Origin: Lutibacter oricola
Lineage (GTDB): Bacteria; Bacteroidota; Bacteroidia; Flavobacteriales; Flavobacteriaceae
Assembly (NCBI RefSeq): GCF_900106565.1
Contig: NZ_FNNJ01000001.1
Coordinates: 62,001 to 126,000, forward strand
Direction: 5' to 3'
DNA length: 64,000 nt
Made by a program: the position numbers and the translations under genes. The stretch's first letter is position 1. Every line of letters starts with the position of its first letter. Shown here piece after piece: positions 1-64,000 of this stretch. The notes under the pieces were generated by a model. The model saw only the letters and a program-made list of their open reading frames with translations, did no database searches and was not told the origin of the DNA.

Positions 1-258
1 CGTGGTTTAGAAGAAAGTGTAGATGTTTTAAATGGTGCAGGAATTAACAGCCAAGAAGCCTCTGCATTAATTGTAATTACACAACATTATGATACATTAC
101 AAAGTATTGGACAAGACACCAACTCTAACTTAATATTGTTACCAAATAACCCTAACGCAGCTAGTTCTATGTTAAACGATATGGTTACTAGTTTGGTTGC
201 AGCTAACAAAATAAACGAATCTTCAAATATTGATAAGAAAAAACTAGACAAAAAATAA
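1..258 (+). CDS. SPFH/Band 7 (stomatin/prohibitin-like) protein, C-terminal fragment
   Basis: The reading frame is open from the first base to TAA at 256-258, so only the last 85 codons are present and the start lies outside the window. The visible part contains [14 protein letters not shown] followed by NLILLPNNP and a short Lys-rich tail, which matches the region after the SPFH domain in bacterial stomatin/prohibitin-like proteins (QmcA/YbbK type). These proteins are membrane-anchored oligomers that organise membrane microdomains and modulate proteases; that role is family knowledge, as the N-terminal membrane anchor is not visible here. The next gene starts one base after the stop codon, indicating cotranscription. 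Confidence 0.75.
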
Positions 259-259
259 A

Positions 260-577
260 ATGATTTTAACTACTACTACAACTATTGAAACAAAACCAGT
301 AAAAGAATATTTAGGTATTGTAACTGGAGAAACCATTATTGGAGCTAACCTTTTTAAAGATCTTTTTGCAAGCATTAGAGATATTGTTGGTGGACGATCA
401 GGTTCTTATGAAAAAGTGCTTAGAGAAGCCAAAGACACTGCTTTAAAAGAAATGCAAGAACAAGCTCAAAGACTTGGTGCAAATGCCGTAATTGGTATTG
501 ATTTAGATTATGAAACTGTTGGAAAAAACGGTGGAATGCTTATGGTTACTGCATCAGGAACTGCTGTTAAATACTAA
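260..577 (+). CDS. YbjQ/UPF0145 family protein
   Basis: This 105-residue protein has the features of the YbjQ (UPF0145, 'heavy-metal-binding') family: a Thr-rich first strand, a central GxxxGxNLFKD segment, a long amphipathic helix with [22 protein letters not shown], and the terminal strand [13 protein letters not shown]. The length is normal for the family, whose members form small oligomeric barrels of uncertain biochemical role. It starts one base after the SPFH gene, so the two are probably translationally coupled, and a strong hairpin terminator follows. The family call is secure, but the function is not known. Confidence 0.85.
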
Positions 578-600
578 AAGTATTTATTAATTTATAACGA

Positions 601-631
601 AAAAAATCCTCGCAATTGCGAGGATTTTTTT
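601..631 (+). terminator. Rho-independent terminator after the YbjQ gene
   Basis: AAAAAATCCTCGCAA and TTGCGAGGATTTTTT form an essentially loopless perfect palindrome followed by more T. It ends the SPFH/YbjQ transcript and, being symmetrical, could also act on the minus strand behind the TonB receptor gene. Confidence 0.8.
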
Positions 632-640
632 GTTTTTAAT

Positions 641-721
641 GTCATTCTAAGCCTAAGCGAAGAATCTCATTTTCTTAATAAAAAGATTCTTCATTTCGTT
701 ATCACTTTATTTAAAAATGAC
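641..721. repeat. Dispersed GTCATTCT palindromic repeat, copy 1
   Basis: This 81-bp imperfect palindrome begins GTCATTCT, has inner arms AGAATCT and AGATTCTT, and ends AATGAC. The same outer and inner arms recur at 56012-56090 and 62634-62714, with truncated copies elsewhere in the window. It lies between a terminator and the 3' end of the TonB receptor gene. It resembles the short palindromic, non-autonomous repeats seen between genes in flavobacterial genomes, and it encodes nothing. Confidence 0.7.
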
Positions 722-729
722 AATTTATT

Positions 730-3303
730 CTATTTAAAGTGTTTATTAGCTTGGAATGATTTTGATTTCTTTTTCTTTCCTTTTGCATTGAATGAATATG
801 TTACACCTAATTCAAAAACTGGTCCCATACGCTCATACAATGTTTCTTGATAAAAAATTTGATCATTAACAGCATTGAAAGCATTGGTATCTAAACCTTG
901 ATCATTTTGTGCAAAAATATCTAAACCTCTAAATGAGAAATTCCATTCTTTAGCATCTTTAGGTTGATAGTTTAACGCTACATTAGATACTGAAAAAGCA
1001 TCGTTTTGACCTTGAGAAGTTACTGTATTAGATTTTCTACTAAAGTCGTAGTTGAATTTAAACTCGTCAGATAATGTAAATACTACATTCCCTTTTACAG
1101 ACCAGTTTGTACTGTTTTGATCAACATCATAACCAAATACTTCACCATCTATTTGATAGTTGTATAACGAAGCTCCAACAAATAATTTAGCAAAAGAATT
1201 AACCATAATATTAGCATCAAACTCTGCTCCCAAACTTGTTGAATTACCTGCATTTGTATAAGATCTAATTAAAACATCTTCACCTAAAATATTGTATAAC
1301 GGAGCATTTTCTACTTGTGTAGTTACAGTGTTTACTCTAAATACTGTATTATCAGTTCCACGATAAAAACCAGTTAAATTAAATGTGTGTTTGCCAACAG
1401 ATTTATTAAAACTTAATTCAACATTGTTTAAATATTCTGCTTCTAATTCTGGATCTCCAACTACATAAACTTCAAAGTGTCTTCTATATAAAAACGGTGC
1501 TAATTTAGTAACAGAAGCTCTGTTAATTCTTCTACTTCCAGCTAAAGTTAACTTGTTATTGTCATTTAATTTATAACTTAAATGTGCCGATGGAAATAAA
1601 TCAAAATCGTTTTGAGAATAGTTAGATTGTAAATTAGATCCAAAAATTGGAACATAATCTGTTCTTGCAATATCCATAGATTGATCTTGGTACTCAGCTC
1701 TTACACCAAAAATATAGCTTAAATCTCCTGCTTTTCCAGAATAATCTACATATGCTGCGTACACAGTTCTTGTTAAATCTATAGAGTTATCTAAATCTTT
1801 AGTAACCAAATCGTTGTTAAATTTAAAATCACCATCAATATTTGTGTATTGAACTTGTAAACCTGTTCCAAAAGAATTTCCGTTATCAAACTCTTTCTCG
1901 TAATCTGTGGCAAAACGAGCACCTTTTAAAGGTGTTTCGTCAGATAATGAATAATCGTTAGCTTGGTAAGCGTTTGCGTAGTTATTAACCACATCATTAT
2001 CAACATCCTCTCTAGAAGTATAGAAATAGTTTTTATTATTTAACTCTCTACTTAATTTTGAAGTTTCATAAGCTGCAGCCATTTTAAAAGTTGCATTGTT
2101 CTCTAATTTAGAAGTATAATCTACGTTAAAGGTATTGTATTTTCCATCTCTGTTATCTACATTAGGATTATACATAAAACGCTCTGTATGCTTACCAGAT
2201 TGATCGGCAGTAGCAAAAAATGTATTGTAAATATAATAAGCAGCTCTACCTTCGTTTCTATTTCCGTAGAAATAAGACAGCGATAGTTGTTTAGTATCAC
2301 TTAAATTGAAATCAATTCCGGCATTTGCAGAATAGTTTTCGTACCACTCTGGACGTTCACCATTTTTTGCATTCATATGAAAAAATTCACCAATTCCTGG
2401 AGTTGTTAACACTCTTGCTTCACCAGAACGTCTACCATTTACATTTTTCATATTGTAGTTAAAACCACCATATAAAACTACATTTTCTGTTCCGTAACTT
2501 AAGTTAAAACCACCACCATAACGGTCGTCTTTTAAATCGTGCTTGCTATAAACATCAGTTAAATTATTCCAAGGTGCACCACCTAATAAACCGTTAACAG
2601 AAACTGATAAACCAGATGCTACATTTTTTTTTGTAGTAATATTTACAATACCACCTTTTCCTTGTGCATCATAACGAGCTGTTGGAACCGAAATAATATC
2701 CACTTTATCAATATTATTACTCGCAATTTGAGCTAGTAAAACTGAAGGTTCAATATTGGTTGGTTTTCCGTTTAAATACACCATAAAATCCTCAGTACCA
2801 CGAACAGAAACTTTTCCGTCTGAAGCAACATTTACTGAAGGTAATTTATTTAAAACATCACTAGCTGTTCCACCTTTAGCAGTAGCAAAATCTGAAGCTT
2901 TGTATGATTTTCTATCAATTTTAGTTACTTGTGTTTTATTAACACCAGTAATTTCAACTTCTTTTAAAGCTTCTGTGCCAACAGCTAATAAAATTTTGCC
3001 CAAACTAATAGTTGGTTTATTTTTTGAAACGTTTATGTTTTCAATTACTTTATCTGTAAAACCGATATAAGATATTTTTAATTGATAGTTTCCTGCAGGG
3101 ATTTTTTCAAAAATAAAGTTTCCATCAAAATCTGAACTTACACCTTTGGTTGTTTTACTAGATTTTAAAACTAATGTTGCAAAAGGAATGTTTTCTTTTG
3201 AAGTTGCATCTACAATAGATCCTGACACTGTACCATTTTGTGCTTCAATACCTAAAACGGTAAAAATTGATACACTTAATACAAGTAAGATTTTTTTTAA
3301 CAT
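730..3303 (-). CDS. TonB-dependent outer-membrane receptor with N-terminal carboxypeptidase-regulatory domain
   Basis: The 857-aa product starts with a signal peptide (about residues 1-22, ending in IEAQ). Next comes a carboxypeptidase-regulatory-like Ig domain (about 25-110, VSGSIVDATSKENIPFATL), a plug domain (about 125-225, with SDVLNKLPSVNV, VRGTEDFMVYLNGKP and ARYDAQGKGGIVNI), and a long beta-barrel ending in KGKKKKSKSF. This is the layout of the OMP_b-brl_3 class of TonB-dependent transporters rather than the larger SusC class. Such proteins take up siderophores, peptides or glycans across the outer membrane using ExbB/ExbD/TonB energy. No SusD-like partner or degradative enzymes are adjacent, so the substrate cannot be inferred. 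It stands alone, with its own promoter upstream. Confidence 0.9.
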   Translation of the reverse strand: MLKKILLVLSVSIFTVLGIEAQNGTVSGSIVDATSKENIPFATLVLKSSKTTKGVSSDFDGNFIFEKIPAGNYQLKISYIGFTDKVIENINVSKNKPTISLGKILLAVGTEALKEVEITGVNKTQVTKIDRKSYKASDFATAKGGTASDVLNKLPSVNVASDGKVSVRGTEDFMVYLNGKPTNIEPSVLLAQIASNNIDKVDIISVPTARYDAQGKGGIVNITTKKNVASGLSVSVNGLLGGAPWNNLTDVYSKHDLKDDRYGGGFNLSYGTENVVLYGGFNYNMKNVNGRRSGEARVLTTPGIGEFFHMNAKNGERPEWYENYSANAGIDFNLSDTKQLSLSYFYGNRNEGRAAYYIYNTFFATADQSGKHTERFMYNPNVDNRDGKYNTFNVDYTSKLENNATFKMAAAYETSKLSRELNNKNYFYTSREDVDNDVVNNYANAYQANDYSLSDETPLKGARFATDYEKEFDNGNSFGTGLQVQYTNIDGDFKFNNDLVTKDLDNSIDLTRTVYAAYVDYSGKAGDLSYIFGVRAEYQDQSMDIARTDYVPIFGSNLQSNYSQNDFDLFPSAHLSYKLNDNNKLTLAGSRRINRASVTKLAPFLYRRHFEVYVVGDPELEAEYLNNVELSFNKSVGKHTFNLTGFYRGTDNTVFRVNTVTTQVENAPLYNILGEDVLIRSYTNAGNSTSLGAEFDANIMVNSFAKLFVGASLYNYQIDGEVFGYDVDQNSTNWSVKGNVVFTLSDEFKFNYDFSRKSNTVTSQGQNDAFSVSNVALNYQPKDAKEWNFSFRGLDIFAQNDQGLDTNAFNAVNDQIFYQETLYERMGPVFELGVTYSFNAKGKKKKSKSFQANKHFK

Positions 3304-3401
3304 AATTGTCTTTTATTTATTATTAATAGTATTAATTAAACTTGTTGAAGTTCAATAAAATAAATAATTATATATAACTTAAGTTACATTATAATTGAGC
3401 G

Positions 3402-3430
3402 CAAAAATATATATATATTTGAAATACAAA
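3402..3430 (-). promoter_or_regulatory. Predicted flavobacterial promoter for the TonB receptor gene
   Basis: Read on the minus strand, TTTG (3427-3430) is followed after 17 bases by TATTTTTG (3402-3409), matching the Bacteroidota sigma-70 consensus TTTG-N17-23-TAnnTTTG. This predicts a leader of about 90 nt before the ATG at 3303. The surrounding 3304-3540 region is AT-rich and has no other gene. Confidence 0.6.
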
Positions 3431-3540
3431 CAATAGATTTAAAAAAGTGATAGAAAATAATACATTTAATATATAATTTGTATAGTGCATTAGGTTAACA
3501 TCCTACTTAAAAATGAAGTTATTTAAAACTAAATCATAAA

Positions 3541-3567
3541 AAAACCGATGCTAAAAGCATCGGTTTT
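3541..3567 (-). terminator. Terminator after tatA
   Basis: AAAACCGATGC, a 5-base loop and GCATCGGTTTT form a perfect 11-bp stem. Read on the minus strand it lies just downstream of the tatA stop and is followed by T-rich sequence. It separates tatA from the TonB receptor transcript. Confidence 0.8.
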
Positions 3568-3590
3568 AAATAATAATTTTGAACATTAAA

Positions 3591-3785
3591 TTATTTCTTT
3601 TCATCAATTTTTTCATCCTCTTCACCATCTTCCTTTGTAGCTTTCTTAAATTCTTTAATTCCGCCACCAAGACCTTTCATTAATTCAGGTAGTTTTTTAC
3701 CACCAAATAATAATAAAATAGCTAACCCGATAATAATCCATTGCCACGGACCAACCATTCCTAAAAATATATGTAATGCGTTCAT
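3591..3785 (-). CDS. tatA: Sec-independent protein translocase subunit TatA/TatE
   Basis: The 64-aa protein has a single N-terminal membrane helix (about residues 12-28, [18 protein letters not shown]), the [20 protein letters not shown] hinge and amphipathic helix that define TatA/TatE/TatB, and a short acidic/lysine tail. TatA oligomers form the pore through which TatBC passes folded twin-arginine substrates across the inner membrane. The length is typical for TatA and too short for TatB. No tatC is adjacent. It lies downstream of the GIN-domain gene on the same strand and is closed by a terminator. TATCTTTG (minus strand, 3806-3813) just upstream could give it its own promoter. Confidence 0.93.
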
Positions 3786-3805
3786 TTAATTTAATTTTAG
3801 AATTA

Positions 3806-3813
3806 CAAAGATA
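3806..3813 (-). promoter_or_regulatory. -7 box candidate for tatA
   Basis: The minus strand reads TATCTTTG, an exact TAnnTTTG match about 20 bases before the tatA start. No good -33 TTG is seen at the expected spacing, so this is a weak-to-moderate call. Confidence 0.4.
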
Positions 3814-3827
3814 ACAATTAAAATAAC

Positions 3828-4502
3828 TTAATCTACATGCTTTATTGTACCTCCAATAATCTTTTTAGATTTTATAGTTTCTGGTGTTCCTTTATAATAA
3901 ATATTTCCTCCAAAACGTACTTTAGCATCTAATAATTCTTTAGCATCAACTTCGGCTTTAGCGCCCGATGCCGCTGTAACCATAACTGTAATACTTTGTA
4001 AATTATAACCATCATAAACACCACCAGTAGTAGCTTCTATAGTTTGGTTTGTTGCTTTACCTTCTAAATTTATAATACCACCTGTAACACATTTTACTTC
4101 TAAATGTTTTACTTTAATATCTAAATCTATTTTAGCACCTTCTTGTACTTTTACTTCTAAATGAGATTGTTTAATTTTCTCTTCTGAAAAAATTTCGGCT
4201 CCTTCATTAGCATCTAAAATATCTATATCTTTTGAATAGTAAACAACAATATTTACATCATCAGAAGTGAATCTTTCAGGAAATTTTAATCTAATTTTTA
4301 ATGTTCCATTAGAATTTTTAATAGTAACATCTTCTGCTTGTGAACCTGTTATTTCAATTTTAGATTCACTACCTTTTTTAAGTTCAACATCTAAACCATT
4401 ATAAACTTTAAGTTGATTAAAATCTCCTAAGTTTTTTGTAATTGATTCTTGTGCAAAACCTATTGTACTTATTAATACGAATACTAAGATTAGTTTTTTC
4501 AT
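3828..4502 (-). CDS. GIN-domain (DUF2807) exported protein
   Basis: The 224-aa product has a signal peptide (residues 1-17, ending GFAQ) followed by a right-handed beta-helix-like body typical of the DUF2807 'putative auto-transporter adhesin head GIN' family: FNQLKVYNGLDVELKKGSES, IVVYYSKDIDILDANEGAEI, then repeated strands about 20 residues apart ending in GGTIKHVD. Family members are common, poorly characterised periplasmic or surface proteins of Bacteroidota. It sits between rnr and tatA on the same strand with short gaps. A biochemical role cannot be given; the family and export calls are firm. Confidence 0.85.
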   Translation of the reverse strand: MKKLILVFVLISTIGFAQESITKNLGDFNQLKVYNGLDVELKKGSESKIEITGSQAEDVTIKNSNGTLKIRLKFPERFTSDDVNIVVYYSKDIDILDANEGAEIFSEEKIKQSHLEVKVQEGAKIDLDIKVKHLEVKCVTGGIINLEGKATNQTIEATTGGVYDGYNLQSITVMVTAASGAKAEVDAKELLDAKVRFGGNIYYKGTPETIKSKKIIGGTIKHVD

Positions 4503-4565
4503 TTTTATACTTTTTATAAAATTATAACACAGTAATTAAACAATAATTGTGCCTAAAAATGTTAA

Positions 4566-6779
4566 TTAATTACTAATCTTTTCTAGCAAAGTGAAATCTA
4601 AATGTTTACGTTCTAAATCTGTATTTTTTACTTTAATTTTAACCTGCTCACCTAATTGATACATATTTTGAGTAGATTGTCCAACTAATGCATATTGTTT
4701 TTCATCGTAAATATAATAATCGTCTTTTATATCACGAATTCTTACCATTCCTTCACATTTATTTTCAATAATTTCTACATAAATTCCCCATTCAGTAACA
4801 CCAGAAATTACACCTTCAAATTCCTGATCTTTATGATCGGCCATATATTTTACTTGCATATATTTTATAGAATCACGTTCTGCTTTAGAAGCTAAATACT
4901 CTCTTTCTGAAGAATGTTTACATTTCTCTTCATAAGCTTCTGCTTTTGGAGATTTACCACCATCTAAATAATGTTGTAACAACCTGTGTGTCATAACATC
5001 TGGATATCTTCTAATTGGTGAAGTAAAATGACTATAATAATCAAAAGCCAAGCCATAATGCCCAATATTTTGAGTAGTATAAACTGCTTTACTCATAGAT
5101 CTAACAGCTAAGGTTTCAATCATATTAGATTCACCTTTTCCGTGCACATCTTGTAATAATTGATTTAATGAAGCAGATGTAGTTTTCTTGTTTTTAGTAT
5201 CTATTTTATTTGTATAACCAAACTTACTAACAATGGTTTGTAATGATGCTAATTTTTCTAAGTCAGGCTCATCGTGCACACGATACACAAAAGTATTATT
5301 ACTTGCTCCTCCGCCTTTTTTAGCTCCAATAAATTTAGCTACATTACGGTTAGCCAACAACATAAACTCTTCAATAAGTTTATTAGCGTCTTTAGATTCT
5401 TTAAAGAACACACCAATTGGCTCCGCTTTTTCATTTAAATTAAATTTAACCTCTATTCTATCAAAAGTAATTGCACCTTGCTTTAAACGTCTTTTACGAA
5501 GTTTTTTAGCTAGTTCATCTAGTTTTAAAGTTGCTTCAACAATTTTATCATCAACGGTATAAGATTCTCCTGTTATTGAAATTTCTTTTGAAACAACATT
5601 GCCTTTTGTTTCTATAATTTCTTGGGCTTCTTCATAGGCAAAACGCTTGTCGGAATAAGTTACAGTTCTACCAAACCATTGATTTATTATATGCGCTTTT
5701 TCATCAATTTCAAAAACCGCTGAAAACGTTAATTTTTCTTCATTTGGACGCAGTGAACACACTCCGTTCGATAAAACTTCTGGTAACATTGGCACTACTC
5801 TATCTACTAAATAAACCGATGTTGCACGATCATAAGCTTCAGCATCTAAAACAGTATCTTCTTGTAAATAATGAGATACATCAGCAATATGAATTCCAAT
5901 TTCATAATTACCATTTTCTAATACTTCAAAAGATAAAGCATCATCAAAATCTTTTGCATCTTTTGGATCTATGGTAAAGGTTAAATCTTTACGCATATCT
6001 CTACGTTTTGCAATTTCTTCTTCTGAAATTTCTAATGGAATTGTAGCTGCATCAGCTTCTACTTTTTCTGGAAATTTATAAGGCAATCCATATTCTAAAA
6101 GTATAGAATGAATTTCGGTGTTATGATCTCCTGGTTTTCCTAAAACTTCTTTAATTTTTCCGAAAGGATTTTTAGAGTTTGCAGGCCAATCTGTCATTTT
6201 AGCTAATACTTTCATACCATGTTCTGCATCTCTCAATTTATTTTGAGGTATAAAAATATCGGCGTACATTTTTTGATCATCAGGAACCACAAAACCAAAG
6301 TTTTTATTTAATTGTAAAACTCCAACAAACTCAGTTTTTGCTCTTTGAATTATTTCAACAACATCACCCTCTTCTTTTTTACTATTTTTTCTTTGATATA
6401 AGTAAATTTTAACGGTATCGTTATCTAATGCTTTGTTTAAATTTCGACTAGGTATGTAAACATCATTTTCTAATTCTTCGCAAATAAAATAAGCGTTTCC
6501 ATTAGAAGTTGCATCTATAGTACCAATATAATATTTATCTCTAGGAACAACTTTATATTTTCCTCTATCTACTTCTTCTACCTTTTGTTGACCTTTTAAA
6601 GCTTCTAATTTTTGAATTATTTGATTACGGCCGTTCGCATCTGTTATTTCTAATTTAGCTGCTATTTGTTTGTAATTAAAGCTTTTTTCAGAATTTTGAT
6701 TTAAAACTTTCAGAATTTTTCTAGTTAAATCTTTAATTATATTTCCTTTCTTTTTATAGATTTGTTTTCTTTTTGACAT
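4566..6779 (-). CDS. rnr: Ribonuclease R
   Basis: RNase R is a 3'-to-5' exoribonuclease that degrades structured RNA. The 737-aa product has a Lys-rich winged-helix N-terminus (about 1-80), two cold-shock domains (about 80-240, including GTIDATSNGNAYF and FGFVVPDDQ), the RNB catalytic domain (about 265-600) and a C-terminal S1 domain (about 645-735). The metal-binding acidic cluster IDPKDAKDFDD places Asp271, Asp277, Asp279 and Asp280 where the E. coli enzyme has its catalytic residues. It lacks the long basic tail of the 813-aa E. coli protein, as is common in Bacteroidota. The minus-strand promoter box TACTTTTG lies about 25 bases upstream. Confidence 0.95.
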   Translation of the reverse strand: MSKRKQIYKKKGNIIKDLTRKILKVLNQNSEKSFNYKQIAAKLEITDANGRNQIIQKLEALKGQQKVEEVDRGKYKVVPRDKYYIGTIDATSNGNAYFICEELENDVYIPSRNLNKALDNDTVKIYLYQRKNSKKEEGDVVEIIQRAKTEFVGVLQLNKNFGFVVPDDQKMYADIFIPQNKLRDAEHGMKVLAKMTDWPANSKNPFGKIKEVLGKPGDHNTEIHSILLEYGLPYKFPEKVEADAATIPLEISEEEIAKRRDMRKDLTFTIDPKDAKDFDDALSFEVLENGNYEIGIHIADVSHYLQEDTVLDAEAYDRATSVYLVDRVVPMLPEVLSNGVCSLRPNEEKLTFSAVFEIDEKAHIINQWFGRTVTYSDKRFAYEEAQEIIETKGNVVSKEISITGESYTVDDKIVEATLKLDELAKKLRKRRLKQGAITFDRIEVKFNLNEKAEPIGVFFKESKDANKLIEEFMLLANRNVAKFIGAKKGGGASNNTFVYRVHDEPDLEKLASLQTIVSKFGYTNKIDTKNKKTTSASLNQLLQDVHGKGESNMIETLAVRSMSKAVYTTQNIGHYGLAFDYYSHFTSPIRRYPDVMTHRLLQHYLDGGKSPKAEAYEEKCKHSSEREYLASKAERDSIKYMQVKYMADHKDQEFEGVISGVTEWGIYVEIIENKCEGMVRIRDIKDDYYIYDEKQYALVGQSTQNMYQLGEQVKIKVKNTDLERKHLDFTLLEKISN

Positions 6780-6802
6780 TCATTTTCATTTTTTAATTCA
6801 AC

Positions 6803-6810
6803 CAAAAGTA
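6803..6810 (-). promoter_or_regulatory. -7 box of the rnr promoter
   Basis: The minus strand reads TACTTTTG, matching TAnnTTTG, 24 bases before the rnr ATG. This would give a short leader of about 17 nt. The -33 element is not clear. Confidence 0.5.
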
Positions 6811-6879
6811 CAACTATTTAAACTTTAATATGTTATTAAACGATTATTTGTAATTTAGGCAGCCAATTAAATAGTTTTT

Positions 6880-7800
6880 ATGAATTTAAAATGGTTTGTT
6901 ATTGTTAATCCAACTTCGGGTAATGGAATTTCAAAAAAGTTATGGCCAAAAATTAAACAAGAATTAATAGCACAACAATTTAATTTTGAAGTTGCTTTTA
7001 CCGAACACGAAGAACACTCTACAGAACTGGTTCAAAATGCAATAAATAATAATTTTTTAAAAATAATAAGCGTTGGTGGCGATGGTAGTTTACATAATAT
7101 TATAAATGGTATTTTTAACTCTAATATAACTAATTATAAATCTATTAAGTTAGGTGTAATTCCTATTGGAACAGGTAACGATTGGGTAAAAAGTTATCAA
7201 ATTCCTATCAACTATAAAAAAGCAATTGAAATTATAAAAGAAGAATATATTTACCAACAAGATATTGGAAAACTAAGTTTAACTACACTTAAAAAAGACT
7301 TCTATTTTAATAATTTAGCTGGTATTGGTTTTGATGGTCATGTTGTTAACAAGGTTCATAAATATAAATATTTAGGTTTTTTAGCTTACATAATTGGTGC
7401 TTTAGTAAGTTTAATAGGTTTTAAACGTAAAAATTTACATATAGAATTTAATGAAACTACTATTTCTGGTAAAAGTTTAATGTTATTAATTGGTATTGGT
7501 AAATACTCTGGTGGTGGAATGCAACTAACTGAAAACGTAAAAACTAACGATGGATTATTTGATATTTCTTATGTAAAAAAAGTTTCATTTTTTACAGTTA
7601 TAAAACATATTTCAAAAATATTTAATGGTAAAGCCACACAATTACCAATTTTTAATACTTATAAAACTTCAGTTATAAAAGTTTCAATAAAAAATAACGA
7701 AAATATTTATATTCAAGCCGATGGAGAGTTAATTGAAACTGATAATTTTACGGCTTCAATTATACCAAGAGCACTTCAATTTATTGTACCAAAATTGTAA
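6880..7800 (+). CDS. Diacylglycerol kinase-family lipid kinase
   Basis: The 306-aa protein carries the DAGK catalytic fold of the YegS/DgkB/BmrU family: IVNPTSGNG at the N-terminus, the nucleotide-binding loop SVGGDGSLHNIING (GGDG at residues 66-69), PIGTGNDW, and a C-terminal beta-sandwich ending with IYIQADGELIETDNF. Such enzymes phosphorylate diacylglycerol or related lipids in the inner leaflet. It is transcribed divergently from rnr with 100 bp between them. The exact lipid substrate cannot be read from sequence. The ATG is preceded by an A/T-rich start region without a Shine-Dalgarno, as usual here. Confidence 0.88.
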   Translation: MNLKWFVIVNPTSGNGISKKLWPKIKQELIAQQFNFEVAFTEHEEHSTELVQNAINNNFLKIISVGGDGSLHNIINGIFNSNITNYKSIKLGVIPIGTGNDWVKSYQIPINYKKAIEIIKEEYIYQQDIGKLSLTTLKKDFYFNNLAGIGFDGHVVNKVHKYKYLGFLAYIIGALVSLIGFKRKNLHIEFNETTISGKSLMLLIGIGKYSGGGMQLTENVKTNDGLFDISYVKKVSFFTVIKHISKIFNGKATQLPIFNTYKTSVIKVSIKNNENIYIQADGELIETDNFTASIIPRALQFIVPKL

Positions 7801-7876
7801 AAAGTTAAAATTTTCTTAAAAAAAGTGTAACAAAAGTTAAATTGTTTCGTCTATATAGAAAAGGAAACAATTAGCA

Positions 7877-8035
7877 ATGAAACGTTTATACAAAATTATT
7901 ATACTATTTTTAATCATATTTGGAGTAGGAATCTACTTCACAGTTAAAAGTATAAACAACTCGTTTACTACAACAAACGAGGTTGAAACTGTTTCGTCTC
8001 AACCTCGCTTATTAAACTTATCTACAAAACTTTAG
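7877..8035 (+). CDS. Possible 52-aa single-span membrane peptide
   Basis: ATG at 7877 opens a 52-codon frame ending TAG at 8033-8035. The predicted peptide begins MKRLYKIIILFLIIFGVGIYF, a basic start followed by one strong hydrophobic helix, with a polar Thr/Asn/Ser-rich tail. It sits 76 bp after the lipid-kinase gene and stops 3 bp before the convergent T9SS gene. The tail codons contain an inverted repeat (7978-8007), so the frame could be incidental to a terminator. No family is recognised. The signal-anchor-like start supports a real small gene, but confidence is limited. Confidence 0.45.
   Translation: MKRLYKIIILFLIIFGVGIYFTVKSINNSFTTTNEVETVSSQPRLLNLSTKL
7978..8007 (-). terminator. Hairpin CGAGGTTGA-N12-TCAACCTCG near the 3' end of the T9SS gene
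   Basis: Perfect 9-bp arms enclose a 12-base loop that itself contains GAAAC/GTTTC complementarity. It is 32-61 bases past the stop of the minus-strand gene at 8039 and is followed on that strand by TTTGTTGT, so it may end that transcript. It also lies within the tail of the small ORF on the plus strand. Confidence 0.45.
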
Positions 8036-8038
8036 TAT

Positions 8039-9538
8039 CTATTTAATCACTAATTTTTTAACAGTATTTCCTTTATCTGTTTCAATTTTTACAAAGTAAA
8101 CCCCACTATTTAAATTAGTTACATCAATATTATTTTTTGAAGTAACAAGTACTTGTTGGCCTATATTATTAATTAAACTAATTGATTTTAATTCTAATTG
8201 ATTTGTAATTTTTATATGAAATTGAGAAGTAGCTGGATTAGGGTATACGCTTAAACTTTCTTCTAAAAAAGTATCTTTTGTGCTTAAAACTTCAGCAGAT
8301 AAATCATAAACACGAACATGACCAGAATTAGAACCATTTCCATCATTTCCAGATGCTCCTATAGCTACAATACTACCATCACCAGATAAACTTACACTAC
8401 CACCAGAATTATCATCTACTGCTTCACCTTCAATTGTTTCACCTACTTGATTCCATAAATTTCCGCTGGCTGTATATTTAAAAATTCGAACATGTCCAGA
8501 ATCAGTTCCATTATCATCATTTAAAGTAGATCCTACTGCAACAATACTAGCATCACCAGATAAACTTACACTCCAACCAGCCTGATCTGAATTCGCTTCA
8601 CCATTAATATTATTACCTAATTTTTCCCATAAATTAGTGCTTGTATTAATTTTAAATACTCTAGCTTGTCCAGAACTTAATCCATTTTCATCGTTTAAAT
8701 AAGAACCTATTGCAACTTCATTTCCACTATCGGATAAACTAACACTCCAACCAGAGTTATCATCCATAACTTCACCTTCTATGGCATTTCCAACTTGATT
8801 CCAATTTGATTCATCAAATTTAAAAATACGTACATGACCAGAATTTGAGCCATTTCCATCATTTCCATTTGCACCAACAGCTATTGTTTTGCCATCATTT
8901 GATAAACTAAGACTTCTACCAAAATAATCAATATTAAAAGATCCATTAATATCATTACCTAGTTGTTCCCATAAATTATTAGCACTATTAAATTTAAAAA
9001 TACGTACGTGACCACTATTAAAACCATTAGTACTGTTTAAATACGATCCAATTCCAACTATACCACCATCAGTAGATAAACTTACACTCCAACCAGATTT
9101 ATTACCAGCACTTTGACCAATAATATCATTACCTACTTGATCCCATAAACTTGAAGTAGTATTATACTTATATACTCGAACTTCACCTCCATTAAATACT
9201 CCATCATTTTCAGGAGCTCCAACTGCAACACTATTTCCATCTCCAGCTAAACTTACACTCCATCCCGATTGATCACCAGCAACAGGACCATCAATATCAT
9301 TTCCTAATAAACTCCAACTAGAGTTATTATATCTGTAAACACGTACATGACCAGAATTTGATCCATTTCCATCATTTAAATAAGCACCAATAGCAACAGT
9401 TTGACCGTTATTAGATAAACTAACACTATGACCTGAACGATCATTAGATAATTCACCATCAATATCATTTCCTAAGAGTACTTGACCATAAAAAAGATAA
9501 GGGATTAATAAACTTAAAATGAGTAATTTTCTTTTCAT
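8039..9538 (-). CDS. Secreted seven-repeat (beta-propeller-like) protein with type IX secretion sorting domain
   Basis: The 499-aa product has a signal peptide (1-18, ending YGQ) and then seven tandem repeats of about 57 residues. Each reads roughly LGNDIxGE...D.SGWSVSLSxDGxxVAIGSxLNDxNGxxSGHVRVFKYN...W. Near residue 415 begins a Por secretion-system C-terminal sorting domain (SVYPNPATSQF, VTNLNSGVYFVKIE, ending KKLVIK). Seven such repeats are what a closed seven-bladed propeller needs. The last unit ends at the VRVYDL strand, and the first supplies a leading LLGNDIDGE, suggesting strand exchange to close the ring. The T9SS domain predicts export and surface attachment or release. No catalytic motif is seen, so adhesion or binding is only inference. 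Confidence 0.88.
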   Translation of the reverse strand: MKRKLLILSLLIPYLFYGQVLLGNDIDGELSNDRSGHSVSLSNNGQTVAIGAYLNDGNGSNSGHVRVYRYNNSSWSLLGNDIDGPVAGDQSGWSVSLAGDGNSVAVGAPENDGVFNGGEVRVYKYNTTSSLWDQVGNDIIGQSAGNKSGWSVSLSTDGGIVGIGSYLNSTNGFNSGHVRIFKFNSANNLWEQLGNDINGSFNIDYFGRSLSLSNDGKTIAVGANGNDGNGSNSGHVRIFKFDESNWNQVGNAIEGEVMDDNSGWSVSLSDSGNEVAIGSYLNDENGLSSGQARVFKINTSTNLWEKLGNNINGEANSDQAGWSVSLSGDASIVAVGSTLNDDNGTDSGHVRIFKYTASGNLWNQVGETIEGEAVDDNSGGSVSLSGDGSIVAIGASGNDGNGSNSGHVRVYDLSAEVLSTKDTFLEESLSVYPNPATSQFHIKITNQLELKSISLINNIGQQVLVTSKNNIDVTNLNSGVYFVKIETDKGNTVKKLVIK

Positions 9539-10141
9539 AATTTTTAATTTAAATATTATTTTTTTATAAAATTAGTTATTTATAAACTATTAATTGATTT
9601 TTAAATTTTACTTATAAGTAGATGTTATTAACATATATATATATAATAAAAGAAGTTTTAAAAATTTTAAAAAAATATTTTCTGTTATTATAGAGTGTTA
9701 ATATGTACAATAACTAGTTGATTTTTAATTTTGATATATGAGTTATCGATACATATTAACATTTAATTAAAATTTAAAAGCTTAAACTTCAATAATGTTA
9801 GCTAGGTTATTAACAATCTATTTATAATGTCAATTAACTTATTTTTTTAATAAAAAATCAGTTGAAAAATGTTAATAACGTATTTCTAAATGTTGATAAC
9901 CTACTCTAAAAAAATAAAAAATAAATTTGGTATTCTAATGTCAGTTTCTGTATTAGTTATTTCAATTATAAAAACAAAAAATACTTGTCTTTTTTAAGTG
10001 TAAACTTATCCACATTGTTAATTAAATGTAAATCTATTGTTAATCAGTAAATTAAAAATAACTATTAACAATCAATTTTTTTACTGTTAATAACCGTGAA
10101 TTTGTACTTTTGCAATCTAACTTATTAACAAAACTAAAAAA
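9539..10141. other. Gene-free AT-rich segment with clustered DnaA-box-like nonamers (candidate oriC)
   Basis: No ORF of note exists in these 603 bp. The perfect DnaA box TTATCCACA is at 10006-10014 and TGTTGATAA (a TTATCAACA box on the minus strand) at 9891-9899. TTATTAACA or its complement occurs exactly at 9625, 9807, 9870, 10085 and 10122, with one-base variants at 9696, 9753, 10016, 10038 and 10062. The left part (9540-9690) is almost pure A/T, as an unwinding element would be. Genes to the left (730-6779) run mainly on the minus strand and those to the right (10142-17963) all on the plus strand, the polarity expected around an origin. A dense regulator-binding region is the alternative. 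Confidence 0.4.
10105..10112 (+). promoter_or_regulatory. -7 box of the rpiB promoter
   Basis: TACTTTTG matches TAnnTTTG and lies 29 bases before the rpiB ATG, giving a short leader. It is flanked by two TTATTAACA-type nonamers (10085-10093 and 10122-10130), so any protein binding those sites would affect rpiB expression. Confidence 0.55.
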
Positions 10142-10579
10142 ATGGTAATTGCAATTGGTAATGATCACGCTGGTACTGAGTACAAATTCGAAATTATTAA
10201 ACAATTAGAAAACAAAGGTATAAAAGTTTTAAACTTTGGAACCGATACTAATGAAAGTATGGATTATTCTGATGCTATTCATCCAGTAGCTGATGCTGTT
10301 GAAAAAGGTGAAGCTAAATATGGAATTATTTTGTGTGGTAGTGGAAATGGAGCTCAAATGACAGCTAATAAACACCAAGGTATTAGAGCTGGTTTAGTTT
10401 GGAATAATGAAATTGTAGAATTAATAAGATTACATAATGATGCTAATGTTTTAACAATTCCTGCTAGATTTGTTTCTTTACAACAAGCATTAGGTTTTGT
10501 AGATATATTTTTAAATACTGAATTTGAAGGTGGACGCCACCAAACAAGAATAGATAAAATACCTACAAGTTGTTGTTAA
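10142..10579 (+). CDS. rpiB: Ribose-5-phosphate isomerase B (RpiB/LacAB family)
   Basis: RpiB interconverts ribose 5-phosphate and ribulose 5-phosphate in the non-oxidative pentose phosphate pathway. The 145-aa sequence has the NDHAG motif (Asp8-His9), the ILCGSGNG anion-hole loop with the candidate catalytic base Cys65, the HNDANVL segment, and the terminal GGRHQTRI. Length and motifs are standard for the family. LacA/LacB or allose isomerase activities are possible alternatives, but neighbouring genes give no sugar-operon context. It is separated by a hairpin from the following CDF transporter. Confidence 0.92.
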   Translation: MVIAIGNDHAGTEYKFEIIKQLENKGIKVLNFGTDTNESMDYSDAIHPVADAVEKGEAKYGIILCGSGNGAQMTANKHQGIRAGLVWNNEIVELIRLHNDANVLTIPARFVSLQQALGFVDIFLNTEFEGGRHQTRIDKIPTSCC

Positions 10580-10604
10580 ACTAAATTAGTAACGTATAAA
10601 TTTT

Positions 10605-10664
10605 AATACCAATTAAATTGCAATCATTATATAATGTTATGTAAATTTGATTGGTATTTTTTAT
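10605..10664 (+). terminator. Hairpin terminator after rpiB
   Basis: AATACCAAT (10605-10613) pairs with ATTGGTATT (10650-10658), and the right arm runs into a T-rich stretch. The loop is long (36 bases) but contains further A/T pairing. It fits a terminator between rpiB and the CDF gene. Confidence 0.5.
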
Positions 10665-10673
10665 TTATAAATA

Positions 10674-11582
10674 ATGGGTCATCATCATTCACACCATCAT
10701 CCAACTTTATCAGGCAGAAACTTATTAATTTCTATAGTATTAAATGTAGTAATTACTGTAGCTCAATTAATAGGTGGATTTATTTCTGGTAGTTTAGCTT
10801 TAATTTCTGATGCTGTTCATAATTTTTCAGATGTTATTTCTTTAATAATTAGTTATATAGCAAATATTTTAACAAAAAAAAAGAAACAAACAAAGCAATA
10901 TACTTTTGGTTATAAACGTGCAGAAATTATAGCTGCATTTATAAATTCTTCTACCTTAATAGTAGTTGCTATTTTTTTAGCTAAAGAAGCTTTTGAACGA
11001 TTTAATAATCCTCAAGAAATAGAAAGTAATTTAGTTATTTGGTTAGCTATTTTAGGTATTGCAGCAAACGGATTTAGTGTATTATTACTTAAAAAAGATG
11101 CTGAACATAACTTAAATATGAAATCGGCATACCTTCATTTATTAACAGATATGTTAACTTCAGTTGCTGTTTTAATTGGTGGATTATTAATGAAATATTA
11201 CCAAGTTTATTGGATAGATGCCGTATTAACCTTAATAATTTCTGTTTATTTAATATATATGAGTTGGAGTATTTTATTAGATTCAACAAAAATATTAATG
11301 TTATTTGCACCAAAACATATTAATATAGATGAAGTTGTAAATGAAGTTTTAAAGGTTGAAGAAATTAAAAATATTCATCACGTACATATTTGGCAATTAA
11401 ACGATCACGATTGTCATTTTGAAGCGCATATGCAGTTTAAAAAAGATATTAAACTATCTCAATTTGATGAAGTTTGTGAAAAAGTTGAAAAAATACTATT
11501 AGAAAAATTTCATATAAATCACTCTAATTTACAACCAGAAATTAATAGAGACGATTTAAAAGAATTGATAAAACAAGATTAA
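10674..11582 (+). CDS. Cation diffusion facilitator (Zn2+-type) efflux transporter
   Basis: The 302-aa inner-membrane protein has a His-rich start (MGHHHSHHHP), six predicted membrane helices and a cytoplasmic C-terminal domain (about 210-290), the CzcD/ZitB plan. The transport-site residues are visible: His49 and Asp53 in DAVHNFSD (helix 2) and His155 and Asp159 in HLLTDMLTS (helix 5). An H/D/H/D set like this usually indicates Zn2+ (sometimes Cd2+ or Co2+) efflux in exchange for protons. The following GNAT gene begins directly after its stop codon, so the two are cotranscribed. The exact metal is inferred from family knowledge. Confidence 0.92.
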   Translation: MGHHHSHHHPTLSGRNLLISIVLNVVITVAQLIGGFISGSLALISDAVHNFSDVISLIISYIANILTKKKKQTKQYTFGYKRAEIIAAFINSSTLIVVAIFLAKEAFERFNNPQEIESNLVIWLAILGIAANGFSVLLLKKDAEHNLNMKSAYLHLLTDMLTSVAVLIGGLLMKYYQVYWIDAVLTLIISVYLIYMSWSILLDSTKILMLFAPKHINIDEVVNEVLKVEEIKNIHHVHIWQLNDHDCHFEAHMQFKKDIKLSQFDEVCEKVEKILLEKFHINHSNLQPEINRDDLKELIKQD

Positions 11583-12026
11583 ATGCTCCAAATAAAAATT
11601 AAAAAGTATTCTGAATTAACTAAGGATGAACTCTATGAAATACTTCAATTACGAAGTGAAGTATTTGTAGTTGAGCAAGATTGTGTATATCAGGATATTG
11701 ATTTTAAAGATCAAAAAGCAGTACATATTTTAGGTTATAAAAATGAAAAAATAGTAGCTTATACACGTATTTTTAAACCAGGAGATTATTTTAATAAAGC
11801 TAGTATTGGCAGAGTAGTAGTTGCTGAAAAGGAAAGAATTAATGGTTTTGGGCATATAATTTTTGAAGCTTCCATAAAAGCAGTAAAAGATTATTTTAAT
11901 GAAAAAATTATCAAAATTTCGGCTCAAAAATATTTAAAAAAATTTTACGAATCTCACGGTTTTATTCAAAAAGGACAAGAATATTTAGAAGATGGAATTC
12001 CACATATAGAAATGTTAAATGAGTAA
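11583..12026 (+). CDS. GNAT N-acetyltransferase, ElaA-like
   Basis: The 147-aa protein matches the ElaA branch of GNAT acetyltransferases: LQLRSEVFVVEQDCVYQDID near the N-terminus, the acetyl-CoA-binding region IGRVVVAEKERINGFGHIIF, and the closing KKFYESHGFIQKGQEYLEDG and HIEM. The physiological acceptor of ElaA proteins is unknown. The ATG follows the CDF stop without any gap, which implies coupled translation, although no functional link to metal export is evident. Confidence 0.87.
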   Translation: MLQIKIKKYSELTKDELYEILQLRSEVFVVEQDCVYQDIDFKDQKAVHILGYKNEKIVAYTRIFKPGDYFNKASIGRVVVAEKERINGFGHIIFEASIKAVKDYFNEKIIKISAQKYLKKFYESHGFIQKGQEYLEDGIPHIEMLNE

Positions 12027-12068
12027 AATAAATAAAAATTATTTTGGTAACTGAGCAGAGTCGAATGT

Positions 12069-12076
12069 TACTTTTG
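12069..12076 (+). promoter_or_regulatory. -7 box upstream of the Nudix gene
   Basis: TACTTTTG fits TAnnTTTG, with TTG at 12044-12046 as a -33 element 22 bases upstream. The intervening CTGAGCAGAGTCGAA looks like a worn fragment of the dispersed GTCATTCTGA repeat. Confidence 0.5.
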
Positions 12077-12094
12077 AAAAAATTAAATGCATAA

Positions 12095-12676
12095 ATGAAA
12101 AACCCAAAAGTAAAAATAAATAAAATAGAAAACCTTTCGAACGATTGGTATAAATTAGATAAAGTAGATTTTGATTACCAAACTAAAAATGGAGAATGGC
12201 AAAATCAAACACGCGAAAGTTACAATAGAGGAGATGGAGCTTGTATTTTATTGTACAATGCTTCAGAAAAGAAAGTAATTTTAACAAAACAATTTAGAAT
12301 GCCATGTTATTTAAATGAAAATGAAGATGGAATGATGATAGAAGTATGTGCTGGTATGTTAGATAAAGATGATCCTGTTACTTGTATAAAAAAAGAAGCT
12401 GAAGAAGAGGTTGGTTATAAAATTTCAGAACCTAAAAAGCTATTCGAATTGTTTTCAACTCCTGGAGCAGTTACCGAAAAAATTCATTATTTTATTGCTG
12501 AATATTCAAGCGATATGAAAATTAGTGATGGAGGTGGTTTAGAAGAAGAAACCGAAGAAATTGAAGTGTTAGAAATGGACTTTAAAAAAGCAATTCAACT
12601 TGTTTCAACAGGAGAAATTTGCGATGCTAAAACGGTTATTTTATTGCAATACGCCCAAATTAATAAGTTATTATAA
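12095..12676 (+). CDS. nudK: Nudix hydrolase, NudK (GDP-mannose pyrophosphatase)-like
   Basis: The 193-aa length and motifs follow E. coli NudK: ILLYNASEKKVILTKQFRMP, IEVCAGMLDKDDPVTCIKKE leading into the Nudix helix KKEAEEEVGY (about residues 95-107), and LFELFSTPGAVTEKIHYFIA. NudK-type enzymes hydrolyse GDP-mannose and related nucleotide sugars. The gene stands between the GNAT gene and the TetR cluster with its own promoter, so it need not belong to either. ADP-ribose hydrolysis is the main alternative, because the families overlap. Confidence 0.85.
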   Translation: MKNPKVKINKIENLSNDWYKLDKVDFDYQTKNGEWQNQTRESYNRGDGACILLYNASEKKVILTKQFRMPCYLNENEDGMMIEVCAGMLDKDDPVTCIKKEAEEEVGYKISEPKKLFELFSTPGAVTEKIHYFIAEYSSDMKISDGGGLEEETEEIEVLEMDFKKAIQLVSTGEICDAKTVILLQYAQINKLL

Positions 12677-12715
12677 AAATAAAATGTCTGATTATTAATA
12701 TTTTATATACTTAAT

Positions 12716-12731
12716 CTAAGCAAATGCTTAG
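12716..12731. promoter_or_regulatory. Palindromic operator 1, CTAAGC-N4-GCTTAG
   Basis: CTAAGCAAATGCTTAG is a perfect 6+6 palindrome lying just upstream of the -33 region of the TetR gene promoter. Identical arms recur at 13370-13385 and 13833-13848, and a near-identical site at 12749-12764. Confidence 0.75.
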
Positions 12732-12738
12732 TAAAAAT

Positions 12739-12769
12739 TTGTGTATATCTAAACAATTGCTTAGTTTTG
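12739..12769 (+). promoter_or_regulatory. Promoter of the TetR gene, overlapping operator 2
   Basis: TTG at 12739-12741 and TAGTTTTG at 12762-12769 (20-base spacer) match the flavobacterial promoter consensus. The last three bases of the operator at 12749-12764 are the first three of the -7 box, so bound repressor would block the promoter. Confidence 0.65.
12749..12764. promoter_or_regulatory. Palindromic operator 2, CTAAAC-N4-GCTTAG
   Basis: CTAAACAATTGCTTAG differs from the other three sites by one base in the left arm. It lies in the spacer and -7 box of the TetR promoter, ending 22 bp before the start codon, the usual position for autorepression. Confidence 0.72.
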
Positions 12770-12786
12770 CATTGTAATTATAAACA

Positions 12787-13350
12787 ATGGCACGTAAAAA
12801 ACAATATAACGAAGAAGAAGTAATTGAAAAAGCAATGCATTTGTTTTGGAGAAATGGGTATGAGAATACTTCAGTTCGTATGTTGGAAAAGGAAATGGGT
12901 ATTAACCAATTTTCTATGTATGCTAGTTTTGGAAGTAAGCAAGGTGTTTTTCTTGAAAGTTTAAAAACTTATAAAAGAAAAACAAAATTGATGTTTGATA
13001 AATTGAGAAAGTCAAACAATGGAATAGAAGATATTAAAGAATTCTTTTATAATTCTATAAAAGTTTCTGAATTGAAAGGAAATAATAAAGGTTGTTTTGT
13101 TACCAATACATATAATGAGTTTGCTCAAAGTGAAGATGAAATGATTAAAGAGCAGATGAGCAATTTTATGGATAATTTGAAAGAAATATTTATTGAAAAA
13201 ATAAAATCAGATTCTTCTAAAGATGAAGAAACCGTTTTAAAACAAGCTAACTATTTATTATTAGCAAAACACGGATTAGCGGCTGCAACAAGAGTAAATT
13301 CTAAAAAGGAAATGGAAGATTATATTGAAATGATCTTTAAAAGCATATAA
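12787..13350 (+). CDS. TetR/AcrR-family transcriptional regulator
   Basis: The 187-aa protein has an N-terminal TetR HTH (about residues 10-55: EVIEKAMHLFWRNGYENTSV, then LEKEMGINQFSMYASFGSKQGVF) and an all-helical ligand domain whose GCFVTNTYNEFA resembles the C-terminal domain of the AcuR/YxaF-like group. Two palindromic sites flank its promoter and two more precede the next two genes, so it very probably represses itself and the downstream DoxX-like and AhpD-like genes. The inducer is unknown; neighbours suggest a reactive electrophile or quinone. The ATG at 12787 gives a normal N-terminus. Confidence 0.9.
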   Translation: MARKKQYNEEEVIEKAMHLFWRNGYENTSVRMLEKEMGINQFSMYASFGSKQGVFLESLKTYKRKTKLMFDKLRKSNNGIEDIKEFFYNSIKVSELKGNNKGCFVTNTYNEFAQSEDEMIKEQMSNFMDNLKEIFIEKIKSDSSKDEETVLKQANYLLLAKHGLAAATRVNSKKEMEDYIEMIFKSI

Positions 13351-13369
13351 CCTTTTTTTTAATCAATAA

Positions 13370-13385
13370 CTAAGCGGTCGCTTAG
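13370..13385. promoter_or_regulatory. Palindromic operator 3, CTAAGC-GGTC-GCTTAG
   Basis: A perfect copy of the TetR-linked palindrome lies 19 bp before the DoxX-like start codon. No consensus TAnnTTTG box is visible here, so the promoter it controls is either weak or read through from the TetR gene. Confidence 0.72.
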
Positions 13386-13404
13386 TAAATAAAATAATTA
13401 TAAA

Positions 13405-13818
13405 ATGAGAAAATTAGTAAAAATAGTAACAGGAATATTAGGATTTATAATGTTAGTTCCAGGATTGGCAAAATTTGGAGAACCTTTTAAAACATTTATT
13501 TATAAACACCTTACAATTATTGGATTTCCATTTCCAGATTTTATGCAATACGTTGTAAAATTTAGCGAAGTAGGAGTAGGATTACTATTAATTTATGTTG
13601 CATTTAGAGCCAATAAATTAAATCCTTCATTTAGAAATAAATTATTCTATTTAGGAAATATAACCGTTGTGGGTATTATGATTGTTGCGGTATATACGCA
13701 TTTGCATCTAGATGTACCGGCCGAAATTTTACCTATGGAAACAAAACCTCCATATATGCCAATTGGGTATATATTTTTAGTAGCTGTAAACTTATTTTTA
13801 AACAGAAATAGTAATTAA
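13405..13818 (+). CDS. DoxX-like four-helix membrane protein
   Basis: The 137-aa product has four hydrophobic segments (about residues 5-22, 42-65, 78-98 and 115-132) and the DoxX-type start ILGFIMLVPGLAKFGEPF with a conserved Lys/Gly helix 1. DoxX-family proteins often occur with thiol- and quinone-related redox genes, and some subunits associate with oxidoreductases in membrane complexes. Here the gene lies between a TetR repressor and an AhpD-like CxxC protein, each preceded by the same operator, which places it in a stress-inducible redox cluster. Its direct activity cannot be inferred. Confidence 0.75.
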   Translation: MRKLVKIVTGILGFIMLVPGLAKFGEPFKTFIYKHLTIIGFPFPDFMQYVVKFSEVGVGLLLIYVAFRANKLNPSFRNKLFYLGNITVVGIMIVAVYTHLHLDVPAEILPMETKPPYMPIGYIFLVAVNLFLNRNSN

Positions 13819-13832
13819 AATTTAACTTAAAA

Positions 13833-13848
13833 CTAAGCAAAAGCTTAG
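13833..13848. promoter_or_regulatory. Palindromic operator 4, CTAAGC-AAAA-GCTTAG
   Basis: A perfect copy of the same palindrome, 15 bp after the DoxX-like stop and 34 bp before the AhpD-like start. Four sites within 1.1 kb define a local TetR regulon. Confidence 0.75.
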
Positions 13849-13882
13849 ATAAAATAATCAAATAAAATTAAAACAAATAATT

Positions 13883-14500
13883 ATGAACTTTTCAGAGAAA
13901 AATCACGAACACCAAAATGCAAATAGAAATTGGGTGAGTAACACATTTAAAATTCACACAGTAGAAACAGCACCAGAAGGAAGTAAACCAATGTTGGAAG
14001 CTTCAAAAAAAGCATACGGATTTATAGCTAATTTACACGGTACGTTAGCTGAATCTCCTCAAATTTATGAAGCATACCAAACATTACATAAATTATTTTC
14101 TGAATCATCATTCAATGCCGATGAATTAACGGTTGTATGGCAAACAATTAATGTAGAACACGAATGTACGTATTGTGTTCCTGCACATACAGGAATTGCA
14201 AATATGATGAAAGTAGATTCAGCAATTACTGAAGCATTAAGAAACGAAGAACCATTACCAACTGAAAAATTAGAAGTATTACGTGAAACTACATTAGAAA
14301 TTGTTAGAGAGCGTGGTCATCTTTCAAAAGAGCAAAAAGAGAAGTTTTTTACTGTAGGATATACTAACAGACAGATATTAGACATTGTTTTGGGTCTTTC
14401 ACAAAAAGTAATTAGTAATTACACAAACCATTTAGCAGAAACGCCAGTAGATAACGCGTTTGATAAATTTACTTGGAAGAAAAAAAATGGAAACGTATAA
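13883..14500 (+). CDS. AhpD-like carboxymuconolactone decarboxylase-family protein
   Basis: The 205-aa all-helical protein contains the AhpD signature EHECTYCVPAH, with the redox pair Cys95/Cys98 and His102 after it, embedded in LTVVWQTINVEHECTYC. AhpD-type members use the CxxC pair as a disulfide reductase or peroxidase, whereas true carboxymuconolactone decarboxylases lack it, so a thiol-dependent peroxidase role is favoured. It is preceded by a copy of the TetR-linked operator and followed 19 bp later by an SDR gene. The physiological peroxide or electrophile is unknown. Confidence 0.85.
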   Translation: MNFSEKNHEHQNANRNWVSNTFKIHTVETAPEGSKPMLEASKKAYGFIANLHGTLAESPQIYEAYQTLHKLFSESSFNADELTVVWQTINVEHECTYCVPAHTGIANMMKVDSAITEALRNEEPLPTEKLEVLRETTLEIVRERGHLSKEQKEKFFTVGYTNRQILDIVLGLSQKVISNYTNHLAETPVDNAFDKFTWKKKNGNV

Positions 14501-14519
14501 CTAACTAAAAAATAAAATT

Positions 14520-15254
14520 ATGAGTATTAAAATAGAAAACAAAGTAGCGTTAGTAACGGGTGCAAATAGAGGAATTGGCAAACAAATTGTTGAAACGTTT
14601 ATAGAAAAAGGAGCTAAAAAGGTGTATTTAGCTGTTCGTAATATTGCTTCAACAAAAGAGTTAGAGGAAGAATATGGAGATAAAGTGGAAACAATTCAAG
14701 GAGATGTTTCAGATGATAAATCAATAATAAATCTAGCTGCAAAAACAACTGATGTTGATATAGTAGTAAACAATGCTGGAGTTGGAACACCTCAATCAAC
14801 AATTGGTAAAAATTCAGTTGAAGATTTTAAAAATCAGTTAAATGTAAATGCATTTGGTTTGTTGAGAGTAGCGAACGCTTTTGCTAATACCTTAGAAAAA
14901 AATAAAGGAGCCATTGTGCAATTAAATTCAGTAGCTTCCATTAAAAATTTCACACCACTTTCAACATATTCTGCATCAAAAGCTGCAGCTTATTCTTTAA
15001 CTCAGGGATTACGAGTTGAGTTAGGAGCAAAAGGAGTGCAAGTATTAAGTGTTCATCCAGGACCAATTGATACTGATATGTCAGCTAGAGCTGGTTTTAC
15101 AGAAGCATTTCCAACAACTGTAGTTTCAGAAGGAATTGTTGATGCCTTAGATAAAGGAGATTTTCACTTATTTCCTGATGAAATGGCAAAACAGTTTGAA
15201 GCAGCTTATCAAAGTTTTTCAGATAATGTAGTTTTAGCTGAAGCTGAAGAATAA
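14520..15254 (+). CDS. Short-chain dehydrogenase/reductase (SDR)
   Basis: The 244-aa Rossmann-fold enzyme shows the classical SDR motifs: the cofactor loop TGANRGIG (residues 14-21), NNAG in the fourth strand, and the catalytic YSASK with the upstream Ser in LNSVAS. Basic residue Arg after the second strand (AVRN) suggests NADP(H). It follows the AhpD-like gene by 19 bp and probably shares its transcript. SDR substrate cannot be predicted reliably; aldehyde or quinone reduction fits the cluster. Confidence 0.88.
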   Translation: MSIKIENKVALVTGANRGIGKQIVETFIEKGAKKVYLAVRNIASTKELEEEYGDKVETIQGDVSDDKSIINLAAKTTDVDIVVNNAGVGTPQSTIGKNSVEDFKNQLNVNAFGLLRVANAFANTLEKNKGAIVQLNSVASIKNFTPLSTYSASKAAAYSLTQGLRVELGAKGVQVLSVHPGPIDTDMSARAGFTEAFPTTVVSEGIVDALDKGDFHLFPDEMAKQFEAAYQSFSDNVVLAEAEE

Positions 15255-15270
15255 TTATTTAGAAATATAA

Positions 15271-15302
15271 AAGAAGTGATTTCATTTTTGAAGTCATTTC
15301 TT
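15271..15302 (+). terminator. Hairpin between the SDR and FrnE-like genes
   Basis: AAGAAGTGATTTC and GAAGTCATTTCTT pair across 13 positions, including two G-U pairs that form only in RNA, with a 6-base loop. There is no T-tract directly after it, so it may be an attenuating or processing hairpin rather than a full terminator. Confidence 0.4.
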
Positions 15303-15335
15303 AATGGTTATATTCAGATTGAATAATGTTACAAA

Positions 15336-15989
15336 ATGAAAAAAAAATTAAAAATAGATATTGTTTCAGATGTTGTTTATCCTTGGTGCACAATTGGTTA
15401 TAAACGATTAGAAAAAGCAATTGAAGAGTTGGGAGTAGAAGATAAAATAGAGATTGAATGGCAACCTTTTGAATTGAATCCACAAATGCCTGCTAAAGGT
15501 CAAAATGTAATTGAACATATTGCTGAAAAATATGGTTCAAGTATAGAAGAACAAAAGCAATCTCAGGAAAGATTGACTGAGTTTGGAGCAGAGTTAGGTT
15601 TCAAATTTGATTATTTTGATGAAATGAGAATTGTAAACACCAGAGAGGCTCATATTTTATTGGATTATGCGCAAGAAGAAGGTAAGCAAACTGAATTAAA
15701 TGTACATTTTGTAACAGCATTTTTTAGTGAACGAAAAGATATTTCAAAAAGAGAAATTTTACTACAAGAAATTGAAAGCGTTGGATTAGATAAAACTGAA
15801 GCATTAAAAAGATTAGAAAACAAAGAAGCACTAGATAAAATAATAGCTAAAGAACAATTTTGGCAAAGTAGAGGTATTTCATCGGTGCCAACAATGGTTT
15901 TTAATTCAACAAGCGCTTTAAGAGGAGCACAACCAGTTGATGTTTATAAGCAAGTATTAACTCAATTATTAAGTGAAAAAGAAAATTAA
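15336..15989 (+). CDS. DsbA/FrnE-like thioredoxin-fold oxidoreductase
   Basis: The 217-aa cytoplasmic protein (no signal peptide) has the FrnE-type DsbA fold: IDIVSDVVYPWCTIGYKRLE at the N-terminus, a helical insert, and the cis-Pro loop GISSVPTMVFN near the C-terminus. Members often carry a CPWC active site. Here the first cysteine is replaced by Tyr (YPWC), leaving only Cys18, so the usual dithiol exchange is not possible in this motif. A monothiol, glutathione- or bacillithiol-adduct, or isomerase-like chemistry is conceivable. It sits 7 bp before the DUF2798 gene in the TetR-headed cluster. Confidence 0.85.
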   Translation: MKKKLKIDIVSDVVYPWCTIGYKRLEKAIEELGVEDKIEIEWQPFELNPQMPAKGQNVIEHIAEKYGSSIEEQKQSQERLTEFGAELGFKFDYFDEMRIVNTREAHILLDYAQEEGKQTELNVHFVTAFFSERKDISKREILLQEIESVGLDKTEALKRLENKEALDKIIAKEQFWQSRGISSVPTMVFNSTSALRGAQPVDVYKQVLTQLLSEKEN

Positions 15990-15995
15990 ATAGGT

Positions 15996-16439
15996 TTGAG
16001 CGAAAAAATTAAAAAATTTATACCAATAGTAATACTATTGGCAATTATTACGGCTTTGTTAACGTATCGAAAATTAGCACAAGAACAGTTATTTTTAGAA
16101 AATTGGTTAACACTTTATGCTCTGGCATTATTGGTTATTTTTCCAATTGCAGCTGTATTAATTCCTACTTTAAATAAGTTAATTGAAAAATTATTAGGCA
16201 ATAAACATTTGGTAATTCAAGGTTTTGCTTATGTAATTCCAATGATTAGTATTATTGGAACTTTAATGACAGGTTTATCGGTTGTAGTCTTGCGTAACTA
16301 TCAAAATTCCAATCAGTTTTTTCAATTGTATTCAAGTGAACTAATTAATAACCTACCAATATTTATGGTTATGGTTCTAGTGGTTGGTGGAATTGTAAAA
16401 CCAATAGTTACAAAACGAAAACTAGCAGTAAAAAATTAA
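15996..16439 (+). CDS. DUF2798-type membrane protein
   Basis: This 147-aa protein has four hydrophobic segments in two similar halves: FIPIVILLAIITALLTY then LTLYALALLVIFPIAAVLI, followed by VIPMISIIGTLMTGLSVVVL then FMVMVLVVGGIV. This is a duplicated form of the two-helix DUF2798 unit. The only start giving a full N-terminus is TTG at 15996, seven bases after the FrnE-like stop. Function is unknown. It is presumably cotranscribed with its neighbours. Confidence 0.7.
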   Translation: MSEKIKKFIPIVILLAIITALLTYRKLAQEQLFLENWLTLYALALLVIFPIAAVLIPTLNKLIEKLLGNKHLVIQGFAYVIPMISIIGTLMTGLSVVVLRNYQNSNQFFQLYSSELINNLPIFMVMVLVVGGIVKPIVTKRKLAVKN

Positions 16440-16449
16440 ATAAGCCATT

Positions 16450-17118
16450 ATGAAATACACTTTAGCATTTGATGTTTATGGAACATTAATAAACACATCA
16501 GGAATTTTCAATTCACTAGAAAAAATGATTGGAGACAAAGCAAAACCAGTAATGGAATCTTGGCGAAATAAACAATTAGAGTATTCCTTTAGAAGAGGTT
16601 TAATGAACAAATTTGTCGATTTTTCTGTATGTACAAAAGATGCTTTAGAGTATAGTTGTAAAACGTTTAAAGTGAATTTATCTGATGCTCAAAAAAGTGC
16701 TTTGATGGATGAGTATAAAGTGCTACCTAGTTTTCCTGATGTTAAAAAAGGACTTCAAAAATTAAAGGAAGACGGACATAAATTGTATGCTTTTTCAAAC
16801 GGAAGTGCCAATGCAGTTTCAAACTTGTTAATTAATGCAGAAATAATAAATTATTTTGATGGAGTTGTAAGTGTAGAAGATGTAAAAATGTTTAAACCGA
16901 GTCCAAAAGTGTATGAGTATTTCAATAAACAAACAAAATCTAATAAATCAGATTCTTGGTTAATTTCAAGCAATCCGTTTGATGTTATTGGAGCAACTTC
17001 TTATGGTATGAAAACTGCTTGGGTACAACGTTCACCGGATGCAATATTTGATCCTTGGGGAATTGAACCAACAGCTGAAATAAAAAATATTTCAGAATTA
17101 TCTTCAAAATTGAAATAG
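16450..17118 (+). CDS. HAD-superfamily hydrolase, L-2-haloacid dehalogenase type
   Basis: The 222-aa protein starts with the HAD nucleophile motif AFDVYGTL (Asp8), followed by motif II AFSNGS, motif III around KMFKPSPKVYEYF and motif IV in SSNPFDVIGA. The cap region and the xxSNPFDxxGA ending match type II 2-haloacid dehalogenases. Many relatives, however, act on other substrates, so dehalogenation is a family label rather than a demonstrated role. It lies 10 bp after the DUF2798 gene, at the end of the close-packed cluster. Confidence 0.82.
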   Translation: MKYTLAFDVYGTLINTSGIFNSLEKMIGDKAKPVMESWRNKQLEYSFRRGLMNKFVDFSVCTKDALEYSCKTFKVNLSDAQKSALMDEYKVLPSFPDVKKGLQKLKEDGHKLYAFSNGSANAVSNLLINAEIINYFDGVVSVEDVKMFKPSPKVYEYFNKQTKSNKSDSWLISSNPFDVIGATSYGMKTAWVQRSPDAIFDPWGIEPTAEIKNISELSSKLK

Positions 17119-17249
17119 TTCAATAGTTAAGTTGAATAGAATGAATAATTTTGAAAAATTAATATTCAAACTAAAAATTGAAGTAATAAAATTGCAACTT
17201 TGGGTATTGAAATTAATTAGAAATAATATTGAAAAAAATTATATAAAAA

Positions 17250-17963
17250 ATGGAGTTAAAAAATAAAAAGGCCATTATTACTGGTGGAAGTAGAGGTTTA
17301 GGTAGAGCAACAGCAATTGCGTTTGCAAAAGAAGGAATTGATGTAGCCATTACCGGAAGAAATGAAGAAAGTTTAATTAAAACTACTGAAGAAATAAAAG
17401 CTTTGGGTGTAAATGCGGTTTACGAAGTTTTTAATGTTGGAAATTATGAAGAAGTAAAAACAGGCATTAAAAACATTATTTCTAATTTAGGAGGTGTAGA
17501 TATTTTAATAAACAATGCTGGGATTGCTGCTTTTGGACCTTTTAGCGAAATGGAAGTGAGCGTTTTTGAAAGTATGATTCAGGTAAATGTTTTAGGAATG
17601 TATTATGTTACTAAAGAAGTTTTACCGCATATATTAGAGAATAATCAAGGAGATATTATTAATGTTGCATCAACTGCTGGTTTAAACGGAAATGCTAACC
17701 TAACTGCTTATTCAGCTTCAAAATTTGCAGTTATTGGTTTTTCTGAATCTTTAATGAAAGAGGTACGTAAAAATAATGTTAGAGTTACTACATTAACACC
17801 TAGTACTATTGCTACAGATATGACTTTAGATATAGGAATTACTGACGGAAACCCTGAAAAAGTATTACAGCCAGAAGATTTTGCAGAATTAATTGTAGGT
17901 GGTTTAAAATTACCTAGAAGAGCTATGTTAGCAAATGCATCTTTATGGTCTACAAATCCTTAA
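17250..17963 (+). CDS. SDR oxidoreductase, FabG (3-oxoacyl-ACP reductase)-like
   Basis: The 237-aa enzyme has TGGSRGLG as cofactor loop, NNAG, IINVAST with the catalytic Ser, and YSASK. The start LKNKKAIITGGSRGLGRATA is typical of FabG-like 3-ketoacyl reductases, but so many SDRs share it that the substrate is open. It is separated from the HAD gene by 131 bp without a clear promoter, so it may be the last gene of the cluster or independent. A symmetrical terminator follows. Confidence 0.85.
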   Translation: MELKNKKAIITGGSRGLGRATAIAFAKEGIDVAITGRNEESLIKTTEEIKALGVNAVYEVFNVGNYEEVKTGIKNIISNLGGVDILINNAGIAAFGPFSEMEVSVFESMIQVNVLGMYYVTKEVLPHILENNQGDIINVASTAGLNGNANLTAYSASKFAVIGFSESLMKEVRKNNVRVTTLTPSTIATDMTLDIGITDGNPEKVLQPEDFAELIVGGLKLPRRAMLANASLWSTNP

Positions 17964-17983
17964 AAAGTGATTTATAGTTCAAT

Positions 17984-18022
17984 AAAAAAGCCTCTGATTA
18001 AATTATTAATTAGAGGCTTTTT
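17984..18022. terminator. Bidirectional terminator between SDR and histidine kinase genes
   Basis: AAAAAGCCTCTGATT and AATTAGAGGCTTTTT form a stem with one mismatch around an A/T loop. A tracts and T tracts on both sides allow it to end both convergent transcripts. Confidence 0.82.
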
Positions 18023-18038
18023 AATTATGTTTTAAAGT

Positions 18039-20465
18039 TTAAACTACTGTAGCTTTAAATAAAGATTGAATTAGTTTTAACAACTCATTTTTATTTATAG
18101 GTTTAGAAATATAATCGTTACACCCAACATTAATAGCTTTTTCTCGGTCGCCAGATAAACCAAAGGCTGTTTGAGCTATTATTTTAATGTTTTTATTAAA
18201 CTTTCTAATTTCTAATGTTGCTTCATATCCACTCATTCTAGGCATTTGAATATCCATTAGCACTAAATCAATGTCTGGTGTATTTTTAACTTTTTTAATA
18301 GCTTCAATTCCATTTTTAACTCTAATTATTTCGCTACTTATATCTTTTAAAGCAATAGATAATAAAGTTTCTGAAATTTCATCATCTTCAGCTATTAAAA
18401 CTTTTAATCCATTTGTTTTAGTACCTACATTATTAGAAATAGGTGTAGTATTAACTAGCTTTTCTTTTGTTGTTTTATTGTTATAAGGCAGTGTAAAGTA
18501 GAATGTAGAACCAACATTTTCTTCGCTTTCAACCCAAATATCACCTCCTAAAATTTTTACAAAAGCTTTAGAAATAGAAAGCCCTAAACCAGCACCTTGA
18601 CGAGCCATTTTATCTGCAATATCTGCTTGAATAAAACGTTCAAAAACTGCTTTTTTTCTATTTTCTGGAATTCCAATACCAGTATCTTGCACATAAAACT
18701 CTAGGTAATTATCTTTTTTAGTATATCCAAAAACTATAGTTCCTTTATTGGTATATTTAATTGCGTTTTTAACAAGGTTAGTTAATATTGCATATACTTT
18801 TTCAGAATCAGTATTAATAATCGATTTTGCAGCAGGAAGTTGGTTATTTATTGCCAGTTTTATTCCTTTAGCTTCTGCTTCTGGACTAAAAAATTTATAA
18901 ATGTATTCTACTTGTTTATTAATGTTTGAATCTTCTAATTTAACTTTCATTAAACCAGATTCTATTCTAGAAATATCAATAATATTATTAATGATATTTA
19001 ACATTCTATGTCCACTTTTTTCAATAATTTTAATGTACTCTTGTTGTAAATTACCTGATAGTTTTGGGTTTTTTAATAACTCAGAAAAACCTAGAATACC
19101 ATTCATTGGTGTTCTAATTTCGTGACTCATATTTGCTAAAAATGCAGATTTTAATCTATCGCTTTCTTCCGCTTTTTCTTTAGCTTTTATTAGTTCTTTT
19201 TTTGTTTTTTTAAGTTCGGATAAATCATAAATAATCGAATAGAGTTGTTCTTCACCTTCAACAATAATTTTTTCTACATGTACTTCAACATCTTTAATTG
19301 TATTGTTGGCTAGTTTATGTTTAAAATAAAAATGTTTTGAACTATTTACAAGTACATCTTTTATTTTTGATTTTGTTTCTTCAACCGGAAGTGTATTAAT
19401 TTCGCTAATTTTCATAGAAGTTAACTCTTTAAAAGTATAACCATAAAAATTTATAGCAGCTTGGTTGGCGTCAATAATTAAACCTGTTTCTGGATTTAAT
19501 AATAACATTACCGATTGATTTTTTTTGAATAAAGCTGCGTAACGTAATTCACTTTCATTTAATTGATCTGTTCTCTCTTCTACAAGTTGTTCTAAATTTG
19601 AATTAAATTCTTTAAGTAACAGTTCTCTTTCTTCAACTTCTTTTGTATAATAAAAGATGGTATTTGAAATGCGTTTTTTAAAATAATTTGTTGTTATTAA
19701 AATTAAAATAAACGATATAAAAATAATTGAAATTGTAACTAAATACTGATTTTGAATAATACTTTTACTTTTACTTATTTCAGCAGCAGTAAGTTCTTCT
19801 ATATCATCTAGGTAAACTCCCGTAGCTATAATCCAATTATATTTTTTGTACAATTTAGCATAGGTAAGTTTTTGTTCAATTTTGTTACTATTAGGTTTTT
19901 TAAACCAATATTTAAAAAATAATTGACCATCTTTTTTAACTCCATTTAATTCTGTTAAATAGGGTTTATTTCCTTTAATATCTTTTGTATTAGTAGATAA
20001 ATATTCGCCTTCTGTATTTTTTAAATTAGGATGTACTAGCCTAATAGCATAATTATCGCCTCCATTATAGTTAAGCACTTCATTTACCCATACATAACCA
20101 TTGTTAATTAGCTTTTTGTTGCTAATATGAAAGTACATTTCCTTTTTAATAATACTATCAAGTACAGATTCGTTTTTTAAAAGTGAAGGGTTTTCTTTTT
20201 CTAGTTTTGCTAAAAGTATTTTTTCCTTTATTTCAATATCTTGTACAACACCATTAACTGCAGTTTGTATATAATCTTTTTTTGATTGAATTAGTAAATT
20301 TTCAAACTCTTGAACTTGGTATTTTATAAATTTATTTGGACCAGTACTAAAAAGGTAAATTAGAGTAGCTATAAAAATTAGCATAATACATACTGTAAAC
20401 ACGTAAAATGGCTTAAGAATTTTAGCTGGTGTAAAGGGTTTATAGTTAGTATCTAATTCATTCAT
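18039..20465 (-). CDS. Membrane hybrid histidine kinase (Cache-PAS-HisKA-HATPase-REC)
   Basis: The 808-aa protein has an N-terminal membrane helix (about 22-42), a periplasmic Cache sensor domain (about 45-240, with GYVWVNEVLNYNGGDNYAIR and YNWIIATGVYLDDIE), a second helix (about 250-268), a PAS domain (about 310-420), a HisKA domain with SHEIRTPMNG (phospho-acceptor His448), an HATPase domain with VQDTGIGIP and GLGLSISKAF, and a C-terminal receiver (DLVLMDIQMPRMSG, phospho-Asp738). It presumably senses a small extracellular ligand. It has no HPt or DNA-binding output and no adjacent regulator, so its partner is elsewhere. Confidence 0.92.
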   Translation of the reverse strand: MNELDTNYKPFTPAKILKPFYVFTVCIMLIFIATLIYLFSTGPNKFIKYQVQEFENLLIQSKKDYIQTAVNGVVQDIEIKEKILLAKLEKENPSLLKNESVLDSIIKKEMYFHISNKKLINNGYVWVNEVLNYNGGDNYAIRLVHPNLKNTEGEYLSTNTKDIKGNKPYLTELNGVKKDGQLFFKYWFKKPNSNKIEQKLTYAKLYKKYNWIIATGVYLDDIEELTAAEISKSKSIIQNQYLVTISIIFISFILILITTNYFKKRISNTIFYYTKEVEERELLLKEFNSNLEQLVEERTDQLNESELRYAALFKKNQSVMLLLNPETGLIIDANQAAINFYGYTFKELTSMKISEINTLPVEETKSKIKDVLVNSSKHFYFKHKLANNTIKDVEVHVEKIIVEGEEQLYSIIYDLSELKKTKKELIKAKEKAEESDRLKSAFLANMSHEIRTPMNGILGFSELLKNPKLSGNLQQEYIKIIEKSGHRMLNIINNIIDISRIESGLMKVKLEDSNINKQVEYIYKFFSPEAEAKGIKLAINNQLPAAKSIINTDSEKVYAILTNLVKNAIKYTNKGTIVFGYTKKDNYLEFYVQDTGIGIPENRKKAVFERFIQADIADKMARQGAGLGLSISKAFVKILGGDIWVESEENVGSTFYFTLPYNNKTTKEKLVNTTPISNNVGTKTNGLKVLIAEDDEISETLLSIALKDISSEIIRVKNGIEAIKKVKNTPDIDLVLMDIQMPRMSGYEATLEIRKFNKNIKIIAQTAFGLSGDREKAINVGCNDYISKPINKNELLKLIQSLFKATVV

Positions 20466-20571
20466 TTTATAGGGATTGAGTTAAGTAAATATACAAAAAA
20501 CTGCGTTATTATTAAGATTAGTTTTTTTAATGGATTAATAGTTTTTTATGGATTACTTTAAGTTATTAAAT

Positions 20572-21087
20572 TTACCAACCAGAGAATTTAGGAGGTTCAA
20601 TATTGTTTAAGTTTAAATATACTATTAATTGTCCGCGATGATGAGTAACGTGATCTTGTAATAAGTTCAAAATTTGTAGTTTACTTTTAGGTCCTGCAAA
20701 AAAATCAACTTCAATAGTTAAATCTTTTTCTGAAATTGTGCTAATTATTTTTGAAACTTCGTTAAAAGATGTTGTTAAAGCATTTATAGTTTCTTGTTTG
20801 GTTTTTGGATTAATTTTAGAAGGTTTTTCTTTATTATTTTTAGTAAAATAAGTAGTGCTTAACCAAAGCATATTTTGTCTAATATGAAGTAATTGATCTT
20901 CAAAATTCATTTGCCTTTCTGTAGGTTTAAAGCTATAGTATTCTTCGGGCATAGATTCAGCAATTTTTAATAAATAATTTTTTGAATTTTCCCACTTCAA
21001 TAAAAAAGCAGATTTAACGGTATTTTGAGATTGTAAATTATTGAATATCATAAATGTAATTATAAAAAATACTACTTTTAATTTCAT
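20572..21087 (-). CDS. DinB-family (YfiT-like) exported protein
   Basis: The 171-aa protein has a signal peptide (1-20, ending NLQSQ) and a four-helix DinB/YfiT fold with the metal-ligand histidines in LLHIRQNM and HVTHHRGQ. Despite the name, DinB-family proteins are putative metal-dependent enzymes, possibly thiol transferases (bacillithiol or mycothiol S-transferases), and not DNA polymerases. Export to the periplasm is somewhat unusual for the family but common in Bacteroidota. It stands between the kinase and recA with no evident operon partner. Confidence 0.85.
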   Translation of the reverse strand: MKLKVVFFIITFMIFNNLQSQNTVKSAFLLKWENSKNYLLKIAESMPEEYYSFKPTERQMNFEDQLLHIRQNMLWLSTTYFTKNNKEKPSKINPKTKQETINALTTSFNEVSKIISTISEKDLTIEVDFFAGPKSKLQILNLLQDHVTHHRGQLIVYLNLNNIEPPKFSGW

Positions 21088-21181
21088 ATTAAAAACGGTT
21101 AATAAATTATATATAAACGCTAAATATACTCAATACTTTTTTATATTTTAGCGATAAATAAATAACGCATTTTTATAGATT

Positions 21182-22189
21182 ATGGCAGAAGACAAAGAAA
21201 AAGCAGCAAAATTAAAAGCATTACAACTTACTTTAGATAAATTAGATAAAGCTTATGGAAAAGGTACCGTAATGAAAATGGGTGATGTTGCTATTGAAGA
21301 TATAGATTCAATTTCATCAGGATCATTAGGTTTAGATTTAGCTTTAGGTGTGGGTGGATATCCTCGTGGTAGAGTTATTGAAATTTACGGACCAGAATCT
21401 TCGGGTAAAACAACGTTAACTTTACACGCAATTGCTGAAGCTCAAAAAGCTGGTGGAATTGCTGCATTTATTGATGCAGAACACGCATTTGACCGTTTTT
21501 ATGCTGAAAAATTAGGCGTAGATGTAGATAATTTAATTATTTCTCAACCAGATCACGGTGAGCAAGCATTGGAAATTGCAGATAATTTAATTAGCTCTGG
21601 AGCTATTGATATTGTTGTTGTCGATTCTGTAGCAGCTTTAACTCCAAAAAGTGAAATTGAAGGAGAAATGGGAGATTCTAAAATGGGATTACACGCTCGT
21701 TTAATGTCTCAAGCCTTACGTAAATTAACAGGTACAATTCATAAAACAAACTGTACAGTTTTCTTTATTAACCAATTACGTGAAAAAATTGGAGTAATGT
21801 TCGGTAATCCAGAAACTACAACTGGTGGTAATGCACTTAAGTTTTATGCGTCTGTTCGTTTAGATATTAGAAGAAGAACTCAAATTAAAGACGGAGATAA
21901 AGTTATTGGTAACAGCACTAAAGTAAAAGTTGTTAAAAATAAAGTGGCTCCACCTTTTCAAATTGCAGAATTTGATATTATGTACGGAAAAGGAATTTCT
22001 AAAACAGGTGAAATTTTAGATTTAGGTGTTGAATTTGGAATTGTTAAAAAAAGTGGATCTTGGTTTAGTTATGGAGATACAAAATTAGGTCAAGGTAGAG
22101 ATGCTGTAAAAGGTTTAATTTTAGACAATCCAGAATTAGCTGAAGAATTAGAAACTAAAATTACAGAAGCTATAAACGCAGAGGAATAA
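21182..22189 (+). CDS. recA: Recombinase RecA
   Basis: RecA is the ATP-dependent strand-exchange protein and SOS co-protease. The 335-aa sequence has Walker A GPESSGKT (residues 70-77), Walker [15 protein letters not shown], the DNA-binding loops ([16 protein letters not shown] and [16 protein letters not shown]) and the acidic C-terminus. Length is normal. The next gene's ATG directly follows the TAA stop, so a small protein is translationally coupled to recA. No recX is present in this window. No LexA-type box was recognised upstream, consistent with Bacteroidota, where SOS control of this type is often absent. Confidence 0.98.
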
Positions 22190-22609
22190 ATGATAATTAA
22201 CTACCAAACTTTTACCGAAAAAAACCTATTAATTATTAGGTATGAAGGTGATTTTTGTATAGATAAATACAAAGCTCAGGTGCTAGATATTGTAGCTAAA
22301 CCAGAGTGGAATTCTATTCACAAAATTTTGGTAGATTTAAGAAGTGTTGAAGTAGAATTTGAATTAGAAGATATTCAGACATTAGTAGATATTAAAAAAA
22401 ATATCATTAAAAAAGAGCATCTTTCAGTTCAGTTAGTAGATAAACCTATGATTACTGCTTTATCGCATCTTTTACAAACAGAGTTTAGTAATTACGATTT
22501 AACTACAGAGTATTGTAGTACCGTAAATAAGGCAATTGAATTGTTAGATATAAACTTCAATGTAAAAGATTTAACCAATACATTAGAAAATTTAGAACAT
22601 ACGTTTTAA
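22190..22609 (+). CDS. STAS/SpoIIAA-like small protein coupled to recA
   Basis: The 139-aa protein starts immediately after the recA stop codon. Its predicted alternation of strands and helices (NLLIIRYEGDF, KILVDLRSV, EDIQTLVDI, LSVQLVDKPMITALSHLL, YDLTTEY, VNKAIELLD) resembles the SpoIIAA/STAS-like fold, but no signature residues confirm it. A protein of the same length and pattern is encoded at 27590-28009, suggesting a lineage-specific paralogous family. The position implies production together with RecA. A role in recombination is untested inference. Confidence 0.6.
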   Translation: MIINYQTFTEKNLLIIRYEGDFCIDKYKAQVLDIVAKPEWNSIHKILVDLRSVEVEFELEDIQTLVDIKKNIIKKEHLSVQLVDKPMITALSHLLQTEFSNYDLTTEYCSTVNKAIELLDINFNVKDLTNTLENLEHTF

Positions 22610-22633
22610 TTTAATTCTTAAAATATAACCTAG

Positions 22634-22665
22634 AACGCCTTAATTCATTTAAGGCGTTTTGTATT
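22634..22665 (+). terminator. Terminator after the recA operon
   Basis: AACGCCTTAA, loop TTCAT and TTAAGGCGTT form a perfect 10-bp stem followed by TTGTATTTTT. It separates recA and its small partner from the ABC ATPase. Confidence 0.85.
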
Positions 22666-22673
22666 TTTACACC

Positions 22674-23600
22674 ATGTTAAAAGTCAAAAACATATCTTTT
22701 AGTTATAGCAATGAGGTTTTAAATAATATTTCCTTTACTGCAAATAAAGGCGATTATATTGCTGTAGTTGGAGAAAGTGGATGCGGAAAAAGTACACTTT
22801 TAGAAATTATTTATGGCTTATTGCATATTGAAAAAGGAACTGTATTTTGGAACAATACAAAATTGCTAGGGCCAACATTTAACTTAATTCCTGGTGAAGG
22901 TTTTATGAAATACCTTCCGCAAGATTTCGATTTAATGCCATACATTACTGTTGAAGAAAATGTAGGTAAAAACTTATCTTATTTAGATAAAAACAGAAGT
23001 AAAAGAATAGCTGAACTATTGGAGGTTGTTGATATGTCCAACTTTTTAAAAACAAAGGTTGTAAATTTAAGTGGAGGTCAAAAACAACGAGTTGCCATAG
23101 CAAAAGTTTTGGCAAAAGAACCAGAAGTTTTGTTGTTAGATGAACCTTTTAGCCATATAGATAATTTTAGAAAAAATAAGTTACGCAGAAGCCTTTTTAA
23201 ATACTTAAAATCTCAAAATATACTGTGTATTGTTGCCACGCACGATACTACTGATGCACTTTCATTTGCTAATGAAATAATAGTTTTAAAAGATGCTAAA
23301 ATTGAAGCACAAGGAACACCAGAAACTATTTATAATAAACCTAAAAATGCATATGTAGCTTCATTTTTTAATGAAATTAATAAAGTTCCTTCTAAAATTT
23401 CAGGAGTTAAAAACAAACAACTTTTTTATCCGAATGAGATTAAAATAGTTGAAAATTCTGCGTTAAAAGTAACGGTAACTTCATCTTATTTTAAAGGAAG
23501 TTATTATTTAATTGAAGTTGAATTTAAAGGTAAAACATTATTTATAGAAAGTGAATGTTCTATAGAAAATGATGAGGTAGTTTTTATAGAATTTAATTAA
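22674..23600 (+). CDS. ABC transporter ATP-binding protein (orphan)
   Basis: Starting at ATG 22674, the 308-aa protein has Walker A GESGCGKST (33-41), a Q-loop near LPQDFDLMPY, the signature LSGGQKQRVAIAK, Walker B VLLLDEPFSHID and the H-loop ATHDTTDA. It then has a C-terminal TOBE-like beta domain (about 235-308), as in CysA/PotA-type importers. An upstream TTG at 22659 would lengthen it by five residues but lies inside the terminator hairpin, so it is rejected. No permease gene is nearby; partner and substrate are unknown. Its last four bases overlap the end of the convergent TPR regulator gene. Confidence 0.88.
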   Translation: MLKVKNISFSYSNEVLNNISFTANKGDYIAVVGESGCGKSTLLEIIYGLLHIEKGTVFWNNTKLLGPTFNLIPGEGFMKYLPQDFDLMPYITVEENVGKNLSYLDKNRSKRIAELLEVVDMSNFLKTKVVNLSGGQKQRVAIAKVLAKEPEVLLLDEPFSHIDNFRKNKLRRSLFKYLKSQNILCIVATHDTTDALSFANEIIVLKDAKIEAQGTPETIYNKPKNAYVASFFNEINKVPSKISGVKNKQLFYPNEIKIVENSALKVTVTSSYFKGSYYLIEVEFKGKTLFIESECSIENDEVVFIEFN

Positions 23601-25090
23601 AAACCATTAATATAGGTTACCAAATTATCTTCTCTACTTAATCCTAATTTCTTTCTTAATCTATAACGTGCTTTATTTATGCTTTCAGGCGAAATTCCTA
23701 AAAGTTTAGCCATTTCCTTACTTGAAAAATTCAACTTAATTAGCGCGCATATTTTTAGTTCACTAGCACTTAAATTAGAATGCTTTTCACCTAAAGCAGT
23801 ATAAAAATTACTGTTAATTTGAACAAACCTAGTTTCAAAATCTTCCCAATTTTTTGCAGAGTTAACACGAATGGTACTTTTAATATCTTCAACGGCAGAA
23901 CTTTTTGTTTCCGTTTTAACTTTATCCAATCCTTTTTTTACTTCATCTAATAAATTATCTTTTTCAATTAATTGCAAAGCAGTTACAGCTAGCTCTTTTT
24001 TCTTAATTTCAATAGCAGTTAACGATCGTTCTTTTTCTAGCTTTTTTTCAATGGCATGTTTTTTTCGTAAAAGAATAATTACTATTGCTGCAGCTATTAA
24101 ACAAACAAGTATTAACAAGGTAGAAAATGTCAACTTTTGATTTAATTTTTCTTTATCGTTTTGCAATAATTTTACTTGTTGTTTTTGTTGAATTTTTTGA
24201 TGGTTCTCTATAGCTTTTCTGTAAGAATCTTTTATTTCAAATAGTTTATGGTTACTAGCACTTCTACCACCAAATAAACTGTCTCCCAGTATTTTAGATT
24301 CATTTATTTGTTCAAGTGCCATTTTGTAATTTCCCAATTCTTGATTTATAGATGAAATTTTTTCAAGCAATTCAACCCTTAAACCTATTCTAGTTTTTTG
24401 CTTAGAAATGGTGGCCAAACTTTTGGTATAAAATTCAAGCGCTTTCTGTTTATTTCCTTTTTCAAAATACAAATCTCCCCACATAGAGTAGAGAATTGAA
24501 TTGAACTTGTTTTTAGATGAAATTTCGTTTGAAATTGTGCGTAAAATAATTTCAGAATTTTTAAAATTACCTTCTAAAGTATGTATATGAGCCGTTTCAG
24601 ACAATACAAATATTCTTTTTTTAAATGGATAGTTTAACGAATCGAATAACTGATTACAAATAGCCAAATGTTTTTTTGCTAACGGGTAGTTTTCATTCAT
24701 TCGGTAGGTAACTGCAGTTGTATAATGTGCACCAGTTAACTCTAATTTTCGGTTATTAAATTTAGAAAGTTTAGCATATACAAACATAGAATCTAAACAA
24801 TTTACCGCTTTTGTTTTATTATGAAAAATGGAATATAAAATAGAAAGTTGTTGGTACGATTTATATTTTAATTCAGAATTTTTAATAGAATCGGCTACAC
24901 TTAAAACATTCCAAAGTAAATCGTATGCTTCTGGGTAATTTGCAGTACCTGTTAATAGTTTAGATTGTTTTAAATGTTGTTCAGCTACACCAATTAATGA
25001 ATCTACTTCTTTATTTTGAGCTTGAAATTCAAACTGAAAACAAGTAATAATAAGTAGAAATAATAATGTGTTTTTTAATCTAAAAATCAT
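23597..25090 (-). CDS. TPR-membrane-HTH (LuxR-type) transcriptional regulator
   Basis: The 497-aa protein has a signal sequence (about 1-24, ending EFQAQ), a TPR-like helical periplasmic region (about 30-300, with AHIHTLEGNFKNSEIILR and YFEKGNKQKALEFYTKSLAT), a membrane helix (about 318-342), a coiled coil, and a C-terminal LuxR-type HTH (about 440-497: LSASELKICALIKLNFSSKE, then GISPESINKARYRLRKKLGL). This one-component architecture is common in Bacteroidota for sensing at the envelope and acting on DNA. It is divergent from the GH30 gene across 182 bp, so control of that gene is plausible. Confidence 0.87.
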   Translation of the reverse strand: MIFRLKNTLLFLLIITCFQFEFQAQNKEVDSLIGVAEQHLKQSKLLTGTANYPEAYDLLWNVLSVADSIKNSELKYKSYQQLSILYSIFHNKTKAVNCLDSMFVYAKLSKFNNRKLELTGAHYTTAVTYRMNENYPLAKKHLAICNQLFDSLNYPFKKRIFVLSETAHIHTLEGNFKNSEIILRTISNEISSKNKFNSILYSMWGDLYFEKGNKQKALEFYTKSLATISKQKTRIGLRVELLEKISSINQELGNYKMALEQINESKILGDSLFGGRSASNHKLFEIKDSYRKAIENHQKIQQKQQVKLLQNDKEKLNQKLTFSTLLILVCLIAAAIVIILLRKKHAIEKKLEKERSLTAIEIKKKELAVTALQLIEKDNLLDEVKKGLDKVKTETKSSAVEDIKSTIRVNSAKNWEDFETRFVQINSNFYTALGEKHSNLSASELKICALIKLNFSSKEMAKLLGISPESINKARYRLRKKLGLSREDNLVTYINGF

Positions 25091-25272
25091 TAATAAATAA
25101 TTTGGAATAGCTAATGTATGCTTATGGTTAAAGATATCTTATATCTTCTAAATAAAAAAGTAGTTTGTCCATATATTGTCCACATAGATTTCAGTTAACT
25201 ATGTGATAGTCTTAATATATTTGATGTATCTATTTTAATAACTAAGAATAGTTTAACCTTTAAAAATTAATT

Positions 25273-26652
25273 ATGAAGCACTTATTATTAATATGTATCT
25301 CATTTATTTCACTTCAAATTACAGCTCAGAATACTAAAAATATTCAATTATATTATGTTTCTCTAGAAGAAGGTAAAGCAAATCCTCTGGAAGAAAAACA
25401 AGTAACTTCTCCAACAGAAAAAATTAGGTGGGGGCACGAAATTGCTGTTTATCCAGAAATAGAATTTCAAACTATAGAAGGTATTGGAGGAGCATTTAAT
25501 GAAATTGGAGGTGAAGCATTATTAAGTTTAGGTAACGCAAAACAAAAAGAGGTTTTAGAAAATTTATTTGCTCTAGATAATGCCGGATTTACATTTTGTA
25601 GAACAGCAATTGGTGCAAGTGATTTTGGTATAGATGCTTATAGTTATTCAGAAGTTTTTGAAGATTATAAAATGAAACACTTCAGTATTAAAAGAGATAA
25701 AAAATATGTGCTTCCTTACATAAAAGGTGCTTTAAAAGTAAATCCAGATTTATTAGTTTTTGGTTCACCTTGGAGTCCTCCAGCGTGGATGAAAATAAAC
25801 AACTCAATGACTGGCTTAACTGAAAAGCCAAATATGTTTAGAGATGAAGATAAAGTGTATAAAGCTTATGCAAAATACTTTGTAAATTATGTTGAAGAAT
25901 ATGCAAAAAATGGCGTTAAAATAGATAGAATTGCTATTCAAAATGAAAATGATGCCAATACAAAATATCCAAGTTGTACAATGCCTCCAGCTCAAATGTT
26001 AAAATTTGCAACTGAATATATGATTCCTGCTTTTGAAAAGAATAATCTTGATACTAAAATTTATGCAGGAACATTTAGAACTGCAGAACAATTAGATTTG
26101 ATTGAGTTTTTAAAAATGGAAAAAGCAAATCAACTTGCAGGAGTTGGTTTACAATACACCAACCCATTAATTATTACCGATGCTATTAAAATAAATCCAA
26201 ACCTAAAAATGTTTCATACAGAAGGGCATTGTTACAATGGTAAAAATAGTGTAGAACAAGCTAACCATAGATTAGAAGAAATTTCAGAATACATTAATAG
26301 CGGCTTAACAAACTATTGTTACTGGAATATGATTTTAAACGAAACTACAGAAAGTGGTTGGGAATGGACACAGAACTCGCTTATAAATATTGATAGAACT
26401 AACAAAACAGTACAGTATAATCCAGATTATAACGCAATGTACATTGTAAGTAAGTTTATAAAACCTGGAGATGTTCGTATTTCATCAATTTCTAAAAAAC
26501 CTATGATTACGGTTAAAAGCCCTGATGGAAAAGTTAAGATTTTGATTCAAAATACAGATAAAAAAGATTCACCTTATAGACTTACAATTGGTGCTAAAGT
26601 TCAAGAATTTATGATACCAGCAAATGGAATTACCGCCATAGTAATTGATTAA
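25273..26652 (+). CDS. Glycoside hydrolase family 30 enzyme, exported
   Basis: The 459-aa product has a signal peptide (1-18, ending QITAQ), a TIM barrel opening with FQTIEGIGGAFNEIGGEALL, and a C-terminal beta-sandwich (VTVKSPDGKVKILIQNTD onward), which is the GH30 plan. The predicted acid/base is Glu225 in AIQNENDA and the nucleophile is Glu317 in FHTEGHCY. GH30 retaining enzymes include glucosylceramidases, beta-1,6-glucanases and xylanases. The opening motif and 460-residue size favour the glucosidase/beta-glucanase subfamilies, but substrate is uncertain. No SusCD-like pair accompanies it. A TPR/LuxR regulator lies divergently upstream. Confidence 0.9.
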   Translation: MKHLLLICISFISLQITAQNTKNIQLYYVSLEEGKANPLEEKQVTSPTEKIRWGHEIAVYPEIEFQTIEGIGGAFNEIGGEALLSLGNAKQKEVLENLFALDNAGFTFCRTAIGASDFGIDAYSYSEVFEDYKMKHFSIKRDKKYVLPYIKGALKVNPDLLVFGSPWSPPAWMKINNSMTGLTEKPNMFRDEDKVYKAYAKYFVNYVEEYAKNGVKIDRIAIQNENDANTKYPSCTMPPAQMLKFATEYMIPAFEKNNLDTKIYAGTFRTAEQLDLIEFLKMEKANQLAGVGLQYTNPLIITDAIKINPNLKMFHTEGHCYNGKNSVEQANHRLEEISEYINSGLTNYCYWNMILNETTESGWEWTQNSLINIDRTNKTVQYNPDYNAMYIVSKFIKPGDVRISSISKKPMITVKSPDGKVKILIQNTDKKDSPYRLTIGAKVQEFMIPANGITAIVID

Positions 26653-26658
26653 AAATAA

Positions 26659-26691
26659 TAAAAAGGGCTTCAAAATTTGAAGTCCTTTTTA
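26659..26691. terminator. Bidirectional terminator between GH30 and dut
   Basis: AAAAAGGGCTTCAAA and TTTGAAGTCCTTTTT form a 15-bp stem with a single mismatch, flanked by A and T runs on both sides. It serves both convergent genes. Confidence 0.82.
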
Positions 26692-26699
26692 TTATATTT

Positions 26700-27131
26700 T
26701 TATACTCCTGTAGAACCAAATCCACCAGCGCCACGTTCAGTTTCGCTTAATACTTCAACTACATCCCATTCTGCACGTTCGTGTTTTGCAATTACTAATT
26801 GGGCTATGCGTTCTCCGTCGTTAATAATAAAGTCTTCGTTAGAAATATTTACTAAAATTACACCAATTTCACCTCTATAATCTGCATCTACAGTTCCAGG
26901 AGCGTTTAAAACAGTAATTCCTTTTTTAGCAGCCAAACCACTACGTGGACGTACTTGTGCTTCGGTACCAACAGGCAAAGCAATAAATAAACCGGTTTTA
27001 ATAATGGCTCTTTCTAATGGTTTTAAGGTAATAGCAGCATCTATATTAGCTCTTAAATCCATTCCTGCAGAAGCAATGGTTTCGTAGTTTGGTAATTCGT
27101 GCTTAGATTTGTTTATAATTTGTATTTGCAT
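26700..27131 (-). CDS. dut: Deoxyuridine 5'-triphosphate nucleotidohydrolase (dUTPase)
   Basis: The trimeric dUTPase hydrolyses dUTP to dUMP and pyrophosphate, limiting uracil in DNA and supplying dTMP synthesis. The 143-aa sequence has all five motifs: [35 protein letters not shown] and the Gly-rich C-terminal [11 protein letters not shown]. It is the last gene of a minus-strand run (flippase, STAS-like, SRPBCC, dut) with short gaps, an arrangement that likely reflects a flavobacterial operon. Confidence 0.97.
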
Positions 27132-27143
27132 TTGATTGTTTTT

Positions 27144-27578
27144 TTATTTCTTTTCTATAAATTCTTTTAGTCTGTCTTTAATAAAATAATTCCATCCATT
27201 TTTACAACTTTCAGATGTAAATTCTGGAATGTTTGAAGGGAAATCTTCAGTAATTTTACAGGTAACTATTAATTTTACTTTATGTTTTTTTTCGATTAGC
27301 TCGAAAAACACAAAAGAGTTTCCTGTGTATTCTTGATATTTCCAATTATATACAATTTTTTTATGTTTTTCAACATCAACTATTTCCCACAAATGTAAAA
27401 AATTTCGTTCTCCAGAGCTTACATTAAATTGAGTTTTAAACCCTTTTTCAGCTTTAAAATCTGGAATATTATTAAAAAACCATTGTCGCATTAAATCAAT
27501 TTTAGTAATGGCATTCCTAACTTTTGTTAGTGAAGAATTAAAGTTTTGTTCAACAATAATAGAGTCATTTAATTTCAT
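27144..27578 (-). CDS. SRPBCC/AHSA1-like (START-fold) protein
   Basis: The 144-aa protein shows the helix-grip pattern of the activator-of-Hsp90-ATPase-1-like/SRPBCC superfamily: SLTKVRNAITKIDLMRQWFF at the N-terminus, LWEIVDVEKHKKIVYNWKYQ in the middle, and the long C-terminal helix CKNGWNYFIKDRLKEFIE. Such proteins bind hydrophobic ligands or act in diverse detoxification reactions. Nothing more specific can be said. It lies 12 bp upstream of dut on the same strand. Confidence 0.8.
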   Translation of the reverse strand: MKLNDSIIVEQNFNSSLTKVRNAITKIDLMRQWFFNNIPDFKAEKGFKTQFNVSSGERNFLHLWEIVDVEKHKKIVYNWKYQEYTGNSFVFFELIEKKHKVKLIVTCKITEDFPSNIPEFTSESCKNGWNYFIKDRLKEFIEKK

Positions 27579-27589
27579 AGTGTGTTATT

Positions 27590-28009
27590 TCAAAATATAT
27601 TTAGCCATTTTTTAGCTGCATTTTTTGTAGCAAATATTTTGAATTGATATTTGGGTGTTTTAGCAAGTTCTTTATATAATACGGTAAGTACAGTATTCTT
27701 AGGGTTATCAACAATAATGGCATCAATTATACAATTGTATTTTTCTAGAGATTTATTATTTTCTTCAACAATTCTCCCCAAATTTTCAATAGAAAAATTA
27801 AAAATAGCAGTTGATGTATCTGTAAGAATTTTTAGCGTTCTTGGATTTTTCTTGTTGTTTTTAGTGGATTGTATATAATTAATAATTTCATTTAAAGTTA
27901 CTTTTTCTGAAAACTTAGTTTCAAGAGTATTTGTAGTTTTATTAAAGTTGTATTGAACCAAAACGTAATTATTTTCTTTTAAAAATGGCTTGTAATTCTT
28001 TCTTTTCAT
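27590..28009 (-). CDS. STAS/SpoIIAA-like small protein (paralog of 22190-22609)
   Basis: The 139-aa product has the same secondary-structure order and spacing as the recA-linked protein: VTLNEIINYI, TLKILTDTSTAIFNFS, ENLGRIVEENNKSL, IIDAIIVDNPKNTVLTVLY, YQFKIFATKNAAKKWL. No downstream Met is available, so the start at 28009 is used, which overlaps the end of the flippase gene by 41 bp in another frame. That overlap implies translational coupling. No function is known. Confidence 0.6.
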   Translation of the reverse strand: MKRKNYKPFLKENNYVLVQYNFNKTTNTLETKFSEKVTLNEIINYIQSTKNNKKNPRTLKILTDTSTAIFNFSIENLGRIVEENNKSLEKYNCIIDAIIVDNPKNTVLTVLYKELAKTPKYQFKIFATKNAAKKWLNIF

Positions 28010-29426
28010 TCCAAAAAATTAGAAACGCGAATAGAAATACTAAACCTAAAGATACAAAATAATTTTCTCTATAATAATTAAATGAAATATAAGCTATTGT
28101 TATTGAGCTTATTAAATAGCTTCCTGACTTTTTTAAATTATAAGGTACAGGATAATATTTTTTACCTATAAAATAAGAGAGAATCATCATAGTTCCATAA
28201 GCTAATAAGGTTGCCCAAGCAGATGCTATAAAACCTATTTTTGGAATTAATAATACATTAACTACAATAGTAATAACGGCTCCTATTATGGAAAATATCA
28301 TAGCATAACGTGTTTTATCCGTTAGTTTGTACCAAATAGCTAAATTGTGATAAACTCCTAAAAATAAGTTAGCTAACAATACAATTGGTACAATAATTAT
28401 AGCTTCCCAATAGGCTTCGTTTATAAAAGGGCGTTTTAAAAGATCTATAAAAACAACAATACCTACAAACACTAAAGCACCAACTATAATAAAATAGTTT
28501 AAAATTTTAGCATAGGTTTCTTTGGCATTTTTTTTGTCGGAATGATTAAAAAAGAAAGGTTCAGCACCTAACCTAAAAGCCATAATGTATAAATTCATAA
28601 AAATGGCAAGTTTATAACAAGCTGAATAAATTCCCATTGCATCTTTATCAATTATTTTACCAATTAATATTTTATCTAAATTTTCGTTAATAACATAGGC
28701 AACACCTGCAACTGCGATAGGCCAGCTATACGAAACCATTTTTTTAAATAATTGCGTGTTAAAACTCCATTTAAACTTTAATAAATAGGGTATAAGTAAT
28801 AGAAAACAAATAGCACTACCTATAATATTTGCAATAAAAATAAAGTTAACTTTAGTTGTATTGTTTGAAATTTCATTTAAAAAATTTGGAATACTTTTTT
28901 GGGCCGCTTTAAACTCTGGAATGTATTTTAAAAATAATAAGTTTATAGCTACAATAACACCAACATTAATCAATTTTATGGCTGTATATTTTATTGGCCT
29001 ATTTGAGGCTCTTAAATAAGCAAAAGGTACTACCATTAAAGTGTCTAAAGCAATAATACCAATTAATAATTTAAGTTGTAATGGGTTGTTTTCAAAATCG
29101 AATATTGAAGTAAAAAAACCTGAAAAACTAAATGCAATAATTACAAATAGCAAAGCTGTTGTAAATACACTTATAAAAGCTGTTGAAATTAAAGCATCCT
29201 TTTTGTCTTCGGTTTTATAAAACCTAAAAAAAGCAGTTTCCATTCCAAAAGTTAGAAGAACAGAAAGTAGTGCAATCCAAATATAAAAATTGGTGTTTTC
29301 AGCATAGTTATTTGTTGGTAAAGCATCGGTATGTACTCGAACAAGCATAAAATTAATTACACGTGGTAATACTGCTGCAATTCCATAAATAATGGTGTCT
29401 TTAAAAAATCTTTTAAGTGCGCTCAA
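27969..29426 (-). CDS. Polysaccharide/oligosaccharide flippase (MOP superfamily)
   Basis: The 485-aa integral membrane protein has about 12-14 hydrophobic helices and the start SALKRFFKDTIIYGIAAVLP, which is typical of Wzx-like polysaccharide biosynthesis proteins of Bacteroidota. Wzx/MOP flippases translocate lipid-linked oligosaccharides across the inner membrane. No glycosyltransferase cluster is adjacent; the gene lies in an otherwise housekeeping run ending at dut, an arrangement suggesting a core envelope function. Its end overlaps the next gene by 41 bp. Confidence 0.88.
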   Translation of the reverse strand: MSALKRFFKDTIIYGIAAVLPRVINFMLVRVHTDALPTNNYAENTNFYIWIALLSVLLTFGMETAFFRFYKTEDKKDALISTAFISVFTTALLFVIIAFSFSGFFTSIFDFENNPLQLKLLIGIIALDTLMVVPFAYLRASNRPIKYTAIKLINVGVIVAINLLFLKYIPEFKAAQKSIPNFLNEISNNTTKVNFIFIANIIGSAICFLLLIPYLLKFKWSFNTQLFKKMVSYSWPIAVAGVAYVINENLDKILIGKIIDKDAMGIYSACYKLAIFMNLYIMAFRLGAEPFFFNHSDKKNAKETYAKILNYFIIVGALVFVGIVVFIDLLKRPFINEAYWEAIIIVPIVLLANLFLGVYHNLAIWYKLTDKTRYAMIFSIIGAVITIVVNVLLIPKIGFIASAWATLLAYGTMMILSYFIGKKYYPVPYNLKKSGSYLISSITIAYISFNYYRENYFVSLGLVFLFAFLIFWNEKKELQAIFKRK

Positions 29427-29478
29427 ATTGAGTTTTATAAATTAATGTATAAAAGTAAAAAATTAAAGCTATTAGTAT

Positions 29479-29486
29479 TAATTTTG
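29479..29486 (+). promoter_or_regulatory. -7 box for the fructosamine-kinase gene
   Basis: TAATTTTG matches TAnnTTTG, 18 bases before the start codon at 29505, giving a very short leader. No clear -33 element. Confidence 0.4.
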
Positions 29487-29504
29487 CTTCATTAAATATG
29501 TAAA

Positions 29505-30374
29505 ATGGATTTAAAGTTAAAAGAATATATAGAGAGTTGTTTAAATAAACAATTACAGACAGAGTCGAGTTATAATTGGAAACAAGTAGAAGGTGGCTCT
29601 ATTAATAAAACTTACCAATTAATTTCAAATACACATTTGTTTTTTGTAAAAATAAATTCAACACAAGTATTTGAAAACGGCTTTAAAGAAGAAGTTTTAG
29701 GTTTACAATTTTTGAAGAATAACACTGCTTTGGTTCCTGAAATTATTATTGAAGGTATTTTTGAAAATACTGCATTTTTAGTATTAGAATGGATTGAGAC
29801 AGGTAAAGAAACAACAAAGTTTTGGGAGAATTTTGCAGCTCAACTGGTTAGTTTGCACCAGCAAAAAAGTGATAAATTTGGATTAGCAGCTTCAAATTTT
29901 ATGGGACAATTACCGCAAAACAATAGTTTTTTCGATAATTTTTCTGATTTTTATGTTGAAAACAGGTTAAAACCACAAGTTAAATTAGCTTTTGATTCAA
30001 AAAAAATTGAAACAAAACATGTAAATCAGTTTGAGGGTTTATATAAAAAGATTTCTGAAATTTTTCCTAAAGAAAAACCTTCTGCAGTTCATGGCGATTT
30101 ATGGCACGGAAATTTTATGTGTTCAAAAAATGGAAATGCTGTATTTATAGATCCTGCAGCATATTTTGGGCATAGAGAAGCAGATATTGCTATGACACAA
30201 CTTTTTGGTGGCTTTTCAGAAAAATTTTATAAAGCTTATCACGAAATGTATCCTTTAAAACCGTGCTTTAATCTTCGAAATAATTTTTATCATTTGTACC
30301 CACTGTTAGTACATTTAAATATTTTTGGAGACTCATATTTAGAAAGTATTGAAAACATAATAACAGAATTTTAA
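29505..30374 (+). CDS. Fructosamine/ketosamine-3-kinase family protein
   Basis: The 289-aa protein has the aminoglycoside-phosphotransferase-like kinase fold of fructosamine kinases: GGSINKTYQL, FFVKINSTQVFENGFKEE, FLVLEWIETGK, the catalytic loop HGDLWHGNFM with its Asp, and IDPAAYFGHREADIAM as the metal-binding DxD/PAxYYGxxExD equivalent. These enzymes phosphorylate glycated amines to trigger deglycation (protein repair). It is followed by gpsA 51 bp later on the same strand. Confidence 0.9.
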   Translation: MDLKLKEYIESCLNKQLQTESSYNWKQVEGGSINKTYQLISNTHLFFVKINSTQVFENGFKEEVLGLQFLKNNTALVPEIIIEGIFENTAFLVLEWIETGKETTKFWENFAAQLVSLHQQKSDKFGLAASNFMGQLPQNNSFFDNFSDFYVENRLKPQVKLAFDSKKIETKHVNQFEGLYKKISEIFPKEKPSAVHGDLWHGNFMCSKNGNAVFIDPAAYFGHREADIAMTQLFGGFSEKFYKAYHEMYPLKPCFNLRNNFYHLYPLLVHLNIFGDSYLESIENIITEF

Positions 30375-30425
30375 GGAATCAATTGTTTCAATTTATTTAC
30401 ATTTACCCTTTAAAACAACTTATAA

Positions 30426-31421
30426 ATGAGTGATAAACCTAAAGTTGCCGTTTTAGGAAGCGGAAGTTGGGCAACAGCTATTGTAAAAATGTTGTGCGAA
30501 AACTTAAATGAAGTTGGCTGGTATATTAGAAAACAATCTACAGTAGATTATATAAAAGAAAACCATCATAACCCAAATTATTTAAGCTCTGCGGAGTTTA
30601 AAATGGAACAACTAAATATTTCAAGTAATATTAACGAAATAGTTAATTATGCAGATATTTTAATTTTTGCAGTTCCTTCGGCTTTTGTAAAAGCAGAATT
30701 TGATAAAATTACAGAGAGTTTAAGTTCAAAAATTGTTTTTTCAGCTATTAAAGGAATTATTCCTGAAAGTGGATTAATTGTTGGCGAGCATTTCAACCAA
30801 AAACTAAATATCCCATTCGAAAATATTGGTGTAATTACGGGTCCTTGTCATGCAGAAGAAGTTGCAATGGAGCGTTTATCATATTTAACAATTGCTTGTC
30901 GAGATATGGATAAAGCTACTGTTGTTAGTAATTGTATAAAAAGTCGCTATATAAAAACTAAAATTTCTGATGATATTATTGGTACTGAGTATGCAGCAAT
31001 GCTAAAAAACATATATGCAATAGCGGCTGGAGTTGCACACGGTTTGGGGTATGGAGATAACTTTCAATCTGTTTTAATGTCTAACTCAATAAGAGAAATG
31101 AAACGTTTTATTAAAAAGGTTCATAAAATGAAACGTAATATTAATAACTCTGCTTATTTGGGCGATTTACTAGTAACAGGTTATTCTACTTTTAGTAGAA
31201 ATAGAATGTTTGGTAATATGATAGGTAAAGGTTACACTGTAAAAAGTGCTCAAATGGAAATGAGTATGATAGCCGAAGGTTATTACGCAGCAAAAAGTGC
31301 TTATGTTTTAAATGAAAAAAACAAGGCAAATACGCCAATAATTGATGCAGTTTATCAAATTTTGTATCAAAATAAAAACCCAAAAAAAGTATTTGTTAAG
31401 CTAACAGAAAAGTTAGATTAA
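30426..31421 (+). CDS. gpsA: NAD(P)H-dependent glycerol-3-phosphate dehydrogenase
   Basis: GpsA reduces dihydroxyacetone phosphate to sn-glycerol 3-phosphate for phospholipid synthesis. The 331-aa sequence has the dinucleotide loop VLGSGSWATAIVK, the IKGIIPESGLIVGEHF segment, GPCHAEEVA, and the catalytic/substrate region AAMLKNIYAIAAGVAHGLGY with its essential Lys. Length and motifs are standard. It follows the fructosamine-kinase gene and precedes a cold-shock gene that has its own promoter. Confidence 0.95.
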   Translation: MSDKPKVAVLGSGSWATAIVKMLCENLNEVGWYIRKQSTVDYIKENHHNPNYLSSAEFKMEQLNISSNINEIVNYADILIFAVPSAFVKAEFDKITESLSSKIVFSAIKGIIPESGLIVGEHFNQKLNIPFENIGVITGPCHAEEVAMERLSYLTIACRDMDKATVVSNCIKSRYIKTKISDDIIGTEYAAMLKNIYAIAAGVAHGLGYGDNFQSVLMSNSIREMKRFIKKVHKMKRNINNSAYLGDLLVTGYSTFSRNRMFGNMIGKGYTVKSAQMEMSMIAEGYYAAKSAYVLNEKNKANTPIIDAVYQILYQNKNPKKVFVKLTEKLD

Positions 31422-31457
31422 TAACAATTATTTAATTTTAAAGAATACTAAAAGTAG

Positions 31458-31465
31458 TACTTTTG
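31458..31465 (+). promoter_or_regulatory. -7 box of the cold-shock gene promoter
   Basis: TACTTTTG fits TAnnTTTG, 20 bases before the start codon. The predicted leader is short, unlike the long thermosensing leader of E. coli cspA. Confidence 0.5.
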
Positions 31466-31485
31466 ATAGCTATTAAAACTATATA

Positions 31486-31677
31486 ATGAAAACAGGTACA
31501 GTAAAATTTTTTAATGAATCTAAAGGATTTGGATTTATTACAGAAGAAGGTTCAAGTAATGATCATTTTGTTCACATTTCAGGCTTAATTGACGAAGTTA
31601 GAGAAGGTGATACCGTAGAATTCGAACTTAAAGAAGGCAAAAAAGGGTTAAACGCAGTTAATGTTAAAGTAATTTAA
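31486..31677 (+). CDS. Cold-shock-domain protein (CspA family)
   Basis: The 63-aa single-domain OB-fold protein has RNP1 KGFGFI and an RNP2 motif of the form DHFVHIS, with the typical start TGTVKFFNESKGFGFITEE. It binds single-stranded RNA or DNA and acts as an RNA chaperone. A strong terminator follows, so it is a monocistronic unit. Paralogs elsewhere in the genome are expected but not visible here. Confidence 0.95.
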   Translation: MKTGTVKFFNESKGFGFITEEGSSNDHFVHISGLIDEVREGDTVEFELKEGKKGLNAVNVKVI

Positions 31678-31705
31678 TATTTCTATAACTTTTTAAAAGA
31701 ATTTG

Positions 31706-31733
31706 AAAGCTTACCTTGTTGGTAAGCTTTTTT
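31706..31733 (+). terminator. Terminator after the cold-shock gene
   Basis: AAAGCTTACC, loop TTGTT and GGTAAGCTTT form a perfect 10-bp stem followed by a T run. Confidence 0.88.
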
Positions 31734-31793
31734 ATTTATCCGCAGTATTAGCTAAAATTTGGGTAACTTTAATATTTAATAAAAGAACTAAAA

Positions 31794-32321
31794 ATGGCGA
31801 ACAGAGTTGGAATTTTATACGGTTCAATAGATGGGCATACATTAAAAATTTGTACTAAAATTCAAGAGTATTTTTTGTCGAAGAATCAAGCTATTGAGAT
31901 TTTTAATATTGAAAATTTTAATGAAGATGTTTTAAGTTTTGATAAACTAGTTATTGGTTCTAGTATTAGGTATGGCTTACATCATCTAAAAATTATAGAG
32001 TTTATAAATAATAATAAAACAGAGTTAGACGCTATAAAAACTTCCTTTTTTTCGGTGAATTTGGTTGCACGTAAACCCGAAAAAAATACACCAACTACAA
32101 ACCCTTATGTAATTAAATTTTTTAAAAAAATAGACTGGAAACCTACTTATGTTGAGGTATTTGCAGGAATGTTAGATTATAAAAAATATAAATATTTCGA
32201 TAGACTAATGATTCAATTTATTATGTGGATTACGAAAGGCCCAACCAATAAAAATGCTAAAATTGAATATACAAATTGGCAACGAGTTGAACAATATGCA
32301 GAAACAGTTTTAAAACTTTAA
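31794..32321 (+). CDS. hemG: Menaquinone-dependent protoporphyrinogen IX dehydrogenase (flavodoxin fold)
   Basis: HemG oxidises protoporphyrinogen IX to protoporphyrin IX in haem synthesis, passing electrons to menaquinone. The 175-aa protein has the FMN loop ILYGSIDGHTLKIC, LVIGSSIRYG and FFSVNLVARKPEKNT, the insert typical of HemG rather than plain flavodoxins, and a C-terminal hydrophobic segment FIMWITKG for membrane association. Length matches E. coli HemG. The last 12 bp overlap the end of the convergent lactonase gene, so the two share a termination zone. Confidence 0.9.
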   Translation: MANRVGILYGSIDGHTLKICTKIQEYFLSKNQAIEIFNIENFNEDVLSFDKLVIGSSIRYGLHHLKIIEFINNNKTELDAIKTSFFSVNLVARKPEKNTPTTNPYVIKFFKKIDWKPTYVEVFAGMLDYKKYKYFDRLMIQFIMWITKGPTNKNAKIEYTNWQRVEQYAETVLKL

Positions 32322-33371
32322 ACAAACAGGTGAAGGGGTATTATAACTATTTTTATAAGTTAGTTTACCAGATGTTTTATCTACTTTAAAAACAGAAATA
32401 TTATTACTCTTTTGGTTAGCAACAAGCATAAATTTACCATTTGGAGACAGCTTAAAATTTCTAGGCCAATTACCTTCAACACTTATATTTTGAATTTTTA
32501 AAAGCTTTCCAGTTTTTTTATCAACCTTAAATACAACAATACTATTTTCACCTCTATTAGAGCCGTACAAGTATTTTCCGTTTTTAGATAAATGAATATC
32601 AGCACAAGAGTTTTTGCCTATATAACCGTGTTTTAAAGTACCAATGCTTTGTACGTTTTTATAATTTCCTCCATCATTTTTTAAAACAGTAACAGTAGAA
32701 TTTAACTCGTTAATAACATAAATAAATTTTCCTTTTTTTGAAATTTCAAAATGCCTAGGCCCTGCACCATTTTTCATTAAATGCTGTTTTTTAAGTACAT
32801 AATTGTTATTTTTTTTTATGTAATGCGATAAAAAATCTCGACCTAAATCTGCAATAAATAGGTTGTTTTTTAAAAATTGAGCTGAGTGAGCTCTAGCTTT
32901 ATCTTCTTTAATATTATGATCTATTACTTGAAACGCCTCGTTTAAACTTCCGTTTTTATTTACATTATATATTGAAACAGTTCCACCGCCATAATTAGAC
33001 GTTACTACTTTGTTTGTAGATTTATTAATTTCAACATGGCAAGGTCCTGCGCCGTTACTATTTACTTCGTTTATAAAATTTAATTTTCCTTTTTTAGTAA
33101 TATTATAAGCTTTTACAACTCCATCTTTTCCATTTTCACTAACAGTATATAATAATTTTTTGTTTTTTGAAATTGCTAAATATGAAGGATTTACAGTTTT
33201 AGCAATAAGTTTTTTATTATTTAGCACTCCTGTTTTTTGATTAAAACTATAGGTGTAAATTCCTTCACTTTCAGTATTTTTAGTGTAAGAACCAACATAA
33301 AGAGTGTTGTTTTGAGTAAATACTTGAATAGAAACAAGTAAGCTTATTGCTAATAGAGTTTTTTTAATCAT
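32310..33371 (-). CDS. Lactonase-family (YbhE/6-phosphogluconolactonase-like) beta-propeller protein, exported
   Basis: The 353-aa product has a signal peptide (1-19, ending QVFTQ) and the seven-bladed propeller repeats of the lactonase family (YVGSYTKNTESEGIYTY, NPSYLAISKNKKLLYTVSEN, GAGPCHVEINKSTNKVVTSN, GAGPRHFEISKKGKFIYVIN). The family includes bacterial 6-phosphogluconolactonase and muconate cycloisomerase relatives. An exported form more likely acts on extracellular or periplasmic lactones or is a binding protein. Convergent with hemG, with a 12-bp overlap. Confidence 0.85.
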   Translation of the reverse strand: MIKKTLLAISLLVSIQVFTQNNTLYVGSYTKNTESEGIYTYSFNQKTGVLNNKKLIAKTVNPSYLAISKNKKLLYTVSENGKDGVVKAYNITKKGKLNFINEVNSNGAGPCHVEINKSTNKVVTSNYGGGTVSIYNVNKNGSLNEAFQVIDHNIKEDKARAHSAQFLKNNLFIADLGRDFLSHYIKKNNNYVLKKQHLMKNGAGPRHFEISKKGKFIYVINELNSTVTVLKNDGGNYKNVQSIGTLKHGYIGKNSCADIHLSKNGKYLYGSNRGENSIVVFKVDKKTGKLLKIQNISVEGNWPRNFKLSPNGKFMLVANQKSNNISVFKVDKTSGKLTYKNSYNTPSPVCLKF

Positions 33372-33447
33372 GGTAAAATATTAGGTAAGCTAATATACTT
33401 TTTAAATTTTATTGACAAATATTATAGGCTAATTTAGTGTTTTTCAC

Positions 33448-33455
33448 TATATTTG
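33448..33455 (+). promoter_or_regulatory. -7 box candidate for the 1250-aa kinase gene
   Basis: TATATTTG is an exact TAnnTTTG match, 50 bases before the ATG at 33506. The -33 region is not convincing. Confidence 0.4.
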
Positions 33456-33505
33456 ATTGAAACTGTATAAAATATAGTTTTTAGACTAACCCTTTTCCCT
33501 ACATC

Positions 33506-36500
33506 ATGAATAATGTCGAATGTTCAATAGAAAAAACATTAGATTTTGTCTATAAAAATGGATACAAATCTTCCCCTCAAGAATTTTTAGAAGGTGTATG
33601 TGAATTTTTAACGAATTTATTGAACGTAGAGTATGTTTTTATTAATAAATACTCTAAAGAATCTCCGCAAGAAGTAACTTCAATCATCAATTTTTTTAAA
33701 GGAAAACTTCAACCAAATATCACGTATAAATTACAAGATAGTCCTTGTGATGATATAATTAATAAAAAGTTTTGTTCCTATCCTAATAATGTTCAAGAGC
33801 GCTTTCCTTTAGATAAAGGACTTGTAGAAATGAATGTGGAAAGTTATGCTGGTATTCCGCTTTGGAGTTCTAAAAAAGAGCCTATAGGTTTAATTACTAT
33901 AATGGGTAGTAAGCCGCTAATTAACATTGGTAAACTTGAATCAATTTTAAAAATAATAGCAATAAAAACCGAAAAAATTCTTGAAAAAAGAATCCATATG
34001 GATAATTTTGAAGAATCTGAAACAGTATTTAAAGAGCTTTCTAATTTAGTTTTTGAAGGAATTTTAATTCATAATGGTAAAGATGTTTTAAGTGTTAATA
34101 AAACATTTGAAAAAATGTTTGGCTATAAAAACGAGGAGCTTGTAGATTTAAATGTATTAGATACTTTTTTTCCAAAAGAAAAACATGAATTTATTACTAA
34201 GGGTATAGCAGAGAATCCGGAAAGCTTTTTGTTTGAAGTTGAAGCTTTGAAAAAAGATGGTTCAATAATTTCATTAGAAATTCAATTTAAAGGTATAGTA
34301 ACAAGAAAGAATAAAAATTTAAAAGTATGTGTATTTAGAGATGTTACTAGTAGAAAAAAAGCAGAAATAGAAAAAGTTAAACTATCTAAAGCGGTAGAGC
34401 AAAGTGCAAATATTATTATTATAACAGATAATTTAGGGTATATTGAGTATACCAACCCAAAATTTACCGAGTTAACTGGGTATTCTGGAGAGGAAGTTTT
34501 AGGTAAAAATCCTAGATTTTTAAATTCAGGAAAGCAATCTAAAGAGTTTTATAAAGTTTTTTGGAATACTATTACTAGAGGCGAAACTTGGAAAGGAGAA
34601 TTTCAAAATAAAGGTAAAAACGGAAATATTTTTTGGGAACAAGCTACTGTAACTCCAGTAAAAGATAGAGAAGGTAATATTACCAATTTTTTAGCCATAA
34701 AGGAAGATATAACGGCTCAAAAAATTTCAAAAAACAGGTTAAAAAACGCTTATAAAACTATAGAAAACAAAGAAAACTTTTTACGCAAAATATTAAGTAC
34801 AGCAAATGAAGGTTTTTGGATTATTGATACCGCAGGGAATACATTAGATGTAAATGCAAAAATGTGTGCTATTTTAGGTCGTAATATGGATGAAATAGTA
34901 GGTTACTCTGTTTTCGATTTTGTTGATAGTAATAATTCGAAAATAATTACAAAGCAATTAGAAAAGCGCGAAAAGAATTTATCTACAAGTTATCAGGTTG
35001 AACTTTTAAAACCTTCAGGAGTATTAACACCTTGTATTTTTAATACATCACCAATATATAATGAAGAAAATGTTAGAGTAGGTTCTTTAGCATTTGTAAC
35101 AGATATATCTGGAATTAAAAAGGCTTATGTTAAGTTAAAACTTAAAAATGCAGAACTAAAAAAACTTAGTTTAGAGTTATCCGAAAAGAATGTGCAACTT
35201 TTAGAAAGTGAACAAAAATTTAGAAGTTTATTCGAATACAGCCCTGTATCTACTTGGGAGGTTGATTATTTTGAGGTTAAAAAATATATCAATTCAAAAA
35301 ATATTGAAACACATAATTTAGAGCAGTATTTAAATAAAAATGAAGAGTTTTTAAAAGTATGTATTTCTAAAGTAGATATAGTTAAAGTAAATAAACATAC
35401 ATTAAATCTATTCGGTGTTTCTAGTATTATAGAGTTAAGAAAGTTATTACGAGAAAAGAATAAAGTAACTTTATTAGAAAGTTTAAAACAGCAGTTTTTA
35501 GGTATAGTTTCAAATAGTAAAATTGGAAATAGCCAAACTAAGTTTGTAAAACATAATGGTGAAGTTATATATGCTATTATTAAATCGGAATTTGGTTCTA
35601 ATGGTAAAGCAATAGTTTCAGTTATAGATATAACTGCACAAAAAGAAGCTGAAAAACAGTTGGTTAAACAAAAATTAAAGGCAGAAAAAAGTGATGACCG
35701 TTATAGGTTGGCAGTTGCGGCTTCTGGCTTAGGTATTTGGGATTGGGATGTTGAAGCTCAAAAAATTCATTACTCAGACTATTATAAAAAACAAATAGGT
35801 TATAAACCAGAAGAGTTTAAAAATGAATTTTTAACCTGGAAAAACCACTTACACCCAGAAGATGTAGCTTCTCAAGAACAAAAAATTGTAGATTATTTTA
35901 AAAACCCTAAAGGTCAATTTGTTTCAGAATATAGATTTAGACATAAAAACGGATCTTATATATGGATTTTATCCACTGCTGAAGTTATTAAAAATGAAAA
36001 AGGCCAAGTAATTAGAATGTTTGGTTCGCATAGAGATATTACTATTCGTAAAAAAGCCTTATCAAAAATTATAGAACAAAATACAGAGCTTATAAAAGCG
36101 AAGAAAAAAGCAGAAGAAAGTAACAAACTTAAAACAGAGTTTTTACATAATATGTCTCACGAAATTAGAACACCTATGAATGGTATTTTAGGTTTTTCTA
36201 ATTTTTTAAGTAACCCAGGTTTATCAAACGAAAAAAGAGATTACTTTATTAATATTATTCAAAATAGTGGAAACCAATTATTAAGAATTATTGATGATAT
36301 TCTTGAAATTTCTAGGCTAGAGACCAAACAAGTAAAGGTAATTGAAAAACCTGTTTGTTTAAATGATATGTTATTAGAGCTTTTCTCAATTTTTGATTTA
36401 AAAGCAAAAGAAAATGGTATTCCTTTGTATTTAAAAAATGGATTATCGGACCAAGAAAGTACAATTTTTACCGATAGGTCTAAGCTAAATAAAGTACTTA

Positions 36501-37258
36501 GTAACCTACTAGAAAACGCGTTAAAGTTTACAAATAAAGGAGATATAAAATTTGGCTATACCTATAAGGATAATTCTCTAGAATTATTTGTAACAGATAC
36601 AGGAATTGGAATATGTAAAACAAAACAAGAATCTATTTTTGAACGTTTTTCACAAGAAGAGAAAAAATTAACTCAAAGTAGTGGCGGTCTAGGTTTAGGC
36701 TTGTCTATAGCAAAAGAAAATACAGAATTATTAAGTGGTAAAATCTCCGTAACATCTCAAAAAGGAGTTGGATCTACTTTTAAAATATTAATCCCTTACA
36801 ACCCCGTAAATATGGTAACTCCTATTAGTAGTTTAAGTAAAAGTGAACAAGTAAAATCTGACAAGTATACAGTTTTAATAGTTGAAGATGAAGAAGTTAA
36901 TTTTATGTTTATTGAAATTTTATTAACTGAAAAAATAGCATTTAATTTCGAAATTCTTCATGCTAAAAATGGTAAAGAAGCAGTAGATATTTGTAAATCT
37001 AACGATAAAGTAGATTTTGTTTTAATGGATATTAATATGCCGTTATTAAATGGCTATGAAGCAACAAAACAAATTAGAGCGTTTAATTTAGATGTGCCTA
37101 TAATTGCTCAAACAGCTTACTCAACAAACGAGGATAAAGAAAAAGCGTTAAATGCAGGTTGTAATAATTTTATTACAAAACCTATTAACGAAAAATCGTT
37201 AAAAAGAATGATTGAAAGTTATTTAATTGAAAAAATGAATATGAAGCAAATAAGCTAA
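33506..37258 (+). CDS. Soluble multi-PAS hybrid histidine kinase (GAF-PASx5-HisKA-HATPase-REC)
   Basis: The 1250-aa protein has no signal peptide or membrane helix. An N-terminal GAF-like domain (about 15-165) is followed by PAS units at about 170-285, 295-410, 420-545, 575-715 (degenerate) and 730-855. Next come a HisKA domain with SHEIRTPMNG (His885), an HATPase domain (VTDTGIGIC and GLGLGLSIAKENT) and a receiver (DFVLMDINMPLLNG, phospho-Asp1175; ending with KPINEKSLKR). It is a cytoplasmic sensor, possibly of redox or small ligands. No cognate output protein lies nearby. Its kinase core closely resembles that of the kinase at 18039-20465. Confidence 0.9.
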   Translation: MNNVECSIEKTLDFVYKNGYKSSPQEFLEGVCEFLTNLLNVEYVFINKYSKESPQEVTSIINFFKGKLQPNITYKLQDSPCDDIINKKFCSYPNNVQERFPLDKGLVEMNVESYAGIPLWSSKKEPIGLITIMGSKPLINIGKLESILKIIAIKTEKILEKRIHMDNFEESETVFKELSNLVFEGILIHNGKDVLSVNKTFEKMFGYKNEELVDLNVLDTFFPKEKHEFITKGIAENPESFLFEVEALKKDGSIISLEIQFKGIVTRKNKNLKVCVFRDVTSRKKAEIEKVKLSKAVEQSANIIIITDNLGYIEYTNPKFTELTGYSGEEVLGKNPRFLNSGKQSKEFYKVFWNTITRGETWKGEFQNKGKNGNIFWEQATVTPVKDREGNITNFLAIKEDITAQKISKNRLKNAYKTIENKENFLRKILSTANEGFWIIDTAGNTLDVNAKMCAILGRNMDEIVGYSVFDFVDSNNSKIITKQLEKREKNLSTSYQVELLKPSGVLTPCIFNTSPIYNEENVRVGSLAFVTDISGIKKAYVKLKLKNAELKKLSLELSEKNVQLLESEQKFRSLFEYSPVSTWEVDYFEVKKYINSKNIETHNLEQYLNKNEEFLKVCISKVDIVKVNKHTLNLFGVSSIIELRKLLREKNKVTLLESLKQQFLGIVSNSKIGNSQTKFVKHNGEVIYAIIKSEFGSNGKAIVSVIDITAQKEAEKQLVKQKLKAEKSDDRYRLAVAASGLGIWDWDVEAQKIHYSDYYKKQIGYKPEEFKNEFLTWKNHLHPEDVASQEQKIVDYFKNPKGQFVSEYRFRHKNGSYIWILSTAEVIKNEKGQVIRMFGSHRDITIRKKALSKIIEQNTELIKAKKKAEESNKLKTEFLHNMSHEIRTPMNGILGFSNFLSNPGLSNEKRDYFINIIQNSGNQLLRIIDDILEISRLETKQVKVIEKPVCLNDMLLELFSIFDLKAKENGIPLYLKNGLSDQESTIFTDRSKLNKVLSNLLENALKFTNKGDIKFGYTYKDNSLELFVTDTGIGICKTKQESIFERFSQEEKKLTQSSGGLGLGLSIAKENTELLSGKISVTSQKGVGSTFKILIPYNPVNMVTPISSLSKSEQVKSDKYTVLIVEDEEVNFMFIEILLTEKIAFNFEILHAKNGKEAVDICKSNDKVDFVLMDINMPLLNGYEATKQIRAFNLDVPIIAQTAYSTNEDKEKALNAGCNNFITKPINEKSLKRMIESYLIEKMNMKQIS

Positions 37259-37265
37259 TTGCTTT

Positions 37266-37667
37266 TTACTTTACAAGAATTCCACGTTTATTTAGTTGAG
37301 CAATGGTTCTTAAATTTCCATTTTTAATAGTGTTTTTTTCAAAAACATACTTCTTGTCGTACATTTTAGAACCTTCAAAAAATGTTACGTTAAAAAAATT
37401 GGTAAGCTTTAAAACCTCTGGTTGCATTAACTCTACCTTAGCAAACGAGTTTGCAGGTAGTTTTTCAATTTTATGTCTTAAAACAGCTGTTTCGAGTAAT
37501 TTATCTTCATCATAACCTTTAGAAACAATAAGCATCATTTCTAAATCTACATCTTTATTATTAATAATGTAGGCGTTCCAATCGTCGCATTTAAATTCTT
37601 CGTTATATTCTTTAACAACGGCCATAAATACATTTGAAACTTCAGGTAAATCTATGTCTTTTTTCAT
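37266..37667 (-). CDS. Conserved hypothetical protein downstream of pheS
   Basis: The 133-aa protein has no recognised domain; it includes FKCDDWNAYIINNKDVDLEM, ETAVLRHKIEKLPANSFAKV and FFNVTFFEGSKMYDKKYVFE. Homologues next to pheS in Bacteroidota are, to my knowledge, sometimes labelled 'phenylalanyl-tRNA synthetase subunit alpha' by transfer from the neighbour. The sequence has no synthetase motif, so that label should not be used. A strong hairpin separates it from pheS. It ends 7 bp from the stop of the convergent kinase gene. Confidence 0.7.
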   Translation of the reverse strand: MKKDIDLPEVSNVFMAVVKEYNEEFKCDDWNAYIINNKDVDLEMMLIVSKGYDEDKLLETAVLRHKIEKLPANSFAKVELMQPEVLKLTNFFNVTFFEGSKMYDKKYVFEKNTIKNGNLRTIAQLNKRGILVK

Positions 37668-37683
37668 AATTAATTGAAATAAA

Positions 37684-37707
37684 AAATTCCGCTCTAGAGC
37701 GGAATTT
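37684..37707 (-). terminator. Terminator after pheS
   Basis: AAATTCCGCTC and GAGCGGAATTT form a perfect 11-bp stem with a two-base centre (TA). On the minus strand it follows pheS by a few bases and is succeeded by T-rich sequence. Confidence 0.85.
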
Positions 37708-37713
37708 AGTAAA

Positions 37714-38739
37714 TTATATTACAGATTTAAATTGCTCTAAAAAACGAACATCGTTTTCGTAAAACATTCTAATATCTGGTATTTGATACAATAACATTGC
37801 AATACGTTCAATACCCATTCCAAATGCATAACCACTGTAAACATCAGGGTCTATATTTGCATTTTTAAGTACATTAGGGTCTACCATTCCACATCCCATG
37901 ATTTCTAACCAACCAGTACCTTTTGTAATTTTATAATCGGTTTCAGTTTCTAATCCCCAATAAATATCTACTTCTGCACTAGGCTCAGTAAATGGAAAAT
38001 AAGAAGGACGTAAACGTATTTTAGATTTCCCAAACATTTCTTTAGTGAAGTACAATAAAGCTTGTTTTAAATCTGCAAAAGAAACATCAGTATCTATATA
38101 TAAACCTTCAACTTGGTGAAATATACAGTGTGCACGTGCCGAAATATCTTCGTTTCTAAAAACTCTACCCGGAGAAATTGTTCTAATAGGTGGTTTATGA
38201 TTTTCCATATAACGTACTTGTACTGATGAAGTGTGTGTACGTAATAAAATATCTGGATCAGTTTCAATAAAAAATGTATCCTGCATATCTCTTGCTGGAT
38301 GATATTCTGGCAAGTTTAATGCTGTAAAGTTATGCCAATCATCTTCAATTTCTGGACCTTCAGATACAGTAAATCCAATTCTAGAAAACACATCAATAAT
38401 TTTATTTCTAACAACTGATATTGGGTGTCGAGAGCCTAATTCTATTGGTTCAGATGGTCTTGTTAAATCTCCATAAAATCCTTTTTCTTCAACAGAATTA
38501 TCAATAATTTCGTTTAATGAAGATACTTTTTCTTCAGCAGATTTTTTTAAGTTATTTAATGCTTGTCCAAAATCTTTACGTAATTCAGCATCAACATTTT
38601 TAAATTCAGCAAATAAATCTTTTAATAAACCTTTGCTACCTAAATACTTAATTCTAAAAACTTCAATTTCTTCTTTTGTTGCAGCATTAAAAGCTTCAAC
38701 TTCCCCAATTAATTCTTTTACCTTATCTAACATTTTCAA
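37714..38739 (-). CDS. pheS: Phenylalanine--tRNA ligase alpha subunit
   Basis: PheS is the catalytic subunit of the alpha2-beta2 synthetase that charges tRNA-Phe. The 341-aa sequence has an N-terminal coiled coil (about 1-85), then class II motifs: HPISVVRNKI (motif 1 region), HCIFHQVEGLYID (motif 2), and GMGIERIAMLLYQIPDIRMF (motif 3), plus RTHTSSVQVRYM and FPFTEPSAEVDI. Length is normal. pheT is not in this window. A terminator follows immediately, so the downstream hypothetical gene is probably expressed at a lower level or separately. Confidence 0.97.
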   Translation of the reverse strand: MKMLDKVKELIGEVEAFNAATKEEIEVFRIKYLGSKGLLKDLFAEFKNVDAELRKDFGQALNNLKKSAEEKVSSLNEIIDNSVEEKGFYGDLTRPSEPIELGSRHPISVVRNKIIDVFSRIGFTVSEGPEIEDDWHNFTALNLPEYHPARDMQDTFFIETDPDILLRTHTSSVQVRYMENHKPPIRTISPGRVFRNEDISARAHCIFHQVEGLYIDTDVSFADLKQALLYFTKEMFGKSKIRLRPSYFPFTEPSAEVDIYWGLETETDYKITKGTGWLEIMGCGMVDPNVLKNANIDPDVYSGYAFGMGIERIAMLLYQIPDIRMFYENDVRFLEQFKSVI

Positions 38740-38865
38740 TAAAATTAGGCTGCAAATTTACACATTTTTATTTTGTTTTTAATGTAAAACAGAAGGCTTA
38801 AAATATTTAATATTTAAACAAGAATTGAGTATTGATAATAGTTAATAATTAGCTTAGAATTTTAA

Positions 38866-38895
38866 TTTTACGAAAACGTTTTAGTTTTCGTAAAA
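38866..38895. promoter_or_regulatory. Inverted repeat TTTTACGAAAAC-N6-GTTTTCGTAAAA upstream of gdhA
   Basis: Two perfect 12-base arms flank GTTTTA. The repeat lies between divergent pheS and gdhA, about 26 bp upstream of the gdhA -33 element, so it cannot be a terminator for either gene. It is a candidate operator, possibly for a dimeric regulator of nitrogen metabolism. A half-site-like TTTCGTTAAA follows at about 38899. Confidence 0.55.
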
Positions 38896-38920
38896 AATTT
38901 CGTTAAATTTATTTGTTTTT

Positions 38921-38951
38921 TTGAGGAAAGCTTAAAAAAAAAGTATATTTG
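38921..38951 (+). promoter_or_regulatory. Promoter of the first glutamate dehydrogenase gene
   Basis: TTG at 38921-38923 and TATATTTG at 38944-38951 with a 20-base spacer match the flavobacterial consensus. The leader would be about 37 nt. Confidence 0.6.
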
Positions 38952-38993
38952 TTTAGTAAATTAAAATATATATAAAATAATACATCATAAATT

Positions 38994-40337
38994 ATGGAAT
39001 CAAAAATAAAAGGTTTTATGGACTTGGTTAAGCAACGTAACCAAAATGAGCCAGAATTTTTACAAGCTGTTCAAGAAGTTGCAGAAACGGTTATTCCTTA
39101 TATTGCTAGTAAAGAAATTTACAATGGCAAAAACATTTTATTGCGAATGGTTGAGCCTGAGAGGGTTTTAATGTTTCGTGTTCCTTGGATAGATGATACT
39201 GGTGAAATAGTTGTGAATAGAGGTTTTAGAATTGAAATGAACTCGGCTATTGGACCTTATAAAGGTGGTTTACGTTTTCATCCATCAGTTAACCTAAGTA
39301 TTTTAAAATTTTTAGCTTTTGAACAAGTGTTTAAAAATGCTTTAACAACATTACCAATGGGTGGTGGAAAAGGTGGAGCAGATTTTGACCCTAAAGGAAA
39401 ATCAGATCGTGAAATTATGCGTTTTTGTCAAAGTTTTATGAGTGAATTATTCCGTCATATTGGTCCAAATACCGATATTCCTGCAGGAGATATAGGTGTT
39501 GGTGGTAGAGAAATTGGGTATTTATTTGGTATGTATAAAAAATTACGTAACGAGTTTACTGGTGTATTAACTGGTAAAGGAATGTCTTGGGGTGGAAGTT
39601 TAATTCGTCCAGAAGCAACAGGTTATGGTACTGTATATTTTGCACAAAGTATGCTTGAAACAAAAGGAGATACTTTAAAAGGTAAAACAGTAGCAGTTTC
39701 AGGTTCTGGTAATGTTGCTCAATATGCTTGTGAAAAAGCGTTCCAAATGGGAGCTAAAGTTGTTACATTATCTGATTCTTCAGGATTTATATATGATGAA
39801 GATGGTATTGATGCTGAAAAATTAGCATATGTAATGGAACTTAAAAATGAAAAAAGAGCCAGAATTAGCGAGTACTTAACTAAATATCCTTCAGCAAAAT
39901 TCTTTAAAAGCCAAAGACCTTGGAGTGTTAAATGTGATGTTGCTATGCCTTGTGCTACACAAAATGAAGTAAGTACTGAAGAAGCTAAAACATTATTAAA
40001 AAATGGATGTATTGCAATAAGTGAAGGAGCAAATATGCCTTCAGAACCTGGAGCAATTGAAGCTTTCCAAGAAGCTAAAATATTATATGCGCCGGGTAAA
40101 GCTTCTAATGCCGGTGGGGTTGCTACTTCTGGTTTAGAAATGTCTCAAAACTCATTACGTATTGTTTGGACACGTGAAGAGGTAGATGAAAGATTACAAA
40201 GAATCATGTCTAAAATCCACAATTCTTGTATTAAATATGGTAAACAAGATGATGGTTATATAGATTATGTACGTGGAGCAAATATAGCAGGCTTTGTAAA
40301 AGTAGCCGATGCAATGCTAGCTCAAGGAGTTGTTTAA
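38994..40337 (+). CDS. gdhA: NADP-specific glutamate dehydrogenase, copy 1
   Basis: This enzyme catalyses reductive amination of 2-oxoglutarate to glutamate (or the reverse). The 447-aa sequence has the catalytic Lys region PMGGGKGGADFDPKGKSD, GPNTDIPAGDIGVGGREIGY, a Rossmann loop VAVSGSGNVAQYA, and the C-terminal APGKASNAGGVATSGLEMSQ. Length and motifs put it in the hexameric small-subunit type usually NADP(H)-linked. It has its own promoter with a nearby inverted repeat and a terminator after it. A paralog lies 3.3 kb downstream, and a PEP-synthase-like fusion gene is between them. Confidence 0.95.
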   Translation: MESKIKGFMDLVKQRNQNEPEFLQAVQEVAETVIPYIASKEIYNGKNILLRMVEPERVLMFRVPWIDDTGEIVVNRGFRIEMNSAIGPYKGGLRFHPSVNLSILKFLAFEQVFKNALTTLPMGGGKGGADFDPKGKSDREIMRFCQSFMSELFRHIGPNTDIPAGDIGVGGREIGYLFGMYKKLRNEFTGVLTGKGMSWGGSLIRPEATGYGTVYFAQSMLETKGDTLKGKTVAVSGSGNVAQYACEKAFQMGAKVVTLSDSSGFIYDEDGIDAEKLAYVMELKNEKRARISEYLTKYPSAKFFKSQRPWSVKCDVAMPCATQNEVSTEEAKTLLKNGCIAISEGANMPSEPGAIEAFQEAKILYAPGKASNAGGVATSGLEMSQNSLRIVWTREEVDERLQRIMSKIHNSCIKYGKQDDGYIDYVRGANIAGFVKVADAMLAQGVV

Positions 40338-40359
40338 TTAATAGCTTAATTATTACTTT

Positions 40360-40393
40360 AAAAGGTTGTCAATTTTAGTTGACAACCTTTTTT
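40360..40393 (+). terminator. Terminator after gdhA copy 1
   Basis: AAAAGGTTGTCAA, loop TTTTAG and TTGACAACCTTTT form a perfect 13-bp stem followed by T. It makes gdhA copy 1 monocistronic. Confidence 0.88.
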
Positions 40394-40432
40394 ATGCTAC
40401 TTTTAAAAAAACTTTTAAAACAGTAACTTGCA

Positions 40433-40444
40433 GGTACAAGTACC
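40433..40444. promoter_or_regulatory. Palindrome GGTACAAGTACC before the PEP-binding fusion gene
   Basis: A short 5+5 palindrome with a two-base centre lies 10 bp before the ATG at 40455, within the probable leader. TACTTTTA at about 40398 could be its -7 box. It may be a repressor site or chance. Confidence 0.3.
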
Positions 40445-40454
40445 AATTTAATAT

Positions 40455-43400
40455 ATGGATAAAAAAGAACTTCCTGATTTAAGAACATACGAATTTGAAG
40501 AATTTGAGTTTAACCAATTAATGCAAAATCGTATACACAAAGTTTTAATTGTGTGTTCTAATTACGATTTTTATATGTTGGAAGAAGACGGAAGAATAGA
40601 TGAACGTTTATTTAACGAGTATACATCATTAAGTTTACGTCATCCACCAAGTTTTGTTCATGCACATTCTGCCAAACGTGCCATTAAATTAATGGAAACT
40701 GTAAAAATAGATCTAGTTATTACGTGGTTAGATGTTGGGAATTATCAAACTTTTGAAACTTCAAAACAAATAAAAAATGCATTTCCAAATGTGCCAATTG
40801 CTGCCCTAAGTTATTATTCTTCTGAACTAAAAAAACGTTTAAAAAAAGATAGAGAAAGCGTAATTGATGTTGTATTTCAATGGAACGGAAACGTAGAAAT
40901 ATTTTTGGCAATTATTAAATTAGCTGAAGATAGAATGAATGCAGAAAAAGATATAAATCAAATTGGAGTAAAGGCTATTTTGTTGGTTGAAGATTCTTTG
41001 AGATTCTATTCGCGTTACATTCCAATGATTTATAAAGTTATTTTAAAACAAACCCGAGCATTAATGTCTGAAGGTTTAAACGAACACAGACGAATGTTAT
41101 TAATGCGTGGTAGACCTAAAATATTACTTACCACAAATTATGAAGACGGAATAGAAGCGTTTGAGTTTTATAGAAAAAATTTGTTAGGTGTAATTTCAGA
41201 TGTAAAGTATTTTAAAAATGGCGTAGCAAACACGCAAGCAGGTTTTTATTTATTAAGTCATGTTAGAAGTATAGATAGGTATTTTCCATTTTTAATACAA
41301 TCATCAGATAAAAAAAATGAAGTTAGAACATTAGAACTAAAAGGAAAATTTTTACACAAATATTCCGATACCTTAGGAGTAGATATTAAACATTATATAG
41401 CAAAATATTTTGCCTTTGGAAATTTCGAATTTTGGGATCCAGAACAAGAAAAAGTATTAGCAAAGGTTAAAGATTTAAAAGAGTTTCAAAAGGCACTTGC
41501 CACTGTTACAGACGATTGTTTGGTTTACCATGCTATACGTAGTGAGTATTCTAAATGGTTAAGATCAAGAGCTTTATTTCCATTAGCTGATTTGTTTAGT
41601 AATGTAGAGTTTGAAGATTTTGATGATCCAGATCAAATTAGAGATTTTTTAATTAGATCTATAAAAAAATATAGAGTATACCGTTCAAGAGGTGTAATTG
41701 CAAAGTTTGATCTTGATAATTACGATGAGTATTTAGGATTCTCAAGAATTGGAGAAGGTGCATTAGGTGGAAAAGGAAGAGGACTAGCATTTATAGATTC
41801 TTTTTTAAAGCGAAATAAGCTATTTAATAAATTTAAAGATGTTACAATATCAATTCCAAGAACCGTAGTTGTTAGTACAGAGGTTTTTGATGAGTTTATT
41901 GAACGACACGATTTAATACACTTTGCAGCAAATTGTAAAAATGATGAAGAAATTTTAGAAAAATTTGTATCGAAACCTTTACCTAGTTGGGTGCTTAAGG
42001 ATATTGCAGTTTTTCTTCAAGTTTGTACGTCACCAATTGCTGTTCGTTCTTCTAGTGTGTTGGAAGACTCACATTATCAGCCGTTTGCTGGAGTTTTTGC
42101 AACATATATGATACCGAGTACAGAAAAAGATAAAATGGTAGAAATGATTTCAAATGCTATAAAATCTGTATTTGCATCCTCATTTTTTCAAAATAGTAAA
42201 TCGTATTTAAAAGCAACTTCTAGAACTGTTGAAGAAGATAAAATGGCAGTTATTTTACAAGAAGTTGTAGGTAAAGTTTATGATGATGTTTATTACCCAA
42301 ATATATCTGGAGTAGCACGTTCTATAAATTTTTATCCAATTGGAGAAGAAAAACCACATGAAGGTATTGCAAAAATAGCACTTGGTTTAGGTGAAATTAT
42401 AGTTGGTGGAGGTAGAACGTTACGTTTTTCACCTTATCACCCTAAAAAAATATTGCAATTATCATCGCCCGGAACTGCGCAACGCGAAACTCAAAAATAT
42501 TTTTATGGGCTGGATATGGATCCAAACAGTTACCAGGCATCCACAAATGAAGGTATTAATAAAAAGAAAATAAGTTTACGTAAAGCCAAAAATCATGGCT
42601 CATTAAAATATGTAGCTTCAACCTACGATCTACAAAACAACATTATTAGACCAGGTACAATGCACGATGGAATTCGTGTATTAACCTTCGATAATATTTT
42701 AAAGTTTAACACCTTTCCGTTAGCTGAAATTTTAAAAGATTTATTGCGAGTAGGACAGCGAGAAATGCGTAATCCAATTGAAATTGAGTTTGCAGTAAAA
42801 CTAGATGTTGAAAAAGGAAGTCCTAAAGAGTTTAGTTTTTTACAAATTAGGCCAATTGTAGAAACTGTTGAGTCTGCAAGTATTTTACCTGAAGAAGTAA
42901 ATGAAGAAGACACTATAATTTATTCAGAATCGGCTCTAGGAAATGGTAAATATGAAGAAATAACAGATTTTGTGTACGTAAAACCAGATACTTTTAACTC
43001 GGCAAATACTCGAGAAATAGCAAAAGCTGTTGAAGAAATTAATAAAAAGTTTGAAGAAAAAGAGGAGAAATATATTCTAGTAGGCCCAGGACGTTGGGGT
43101 TCTAGCGATCCTTGGTTGGGTATTCCTGTTATTTGGCCTCAAATTTCTTCAGCAAAAATAATTGTTGAAGCTGGTTTGCACGATTTTAGAATAGATCCAA
43201 GTCAAGGAACACATTTCTTTCAAAACTTAACATCATTTAGAGTAGGTTATTTAACTATTAATCCATTTATAAACGATGGTTTTTTCGACTTAGACTATTT
43301 AAACAATCTTAAAGCTGATTTTGAAAACGAATATTTAAGACATATAAAATTTAAAGAACCACTTACTATTTTAGTTGATGGTAAAACAAATAAAGCTGCT

Positions 43401-43487
43401 ATTTATAAAGCAGGTATAGAAATTAACAATCATAAAGATACTTTAGAAGAGTCTGTTGATGAATTACCACCAGATGGATTTATGTAA
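40455..43487 (+). CDS. Two receiver-like domains fused to a PEP/pyruvate-binding (PPDK/PEP-synthase) domain
   Basis: The 1010-aa protein begins with a receiver-like domain (about 27-160) in which the phospho-acceptor position appears to be Trp (DLVITWLD). A second receiver (about 172-290) is better kept: ILLVEDS with Asp180 and candidate phospho-Asp249 in GVISDVKYFKNG. From about 428 comes the ATP-grasp PPDK N-terminal domain: GEGALGGKGRGLAF (GGKG 438-441), IPRTVVVSTEVFDEF, IAVRSSSVLEDSHYQPFAGV (RSSS 531-534). The end carries GPGRWGSSDPWLG. No phosphohistidine swivel or PEP-binding TIM barrel is seen, so it is unlikely to be a complete PEP synthase. It lies between two glutamate dehydrogenase genes. 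Confidence 0.8.
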   Translation: MDKKELPDLRTYEFEEFEFNQLMQNRIHKVLIVCSNYDFYMLEEDGRIDERLFNEYTSLSLRHPPSFVHAHSAKRAIKLMETVKIDLVITWLDVGNYQTFETSKQIKNAFPNVPIAALSYYSSELKKRLKKDRESVIDVVFQWNGNVEIFLAIIKLAEDRMNAEKDINQIGVKAILLVEDSLRFYSRYIPMIYKVILKQTRALMSEGLNEHRRMLLMRGRPKILLTTNYEDGIEAFEFYRKNLLGVISDVKYFKNGVANTQAGFYLLSHVRSIDRYFPFLIQSSDKKNEVRTLELKGKFLHKYSDTLGVDIKHYIAKYFAFGNFEFWDPEQEKVLAKVKDLKEFQKALATVTDDCLVYHAIRSEYSKWLRSRALFPLADLFSNVEFEDFDDPDQIRDFLIRSIKKYRVYRSRGVIAKFDLDNYDEYLGFSRIGEGALGGKGRGLAFIDSFLKRNKLFNKFKDVTISIPRTVVVSTEVFDEFIERHDLIHFAANCKNDEEILEKFVSKPLPSWVLKDIAVFLQVCTSPIAVRSSSVLEDSHYQPFAGVFATYMIPSTEKDKMVEMISNAIKSVFASSFFQNSKSYLKATSRTVEEDKMAVILQEVVGKVYDDVYYPNISGVARSINFYPIGEEKPHEGIAKIALGLGEIIVGGGRTLRFSPYHPKKILQLSSPGTAQRETQKYFYGLDMDPNSYQASTNEGINKKKISLRKAKNHGSLKYVASTYDLQNNIIRPGTMHDGIRVLTFDNILKFNTFPLAEILKDLLRVGQREMRNPIEIEFAVKLDVEKGSPKEFSFLQIRPIVETVESASILPEEVNEEDTIIYSESALGNGKYEEITDFVYVKPDTFNSANTREIAKAVEEINKKFEEKEEKYILVGPGRWGSSDPWLGIPVIWPQISSAKIIVEAGLHDFRIDPSQGTHFFQNLTSFRVGYLTINPFINDGFFDLDYLNNLKADFENEYLRHIKFKEPLTILVDGKTNKAAIYKAGIEINNHKDTLEESVDELPPDGFM

Positions 43488-43566
43488 TATAAGCTGAATT
43501 TAATAATGTGATAATTATTACCATATTTTTATGATTAAAATATAATATAGCAAAAGAATAAAAGCA

Positions 43567-43574
43567 TAAATTTG
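43567..43574 (+). promoter_or_regulatory. -7 box for glutamate dehydrogenase copy 2
   Basis: TAAATTTG fits TAnnTTTG, 41 bases before the ATG at 43616. The 128-bp gap after the fusion gene holds no terminator, so read-through is also possible. Confidence 0.42.
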
Positions 43575-43615
43575 CATAAAAATTAAAATAAAACACCTCC
43601 ATATACCAAAATATT

Positions 43616-44953
43616 ATGAATGTAAATGATATAATGAATGGCTTGGAAGCTAAGCATCCAGGTGAAAAAGAGTACTTGCAAGCGGTACAAGAAGTATTAG
43701 AATCTATAGAAGATATATACAATCAAAATCCACAATACGAAGCTGCTAAAATTATTGAACGTTTAGTAGAGCCAGATAGAATTTTAACGTTTAGAGTTTC
43801 TTGGTTAGACGACTCAGGAAATGTAAATGTTAATATTGGACATAGAGTACAATTTAATAATGCAATTGGCCCATATAAAGGAGGTATACGTTTACACCCA
43901 AGTGTAAATGTGAGTATTTTAAAATTTTTAGGTTTTGAACAAATATTTAAAAATGCATTAACAACACTTCCAATGGGAGGTGGTAAAGGAGGCTCAGACT
44001 TTAACCCTAAAGGAAAATCTGATGCAGAAATTATGCGTTTTTGCCAAGCGTTTATGTTAGAGCTTTGGCGTATGATTGGTCCAAATACCGATGTGCCTGC
44101 TGGTGATATTGGTACTGGAGGACGTGAAATAGGCTTTATGTATGGTATGTATAAAAAACTTCAAATGGAAAATACTGGAGTTTTAACAGGTAAAGGTTTA
44201 AACTGGGGAGGAAGTTTAATTCGCCCAGAAGCAACTGGATTTGGAGCAACATATTTTGCTGATGAAATGTTGAAAACTAAAAATGATTCCTTCAAAGGAA
44301 AAGTAGTAACAGTTTCTGGTTTTGGAAACGTTGCTTGGGGTGTTGCTTTAAAAGTAACAGAGCTTGGAGGTAAAGTTGTTACAATTTCTGGACCTGATGG
44401 TTATATTTACGATGAAGATGGTTTAGATGAAGAAAAAATTGATTACTTATTAGAATTACGTGCTTCAAATAATGATATTGTTTCGCCGTATGTAGAAGAA
44501 TTTCCAGAAGCTAAATTTATTGCAGGTAAAAAACCTTGGGAAGTTAAATGTGATATTGCAATGCCTTCAGCAATTCAAAATGAATTGAATGGAGAAGATG
44601 CGGAAATGCTAGTTAAAAATGGTGTTGAGTGTATTGTTGAGGTTTCAAATATGGGATGTACTCCTGAAGCTATTGAATGTTTTCATAAAAATCAATTACC
44701 ATTTGCACCAGGTAAAGCTGCAAATGCTGGTGGTGTAGCAGTTTCTGGATTAGAAATGTCTCAAAATGCAACAAAACTTAATTGGACTAATGAAGAAGTA
44801 GATGCTAAATTATTACAAATTATGAGCTCTATTCACGTAGCTTGTGAAAAATATGGCACACAAGAAGATGGTTATATAGACTATGTTAAAGGAGCTAATA
44901 TTGCAGGTTTTATTAAAGTAGCAGATACAATGTTAGATTTAGGAGTTATCTAA
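43616..44953 (+). CDS. gdhA: NADP-specific glutamate dehydrogenase, copy 2
   Basis: This 445-aa protein is an obvious paralog of the product at 38994-40337, with the same block order: PMGGGKGGSDFNPKGKSD, GPNTDVPAGDIGTGGREIGF, VTVSGFGNVAWGVA and APGKAANAGGVAVSGLEMSQ. Differences cluster in the N-terminus and the coenzyme domain (GSGNVAQYA in copy 1, GFGNVAWGV here), which could mean distinct coenzyme preference or regulation. It follows the PEP-binding fusion gene by 128 bp and is closed by a strong terminator, after a truncated dispersed repeat. Confidence 0.95.
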   Translation: MNVNDIMNGLEAKHPGEKEYLQAVQEVLESIEDIYNQNPQYEAAKIIERLVEPDRILTFRVSWLDDSGNVNVNIGHRVQFNNAIGPYKGGIRLHPSVNVSILKFLGFEQIFKNALTTLPMGGGKGGSDFNPKGKSDAEIMRFCQAFMLELWRMIGPNTDVPAGDIGTGGREIGFMYGMYKKLQMENTGVLTGKGLNWGGSLIRPEATGFGATYFADEMLKTKNDSFKGKVVTVSGFGNVAWGVALKVTELGGKVVTISGPDGYIYDEDGLDEEKIDYLLELRASNNDIVSPYVEEFPEAKFIAGKKPWEVKCDIAMPSAIQNELNGEDAEMLVKNGVECIVEVSNMGCTPEAIECFHKNQLPFAPGKAANAGGVAVSGLEMSQNATKLNWTNEEVDAKLLQIMSSIHVACEKYGTQEDGYIDYVKGANIAGFIKVADTMLDLGVI

Positions 44954-44959
44954 AAAAAT

Positions 44960-44986
44960 GTCATTCTGAACAATAGTGAAGAATCT
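44960..44986. repeat. Dispersed GTCATTCTGA repeat, half copy
   Basis: The first arm and centre of the dispersed element (GTCATTCTGAAC, then AGTGAAGAATCT) are present without the returning arm. It lies between the gdhA copy 2 stop and its terminator. Confidence 0.6.
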
Positions 44987-44994
44987 ATTTAAAC

Positions 44995-45024
44995 AAAAAA
45001 GCCTGCTGAAAAGCAGGCTTTTTT
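44995..45024. terminator. Bidirectional terminator between gdhA copy 2 and the OmpA-like gene
   Basis: AAAAAAGCCTGCT, loop GAAA and AGCAGGCTTTTTT form a perfect 13-bp stem with A and T runs, serving both convergent genes. Confidence 0.9.
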
Positions 45025-45048
45025 GTTTAAATGATATTGATTTGAGTT

Positions 45049-46938
45049 TTATTGTTCACAATTTTCACAATAGGTTTTTCTTAAATATTCATCTCTTAAT
45101 AATTGAAATGTAACGCCTCCTTTTCCGACAGCGTTAAAAAGTTTACAAAACCTTTCTTTATTCATATTAACAGCATTTAACATGGTTGTTCTGTAGTTTG
45201 ATGTTTGAGTTAATTCTTTGTCAATTAATGTTAGATTTAAATAATAGAAAAGTAAATCTTCGTCAACATTTAAACTTTTCACCTTATTTTCTAATATACC
45301 TATTGCTTTTTTGTAGTTAGAATAATAAGATAGATATTGTGTAAGACTCAAGTAATCAGAATCAGATAAAGGAAATTTTGAATAGTTTTTAAGTATATAA
45401 CTAACAGATTTATCCTTATTAGCATAATCTCCAGATCTTAAGAAAAGTTCACTCTTTATAATGTGAAAATTAACTAGCATCCTATTAATTAGTGGAAGTG
45501 ATATACCGTATTGCTGTAATGCAAGTATTTCTTTTTTGAAGGTATTTTCATTTACAGGTTGCGCCTTGTGTTTCCAAATTCTAAATTTTAAAGCTGCAAT
45601 ATTGTATTTTATTTTTCCATTTTTTGGATCTAATTTTTCAAGCTTTTTTAATTCACTAAAACTAATTAACAAATAAGCTTTATCGAGTAAATATTTAAAA
45701 GCAGCATTTTTATTTAAAATGGTAATATATTTAACCTGTTTAGGTACAATCATTTTATCAAGAAATGAAGCTGGGGCTAATTCATCTTTTAATTTTTCAA
45801 AAATGGAATTTTGAATTTCTAAAGCTTCATTTATTTTGTTGTTTGCTATAGAACTATTAAATAAATCTAAAAGTTCATTCGGTGATTTTTCTTTGTATTT
45901 ATCCTTTTTCTCTAAGTCTAAAGTAATAATAGCTTTTCTATGATTTTTAAGATATGGTTCGAGATCGATGCTAGCTTTTCCTACAAGTTTATTTTTTATT
46001 TGTTTTTTTGTTAAGTCAGCTAAGTTAGAATAGTTTGTTTTAGTTACGTCGCTTAAAAATTCCACCCAGTTTTCCGAAGAAAAAACTTCAGTAATTATTG
46101 TTGGTTTTTGAAAAGATTGAAGAGCTGAAACAATACTATTAGCTCTTTGTTCTTGTAATTCTATATTTCGTTCTAAATTACCTTCTACAGATGAATAAGC
46201 TCTAATATTTATTTTTTTTATATTGAAATCTGTTAAGCGTAAAGAGTCATACAGAGGCTTAATATCATCTTGTGAGTAGTTAGATTTGTTTTTCTGAAAA
46301 GGAATATTAAATTTTAGAGTTTTATATTTAAGTGTATATCCTTCTTTTTCTTTAGTAGTATTTAATTTAGACTTATAATCAAGCGAGTCGAGGTAAACAC
46401 CCATATTAAGTAGGTCCCAGCGGTATGCTTCTAAATCAAAAATAGTGTAATACATGCACAAGTTTCTATTGCTTAAAAACAGAATGTTATACTCCACATC
46501 TTTACCAATTAAAGCTTCAGGAAGTTTTCCTATTTTAACTTTAAAACGATTAGCCCCAGAAGGTTTTAAACCTCTTTTAAGTTGTGCGGCATATACAGGT
46601 TTTTGTAAGTCTCCTTTTATTTGAGATTTAGTAATTTCATCTATATTACAATTATATCTATCTTTTGAAACAATATCTATGGCTATTCCATCACCAGAAG
46701 TTTTAAACAGCTCATTAAACCATTTTTTATCGGTAATGTGAAAATACAAATCATTAGAAGAATCAGCCTTAACGGAAAAAAGTACTTCTTTGGGTTTGTT
46801 TTTAAAAATTTGTTTGAATTTTTGACATTTTGTGTCTCTATCATAACCTGGCATTACAATGTCGTACATATTTTGACTTGTAACTATAACTCCTTTAAAA
46901 ATTAGAAATATTAAAAGGAGCGTGTGTATTTTGCTCAT
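45049..46938 (-). CDS. Exported protein with OmpA-like segment and helical C-terminal half
   Basis: The 629-aa product has a signal peptide (about 1-21, ending VIVTSQ). Around residues 210-280 it shows an OmpA/peptidoglycan-binding-like pattern: FNIPFQKNKSNYSQDDIKPL, KKINIRAYSSVEGNLERNIE, LQEQRANSIVSAL, where the QxRAxSI and VEG...N segments match OmpA-type domains. The C-terminal half is helical and TPR-like (KAIGILENKVKSLNVDEDLL) and ends CENCEQ. The role is unknown; attachment to peptidoglycan or sensing at the envelope is inference. No operon partner is evident. Confidence 0.6.
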   Translation of the reverse strand: MSKIHTLLLIFLIFKGVIVTSQNMYDIVMPGYDRDTKCQKFKQIFKNKPKEVLFSVKADSSNDLYFHITDKKWFNELFKTSGDGIAIDIVSKDRYNCNIDEITKSQIKGDLQKPVYAAQLKRGLKPSGANRFKVKIGKLPEALIGKDVEYNILFLSNRNLCMYYTIFDLEAYRWDLLNMGVYLDSLDYKSKLNTTKEKEGYTLKYKTLKFNIPFQKNKSNYSQDDIKPLYDSLRLTDFNIKKINIRAYSSVEGNLERNIELQEQRANSIVSALQSFQKPTIITEVFSSENWVEFLSDVTKTNYSNLADLTKKQIKNKLVGKASIDLEPYLKNHRKAIITLDLEKKDKYKEKSPNELLDLFNSSIANNKINEALEIQNSIFEKLKDELAPASFLDKMIVPKQVKYITILNKNAAFKYLLDKAYLLISFSELKKLEKLDPKNGKIKYNIAALKFRIWKHKAQPVNENTFKKEILALQQYGISLPLINRMLVNFHIIKSELFLRSGDYANKDKSVSYILKNYSKFPLSDSDYLSLTQYLSYYSNYKKAIGILENKVKSLNVDEDLLFYYLNLTLIDKELTQTSNYRTTMLNAVNMNKERFCKLFNAVGKGGVTFQLLRDEYLRKTYCENCEQ

Positions 46939-47029
46939 TTGAATTTTTCTTTAAAAATACTGATTAAGTATGATATTTATAAAGAGGTTTGGGTATTTTT
47001 TAGTAACAAATAGTTAATATAAATTTATT

Positions 47030-48334
47030 CTAATTTATTTCATAAAAACAGCTAAAAGCATCTGTTATAAAAGTGTGATCATCAACACCACTTGTTTCTC
47101 TAATAGAATGCATTGCCCACATTGGGTTTCCAACATCTACAGAGCGTATTGCAAGTTGACCTGCAGAAACATTTCCAAGTGTTCCGCCACCTCTCATATC
47201 GCTTCTATTCACAAATTTTTGATAAGGAATATTCGCTTTTTTGCAAATCATTTCAAATACAGCACCAGAATCGCTATCGGTTGTATATTTTTGGTTTCCT
47301 TCAATTTTAATTACTGGTCCGCTGTTAATAATTGGTCTAGTAACTGGATCGTGTTTTTCTGGTCTGTTTGGGTGTAAAGCGTGCGCCATATCTGCACTAA
47401 TCATAAATGAGTTGTATATAGCACGTTGAATATCTTCTTCGTTTTTATTTTGAACAGAAACAATTCTGGTTAAAATATCTTTTAAAATAGGAGAACCTGC
47501 ACCTTGTTTAGAACGGCTTCCAACTTCTTCATTATCAAACAAGGCTAAAACATTGGTTGCTTTACTTGGTTTAGTTTTAGAAAAAGCTGTTAAGCCAGCG
47601 TGAACCATAGCTAAATCATCTAATTTACCCGATGAAATAAACTCGTTATTCATACCAATAATACTTCCTTTGGTAAAATCGTATAGGTTTAAGTCTACTT
47701 CTAAAATGTCTTCTTTTGGTACCTTAATTTCTTCTGAAATTTTGCTTAATAATAAGTCATCTTTGTTTACTTCATCATTAATAATTGAAGTAACAGGCAA
47801 CATATCAATTTGATTGTTTAGTTCAATACCTTCGTTTACTGTTCTATTAAAATGAATAGGTAAATTAGGAATGGTAATAATTGGCTGGTTGATGTTTACT
47901 AAATATGATTTCGGATTTAAAATATCATCGCTTTTTACGCTAACTCTACCGGCAATAGATAAAGGTCTGTCTAGCCAAGTATTTAAAATTGCTCCACCAT
48001 ACATTTCAGTATTAAACTTCACATATTTATTTTCAACAGAAATTTCTGGAGAAGGTTTTATTTTAAATGAAGGAGAATCGGTATGTGCTGCGATAATTTT
48101 AAAACCGTTTTCTTCAATTTCCTCAGTTCCAACAATAAAAGCGAAAAGCGATGTGTTATTTTGAGAAACAAAGTATTTTTCGCCTTTTGAAATTTGCCAC
48201 TTATCTGTAAGTTTTAATTCAGAAAAGCCTTTTTCAACAAGAACTTTTTTAGCATTTTTAACTACGTGATATGGACTTGGACTATCGTATATAAAATCGA
48301 TTAAATTTTGAGCGTATTTTAGGTTTTGATTCAT
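47030..48334 (-). CDS. M18-family aminopeptidase (aspartyl aminopeptidase-like)
   Basis: M18 enzymes are dodecameric cytoplasmic di-zinc aminopeptidases preferring acidic N-terminal residues. The 434-aa sequence has the ligand motifs AAHTDSPSFKIKP, SGKLDDLAMVHAGL, DNEEVGSRSKQGAG, SADMAHALHPNRPEKHDP and the final HSIRETSGVDDHTF. There is no signal peptide. Length matches bacterial ApeB-type proteins. It stands between the OmpA-like gene and the divergent polymerase IV gene, with TATATTTG (minus strand, 48370-48377) as its likely promoter box. Confidence 0.94.
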   Translation of the reverse strand: MNQNLKYAQNLIDFIYDSPSPYHVVKNAKKVLVEKGFSELKLTDKWQISKGEKYFVSQNNTSLFAFIVGTEEIEENGFKIIAAHTDSPSFKIKPSPEISVENKYVKFNTEMYGGAILNTWLDRPLSIAGRVSVKSDDILNPKSYLVNINQPIITIPNLPIHFNRTVNEGIELNNQIDMLPVTSIINDEVNKDDLLLSKISEEIKVPKEDILEVDLNLYDFTKGSIIGMNNEFISSGKLDDLAMVHAGLTAFSKTKPSKATNVLALFDNEEVGSRSKQGAGSPILKDILTRIVSVQNKNEEDIQRAIYNSFMISADMAHALHPNRPEKHDPVTRPIINSGPVIKIEGNQKYTTDSDSGAVFEMICKKANIPYQKFVNRSDMRGGGTLGNVSAGQLAIRSVDVGNPMWAMHSIRETSGVDDHTFITDAFSCFYEIN

Positions 48335-48369
48335 AAAAAATCTTATATTTTAGATATTAACTATAAAAA

Positions 48370-48377
48370 CAAATATA
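48370..48377 (-). promoter_or_regulatory. -7 box of the M18 aminopeptidase promoter
   Basis: The minus strand reads TATATTTG, an exact consensus match, 36 bases before the start codon. Confidence 0.45.
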
Positions 48378-48411
48378 GTAATTAATTAAAGGTTATTTGT
48401 AGTTTTATAAC

Positions 48412-49506
48412 GTGGAAGAAGAGTTAGTAAATAGAAAAATTATACACGTAGATATGGATGCGTTTTATGCATCTGTAGAACAGTTGGATAATCCGGAGTT
48501 AAGGGGTAAACCTATTGCTGTTGGTGGTGCTAGTGAGCGTGGTGTAGTTTCTGCTGCAAGTTACGAGGCTCGTAAATTTAATGTTCGCTCTGCAATGAGT
48601 GGAGTGTTGGCACGTAAAAACTGTCCACACTTAATATTTGTAAAACCAAGGTTTGAGCGTTATAAAGAAATTTCACAAAAAATTAGAGCTATTTTCTATG
48701 ATTATACAGATTTGGTAGAACCACTTTCTTTAGATGAAGCATACTTAGATGTAACCGAAAATAAAAAAGGAAATCCATCGGCAAGTATGATTGCTAAAGA
48801 AATTAGACAACGTATTGCCGATGAGTTAAATTTAAATGCTTCCGCAGGAATATCTAATAGTAAATTTGTTGCTAAAATAGCTTCAGATATTAATAAACCA
48901 AATGGTCAAAAAACAATTCCACCAGAAGAGGTTATTCCGTTTTTAGAAGAATTACCAATTCAGAAATTCTTTGGAATAGGTAAAGTAACAGCTACCAGAA
49001 TGTTTAATTTAGGCATATTTACAGGCTTAGATTTAAAATCAAAAACTGAAGAATTTTTAGTAACGCATTTTAAAAAATCTGGAAGTCATTATTACCATTT
49101 AGTTCGAGGTAATTATTATAGCAAAGTAAAACCACATAGAGAACGAAAATCTGTTGCTGCCGAGCATACTTTTTCTAAAAATTTAACTTCAGAAATATTT
49201 ATGATGGAGAAGTTGGAGAAAATTTCGGAAGAACTTGAAAAACGATTATTGCGCAATAAGGTTTCAGGTAAAACTGTAACCTTAAAAATAAAATATAGCG
49301 ATTTTAAAACACAAACCAGAAGTAAAACCTTGCCTTATTTTATTAAAGAAAAAGCAATATTGTTAGAAACCGTAAAAGAGTTGTTATACCAAGAAAAAGT
49401 ATTAAATTCTGTACGTTTACTGGGTATTTCGGTAACTAATTTAAATATTCATTCAAAAAAAACTGTTGAAAAACCTATAGACATTCAATTAAAATTCGAG
49501 TTTTAA
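48412..49506 (+). CDS. dinB: DNA polymerase IV (Y family)
   Basis: Pol IV performs error-prone translesion synthesis. The 364-aa protein has the catalytic acidic residues Asp14 (HVDMDAFYASVEQ) and Asp108-Glu109 (SLDEAYLDVT), the SAASYEARKFNVRSAM finger segment, the KFVAKIASDINKPNG region, and a little-finger domain. It ends in IQLKFEF, resembling the beta-clamp-binding QLxF/QLVLGL tail of other Pol IV proteins. The start is GTG at 48412; no ATG gives the full N-terminus. It is transcribed divergently from the M18 gene. Confidence 0.95.
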   Translation: MEEELVNRKIIHVDMDAFYASVEQLDNPELRGKPIAVGGASERGVVSAASYEARKFNVRSAMSGVLARKNCPHLIFVKPRFERYKEISQKIRAIFYDYTDLVEPLSLDEAYLDVTENKKGNPSASMIAKEIRQRIADELNLNASAGISNSKFVAKIASDINKPNGQKTIPPEEVIPFLEELPIQKFFGIGKVTATRMFNLGIFTGLDLKSKTEEFLVTHFKKSGSHYYHLVRGNYYSKVKPHRERKSVAAEHTFSKNLTSEIFMMEKLEKISEELEKRLLRNKVSGKTVTLKIKYSDFKTQTRSKTLPYFIKEKAILLETVKELLYQEKVLNSVRLLGISVTNLNIHSKKTVEKPIDIQLKFEF

Positions 49507-49570
49507 ATTGCTCATTTTGTAATATTTATTGTTGAATAAACTTTAAACAATTATTAATTTTTGGTTTTTG

Positions 49571-49578
49571 TATATTTG
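49571..49578 (+). promoter_or_regulatory. -7 box for the 435-aa membrane protein gene
   Basis: TATATTTG matches TAnnTTTG, 25 bases before the ATG at 49604. Confidence 0.42.
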
Positions 49579-49603
49579 AATTTATTCGTAAAGCTATGAA
49601 ATT

Positions 49604-50911
49604 ATGAAGAAAACTTTTCCTACTAAAAAAAATGTAAATACTACTTCAAGCTCTAATAAAAGTTGGTTACAACGTTTAAAAGACGAAAGTTGGGAAGCTG
49701 AATTATTAGTTTCTACAATTTCCATTTTTGGTACATTTCAACTATTTGGTTTAATTAAATGGGCAACAAATAGTTTTATTGATATTTTACCTCCCAACCA
49801 ATATCTTGTGGGCTATTTTATAGTTTTTTTTGGGCTTTTAGCCATTAGTATTTTAATAGGAATGTTTGTTATACATTTTTTTCTTAGAGCTTATTGGGTA
49901 GGTTTAGTAGGGTTAAATTCTGTTTTTCCGGATTACAGTGTTAAAGACAGTGTGTATTCTAAAATTTATACAGAAAAAATTCTTTCTATGTTACCTAAAC
50001 TAAAAAGTTCTATTCATAAAGTAGATGAATTGTGTAGTGTTATTTTTTCCGCTGCTTTTACTTTTTTACTTATCTACATGTATATGGCAATTTCGTCAAG
50101 CATATACTTACTTCTTTTTAATTTACTTTCTAATTATATAAATTCTACAATACTTTTAATTCCGTTGGTTCTGTTTATAGTAATGTTTACATTTCAAGCA
50201 ATTGTTTCAATAATCGCTAATTTAAAAGTAAATAAAGAAAAAAAATGGTTGCAAATTTTAAGCTTTAAATTAGTTAAAACAGTTTCAAAAATAGCGTATG
50301 GACCTTTGTATAAGTCCATTTTACAGGTGTCTATGATTTTTGGTTCAAATTTCAAAAAAAAGAAATCTATTGTTTATTTACTTTTTGCATTTTTAATTTC
50401 AGGTTCATTTATTTCTATTTCTCAAATGCTAAAAACCAATATTCCATATATGATAAACTATAATGATTATTTTGATGGAAGTCGTGTATATTCAGAGTAT
50501 TACAATAATGAAAACAAAACAAATACCTTTTTATTAGCTCCAGAAATTAATTCGGATAAGATTAAAGAAAAATCAATAAAACTGTTTATTCCTGTATTCA
50601 ATCACGAAAGAAAAATGAGGAAAGAAATTTGTGATACTGAAAATTTAAAAAACTCAGACGAATCTAAAAAAGAGGCAAGAGTTAGATTGTTAAAATGTTA
50701 TCGTAAATACCATAAAGTATTAGTAAACGGAAAAAAGGAAGAAGTTGTTTTTATGAAATATAACCATCCAAGAACAAAGCAATTTGGCTTAATAACTCAT
50801 TTTAAAATAACTAACCTTAAAGAAGGTGTAAACACTTTAACGGTTAAAAAAGATTATAATAGTAGCGATTCAACTGAATGGGAAATTCCTTTTTATTATT
50901 TTGAAGAATAA
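49604..50911 (+). CDS. Membrane protein of unknown function
   Basis: The 435-aa protein has no recognised domain. Hydrophobic segments lie at about 35-55, 65-85, 86-104, 145-180 (a long double span), 185-210 and 253-272. They are followed by a soluble C-terminal domain (about 275-435) with a Cys pair (about residues 345 and 366) in an otherwise charged, beta-rich stretch ending NSSDSTEWEIPFYYFEE. This suggests five or six spans and an exposed tail domain. It precedes an AraC regulator by 51 bp on the same strand, but a functional link is not evident. Confidence 0.6.
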   Translation: MKKTFPTKKNVNTTSSSNKSWLQRLKDESWEAELLVSTISIFGTFQLFGLIKWATNSFIDILPPNQYLVGYFIVFFGLLAISILIGMFVIHFFLRAYWVGLVGLNSVFPDYSVKDSVYSKIYTEKILSMLPKLKSSIHKVDELCSVIFSAAFTFLLIYMYMAISSSIYLLLFNLLSNYINSTILLIPLVLFIVMFTFQAIVSIIANLKVNKEKKWLQILSFKLVKTVSKIAYGPLYKSILQVSMIFGSNFKKKKSIVYLLFAFLISGSFISISQMLKTNIPYMINYNDYFDGSRVYSEYYNNENKTNTFLLAPEINSDKIKEKSIKLFIPVFNHERKMRKEICDTENLKNSDESKKEARVRLLKCYRKYHKVLVNGKKEEVVFMKYNHPRTKQFGLITHFKITNLKEGVNTLTVKKDYNSSDSTEWEIPFYYFEE

Positions 50912-50962
50912 GCAAATTCAACAATTCTTAAATTCGTATTTTTACATTAAAAGTTAAAAACT

Positions 50963-51823
50963 ATGGCAAGAACCATTATAGAGAACATAGTAATTCTTCG
51001 TTATGAAAAAATGACTGCTTTTGAGTTCTGTCAATATACAAGTATTCGATTTTTTGAAATTCTTCATTTTGAAGAAGGAGAAGGAACAATTAAAGTAAAC
51101 GGTAATGAAATAAATTATCGCCCAAATTGTTTGTTCATCTTTGTACCAGATGATATTTATATAGTTGAAGCCAAAACACCAACAACAACTACAGCCATTA
51201 AGTTTTTAAAAAGTTTTTTTAATGGATCATCAAAAAACAACAGTAATTTACCGGTAAATAATTGGTTTAGAAATATTGAAGGAATACTTTGTAATGAAAA
51301 TCATCAATTAAGAGCTTTAGAATTTCAATCAGATGTAGATAAAATAAGTCTAGCTTCATTAATTGGCATTGTACAAAAAGAATACTCAAACAAACAATCT
51401 AACAATTTACTAATTATTGAAAACACACTTTCTATAATTTTACAAATTATTGCCAGAAATATGCGTGTAATAGTTTCAGAAAAAGAAACAGCATCTAAAT
51501 CTTCTAAAATTCAAGAAATTATTAATTACATACACCAAAATATTTACCAACCAGAGCTACTAACAAATAAAGCCATTGCCGAAAAGTTTTTTATTTCAGA
51601 AAACTATCTCAATCAATATTTTAAAAAAAATATAGATATGAGTATTAAAAAGTATAAGCTTAATTATAAATTAAAGTTAGTAGAAAACCGCTTAAAATAC
51701 ACCGATTTACATTTTTCTGAAATAGCTTCAGAATTTGGATTTACCGATTCTAGTCATTTAAACAAAACCTTTTTAGCGTATAAAGGCCTTACTTTAGGCT
51801 CCTTTAAAGCCAATTTAGCTTAA
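50963..51823 (+). CDS. AraC-family transcriptional regulator
   Basis: The 286-aa protein has an N-terminal cupin-like ligand domain (about 20-100, with FEILHFEEGEGTIKVNGNEI) and a C-terminal double HTH of AraC type (about 190-286: NKAIAEKFFISENYLNQYFK, KLVENRLKYTDLHFSEIASE, FGFTDSSHLNKTFLAYKGLT). It heads a plus-strand group of redox-type genes (51945-54993 or beyond) and most likely activates them. A palindrome inside the promoter of the next gene (51870-51890) is a candidate target. The ligand is unknown. Confidence 0.88.
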   Translation: MARTIIENIVILRYEKMTAFEFCQYTSIRFFEILHFEEGEGTIKVNGNEINYRPNCLFIFVPDDIYIVEAKTPTTTTAIKFLKSFFNGSSKNNSNLPVNNWFRNIEGILCNENHQLRALEFQSDVDKISLASLIGIVQKEYSNKQSNNLLIIENTLSIILQIIARNMRVIVSEKETASKSSKIQEIINYIHQNIYQPELLTNKAIAEKFFISENYLNQYFKKNIDMSIKKYKLNYKLKLVENRLKYTDLHFSEIASEFGFTDSSHLNKTFLAYKGLTLGSFKANLA

Positions 51824-51869
51824 AAAGTACCCAAAACTTCATTTTTTACTACTATAGCTTTGTTTTTTA

Positions 51870-51902
51870 CTCAACCTAACCTTGGTTGAGGATATACCTT
51901 TG
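51870..51902 (+). promoter_or_regulatory. Promoter with embedded palindrome before the crotonase-fold gene
   Basis: TACCTTTG at 51895-51902 is a consensus -7 box. Directly before it lies CTCAACC-N7-GGTTGAG (51870-51890), occupying the -33/spacer region. A protein bound there would either block or replace -35 contacts; the upstream AraC regulator is the obvious candidate. Confidence 0.55.
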
Positions 51903-51944
51903 TACCATAATTAAAACGATAAATAAATTATTAAATCAAATATT

Positions 51945-52793
51945 ATGGATTACAAAAATTTTCAAACATTTACAGCAAAACAAAACGGTGGAGTATTAAC
52001 AGTTGATATCAACTTTGGACCAGTAAACGTTCAAGGACAAGAAATGTTAGCAGATTTAAGCAGTTTAGCATTAAGATTAGAACGAGACAGAAGCGTAAAA
52101 GTTGTTGTATTTGAATCATCAAATCCAGGTTATTGGGTATGTCATTACGATACAAATTTACTAAGAGACATGTCTCAAGAAGCAGTACCAAGAAACGAAG
52201 TTAAATTATTGGATTTACAGTCTGTTTTAGAAAGATTAAGTAACCTGCCACAAGCAACAATTGCAAAAATAGAAGGTTTTGCACGCGGAGGAGGACACGA
52301 AATGGCATTGGCTTTAGATATGCGTTTTGCAGCACGTGAAAAAGCCAAATTTATGCAAATGGAAGTAGGTATGGGAATTTTACCTTGTGGTGGTGGAGCA
52401 TCGCGTATGGCTCGCCAAGCAGGTTTAGGTAAAGCACTAGAAATTATTTTAGGAGCAAGAGATTGGGATGCAGATGAGGCAGAAAAATTTGGAACCATAA
52501 ACAAAGCTCTAGATGCCGATGAAATTGGACCATATGTAGATGCTTTAGCTGAGCGTATTTCAAAATTCCCAGCAGAATCTATCGAAGCTTGTAAACGCGC
52601 CGTTTATGCATCAATAGACTTGCCAATTGCCGATGCTTTAAAAGAAGAAGCATATCAATTATTCCAAGCAACAAGCAAAACTCCAGCAATTAAGCGTTTT
52701 ACAATTGCCGATGAAAACGGAGCACAATTCGATCACAACAACCAAAAGAATTGGGAAAACATGTTAATCGATTTACAAGAAATTCAAAATTAA
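51945..52793 (+). CDS. Enoyl-CoA hydratase/isomerase (crotonase) family protein
   Basis: The 282-aa protein has the crotonase fold with oxyanion-hole region EGFARGGGHEMALALDMRF and ILPCGGGASRMARQAG. Both glutamates used by enoyl-CoA hydratases are in place (Glu119 in GGHEMA, Glu140 in MQMEVGMG), so hydratase or isomerase chemistry is possible. The N-terminal CoA-binding segment is divergent, and no other beta-oxidation gene is near, so the substrate may be an unusual acyl-CoA or aromatic intermediate. It is the first enzyme gene after the AraC regulator and has its own promoter. Confidence 0.82.
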   Translation: MDYKNFQTFTAKQNGGVLTVDINFGPVNVQGQEMLADLSSLALRLERDRSVKVVVFESSNPGYWVCHYDTNLLRDMSQEAVPRNEVKLLDLQSVLERLSNLPQATIAKIEGFARGGGHEMALALDMRFAAREKAKFMQMEVGMGILPCGGGASRMARQAGLGKALEIILGARDWDADEAEKFGTINKALDADEIGPYVDALAERISKFPAESIEACKRAVYASIDLPIADALKEEAYQLFQATSKTPAIKRFTIADENGAQFDHNNQKNWENMLIDLQEIQN

Positions 52794-52800
52794 AACCTAA

Positions 52801-52837
52801 AAGAGAATACGGTTATAAATTGTAATTGTATTCTCTT
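52801..52837 (+). terminator. Hairpin after the crotonase-fold gene
   Basis: AAGAGAATAC and GTATTCTCTT form a perfect 10-bp stem with further A/T pairing inside. It is followed by A rather than T, so it may stabilise the 3' end rather than terminate strongly. Confidence 0.45.
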
Positions 52838-52852
52838 AAAAAACAACTATTT

Positions 52853-52933
52853 GGGCGTTACCACAAGGGTCGGGCTTTTCGCTATATCTTTTTTAAAAAA
52901 AATAAAAAAGGATGCCGCTTCAATCCCTAACGC
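52853..52933. repeat. Structured Bacteroidota repeat element (GGGCGTTA...TAACGC)
   Basis: An 81-bp segment opens GGGCGTTACC, continues AAGGGTCGGGC and GCTATATCTTTTTT, passes through an A/T centre, and returns with AAAAAAGGATGCCGC, AATCCC and TAACGC. Outer GCGTTA/TAACGC and central ATCTTTTTT/AAAAAAGGAT arms pair. I recognise this wording as a recurrent intergenic repeat of Bacteroidota genomes, often near the 3' ends of genes. It is GC-richer than its surroundings and has no reading frame. Confidence 0.65.
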
Positions 52934-52963
52934 AAAACACAACAACAATAAAATAAAAAACAA

Positions 52964-53950
52964 ATGAAAGCAATGATATTAAATGAATACGGAGAAAACT
53001 CAGTATTCGAATACACCCAAGTTGAAAAACCAACCCTAAAACCAGGGCACGTACTAATTAAAATAGCAGCATCAAGTATTAACACAGTAGATACTATGAT
53101 TAGACAAATGGGTTCGGATTTACCATTATCACCAGCCGCTCCAGCAATTCTAGGAATGGATTTTGCCGGAACAATTGAGTCTGTAGATGAAACTGTTGAA
53201 GGTTTTTCAGTAGGCGATGATGTTTATGGTTGTGTTGGTGGATTGGCAGATTTACAAGGAACTTTAGCTGAGTATGTGGTTGCAGATGTTCAATTAATTG
53301 CACACAAACCAAAAAACCTTTCTATAAAAGAAGCTGCAGCATTACCATTAGTAGCAATTACTGCTTACGAAGGTTTAACACGTGCAGGAGTTTCTAAAGG
53401 TCAAAAAGTATTGGTTCATGGTGGTGCAGGAGGTGTAGGTCATATTGCTATTCAATTGGCTAACTATTTTGGAGCAGAAGTATATGCTACTGGCGGAACA
53501 GATGAACAATTAGAAGTAATTAAACAACTAAACGCAACACCAATTAATTATAAAACCGAAACAGTAGAACAGTATGTAGAAAAGTATACAAACAATGCTG
53601 GCTTTGATGTTGTTTTCGACTCTGTTGGAGGCCCTAATTTATTAAACTCTTTTAATGCAGCAGCATTAAATGGGCATATTGCAACTACAGTTTCATTATG
53701 TGAAATAGATTTAACTACAGCACATTTTAAAGGATTATCGTTACACGTAGTATTTATGTTAATTCCAATGTTACACAACTATAAAAGAGAAATCCACGGT
53801 AATATTTTAAGTAAACTAGCACAAATTAGTGAAGCAGGTAATTTAAACCCAATTGTAGATGAACGTAGTTTTTCTTTACAACAAGTAGGTGAAGCACACG
53901 CACATTTACAAAGCGGAAAAGCAATTGGTAAAGTAGTTGTAAAAAACTAA
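52964..53950 (+). CDS. Quinone oxidoreductase-like MDR (zinc-independent alcohol dehydrogenase family) protein
   Basis: The 328-aa medium-chain reductase has the quinone-oxidoreductase features: GMDFAGTIESVDETVEGFSV, GDDVYGCVGGL, and the NADPH loop VLVHGGAGGVGHIAIQLA, without the four-Cys structural zinc lobe or catalytic zinc ligands. Such enzymes reduce quinones, enones or acryloyl compounds. Together with the AhpD-like protein and NTF2-like protein downstream it suggests an AraC-controlled electrophile-handling cluster. Confidence 0.87.
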   Translation: MKAMILNEYGENSVFEYTQVEKPTLKPGHVLIKIAASSINTVDTMIRQMGSDLPLSPAAPAILGMDFAGTIESVDETVEGFSVGDDVYGCVGGLADLQGTLAEYVVADVQLIAHKPKNLSIKEAAALPLVAITAYEGLTRAGVSKGQKVLVHGGAGGVGHIAIQLANYFGAEVYATGGTDEQLEVIKQLNATPINYKTETVEQYVEKYTNNAGFDVVFDSVGGPNLLNSFNAAALNGHIATTVSLCEIDLTTAHFKGLSLHVVFMLIPMLHNYKREIHGNILSKLAQISEAGNLNPIVDERSFSLQQVGEAHAHLQSGKAIGKVVVKN

Positions 53951-54000
53951 ATAATAAAATGTGGAGTGAAAAAAACTATACACTCCTAAAAAAAAGAATT

Positions 54001-54576
54001 ATGAAACAACCAGATAAAAATATAAGCAGATACCCAGTTCCAGAATTTGATTCGCTACCAGAAGATTTAAAAGAAACATTTTTGGCAGTTCAAGAACAAT
54101 TTGGTTTTGTGCCAAATGTATTTTTTGCATTGGCTCACAGACCTGCTGAATTGCGTGCTTTTTTAGCATACAATGAAGCTTTAATGAACAAAGAAAGTGG
54201 ACTAACACCTGCAGAAAAAGAAATGTTAATTATTGCACACTCAAATTATAACGGATGTACTTACTGTGTAATGTCTCACGGAGCTGCTTTAAGAGGAATT
54301 ACTGAAAATCCTTACATAGCTGAACCTATTGCAGTTAATTATCACGAAGCGGATATTACTCCAAGAGAAAAAGCAATTATAGATTTTGCAATGAAATTAA
54401 CTATAGAACCTGCAACTGTTAATGAAAATGACTTTGAAGTGTTAAAAGGTTTTGGTTTAAATGATGAAGACATTTGGGATGTAGCAGGAATTACTTCATT
54501 CTTTAATTTATCTAATCGTATGATGAATTTTGCGGCTGTTAGACCAGACGATCAATTCTTTTCAATGGGAAGATAA
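54001..54576 (+). CDS. AhpD-like peroxidase-related protein
   Basis: Starting at ATG 54001, the 191-aa protein carries SNYNGCTYCVMSHGAAL with redox Cys86/Cys89 and His93, the AhpD-type CxxC...H site of carboxymuconolactone decarboxylase-family 'peroxidase-related' enzymes. An upstream ATG at 53959 would add 14 residues lacking family similarity and spanning a small hairpin, so the later start in an A-rich context is preferred. It follows the quinone oxidoreductase by 50 bp and precedes an NTF2-like gene by 15 bp. It parallels the AhpD-like gene at 13883 but is not a close copy. Confidence 0.85.
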   Translation: MKQPDKNISRYPVPEFDSLPEDLKETFLAVQEQFGFVPNVFFALAHRPAELRAFLAYNEALMNKESGLTPAEKEMLIIAHSNYNGCTYCVMSHGAALRGITENPYIAEPIAVNYHEADITPREKAIIDFAMKLTIEPATVNENDFEVLKGFGLNDEDIWDVAGITSFFNLSNRMMNFAAVRPDDQFFSMGR

Positions 54577-54591
54577 TTAAAACTGAAGAAA

Positions 54592-54993
54592 ATGAATACA
54601 GAACAAAATAAACAGTTGGTTCTTGATTTTTGGGCAAGTTTTCACAATGCAGATGTAGAAAAAGCATTTAGTTATTTAGATGATAATGTTCAATGGAGAG
54701 CAATGGGAGTTAAAGGAGAACTTCCTGTATCTGGAATAATGGATAAAAATGGAATTGGAGATTTGATAAAGACTGTAAAAGAAATGATGCCTAATGGTTT
54801 AGAATTAAAAACGTTAAGTTTAACAGCAGAAGACAATCGTGTTGCAAATGAAGTTGAATCGTATGGAGAGTTAACAAACGGAAAAGTATACAATAACTTA
54901 TATCATTTTTTTATTGAAATTTCAAACGGAAAAATTGTAAAAATTAAAGAGTATATGGATACTATCCATGTTAAAGAAATTTTTATTGGTTAG
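54592..54993 (+). CDS. SnoaL/NTF2-like small protein
   Basis: The 133-aa protein has the cone-shaped NTF2/SnoaL fold signature: KQLVLDFWASFHNADVEKAF, YLDDNVQWRAMGV, and the strand pairs NRVANEVESYGELTNGKVYN and YHFFIEISNGKIVKIKEYMD. Members act as hydratases, isomerases or ligand binders. It lies 15 bp after the AhpD-like gene and ends the tightly spaced part of the cluster; a long hairpin follows. Confidence 0.83.
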   Translation: MNTEQNKQLVLDFWASFHNADVEKAFSYLDDNVQWRAMGVKGELPVSGIMDKNGIGDLIKTVKEMMPNGLELKTLSLTAEDNRVANEVESYGELTNGKVYNNLYHFFIEISNGKIVKIKEYMDTIHVKEIFIG

Positions 54994-55015
54994 TTAATAT
55001 TCCTATAATTACAAT

Positions 55016-55077
55016 AGAGTATTCTAAAAATTTGAACGCTATTAAATTATTGGTAGTTCAAGTTTTTAGATAACTCT
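55016..55077 (+). terminator. Long hairpin after the NTF2-like gene
   Basis: Starting with AGAGT and TCTAAAAATTTGAAC, the sequence pairs with GTTCAAGTTTTTAGA and ACTCT, giving an interrupted stem of about 18-20 bp around an AT loop. The tail is only weakly T-rich. It may terminate the cluster or be a decayed mobile repeat. Confidence 0.42.
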
Positions 55078-55123
55078 TTAATTCAGCAAAATATATTAAA
55101 TTAGAAAAGTAAAAATTAATAAA

Positions 55124-55921
55124 ATGGCAAAGACAATATTAATTACAGGAAGCACAGATGGTATAGGAAAACTAACTGCAATAAAGTTAGCAAATGAAGG
55201 GCATACAGTATTGGTTCATGGGAGAAATTCAGAAAAATTAAAGTCAACAATTTCAGAAATAAAAGAAACAACCAACAATTCAAATATTGATGGTTTTGTA
55301 GCGGATTTATCCAATTTTGATGAGGTAAAACAATTAGCAATAGCTGTACAAGAAAAGATTTCAAAATTAGATGTTTTAATTAATAATGCCGGTGTTTATA
55401 AAAGTAATGCTGTTACCAACAAAAATGGTTTAGATATGCGTTATGCAGTTAACTACTTTGCACCATATTTATTAACTAATATGTTATTGCCTTTATTAAA
55501 AAACAGTGAAACACCAAGAGTTATTAGCTTAAGTTCTGCTGCACAAGCTCCAATAAAAGCGGATACTTTATTAGGTGAAACTAATGAAATAGATGGTGCA
55601 ACGTATGCTCAAAGTAAATTAGCTTTATTAATGTGGAATTTTTATTTAGCAACTAAAGAGCCAAATATTGTTGTAATTCCTGTAAATCCAGGTTCGTTAT
55701 TGGCTACAAAAATGGTAAAAGAAGCTTTCGGAAACTCGTGGTCATCAGCAGATAAAGGAGCAGATATTTTATATGATTTGGCTATTTCTGAAAACCATAA
55801 AAACAACTCAGGAAAGTATTTTGACAATGACAAAGGTTCCTATGCAAATGCACATCCTGATGCTTATAATGAAGCAAAAATTGAACAACTTATTGAGTTA
55901 ACTGAAAAAGTTTTAGCTTAA
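55124..55921 (+). CDS. Short-chain dehydrogenase/reductase
   Basis: The 265-aa SDR has the cofactor loop TGSTDGIGK, NNAGVYKSNAVTN, MRYAVNYFAPYLLTNMLLPL and the catalytic Ser in ISLSSAAQ. The catalytic Tyr/Lys pair is in YAQSKLAL, as in retinol/protochlorophyllide reductase-like SDRs. The substrate is unknown. It is separated from the NTF2-like gene by 130 bp containing a hairpin, so it may be transcribed separately from the AraC cluster. Confidence 0.86.
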   Translation: MAKTILITGSTDGIGKLTAIKLANEGHTVLVHGRNSEKLKSTISEIKETTNNSNIDGFVADLSNFDEVKQLAIAVQEKISKLDVLINNAGVYKSNAVTNKNGLDMRYAVNYFAPYLLTNMLLPLLKNSETPRVISLSSAAQAPIKADTLLGETNEIDGATYAQSKLALLMWNFYLATKEPNIVVIPVNPGSLLATKMVKEAFGNSWSSADKGADILYDLAISENHKNNSGKYFDNDKGSYANAHPDAYNEAKIEQLIELTEKVLA

Positions 55922-55940
55922 TAATTACAAATAGAAATTC

Positions 55941-55970
55941 GTCATCCTGAACTTGGTTCAGGATCTCATC
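55941..55970. repeat. Short palindromic repeat GTCATCCTGAAC-type
   Basis: ATCCTGAAC and GTTCAGGAT are perfect 9-bp arms around TTG (55944-55964), preceded by GTC. It is a variant of the dispersed repeat and lies directly before a full copy. Confidence 0.6.
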
Positions 55971-56011
55971 AAAGCTTTCCATAATAAATATGGAACGTTA
56001 AATAAACACGT

Positions 56012-56090
56012 GTCATTCTGAGCGATAGCGAAGAATCTTATAATTCAACATTAGAGATTCTTCATTACGTTTCCCTTCATTCAGAATGAC
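56012..56090. repeat. Dispersed GTCATTCTGA palindromic repeat, copy 2
   Basis: Outer arms GTCATTCTG and CAGAATGAC and inner arms AAGAATCT and AGATTCTT make a 79-bp near-palindrome, the best preserved copy in the window. It occupies the gap before the radical SAM gene. Confidence 0.75.
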
Positions 56091-56113
56091 AATTAATAAA
56101 AACAGAAAAGAAA

Positions 56114-56986
56114 ATGAATTACGAAGGAAAAGTATACAGACCTTGGATGGAAGCTAATAGCTTACTAATACAAGTATCTATAGGTTGTAGCAATAATAAT
56201 TGCACATTTTGTGATATGTTCACAGATAAAAAATTTAGAAGAAGAAGTTTTGAAGATATATCTAAAGATATTGAAGAGGCAAGAAGAGTTTACCCTTCAG
56301 TAAAATCAATATTTTTAATAGATGGAAATGTAATGGTTTTAAAAACCGAATTTTTATTACAAGTTGTAACAAAAATTAAAGAAACATTTCCTGAATTAGA
56401 AAGATTGGCATTGTACAGCGAGTATAATGATTTTAGAAGAAAAACAGTGGATCAATTAAAACAACTAAAAGAAGCAGGTGTAGATATGGCTTATGTTGGG
56501 TTAGAATCTGGAAATTCAGTTGTTCTTGAAAACATAAAGAAAAAAATGACCTTTGAGCAAGCTGTTGAAGGAGCTGCAAAAGCAAAAGAAGCCGGAATTG
56601 AGGTTTTAGCTTCATTTATATTTGGTTTAGGTGGAAAATACCGTTCAAAAGAACATATTGAAGAAACCGTACGATTATTAAATATTATAAAACCTGAGCA
56701 AATTGCTCCAATGGCATTGGCAATTCAACCAGGAACAGAGTTGGAAAGAGAAGTAAATGCAGGAGAATTTGTACAAGCATCACCAATGCAAATATTAGAA
56801 GAAGAAAAATATTTACTTGAAAATATGGACTTTGAAACTTATTATTGGGGAGATCACGGAAACAATATTTCACCAATGCGAGGACCTTTTCCAAATGCAA
56901 AAGATGCTTTTATAAATGAAATTAATAAAGAAATAGAAACAAATCCTGTTACAAAGAATGAAATTTTAGAAACCAATCCTTGGTAG
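56114..56986 (+). CDS. Radical SAM protein
   Basis: The 290-aa protein has an N-terminal radical SAM core with cysteines 25, 30 and 33 in IGCSNNNCTFCDMF, a CX4CX2C spacing unlike the common CX3CX2C. It then has IFLIDGNVMVL, AYVGLESGNSVVLENIKKKM and FIFGLGGKYRS, the glycine-rich and strand motifs of HemN/Elp3-like radical SAM enzymes. No cobalamin-binding domain is present. Substrate is unknown. It is preceded by repeats and followed by a terminator, so it is probably a single-gene unit. Confidence 0.85.
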   Translation: MNYEGKVYRPWMEANSLLIQVSIGCSNNNCTFCDMFTDKKFRRRSFEDISKDIEEARRVYPSVKSIFLIDGNVMVLKTEFLLQVVTKIKETFPELERLALYSEYNDFRRKTVDQLKQLKEAGVDMAYVGLESGNSVVLENIKKKMTFEQAVEGAAKAKEAGIEVLASFIFGLGGKYRSKEHIEETVRLLNIIKPEQIAPMALAIQPGTELEREVNAGEFVQASPMQILEEEKYLLENMDFETYYWGDHGNNISPMRGPFPNAKDAFINEINKEIETNPVTKNEILETNPW

Positions 56987-56999
56987 AAAATTTTAGAAT

Positions 57000-57031
57000 A
57001 AAAAAGAGGTTCATTTCGAGCCTCTTTTTTG
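57000..57031 (+). terminator. Terminator after the radical SAM gene
   Basis: AAAAAAGAGG and CCTCTTTTTT form a perfect 10-bp stem around an 11-base loop, 14 bp after the stop codon. Confidence 0.85.
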
Positions 57032-57036
57032 TCTTT

Positions 57037-57063
57037 GTCATCCTGAACCATAGTGAAGAATTT
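57037..57063. repeat. Dispersed repeat, half copy (GTCATCCTGAACCATAG)
   Basis: The first arm and centre of the dispersed element are followed by GTGAAGAATTTT. The second arm is missing. It lies directly after the terminator. Confidence 0.6.
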
Positions 57064-57136
57064 TACGTTTGAGAAGTCGAAAACCTTACTCAGAGTTATA
57101 TTTCAAGTACTCGATAAGTGATACCTTCTTCTTTAA

Positions 57137-57162
57137 TCGACAATGATTTACCATTGGTCGAC
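57137..57162. repeat. Imperfect inverted repeat upstream of the secreted-protein gene
   Basis: TCGACAATG and CATTGGTCGA pair with a single bulged base around a short AT loop. It is about 50 bp upstream of the predicted -7 box of the next gene, so it could be a regulatory site. Confidence 0.35.
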
Positions 57163-57211
57163 ACTTAAATTTCACTAATCTAATTTTAAGTTTTAGGCTA
57201 TTATCTCGCCA

Positions 57212-57219
57212 TATATTTG
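57212..57219 (+). promoter_or_regulatory. -7 box for the 190-aa secreted protein gene
   Basis: TATATTTG matches TAnnTTTG and predicts a leader of about 62 nt, longer than most in this window. Confidence 0.5.
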
Positions 57220-57287
57220 CAGTGTAAATAACAACAAAGTTAGACACTTATTTAACAAAATATATAAAACATTAAAAGCTTAAAATT

Positions 57288-57860
57288 ATGAAAATTTCTA
57301 AATTACTAATCGCAGCAGTCTTATTTATCGCAACTTCAAATGCTTTTGCACAAGACACTGAAAAAGATGCACACTCATTAACAATTGGAATTCCACAAGT
57401 AGCATTATTAGATATCGAATCTACAGCAGCTAAAGCAATTTCATTAAAAGCAACTGCACCAACAGAAGCAGGTGAAAAAGTAGAATTCAACCAATCTAAC
57501 AGTGATTTATGGTTAAACTACTCTTCAATAGTTGGTAACGAATCTTCAAGAGCAATTACGGTACAAATTACAGATGGTGATGTACCAAGCGGAATTGACT
57601 TAACAGTATCTGCAAACAAATACGAAGGTGACGGTGAAGGAACAATGGGAGAAATTGCTGAGAAAAGTATTGTTTTAAACAATAAAAAAGCAACAAACAT
57701 TATTAAAGGAATAGGAAGTGCTTATACTGGAAATGGCGCTAAAAAAGGACATAACTTAACCTACAGAATAACTCAAAGCGATGATAAAGATGCGTATGCA
57801 AACTTAAACTTCGATGAGTCTACAACATTAACTATCACATATACATTATCTGATAACTAA
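57288..57860 (+). CDS. Small secreted beta-rich protein of unknown function
   Basis: The 190-aa product has a clear signal peptide (1-21, cleavage after AFA) and then a mature region with alternating strands and many Thr, Ser, Asn and Gly (SLTIGIPQVALLDIES, SNSDLWLNYSSIVGNESSRA, SGIDLTVSANKYEGDGEGTM, TLTITYTLSDN). No T9SS sorting domain and no cysteine is present. The pattern resembles fimbrial or surface-layer-like beta-sandwich proteins, but no family is recognised. It is a lone gene with its own promoter and a strong terminator, consistent with a well-expressed envelope or extracellular protein. Confidence 0.7.
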   Translation: MKISKLLIAAVLFIATSNAFAQDTEKDAHSLTIGIPQVALLDIESTAAKAISLKATAPTEAGEKVEFNQSNSDLWLNYSSIVGNESSRAITVQITDGDVPSGIDLTVSANKYEGDGEGTMGEIAEKSIVLNNKKATNIIKGIGSAYTGNGAKKGHNLTYRITQSDDKDAYANLNFDESTTLTITYTLSDN

Positions 57861-57903
57861 TAGAAAATAAATAAATTGAATTAATTGGTTTTAACAAAAG
57901 GGG

Positions 57904-57933
57904 AAAAAGCCGTTGCAACTGCAACGGCTTTTT
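57904..57933 (+). terminator. Strong terminator after the secreted-protein gene
   Basis: AAAAAGCCGTTGC, loop AACT and GCAACGGCTTTTT form a perfect 13-bp stem with a GC-rich core, the strongest in the window. The following 57935-58103 contains only degenerate repeat remnants (TAGAATTCTTCG and similar). Confidence 0.92.
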
Positions 57934-58103
57934 GTATTTAATTACTGTTTTTAAAGAAGAAAAATAGACTTAAAGGATCTTGTTATAAACACTAGGTAGA
58001 ATTCTTCGTTCTGGCTTAGAAATACAGCTTTAATTTCTTTATGCAAAGTCGAAAAATCTCAGACTCTAAAAGTGTCTAAACAATAGAAACAAGAATACTT
58101 TAT

Positions 58104-58310
58104 TTATTCTAATTCTTTACATTCAAAACCTTTGGAGTTTAGCAATGCTTCAATTTCTGGGCTTATGTTATTTGAAGCTTCAACCCTTAAAATATTATCA
58201 CAATCTTCAAAGTCAAAATCTACTGCATTTATAATGTGAAAGCTATCTAAAATTGCTCTTACATGAATTTCCATTTGATAGAAAATGTTTGTTTTAAAAA
58301 CTAATACCAT
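58104..58310 (-). CDS. Small conserved hypothetical protein, ferredoxin-like fold
   Basis: The preferred start is Met at 58310, giving 68 residues beginning VLVFKTNIFYQ; an upstream Met at 58337 would overlap the preceding gene by 19 bp. The sequence MEIHVRAILDSFHIINAVDF followed by EDCDNILRVEASNN and IEALLNSKGFECKELE has the beta-alpha-beta-beta-alpha-beta order of heavy-metal-associated-like domains. There is no CxxC, so metal binding is unlikely. Similar short proteins occur in flavobacteria. The role is unknown. Confidence 0.65.
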   Translation of the reverse strand: MVLVFKTNIFYQMEIHVRAILDSFHIINAVDFDFEDCDNILRVEASNNISPEIEALLNSKGFECKELE

Positions 58311-58318
58311 AATTTTAT

Positions 58319-59449
58319 TTATTTGCTTGTCCACCATTTAGATGATGGATATTTTTCTTCAACAATTATAGCTTCTCCAATAATTGGTGTTGCCATTTTA
58401 ACGTTTAATTCTTTTGCTTTATTGCTTGCTCTAACAATTGGATCTGTCCACTCGTGTAATGCTAATTTAAATGCTCCCCAATGAATAGGCATCATAGTTT
58501 TTGCTTGCACATCTACACTTGCTTGTACAGTTTCTTCCGGCATCATATGTATGTGCGCCCATTGTTCGTTGTACTGTCCACATTCCATCATTGCAAAATC
58601 AAACGGACCGTATTTTTCGCCAATTTTTTTAAAGTGTTTTCCGTAACCACTATCTCCACTAAAGAAAATTGAGTTGTTTTCAGATTTTAGCACCCAAGAA
58701 CACCACAATGTATTATTTCTTGTAAAACCTCTTCCTGAAAAATGGCGTGCAGGTGTTGAAACAAATTCAATTCCGTTTATGCTAGATTTTTCCCACCAAT
58801 CAAACTCTTTTATTTTTTCTGAAGGAACTCCCCATTCGGTTAAATGTGCTTTAATTCCTAATGGAACATAAAACTGTTTTACCTTGTTTTTTAATTGCTG
58901 AATAGAGCCATAATCCAAATGATCGTAATGATCGTGTGAGATTAAAACCAAATCAATTTCTGGCAAGTTTTCTATTGAAATAGGTAATTCTTTATTAAAC
59001 CTAGGATTTCCTAAAAGAGGATGAGGAGCTGGAACATCACCTAACATTGGGTCTATAAAAATGTTTGTTCCTTCCATCTCAATAAACATTGCTGAATGTC
59101 CGAACCAAGTAATTCTTGGTTGATTTGGTTCATTTTCAAAATAGTCTTTTGTTAGTTTATTTTGAGGTAATTCTTCTGAAGGAACTTTGTTATCTCCATT
59201 GGTAAAAAACTTCGGAAAACTACTTAATTTCATTCCCGTAGTTGCCAAGGTTAATTCTGCATTTTTAAACGCACCTTCTCCATTATAGTTTGGTGAATTT
59301 TCAATTCTTACTAAACTTTCTTCGGAAGGTTTTCCTCCAAATTGCGGACTTGTATTCATAAATATTGCGCCTACAATTACTATTAATAGGATGATTCCTA
59401 AAATTCCGTACAACATTTTCTTTAATATTTTTAAAAGTGTTTTTATCAT
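58319..59449 (-). CDS. Membrane-anchored metallo-beta-lactamase-fold hydrolase (NAPE-PLD-like)
   Basis: The 376-aa protein has an N-terminal membrane anchor (about 12-30, YGILGIILLIVIVGAIFM) and an MBL-fold catalytic domain with WFGHSAMFIEMEGTNIFIDP, the metal motif SHDHYDHLD, TPARHFSGRGFTRNNTLW, FFSGDSGYGKHF and MPIHWGAFKLALHEW. This set matches the NAPE-PLD/UlaG-like branch, hydrolases of phosphodiester lipids or lactones. Substrate is unknown. It is the fifth gene in the minus-strand TetR-headed cluster, separated from the epimerase-like gene by repeats. Confidence 0.87.
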   Translation of the reverse strand: MIKTLLKILKKMLYGILGIILLIVIVGAIFMNTSPQFGGKPSEESLVRIENSPNYNGEGAFKNAELTLATTGMKLSSFPKFFTNGDNKVPSEELPQNKLTKDYFENEPNQPRITWFGHSAMFIEMEGTNIFIDPMLGDVPAPHPLLGNPRFNKELPISIENLPEIDLVLISHDHYDHLDYGSIQQLKNKVKQFYVPLGIKAHLTEWGVPSEKIKEFDWWEKSSINGIEFVSTPARHFSGRGFTRNNTLWCSWVLKSENNSIFFSGDSGYGKHFKKIGEKYGPFDFAMMECGQYNEQWAHIHMMPEETVQASVDVQAKTMMPIHWGAFKLALHEWTDPIVRASNKAKELNVKMATPIIGEAIIVEEKYPSSKWWTSK

Positions 59450-59465
59450 TTTTCTTGTTTATTCA

Positions 59466-59583
59466 TCATTGCGAGGAAGTATGACGAAGCAATCTGTTTA
59501 TCGATTGGCAGATTACTTCACTGCGTTCGTAATGACTAAATTTGTTTCTATTATGAGATTGCTTCACTATGTTCGCAATGACG
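59466..59583. repeat. Second dispersed repeat family (CATTGCGAGG...GAAGCAATCT)
   Basis: TCATTGCGAGG, then GACGAAGCAATCTG, is followed by its returning arm CAGATTACTTCACTGCGTTCGTAATGA (59509-59535, given here in parts: CAGATTACTTC, GCGTTCG, TAATGA). A second partial returning arm, GAGATTGCTTC and TTCGCAATGACG, occupies 59555-59583. The arms differ in sequence from the GTCATTCTGA family but have the same size and palindromic layout. It lies between the metallo-hydrolase and NAD-binding genes. Confidence 0.7.
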
Positions 59584-59599
59584 TAGTTTATTCTCTTTT

Positions 59600-60271
59600 C
59601 TATAATTCTCTTTTTCCAGCTAACAAGTTAACTTCTGGATTTTCTAAAACTTTTAATTCTGAAGGAAACAAAACCGAATTTATCATTGCAACTCCAATTT
59701 GTTCACTTGTGGTTATAGATTTCATTTTCTTCATTAAAGGATATAAAGGTTTAAATAGTATTAATAGTATGTTTATCCAACCAGTTTTTGATTTGATACC
59801 TTTTGCTGGAATAATTCCTCCTAAACGAAACATATACGCATCTTTAAAACCTTTGTTTAACACCATATTTTCAGTTTTTCCTTTTACTCTTGCCCACATT
59901 ACTTTTCCTTTTTCGGTAGAGTCGGTTCCTGTTCCTGAGACATAATTAAACACGCAATTTGGATTTACAGAAAAGATTGAATCTGCCAATTCTTTGGTTA
60001 TGGAATAGGTGAATTTAGCATATTCCTCCTCATTTTTGCCAACCGAAGAAACTCCCATACAATGAAAACAAGCATCGTAATTTTTAAGATCGTTCTTTAT
60101 AGACGAAATATTTAAAAAATCGTTACACAAAATTTCCTTTAACTTTGGATGTTCCATATTTAAAGAAGAACGGTTAATAACCAAAACTTGTTCAACTTTA
60201 GGGTGTTTTAAACATTCCATTAAAACGCCTTTTCCAACCATTCCTGTAGAACCTGTGATAATTACTTTCAT
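59600..60271 (-). CDS. NAD(P)-binding Rossmann protein (atypical SDR, HTATIP2/NmrA-like)
   Basis: The 223-aa protein begins with the dinucleotide loop IITGSTGMVGKGVLMECLKH and has CFHCMGVSS and FNYVSGTGTDSTEKGKVMWA, the short atypical SDR form lacking an obvious YxxxK, similar to HTATIP2-like NAD(P)-binding proteins. It may be a redox sensor or an epimerase-like enzyme. It is 11 bp downstream of an SDR gene on the same strand, in the TetR-headed cluster. Confidence 0.82.
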   Translation of the reverse strand: MKVIITGSTGMVGKGVLMECLKHPKVEQVLVINRSSLNMEHPKLKEILCNDFLNISSIKNDLKNYDACFHCMGVSSVGKNEEEYAKFTYSITKELADSIFSVNPNCVFNYVSGTGTDSTEKGKVMWARVKGKTENMVLNKGFKDAYMFRLGGIIPAKGIKSKTGWINILLILFKPLYPLMKKMKSITTSEQIGVAMINSVLFPSELKVLENPEVNLLAGKREL

Positions 60272-60282
60272 ATTTTTAAATT

Positions 60283-61107
60283 TTATTTAGCTGCTTTTTC
60301 CAACTGACTCATTACCAATTTATCAAACTGCTTATCACTCAACCATTTTTTTGCTGTTAAAGCAGCTTTAGCCATTTTTCCGACAGGATATCTTGTTTTT
60401 GGTTTTTTTGCATTTATTGAATGTGAAATTGCTTTGGCTGCTACTATAGGATTACTTCCTGGATCTTTTTCAAAAGTATTTTTAAGTCCTATTTCCATCA
60501 CATCTTTTAATTCTTGATAAGCGCTGTTAGGAATATGTTCGATGACAGTATTTCCAGCCAATTCACTTTGCACATTACCAGGTTCAATAATAGCTACATT
60601 AATTCCAAATTGCTTCACTTCCATTCTTAATGCATCACTAAAAGCTTCTACAGCAAATTTTGTTACACCATACCAACCCATTAAAGGTGTAACAATTTTT
60701 CCTCCCATTGAACTTAAATTAACAATAGTTCCAGATTTTTGTTTTCTCATTATTGGAAGCACTGCTTTAGTCATTTCAGCTAAACCAAATAAGTTAACAT
60801 CACATATATACTTTGCTTTTTCGTAGCTCACTTCTTCAATTGGAGCACAATGAGAAAAACCTGCATTATTTATTAAAGCATCAATTCTGCCTTCCTTTTT
60901 ATAAATAGAAGCAACAACTTCTTTAATTTGTTTATGATTTGTTACATCTAACTTCATTGAATTTCCTCCTGCATTTTCAATATCCTGCATTTTTTCAAGT
61001 CTACGTGCTAAACCGTAAACCTTATGTCCTTCCTCTATTAAATAAAGAGCAGTTGCCTTTCCAATTCCTGAAGAAGCTCCTGTTACTATGATTATTTTTT
61101 TGTCCAT
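60283..61107 (-). CDS. Short-chain dehydrogenase/reductase
   Basis: The 274-aa SDR has VTGASSGIGKATALYLIEEG, INNAG, NLSSMGGKIVTPLMGWYGVT and the catalytic WYGVTKFAVEAFSDALRME, typical of the large 'oxidoreductase' group near 17-beta-HSD/retinol dehydrogenase-like SDRs. The C-terminal extension (PKTRYPVGKMAKAALTAKKW) is family-typical. Substrate unknown. It sits between another SDR and the NAD-binding gene in one transcript. Confidence 0.87.
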   Translation of the reverse strand: MDKKIIIVTGASSGIGKATALYLIEEGHKVYGLARRLEKMQDIENAGGNSMKLDVTNHKQIKEVVASIYKKEGRIDALINNAGFSHCAPIEEVSYEKAKYICDVNLFGLAEMTKAVLPIMRKQKSGTIVNLSSMGGKIVTPLMGWYGVTKFAVEAFSDALRMEVKQFGINVAIIEPGNVQSELAGNTVIEHIPNSAYQELKDVMEIGLKNTFEKDPGSNPIVAAKAISHSINAKKPKTRYPVGKMAKAALTAKKWLSDKQFDKLVMSQLEKAAK

Positions 61108-61156
61108 TTTGTGTCTCTTTTCTCTTGTCTATATTCTATATTCACTTCAATAAACG

Positions 61157-61936
61157 CTACTTAACTTCCTGCATTTCTCTAACCTGTTTCAAAATCATTT
61201 TTTTTGGCATAAAAGGAATCATTTTCATCATTATACTTTGTGAAGTTGTTAATCCAGAAATCACATCAATTTTTCCTTTTAGCATTCCGTTGTAACCGTC
61301 TAAAGCCACCGAATGAGCAGTTACAGTTTTTTGAAACATTTCTGTTTTATCCATTCCCGAAGTTGAACCAAATTCGCTTTCGGTTGCTCCAGGCATAAGG
61401 TTGGTAACAGTAATATTTGTGTTGTGTAACTCTTCAGATAGTGCATTGCTAAAAAATGTTACATACGCTTTTGTTGCAAAGTAAACTGCTTGCAATGGAC
61501 CAGGCATAAAGCTTGCCGTTGATGAGGTGTTTAGAATTTTACCGTTATTTCTTTTTACAAATTCAGGTAAAAATAAACGTGTTAAAATGGTAAGTGCTGT
61601 TATGTTTAAGTTTATCATTGAAACTTGACGTTCTAATGATAATTCATGAAACTTACCTAATGCACCAAAGCCAGCATTGTTAATTAAATATTCAATTTGA
61701 AATCCTTTTTGTTTAACTTCATTGTAAACTTCTTGTGGCGCTTTTAAATTACTTAAATCTTTGGCAATCACTTCAACATTTACGTTGAATTTTTGCTCTA
61801 TTTCTTGTTTTAACTCGTTTAATTTATCTTCTCTACGAGCTACTAATATTAAATCGCCACCTTTTTTTGCGTGAATAATTGCTAATTCTTTTCCAATTCC
61901 GCTAGAGGCTCCTGTTATTAATGCTGCTTTATTCAT
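61157..61936 (-). CDS. Short-chain dehydrogenase/reductase
   Basis: The 259-aa SDR has ITGASSGIGKELAIIHAKKG, VARREDKLNEL with a basic residue favouring NADP(H), INNAGFGALGKF, and catalytic YFATKAYVTFFSNALSEEL preceded by NTSSTASF. It resembles the DltE/YqjQ-type SDRs. It is the first structural gene after the TetR repressor, with the palindromic operator in between, so it is the likely primary target. Substrate unknown. Confidence 0.87.
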   Translation of the reverse strand: MNKAALITGASSGIGKELAIIHAKKGGDLILVARREDKLNELKQEIEQKFNVNVEVIAKDLSNLKAPQEVYNEVKQKGFQIEYLINNAGFGALGKFHELSLERQVSMINLNITALTILTRLFLPEFVKRNNGKILNTSSTASFMPGPLQAVYFATKAYVTFFSNALSEELHNTNITVTNLMPGATESEFGSTSGMDKTEMFQKTVTAHSVALDGYNGMLKGKIDVISGLTTSQSIMMKMIPFMPKKMILKQVREMQEVK

Positions 61937-61951
61937 TTTAACTAGTTTTTT

Positions 61952-61971
61952 TTGATTGAGTGTTCAATCAA
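61952..61971. promoter_or_regulatory. Operator TTGATTGA-N4-TCAATCAA in the TetR-SDR gap
   Basis: A perfect 8+8 palindrome with centre GTGT lies in the 53-bp gap between the TetR stop and the SDR start (minus strand). TTGATTGA-like palindromes are typical TetR operators. It would control SDR expression independently of the TetR promoter. Confidence 0.65.
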
Positions 61972-61989
61972 TATATTGTTTAAATTTTT

Positions 61990-62553
61990 TTAAGGTTTTA
62001 GATAGTTATAATACATTTCCCAAGCTTGTTCAATAAATACTTGATCTTGTCTTTTTTCTGGAAATTGAGTTAAATAGGTAACCATTGATGTTATTAAACC
62101 CATCATTGAAGCCATTAAAAATGTTAAATCAACATTCTTAATCAGCTCTTTATTAATATACTCTTGAATTAAAGTTCCAAACATTTCGTATTTGGCAATA
62201 ATTTCTGGGTGATTTTTTACACGTTCCGATGCACTTGTATTATCAAACTGCATTAAAAACTTGTATTTTAATGAGTTATCTAACGCCCAATTCCAAGAAT
62301 TTGACCAAAGTAAACGTAATTTTCCAAGATCTGAATTCACTTTTTCTAAATCGTGTAGAATATAACTTGTGTATTCTTTTTTTATAGAAACGTATAATTT
62401 ATCAATTAAATCGTCCTTCGTTTTAAAGTAATGAAATAAAATACCAGCACTTACTCCTGCTTCTTTTGAAATTGCCGAAGTTGGTGTTGCGTGTAAACCT
62501 CTTTCTACAAAAAGTTTAGTGGCAGCTTCTAATAATAATTCTCTTTTATCCAT
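61990..62553 (-). CDS. TetR/AcrR-family transcriptional regulator
   Basis: The 187-aa protein has an N-terminal HTH (about 5-50: LLEAATKLFVERGLHATPTS, GVSAGILFHYFKTKDDLID) and a helical effector domain. The following SDR, SDR, NAD-binding and metallo-hydrolase genes run in the same direction. A perfect palindrome lies after it, and a related site adjoins its own promoter, indicating autorepression and control of the cluster. It is not closely similar to the TetR at 12787 outside the HTH. Confidence 0.9.
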   Translation of the reverse strand: MDKRELLLEAATKLFVERGLHATPTSAISKEAGVSAGILFHYFKTKDDLIDKLYVSIKKEYTSYILHDLEKVNSDLGKLRLLWSNSWNWALDNSLKYKFLMQFDNTSASERVKNHPEIIAKYEMFGTLIQEYINKELIKNVDLTFLMASMMGLITSMVTYLTQFPEKRQDQVFIEQAWEMYYNYLKP

Positions 62554-62560
62554 TTCTTAA

Positions 62561-62576
62561 TTGACTAATCACTCAA
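62561..62576. promoter_or_regulatory. Second TTGA...TCAA operator at the TetR promoter
   Basis: TTGACTAATCACTCAA shares TTGA/TCAA ends and, on the minus strand, the TTGAGTG half with the operator at 61952-61971. It directly follows the -7 box and so covers the predicted transcription start. Confidence 0.5.
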
Positions 62577-62606
62577 CAAATGTAATGCAATATTTTTAAT
62601 TGGCAA
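62577..62606 (-). promoter_or_regulatory. Promoter of the second TetR gene
   Basis: On the minus strand, TTG (62604-62606) is followed after 19 bases by TACATTTG (62577-62584), a good flavobacterial promoter. The operator-like site abuts it downstream. Confidence 0.62.
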
Positions 62607-62633
62607 ATAAATTTATAAAAACATTAAATATCT

Positions 62634-62714
62634 GTCATTCTGAACGAAAGCGAAAAATCTCACGTATTGATAAGTGCAAGATTCTTCATTTCACGTTGTT
62701 ACTTTGAGAATGAC
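62634..62714. repeat. Dispersed GTCATTCTGA palindromic repeat, copy 3
   Basis: An 81-bp copy with arms GTCATTCTGAAC and GAGAATGAC and inner AAATCT/AGATTCTT. It lies between the TetR gene and the radical SAM gene. Confidence 0.72.
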
Positions 62715-62727
62715 ATTTTATAAAAAT

Positions 62728-63654
62728 CTAATAATTTTTCCCTTGCCAAAGATTCTTCTCAATTAGGTTTTTATCAATTTTTGCAACAATCTCAAAGTTT
62801 TTTAAACCTCCCCATTTTGGAGCAATTAGCAAATCTTTTGGAGCTTCACTAATAAAACGTTCTATAATAATATCAGGTCTAAGATGAGTTATAAATTCTG
62901 AAACAAAGTTTATATAATCTTCCGAAGTAAATAAATTAAATTTTTCTGGATTACGTTTGTATTGTACACTCATTACCGAATTTTTTACAATTTGTAAATG
63001 ATGTAATTTTAGTGTGTTTATTGGTAGTTTTGATAAATTATAAGCGTGTTGTAGTAAGTCTTCTTTGTTTTCTCCAGGTAAGCCCAAAATTATATGCGCA
63101 CCTAAATGAAATCCTTTGTTTCGGCATAATTCATAAGTTGCTTTGGTTTCTTTAAAAGTGTGGCAGCGGTTAACTTCTAAAAGTGTTTTTTCGTTGGTAC
63201 TTTCTACTCCAAATTCTAATGAAATAAAGTAATCTTTAGAAAGTTCATCTAAATAATTAATAATATCTTCTGAAATGCAATCTGGACGAGTTCCAATTAC
63301 TAAACCAACCACTTTTGAAACGCTTAACGCTTCCTCATACATTTTTTTTAAATCTTCAAAATCTCCATACGTGTTTGTATAGGCTTGAAAATAAGCTAAA
63401 AACTTATTGTTTTTTCCTTTTCTTGAAAAGAATTCTACACCTTCTTCTAACTGATGTTTTATGCTTTTTTGAGGCTCGCAATAATCTGGATTAAATGTAT
63501 TGTTATTGCAATAAGTACAACCTCCAAAACCTTTACTTCCATCTCTATTTGGACACGTAAAACCAATATCTAAAGATATTTTTTGTACACGTTCACCAAA
63601 GTGTAATTTAATAAAAGAGCTATAATCTAGATATCGTTTTCCTGTAATTTTCAT
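62728..63654 (-). CDS. YhcC-type (TIGR01212) radical SAM protein
   Basis: The 308-aa protein has Cys34, Cys46 and Cys49 in GFTCPNRDGSKGFGGCTYCN, the CX11CX2C cluster motif specific to the YhcC/TIGR01212 group, followed by NNNTFNPDYCEP, AYFQAYTNTYGDFEDLKKMY, IGTRPDCISEDIINYL and GLPGENKEDLLQHAYNLSKL. A role in tRNA or ribosome-associated modification has been suggested for the family. It is divergent from the next gene. TAATTTTG (minus strand, 63672-63679) is its likely promoter box. Confidence 0.92.
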   Translation of the reverse strand: MKITGKRYLDYSSFIKLHFGERVQKISLDIGFTCPNRDGSKGFGGCTYCNNNTFNPDYCEPQKSIKHQLEEGVEFFSRKGKNNKFLAYFQAYTNTYGDFEDLKKMYEEALSVSKVVGLVIGTRPDCISEDIINYLDELSKDYFISLEFGVESTNEKTLLEVNRCHTFKETKATYELCRNKGFHLGAHIILGLPGENKEDLLQHAYNLSKLPINTLKLHHLQIVKNSVMSVQYKRNPEKFNLFTSEDYINFVSEFITHLRPDIIIERFISEAPKDLLIAPKWGGLKNFEIVAKIDKNLIEKNLWQGKNY

Positions 63655-63671
63655 TAAAAATAGTTGTGTTG

Positions 63672-63679
63672 CAAAATTA
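63672..63679 (-). promoter_or_regulatory. -7 box of the YhcC-type gene
   Basis: The minus strand reads TAATTTTG, a TAnnTTTG match, 18 bases before the start codon. Confidence 0.45.
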
Positions 63680-63706
63680 TGAATTGTTATTTTTACAGCA
63701 ACCTAT

Positions 63707-64000
63707 ATGAAGAACTATTTAAAAATAAAGAGTCAATTATTAAAAGAGTGTTTACTTTTTGTTGAAAAAAAATGTGATACTATTTCTAAATCTATTGCTT
63801 CTAATAAATACGATTTGTTTTCTGAAACTAAAAGTTCTGCAGGAGATAAACACGAAACAGGTAGAGCTATGATTCAGTTAGAAATGGAAAAAGCGGGTCA
63901 GCAATTGAGTATTGTAAATGAAATGAACGAAATTTTACAAAAAATTGTTATTGAAGATTCTTCTGAAATTATAAAACTTGGAAGTCTTATTAAAACAACC
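63707..64000 (+). CDS. GreA/GreB-like protein, N-terminal part
   Basis: ATG at 63707 opens a frame that runs off the window after 98 codons. It shows an N-terminal coiled coil (LKIKSQLLKECLLFVEKKCD) and the hallmark TKSSAGDKHETGRAMIQLEM, the pattern of flavobacterial GreA/GreB C-terminal-domain proteins that are often mislabelled '3-oxoacyl-ACP synthase'. It probably acts on RNA polymerase, but the C-terminal part that would settle this is missing. It is divergent from the YhcC-type gene with 52 bp between. Confidence 0.7.
   Translation, partial: MKNYLKIKSQLLKECLLFVEKKCDTISKSIASNKYDLFSETKSSAGDKHETGRAMIQLEMEKAGQQLSIVNEMNEILQKIVIEDSSEIIKLGSLIKTT

Follow-up and report, generated by a model that had tools for sequence, protein, structure and literature searches.

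The four copies of the palindrome CTAAGC-N4-GCTTAG that stand among the first genes of a tetR-headed cluster in Lutibacter oricola are very probably operators of the adjacent TetR-family repressor, judging from their conserved places beside orthologous genes and from the co-variation of their letters with DNA-reading residues of the protein. We propose that they act through one promoter carrying a weak operator and, further downstream, an internal repressor roadblock placed at a U tract, a model to which we give an even chance. The sequence-only reading of the window, i.e. the whole stretch of 64,000 nucleotides analysed, had already taken the palindrome for the TetR binding site, and had reported three perfect copies and one near-perfect copy, two at the TetR promoter, one before the DoxX-like start and one before the AhpD-like start. 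Our scan recovered all four at the same positions (Table 1), and, in agreement with that reading, found no further copy in the window: exactly four sites occur at up to one mismatch, against a mean of 0.10 and a maximum of 2 in 100 shuffles, and at up to three mismatches the 15 matches in the window are not above the 17.91 expected by chance. The search of the whole genome (4,124,325 bases) that the same reading had proposed returned the exact form CTAARC-N4-GYTTAG at these four places and at no other, so the regulon as defined by exact sites is this cluster alone. At one mismatch the genome holds 33 places in total versus 31 for the reversed pattern, i.e. weaker sites are at chance level, and a wider regulon in this genome is therefore unsupported.

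Table 1. Features of the tetR-headed cluster, in window coordinates.
Feature	Position	Strand	Sequence	Remarks
Operator 1	12716-12731	.	CTAAGCAAATGCTTAG	Perfect palindrome; just 5' of the -33-like TTTG
-33-like element of the tetR promoter	12738-12741	+	TTTG	Read from the sequence; 20 nt before the -7 box
Operator 2 (promoter operator)	12749-12764	.	CTAAACAATTGCTTAG	One mismatch, in one half-site
Sigma-A -7 box (TAnnTTTG)	12762-12769	+	TAGTTTTG	Overlaps operator 2
TetR-family repressor gene	12787-13350	+		187 aa; R31/Q41, Cys103
T8 tract	13353-13360	+		2 nt past the tetR stop, 9 nt before operator 3
Operator 3	13370-13385	.	CTAAGCGGTCGCTTAG	Perfect; in the tetR/doxX-like gap
DoxX-like small protein gene	13405-13818	+		137 aa; weak profile match
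Operator 4	13833-13848	.	CTAAGCAAAAGCTTAG	Perfect; in the doxX-like/ahpD-like gap
AhpD-like gene	13883-14500	+		205 aa; CxxC-xxx-H motif
SDR oxidoreductase gene	14520-15254	+		No exact TAnnTTTG before the gene
DsbA-like thioredoxin-fold oxidoreductase gene	15336-15989	+		No exact TAnnTTTG before the gene

The regulator scores 40.6 bits against Pfam TetR_N (PF00440; cut-off 24), its AlphaFold model is all-helical (pLDDT 88.5, pTM 0.79), and its nearest named relative among the best 80 of 199 relatives is that of Lutibacter citreus, with 81% identity. The AhpD-like protein resembles the solved AhpD of PDB 6e8l (E 1.4e-46), and C95, C98 and H102 of its CxxC-xxx-H motif are invariant (18/18). It has no Pfam match, its relatives (E 0.17 and 0.00029) stay below the CMD cut-off, and its 38.4 bits against NCBIfam peroxid_rel TIGR01926 fall short of the cut-off of 81.8. 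The DoxX-like protein matches DoxX (E 0.028) and DoxX_2 (E 0.012) below both Pfam cut-offs, and its L. citreus ortholog (DoxX, E 0.0027) is also under the cut-off. The SDR and DsbA-like genes are probable members of the operon, and further genes of the cluster follow the latter. Among 80 orthologous loci, the gene right after tetR is most commonly an AhpD relative (68 loci), the others having an unmatched gene on the same strand (9), an SDR gene (1), a gene on the opposite strand (1) or the end of a contig (1). With an AhpD relative next to tetR in 68/80 loci, the conserved core is tetR-ahpD, and the doxX-like gene between the two looks like a local addition. The gap from the end of operator 3 to the DoxX-like start codon is 19 bp, and that from the end of operator 4 to the AhpD-like start codon is 34 bp.

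The orthologous loci carry the palindrome as well, as the earlier reading required of a true binding site. We compared 81 loci, i.e. the window and the best 80 of the 199 TetR relatives, and took as an operator any site with at most two mismatches from CTAA[AGC]C-N4-G[CTG]TTAG. On the 5' side of tetR, 78/81 loci have an operator, at about -38 relative to the start; on the 3' side 79/81 have one, about 20 bp past the stop, and 76/81 have both. The 81 include L068, L072 and L094, where the promoter site is missing from the range considered, and L088 and L090, where the 3' site is missing. At most one mismatch was seen in the 80-bp stretches of 78 loci on the 5' side and 78 on the 3' side, against 0.1 and 0.075 in 40 shuffles. 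In L090 the next gene is on the opposite strand, and neither the 3' operator nor a T tract is found there. A scan of the weak TetR homologs L030-L038 and L041-L045 gave no perfect CTAAGC site. Across 38 genomes of the genus, we counted 22 exact copies of CTAAGC-N4-GCTTAG, spread over 16 of the genomes, and none of the reversed control. Of the 22, 14 adjoin TetR relatives, 6 adjoin tRNA-Cys genes, 1 is an efflux site and 1 is within an rpoD-like CDS, the gene names having been assigned by eye except for the tRNAs. At the six tRNA-Cys places (L127, L130, L131, L132, L133 and L135, at about position 1501), the pattern has longer arms and a T run directly after the tRNA and is its terminator, so a search for the palindrome alone would miscount such terminators as operators. 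The efflux site is a perfect operator in L. citreus (L046, 1650-1665), ending 27 bp before a gene at 1693 that encodes an efflux adapter (HlyD_D23) about 6.3 kb upstream of tetR; a GbsR/MarR-like gene, recognized by eye, precedes the adapter gene. From this placement, the TetR regulator may control an efflux pump in L. citreus.

The letters of the operator go together with two residues of the repressor. A second class of loci has CTAAAC or CTAACC sites instead of CTAAGC, and we compared 98 TetRs (the 81 and L024-L026, L039, L040 and L141-L152), of which 94 have a class and 4 are unlabelled; L027-L029 and L153-L165, with another operator type or none found, lie outside this set. Where base 5 of the operator is G, R31 and Q41 are present in 59/59 TetRs; where it is A or C, residue 41 is lysine in 34/35 (methionine in the other one) and residue 31 is glutamine in 32/35. 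The distant members follow the same rule, L039 and L040 (Q31, K41) having an A-type site and L024-L026 (R31, Q41) a G-type site; L153 has R31/Q41, yet no CTAA-type site was found there. In trees built from the C-terminal part, the class switched twice, each time together with residues 31 and 41, and with two independent switches (sign test, p 0.5) significance is out of reach. In the AlphaFold model, residue 31 takes the second position of helix 30-37, and helix 41-48, the expected recognition helix, begins with residue 41. By offset the two residues correspond to Arg28 and Gln38 of Tn10 TetR, which we take to be tetO-reading residues. A lysine tolerating T or G on the opposite strand would explain the use of both A and C. 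In L116 (Seonamhaeicola algicola), the TetR has M41 and I30 and the sites read CTAAAT-N4-ATTTAG, possibly a third specificity class. Furthermore, a sister TetR group with R41 has GGAAC-N4-GTTCC-type sites in the same 16-bp frame. CTAAGC with R31/Q41, CTAAAC or CTAACC with K41 and the sister GGAAC type together make up a natural data set for TetR DNA specificity.

Operator 2 sits between the -33-like TTTG and the -7 box of the tetR promoter. The accessible part of PMC9723704 gives TAnnTTTG as the -7 consensus of sigma-A in F. psychrophilum. The orthologous promoter operators overlap this box exactly in 72/78 loci and one letter off in 6/78, the TA of the box being the operator's own, so that the operator fills the gap from a T-rich or TTG element to TAnnTTTG. 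The promoter site and the 3' site differ in symmetry: operators are asymmetric at the promoter in 66/76 loci versus 9/76 on the 3' side, and an asymmetric promoter site is combined with a symmetric 3' site in 57/76 loci, the reverse in none. Where a promoter site accompanies a perfect CTAAGC 3' site (49 loci), the promoter site is exactly one base off in 47 and symmetric in 2; the one-off forms are CAAAGC (23), GATTAG (14), CTAAAC (8) and CCAAGC (2), which require at least 8 changes on the tree. We read this asymmetry as repeated weakening at different bases, but it could instead come from promoter constraint. Operators 1 and 2 are 33 bp apart, about 3 helical turns, a spacing that possibly reflects paired binding. 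Such a pair before tetR is found only in the window and in L. citreus, where the counterpart of operator 1 is at -71, among the 81 loci (at most two mismatches from the CTAAGC form).

The junction after tetR has an operator and no recognizable -7 box. Of the 79 loci that have a 3' site, 77 were used for counting boxes (2 have no start codon within 200 nt), and none of the 77 junctions has TAnnTTTG or TAnnTTGY from the 3' operator up to the start of the next gene; TAnnTTTG is present in the 60 nt before tetR in 71/77 and in the last 150 nt of tetR in 1/77. Shuffled junctions would have it in 2.24 of 77, so 0/77 is an absence, and not proof of selection against the box. From 12762 to 15990 the window has a single exact TAnnTTTG in its intergenic parts, that of tetR at 12762. 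The suggestion of the sequence-only reading that each gene is separately controlled is thus unsupported, and with no box at the junctions, transcription coming from the tetR promoter is the more likely target of the internal operators.

The junction also holds a T tract at a nearly constant distance from the operator. A run of at least five T precedes the 3' operator in 77/79 loci, on the coding strand in all 77; it is 7-8 long in 64/77 and ends exactly 9 nt before the operator in 70/77, across 62 kinds of spacer. Its start lies 0-6 nt from the true tetR stop codon in 76/77 and 15 nt from it in one, and that the run is close to the stop codon too, and not to the operator alone, is counted against the roadblock model. 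At least seven T within 25 nt of the stop codon were found in 67/73 tetR gaps versus 4/264 other co-directional gaps, one of these 4 exceptions being itself a tetR gap with a mis-called start. By eye, the module of T tract and N9 is also seen in 11/13 of L141-L153 and in L024, and it occurs twice, with 9 nt each, in L092; in L152, L116 and L039, A5-7 plus T3 replaces the T tract, and the T3 also ends 9 nt before the site. Operator 4 and the two extra L. citreus operators have no preceding T tract. Two other accounts of the junction were discarded. An intrinsic terminator would need a hairpin, and none that is stable was found in the 30 nt preceding the run, where the lowest MFE was -5.1 and no value fell below -6. 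A general T7-N9-palindrome element is not seen either, with 1 match at a spacing of 9 and 0-4 at other spacings in 1,306,255 bases of the same loci outside the tetR junction.

The model that we favour would work as follows. A single sigma-A promoter (12738-12769) would drive tetR and the downstream genes, and operator 2, with one base of a half-site broken, would bind the repressor more weakly and leave a basal expression of tetR. The perfect operators at 13370 and 13833 would lie inside the transcribed region, and TetR on 13370 would stop the polymerase coming through tetR. The RNA 3' end of the stalled polymerase would then be on or close to the U8 tract, whose distance to the operator is 9 bp, and this position would favour release. 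An inducer removing TetR from the DNA would both free the promoter and lift the block.

The main rival to the roadblock model is that each internal operator covers a promoter of its own, the T tract serving as a -33 or upstream element and the -7 box being unrecognized or that of another sigma factor; we regard this as somewhat improbable, though a serious contender. It agrees with the T tract being near the -33 position if the operator fills the spacer, and with the letter that follows the run, which is A in 58/77 and G in 19/77, the latter giving a -33-like TTTG. Moreover, a T run, N9 or N10 and an operator occur within the tetR promoter in 13/14 members of the sister group (9 nt in 11, 10 nt in 2), and TAnnTTTG is found within 80 nt before tetR in 12/12 of L154-L165, so the T run could be a promoter element. 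In the sister loci L154-L165 and L028, the run has at least six T and starts 0-4 nt past the stop of a co-directional gene of about 250 aa. In F. psychrophilum, sigma motifs were reported for only 63.4% of 1884 putative TSSs (PMC9723704, in its accessible part), so a promoter without TAnnTTTG is possible, the known motif not being at every flavobacterial start. The letters past the 3' operator are mildly conserved as well (ATATAA), but ATAW on the opposite flank of the operator is their mirror counterpart, so they fit a longer operator. Further points against internal promoters are the absence of both box forms from the junctions, set against TAnnTTTG upstream of tetR in 71/77, and the distribution of the T run, which is dispensable at the promoter site (none in 27/78) and not at the 3' site (none in 2/79).

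It is unlikely, in our view, that the T tract acts through DNA shape, as an A-tract aiding TetR or the polymerase, with the internal operators forming roadblocks without a U effect or taking part in a loop. Operators 2 and 3, 621 bp apart, could loop, three distant members have an A run plus T3 in place of the T tract, and the promoter site has a T run too in 51/78 loci, 4 nt before the operator in 46/51. However, the two spacings are unlike (4 at the promoter versus 9 internally), and the internal run keeps its T on the coding strand in every locus that has it. That the palindromes are RNA hairpins, i.e. terminators or stability elements, and not protein sites is highly improbable: they could form a hairpin of 6 bp with a loop of 4 nt, and the same pattern with a T run does serve as the tRNA-Cys terminator in six genomes of the genus, but the promoter copy is upstream of the predicted start and not self-complementary in 66/76 loci, the letters are conserved beyond mere pairing and match the TetR residues, and a run of at least five T within 3 nt past the 3' operator occurs in 1/79 loci (L082).

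Within the roadblock model, we further suggest, tentatively and at somewhat less than an even chance, that T7-8-N9-operator is a dedicated ligand-switchable terminator of Bacteroidota, at which TetR would make the polymerase halt and let go once past the regulator gene, and through which the inducer would allow read-through. Read in this manner, it would be a bacterial counterpart of the T tract plus roadblock of the Pol I terminator, combined with a weakened promoter operator, and a single promoter would then yield the repressor at a basal level while keeping the targets under tight control.

As for the signal, Cys103 is present in 98/98 TetRs, and the model places it just before helix 104-112. 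CifR of Pseudomonas aeruginosa (PDB 6nsn, 6nsm) is the second-best solved relative by profile (E 5.6e-22), and the invariant KGC cysteine, Cys103, aligns with the CifR cysteine that is a serine in 6nsm. CifR is described as epoxide-responsive in the available part of PMC8244358, and by analogy the alignment suggests an electrophile as the inducer, which would act on Cys103. The two systems differ in that cifR is divergent from its targets and that, among the 10 proteins scanned here, Pfam recognized no epoxide hydrolase or alpha/beta-hydrolase. The AhpD-like, SDR and DsbA-like targets together with the L. citreus efflux adapter point to an electrophile or peroxide signal, which we consider likely from these gene contents, and the cluster is plausible as a candidate redox regulon. 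CssR of C. glutamicum was set aside as a redox model, its cysteines having no redox role in what is available of its description.

Two parts of the proposal are already known, to go by the sources available in part: the TetR-first operon with one promoter, and natural repressor roadblocks. The former is the arrangement of AcuR in the acuR-acuI-dddL operon of Rhodobacter sphaeroides, where the TetR gene comes first, the operator overlaps the single promoter, no internal promoter turned up in experiments and the ligand, acrylate, is reactive (PMC3017554, accessible part). The AcuR operator, TAATAGAC-n6-GTCTATTA, can by our own reading be placed in the same 16-bp frame. The same text describes one operator, with other letters, and AcuR is kept low there via leaderless translation, which sets that system apart from ours; in addition, our TetR is not AcuR by the NCBIfam equivalog (27.3 bits, cut-off 247).

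A design close to an operator after the repressor gene is that of engineered arsenic reporters, in which a second ArsR site after arsR reduces read-through. Natural bacterial roadblocks include PurR, GalR, ArsR, CcpA, CodY and LacI, and, as in our proposal, a repressor bound to the DNA past the start halts the elongating polymerase and cuts downstream transcription; the accessible part of PMC10310618, on the other hand, describes neither a TetR roadblock nor a T tract ahead of the bound site, its one mention of T-rich DNA concerning a Cas12a PAM. In yeast, polymerase I is stopped by Reb1/Nsi1 15 bp upstream of the site in a T-rich sequence, and its release in vitro requires an RNA hairpin (PMC12366685, available in part). 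The likeness lies in the T tract at a fixed distance from a protein site, the T8 here spanning 10-17 bp before the 16-mer as compared with about 15 bp for the yeast T-rich tract. The difference, as far as that source goes, is that the Pol I terminator is eukaryotic, depends on a hairpin, for which the junction has no stable counterpart, and is without a small-molecule repressor switch. Our literature searches, which see part of the literature, returned neither this system nor a terminator made of a repressor and a T tract, nor the pairing of a repressor site with a T tract at a fixed distance.

If the model is true, a one-promoter operon would give the repressor and its targets different control, by means of a leaky promoter operator and, in the intergenic region, a strict operator paired with a U tract, and repressor-dependent termination would be testable on one small DNA element.
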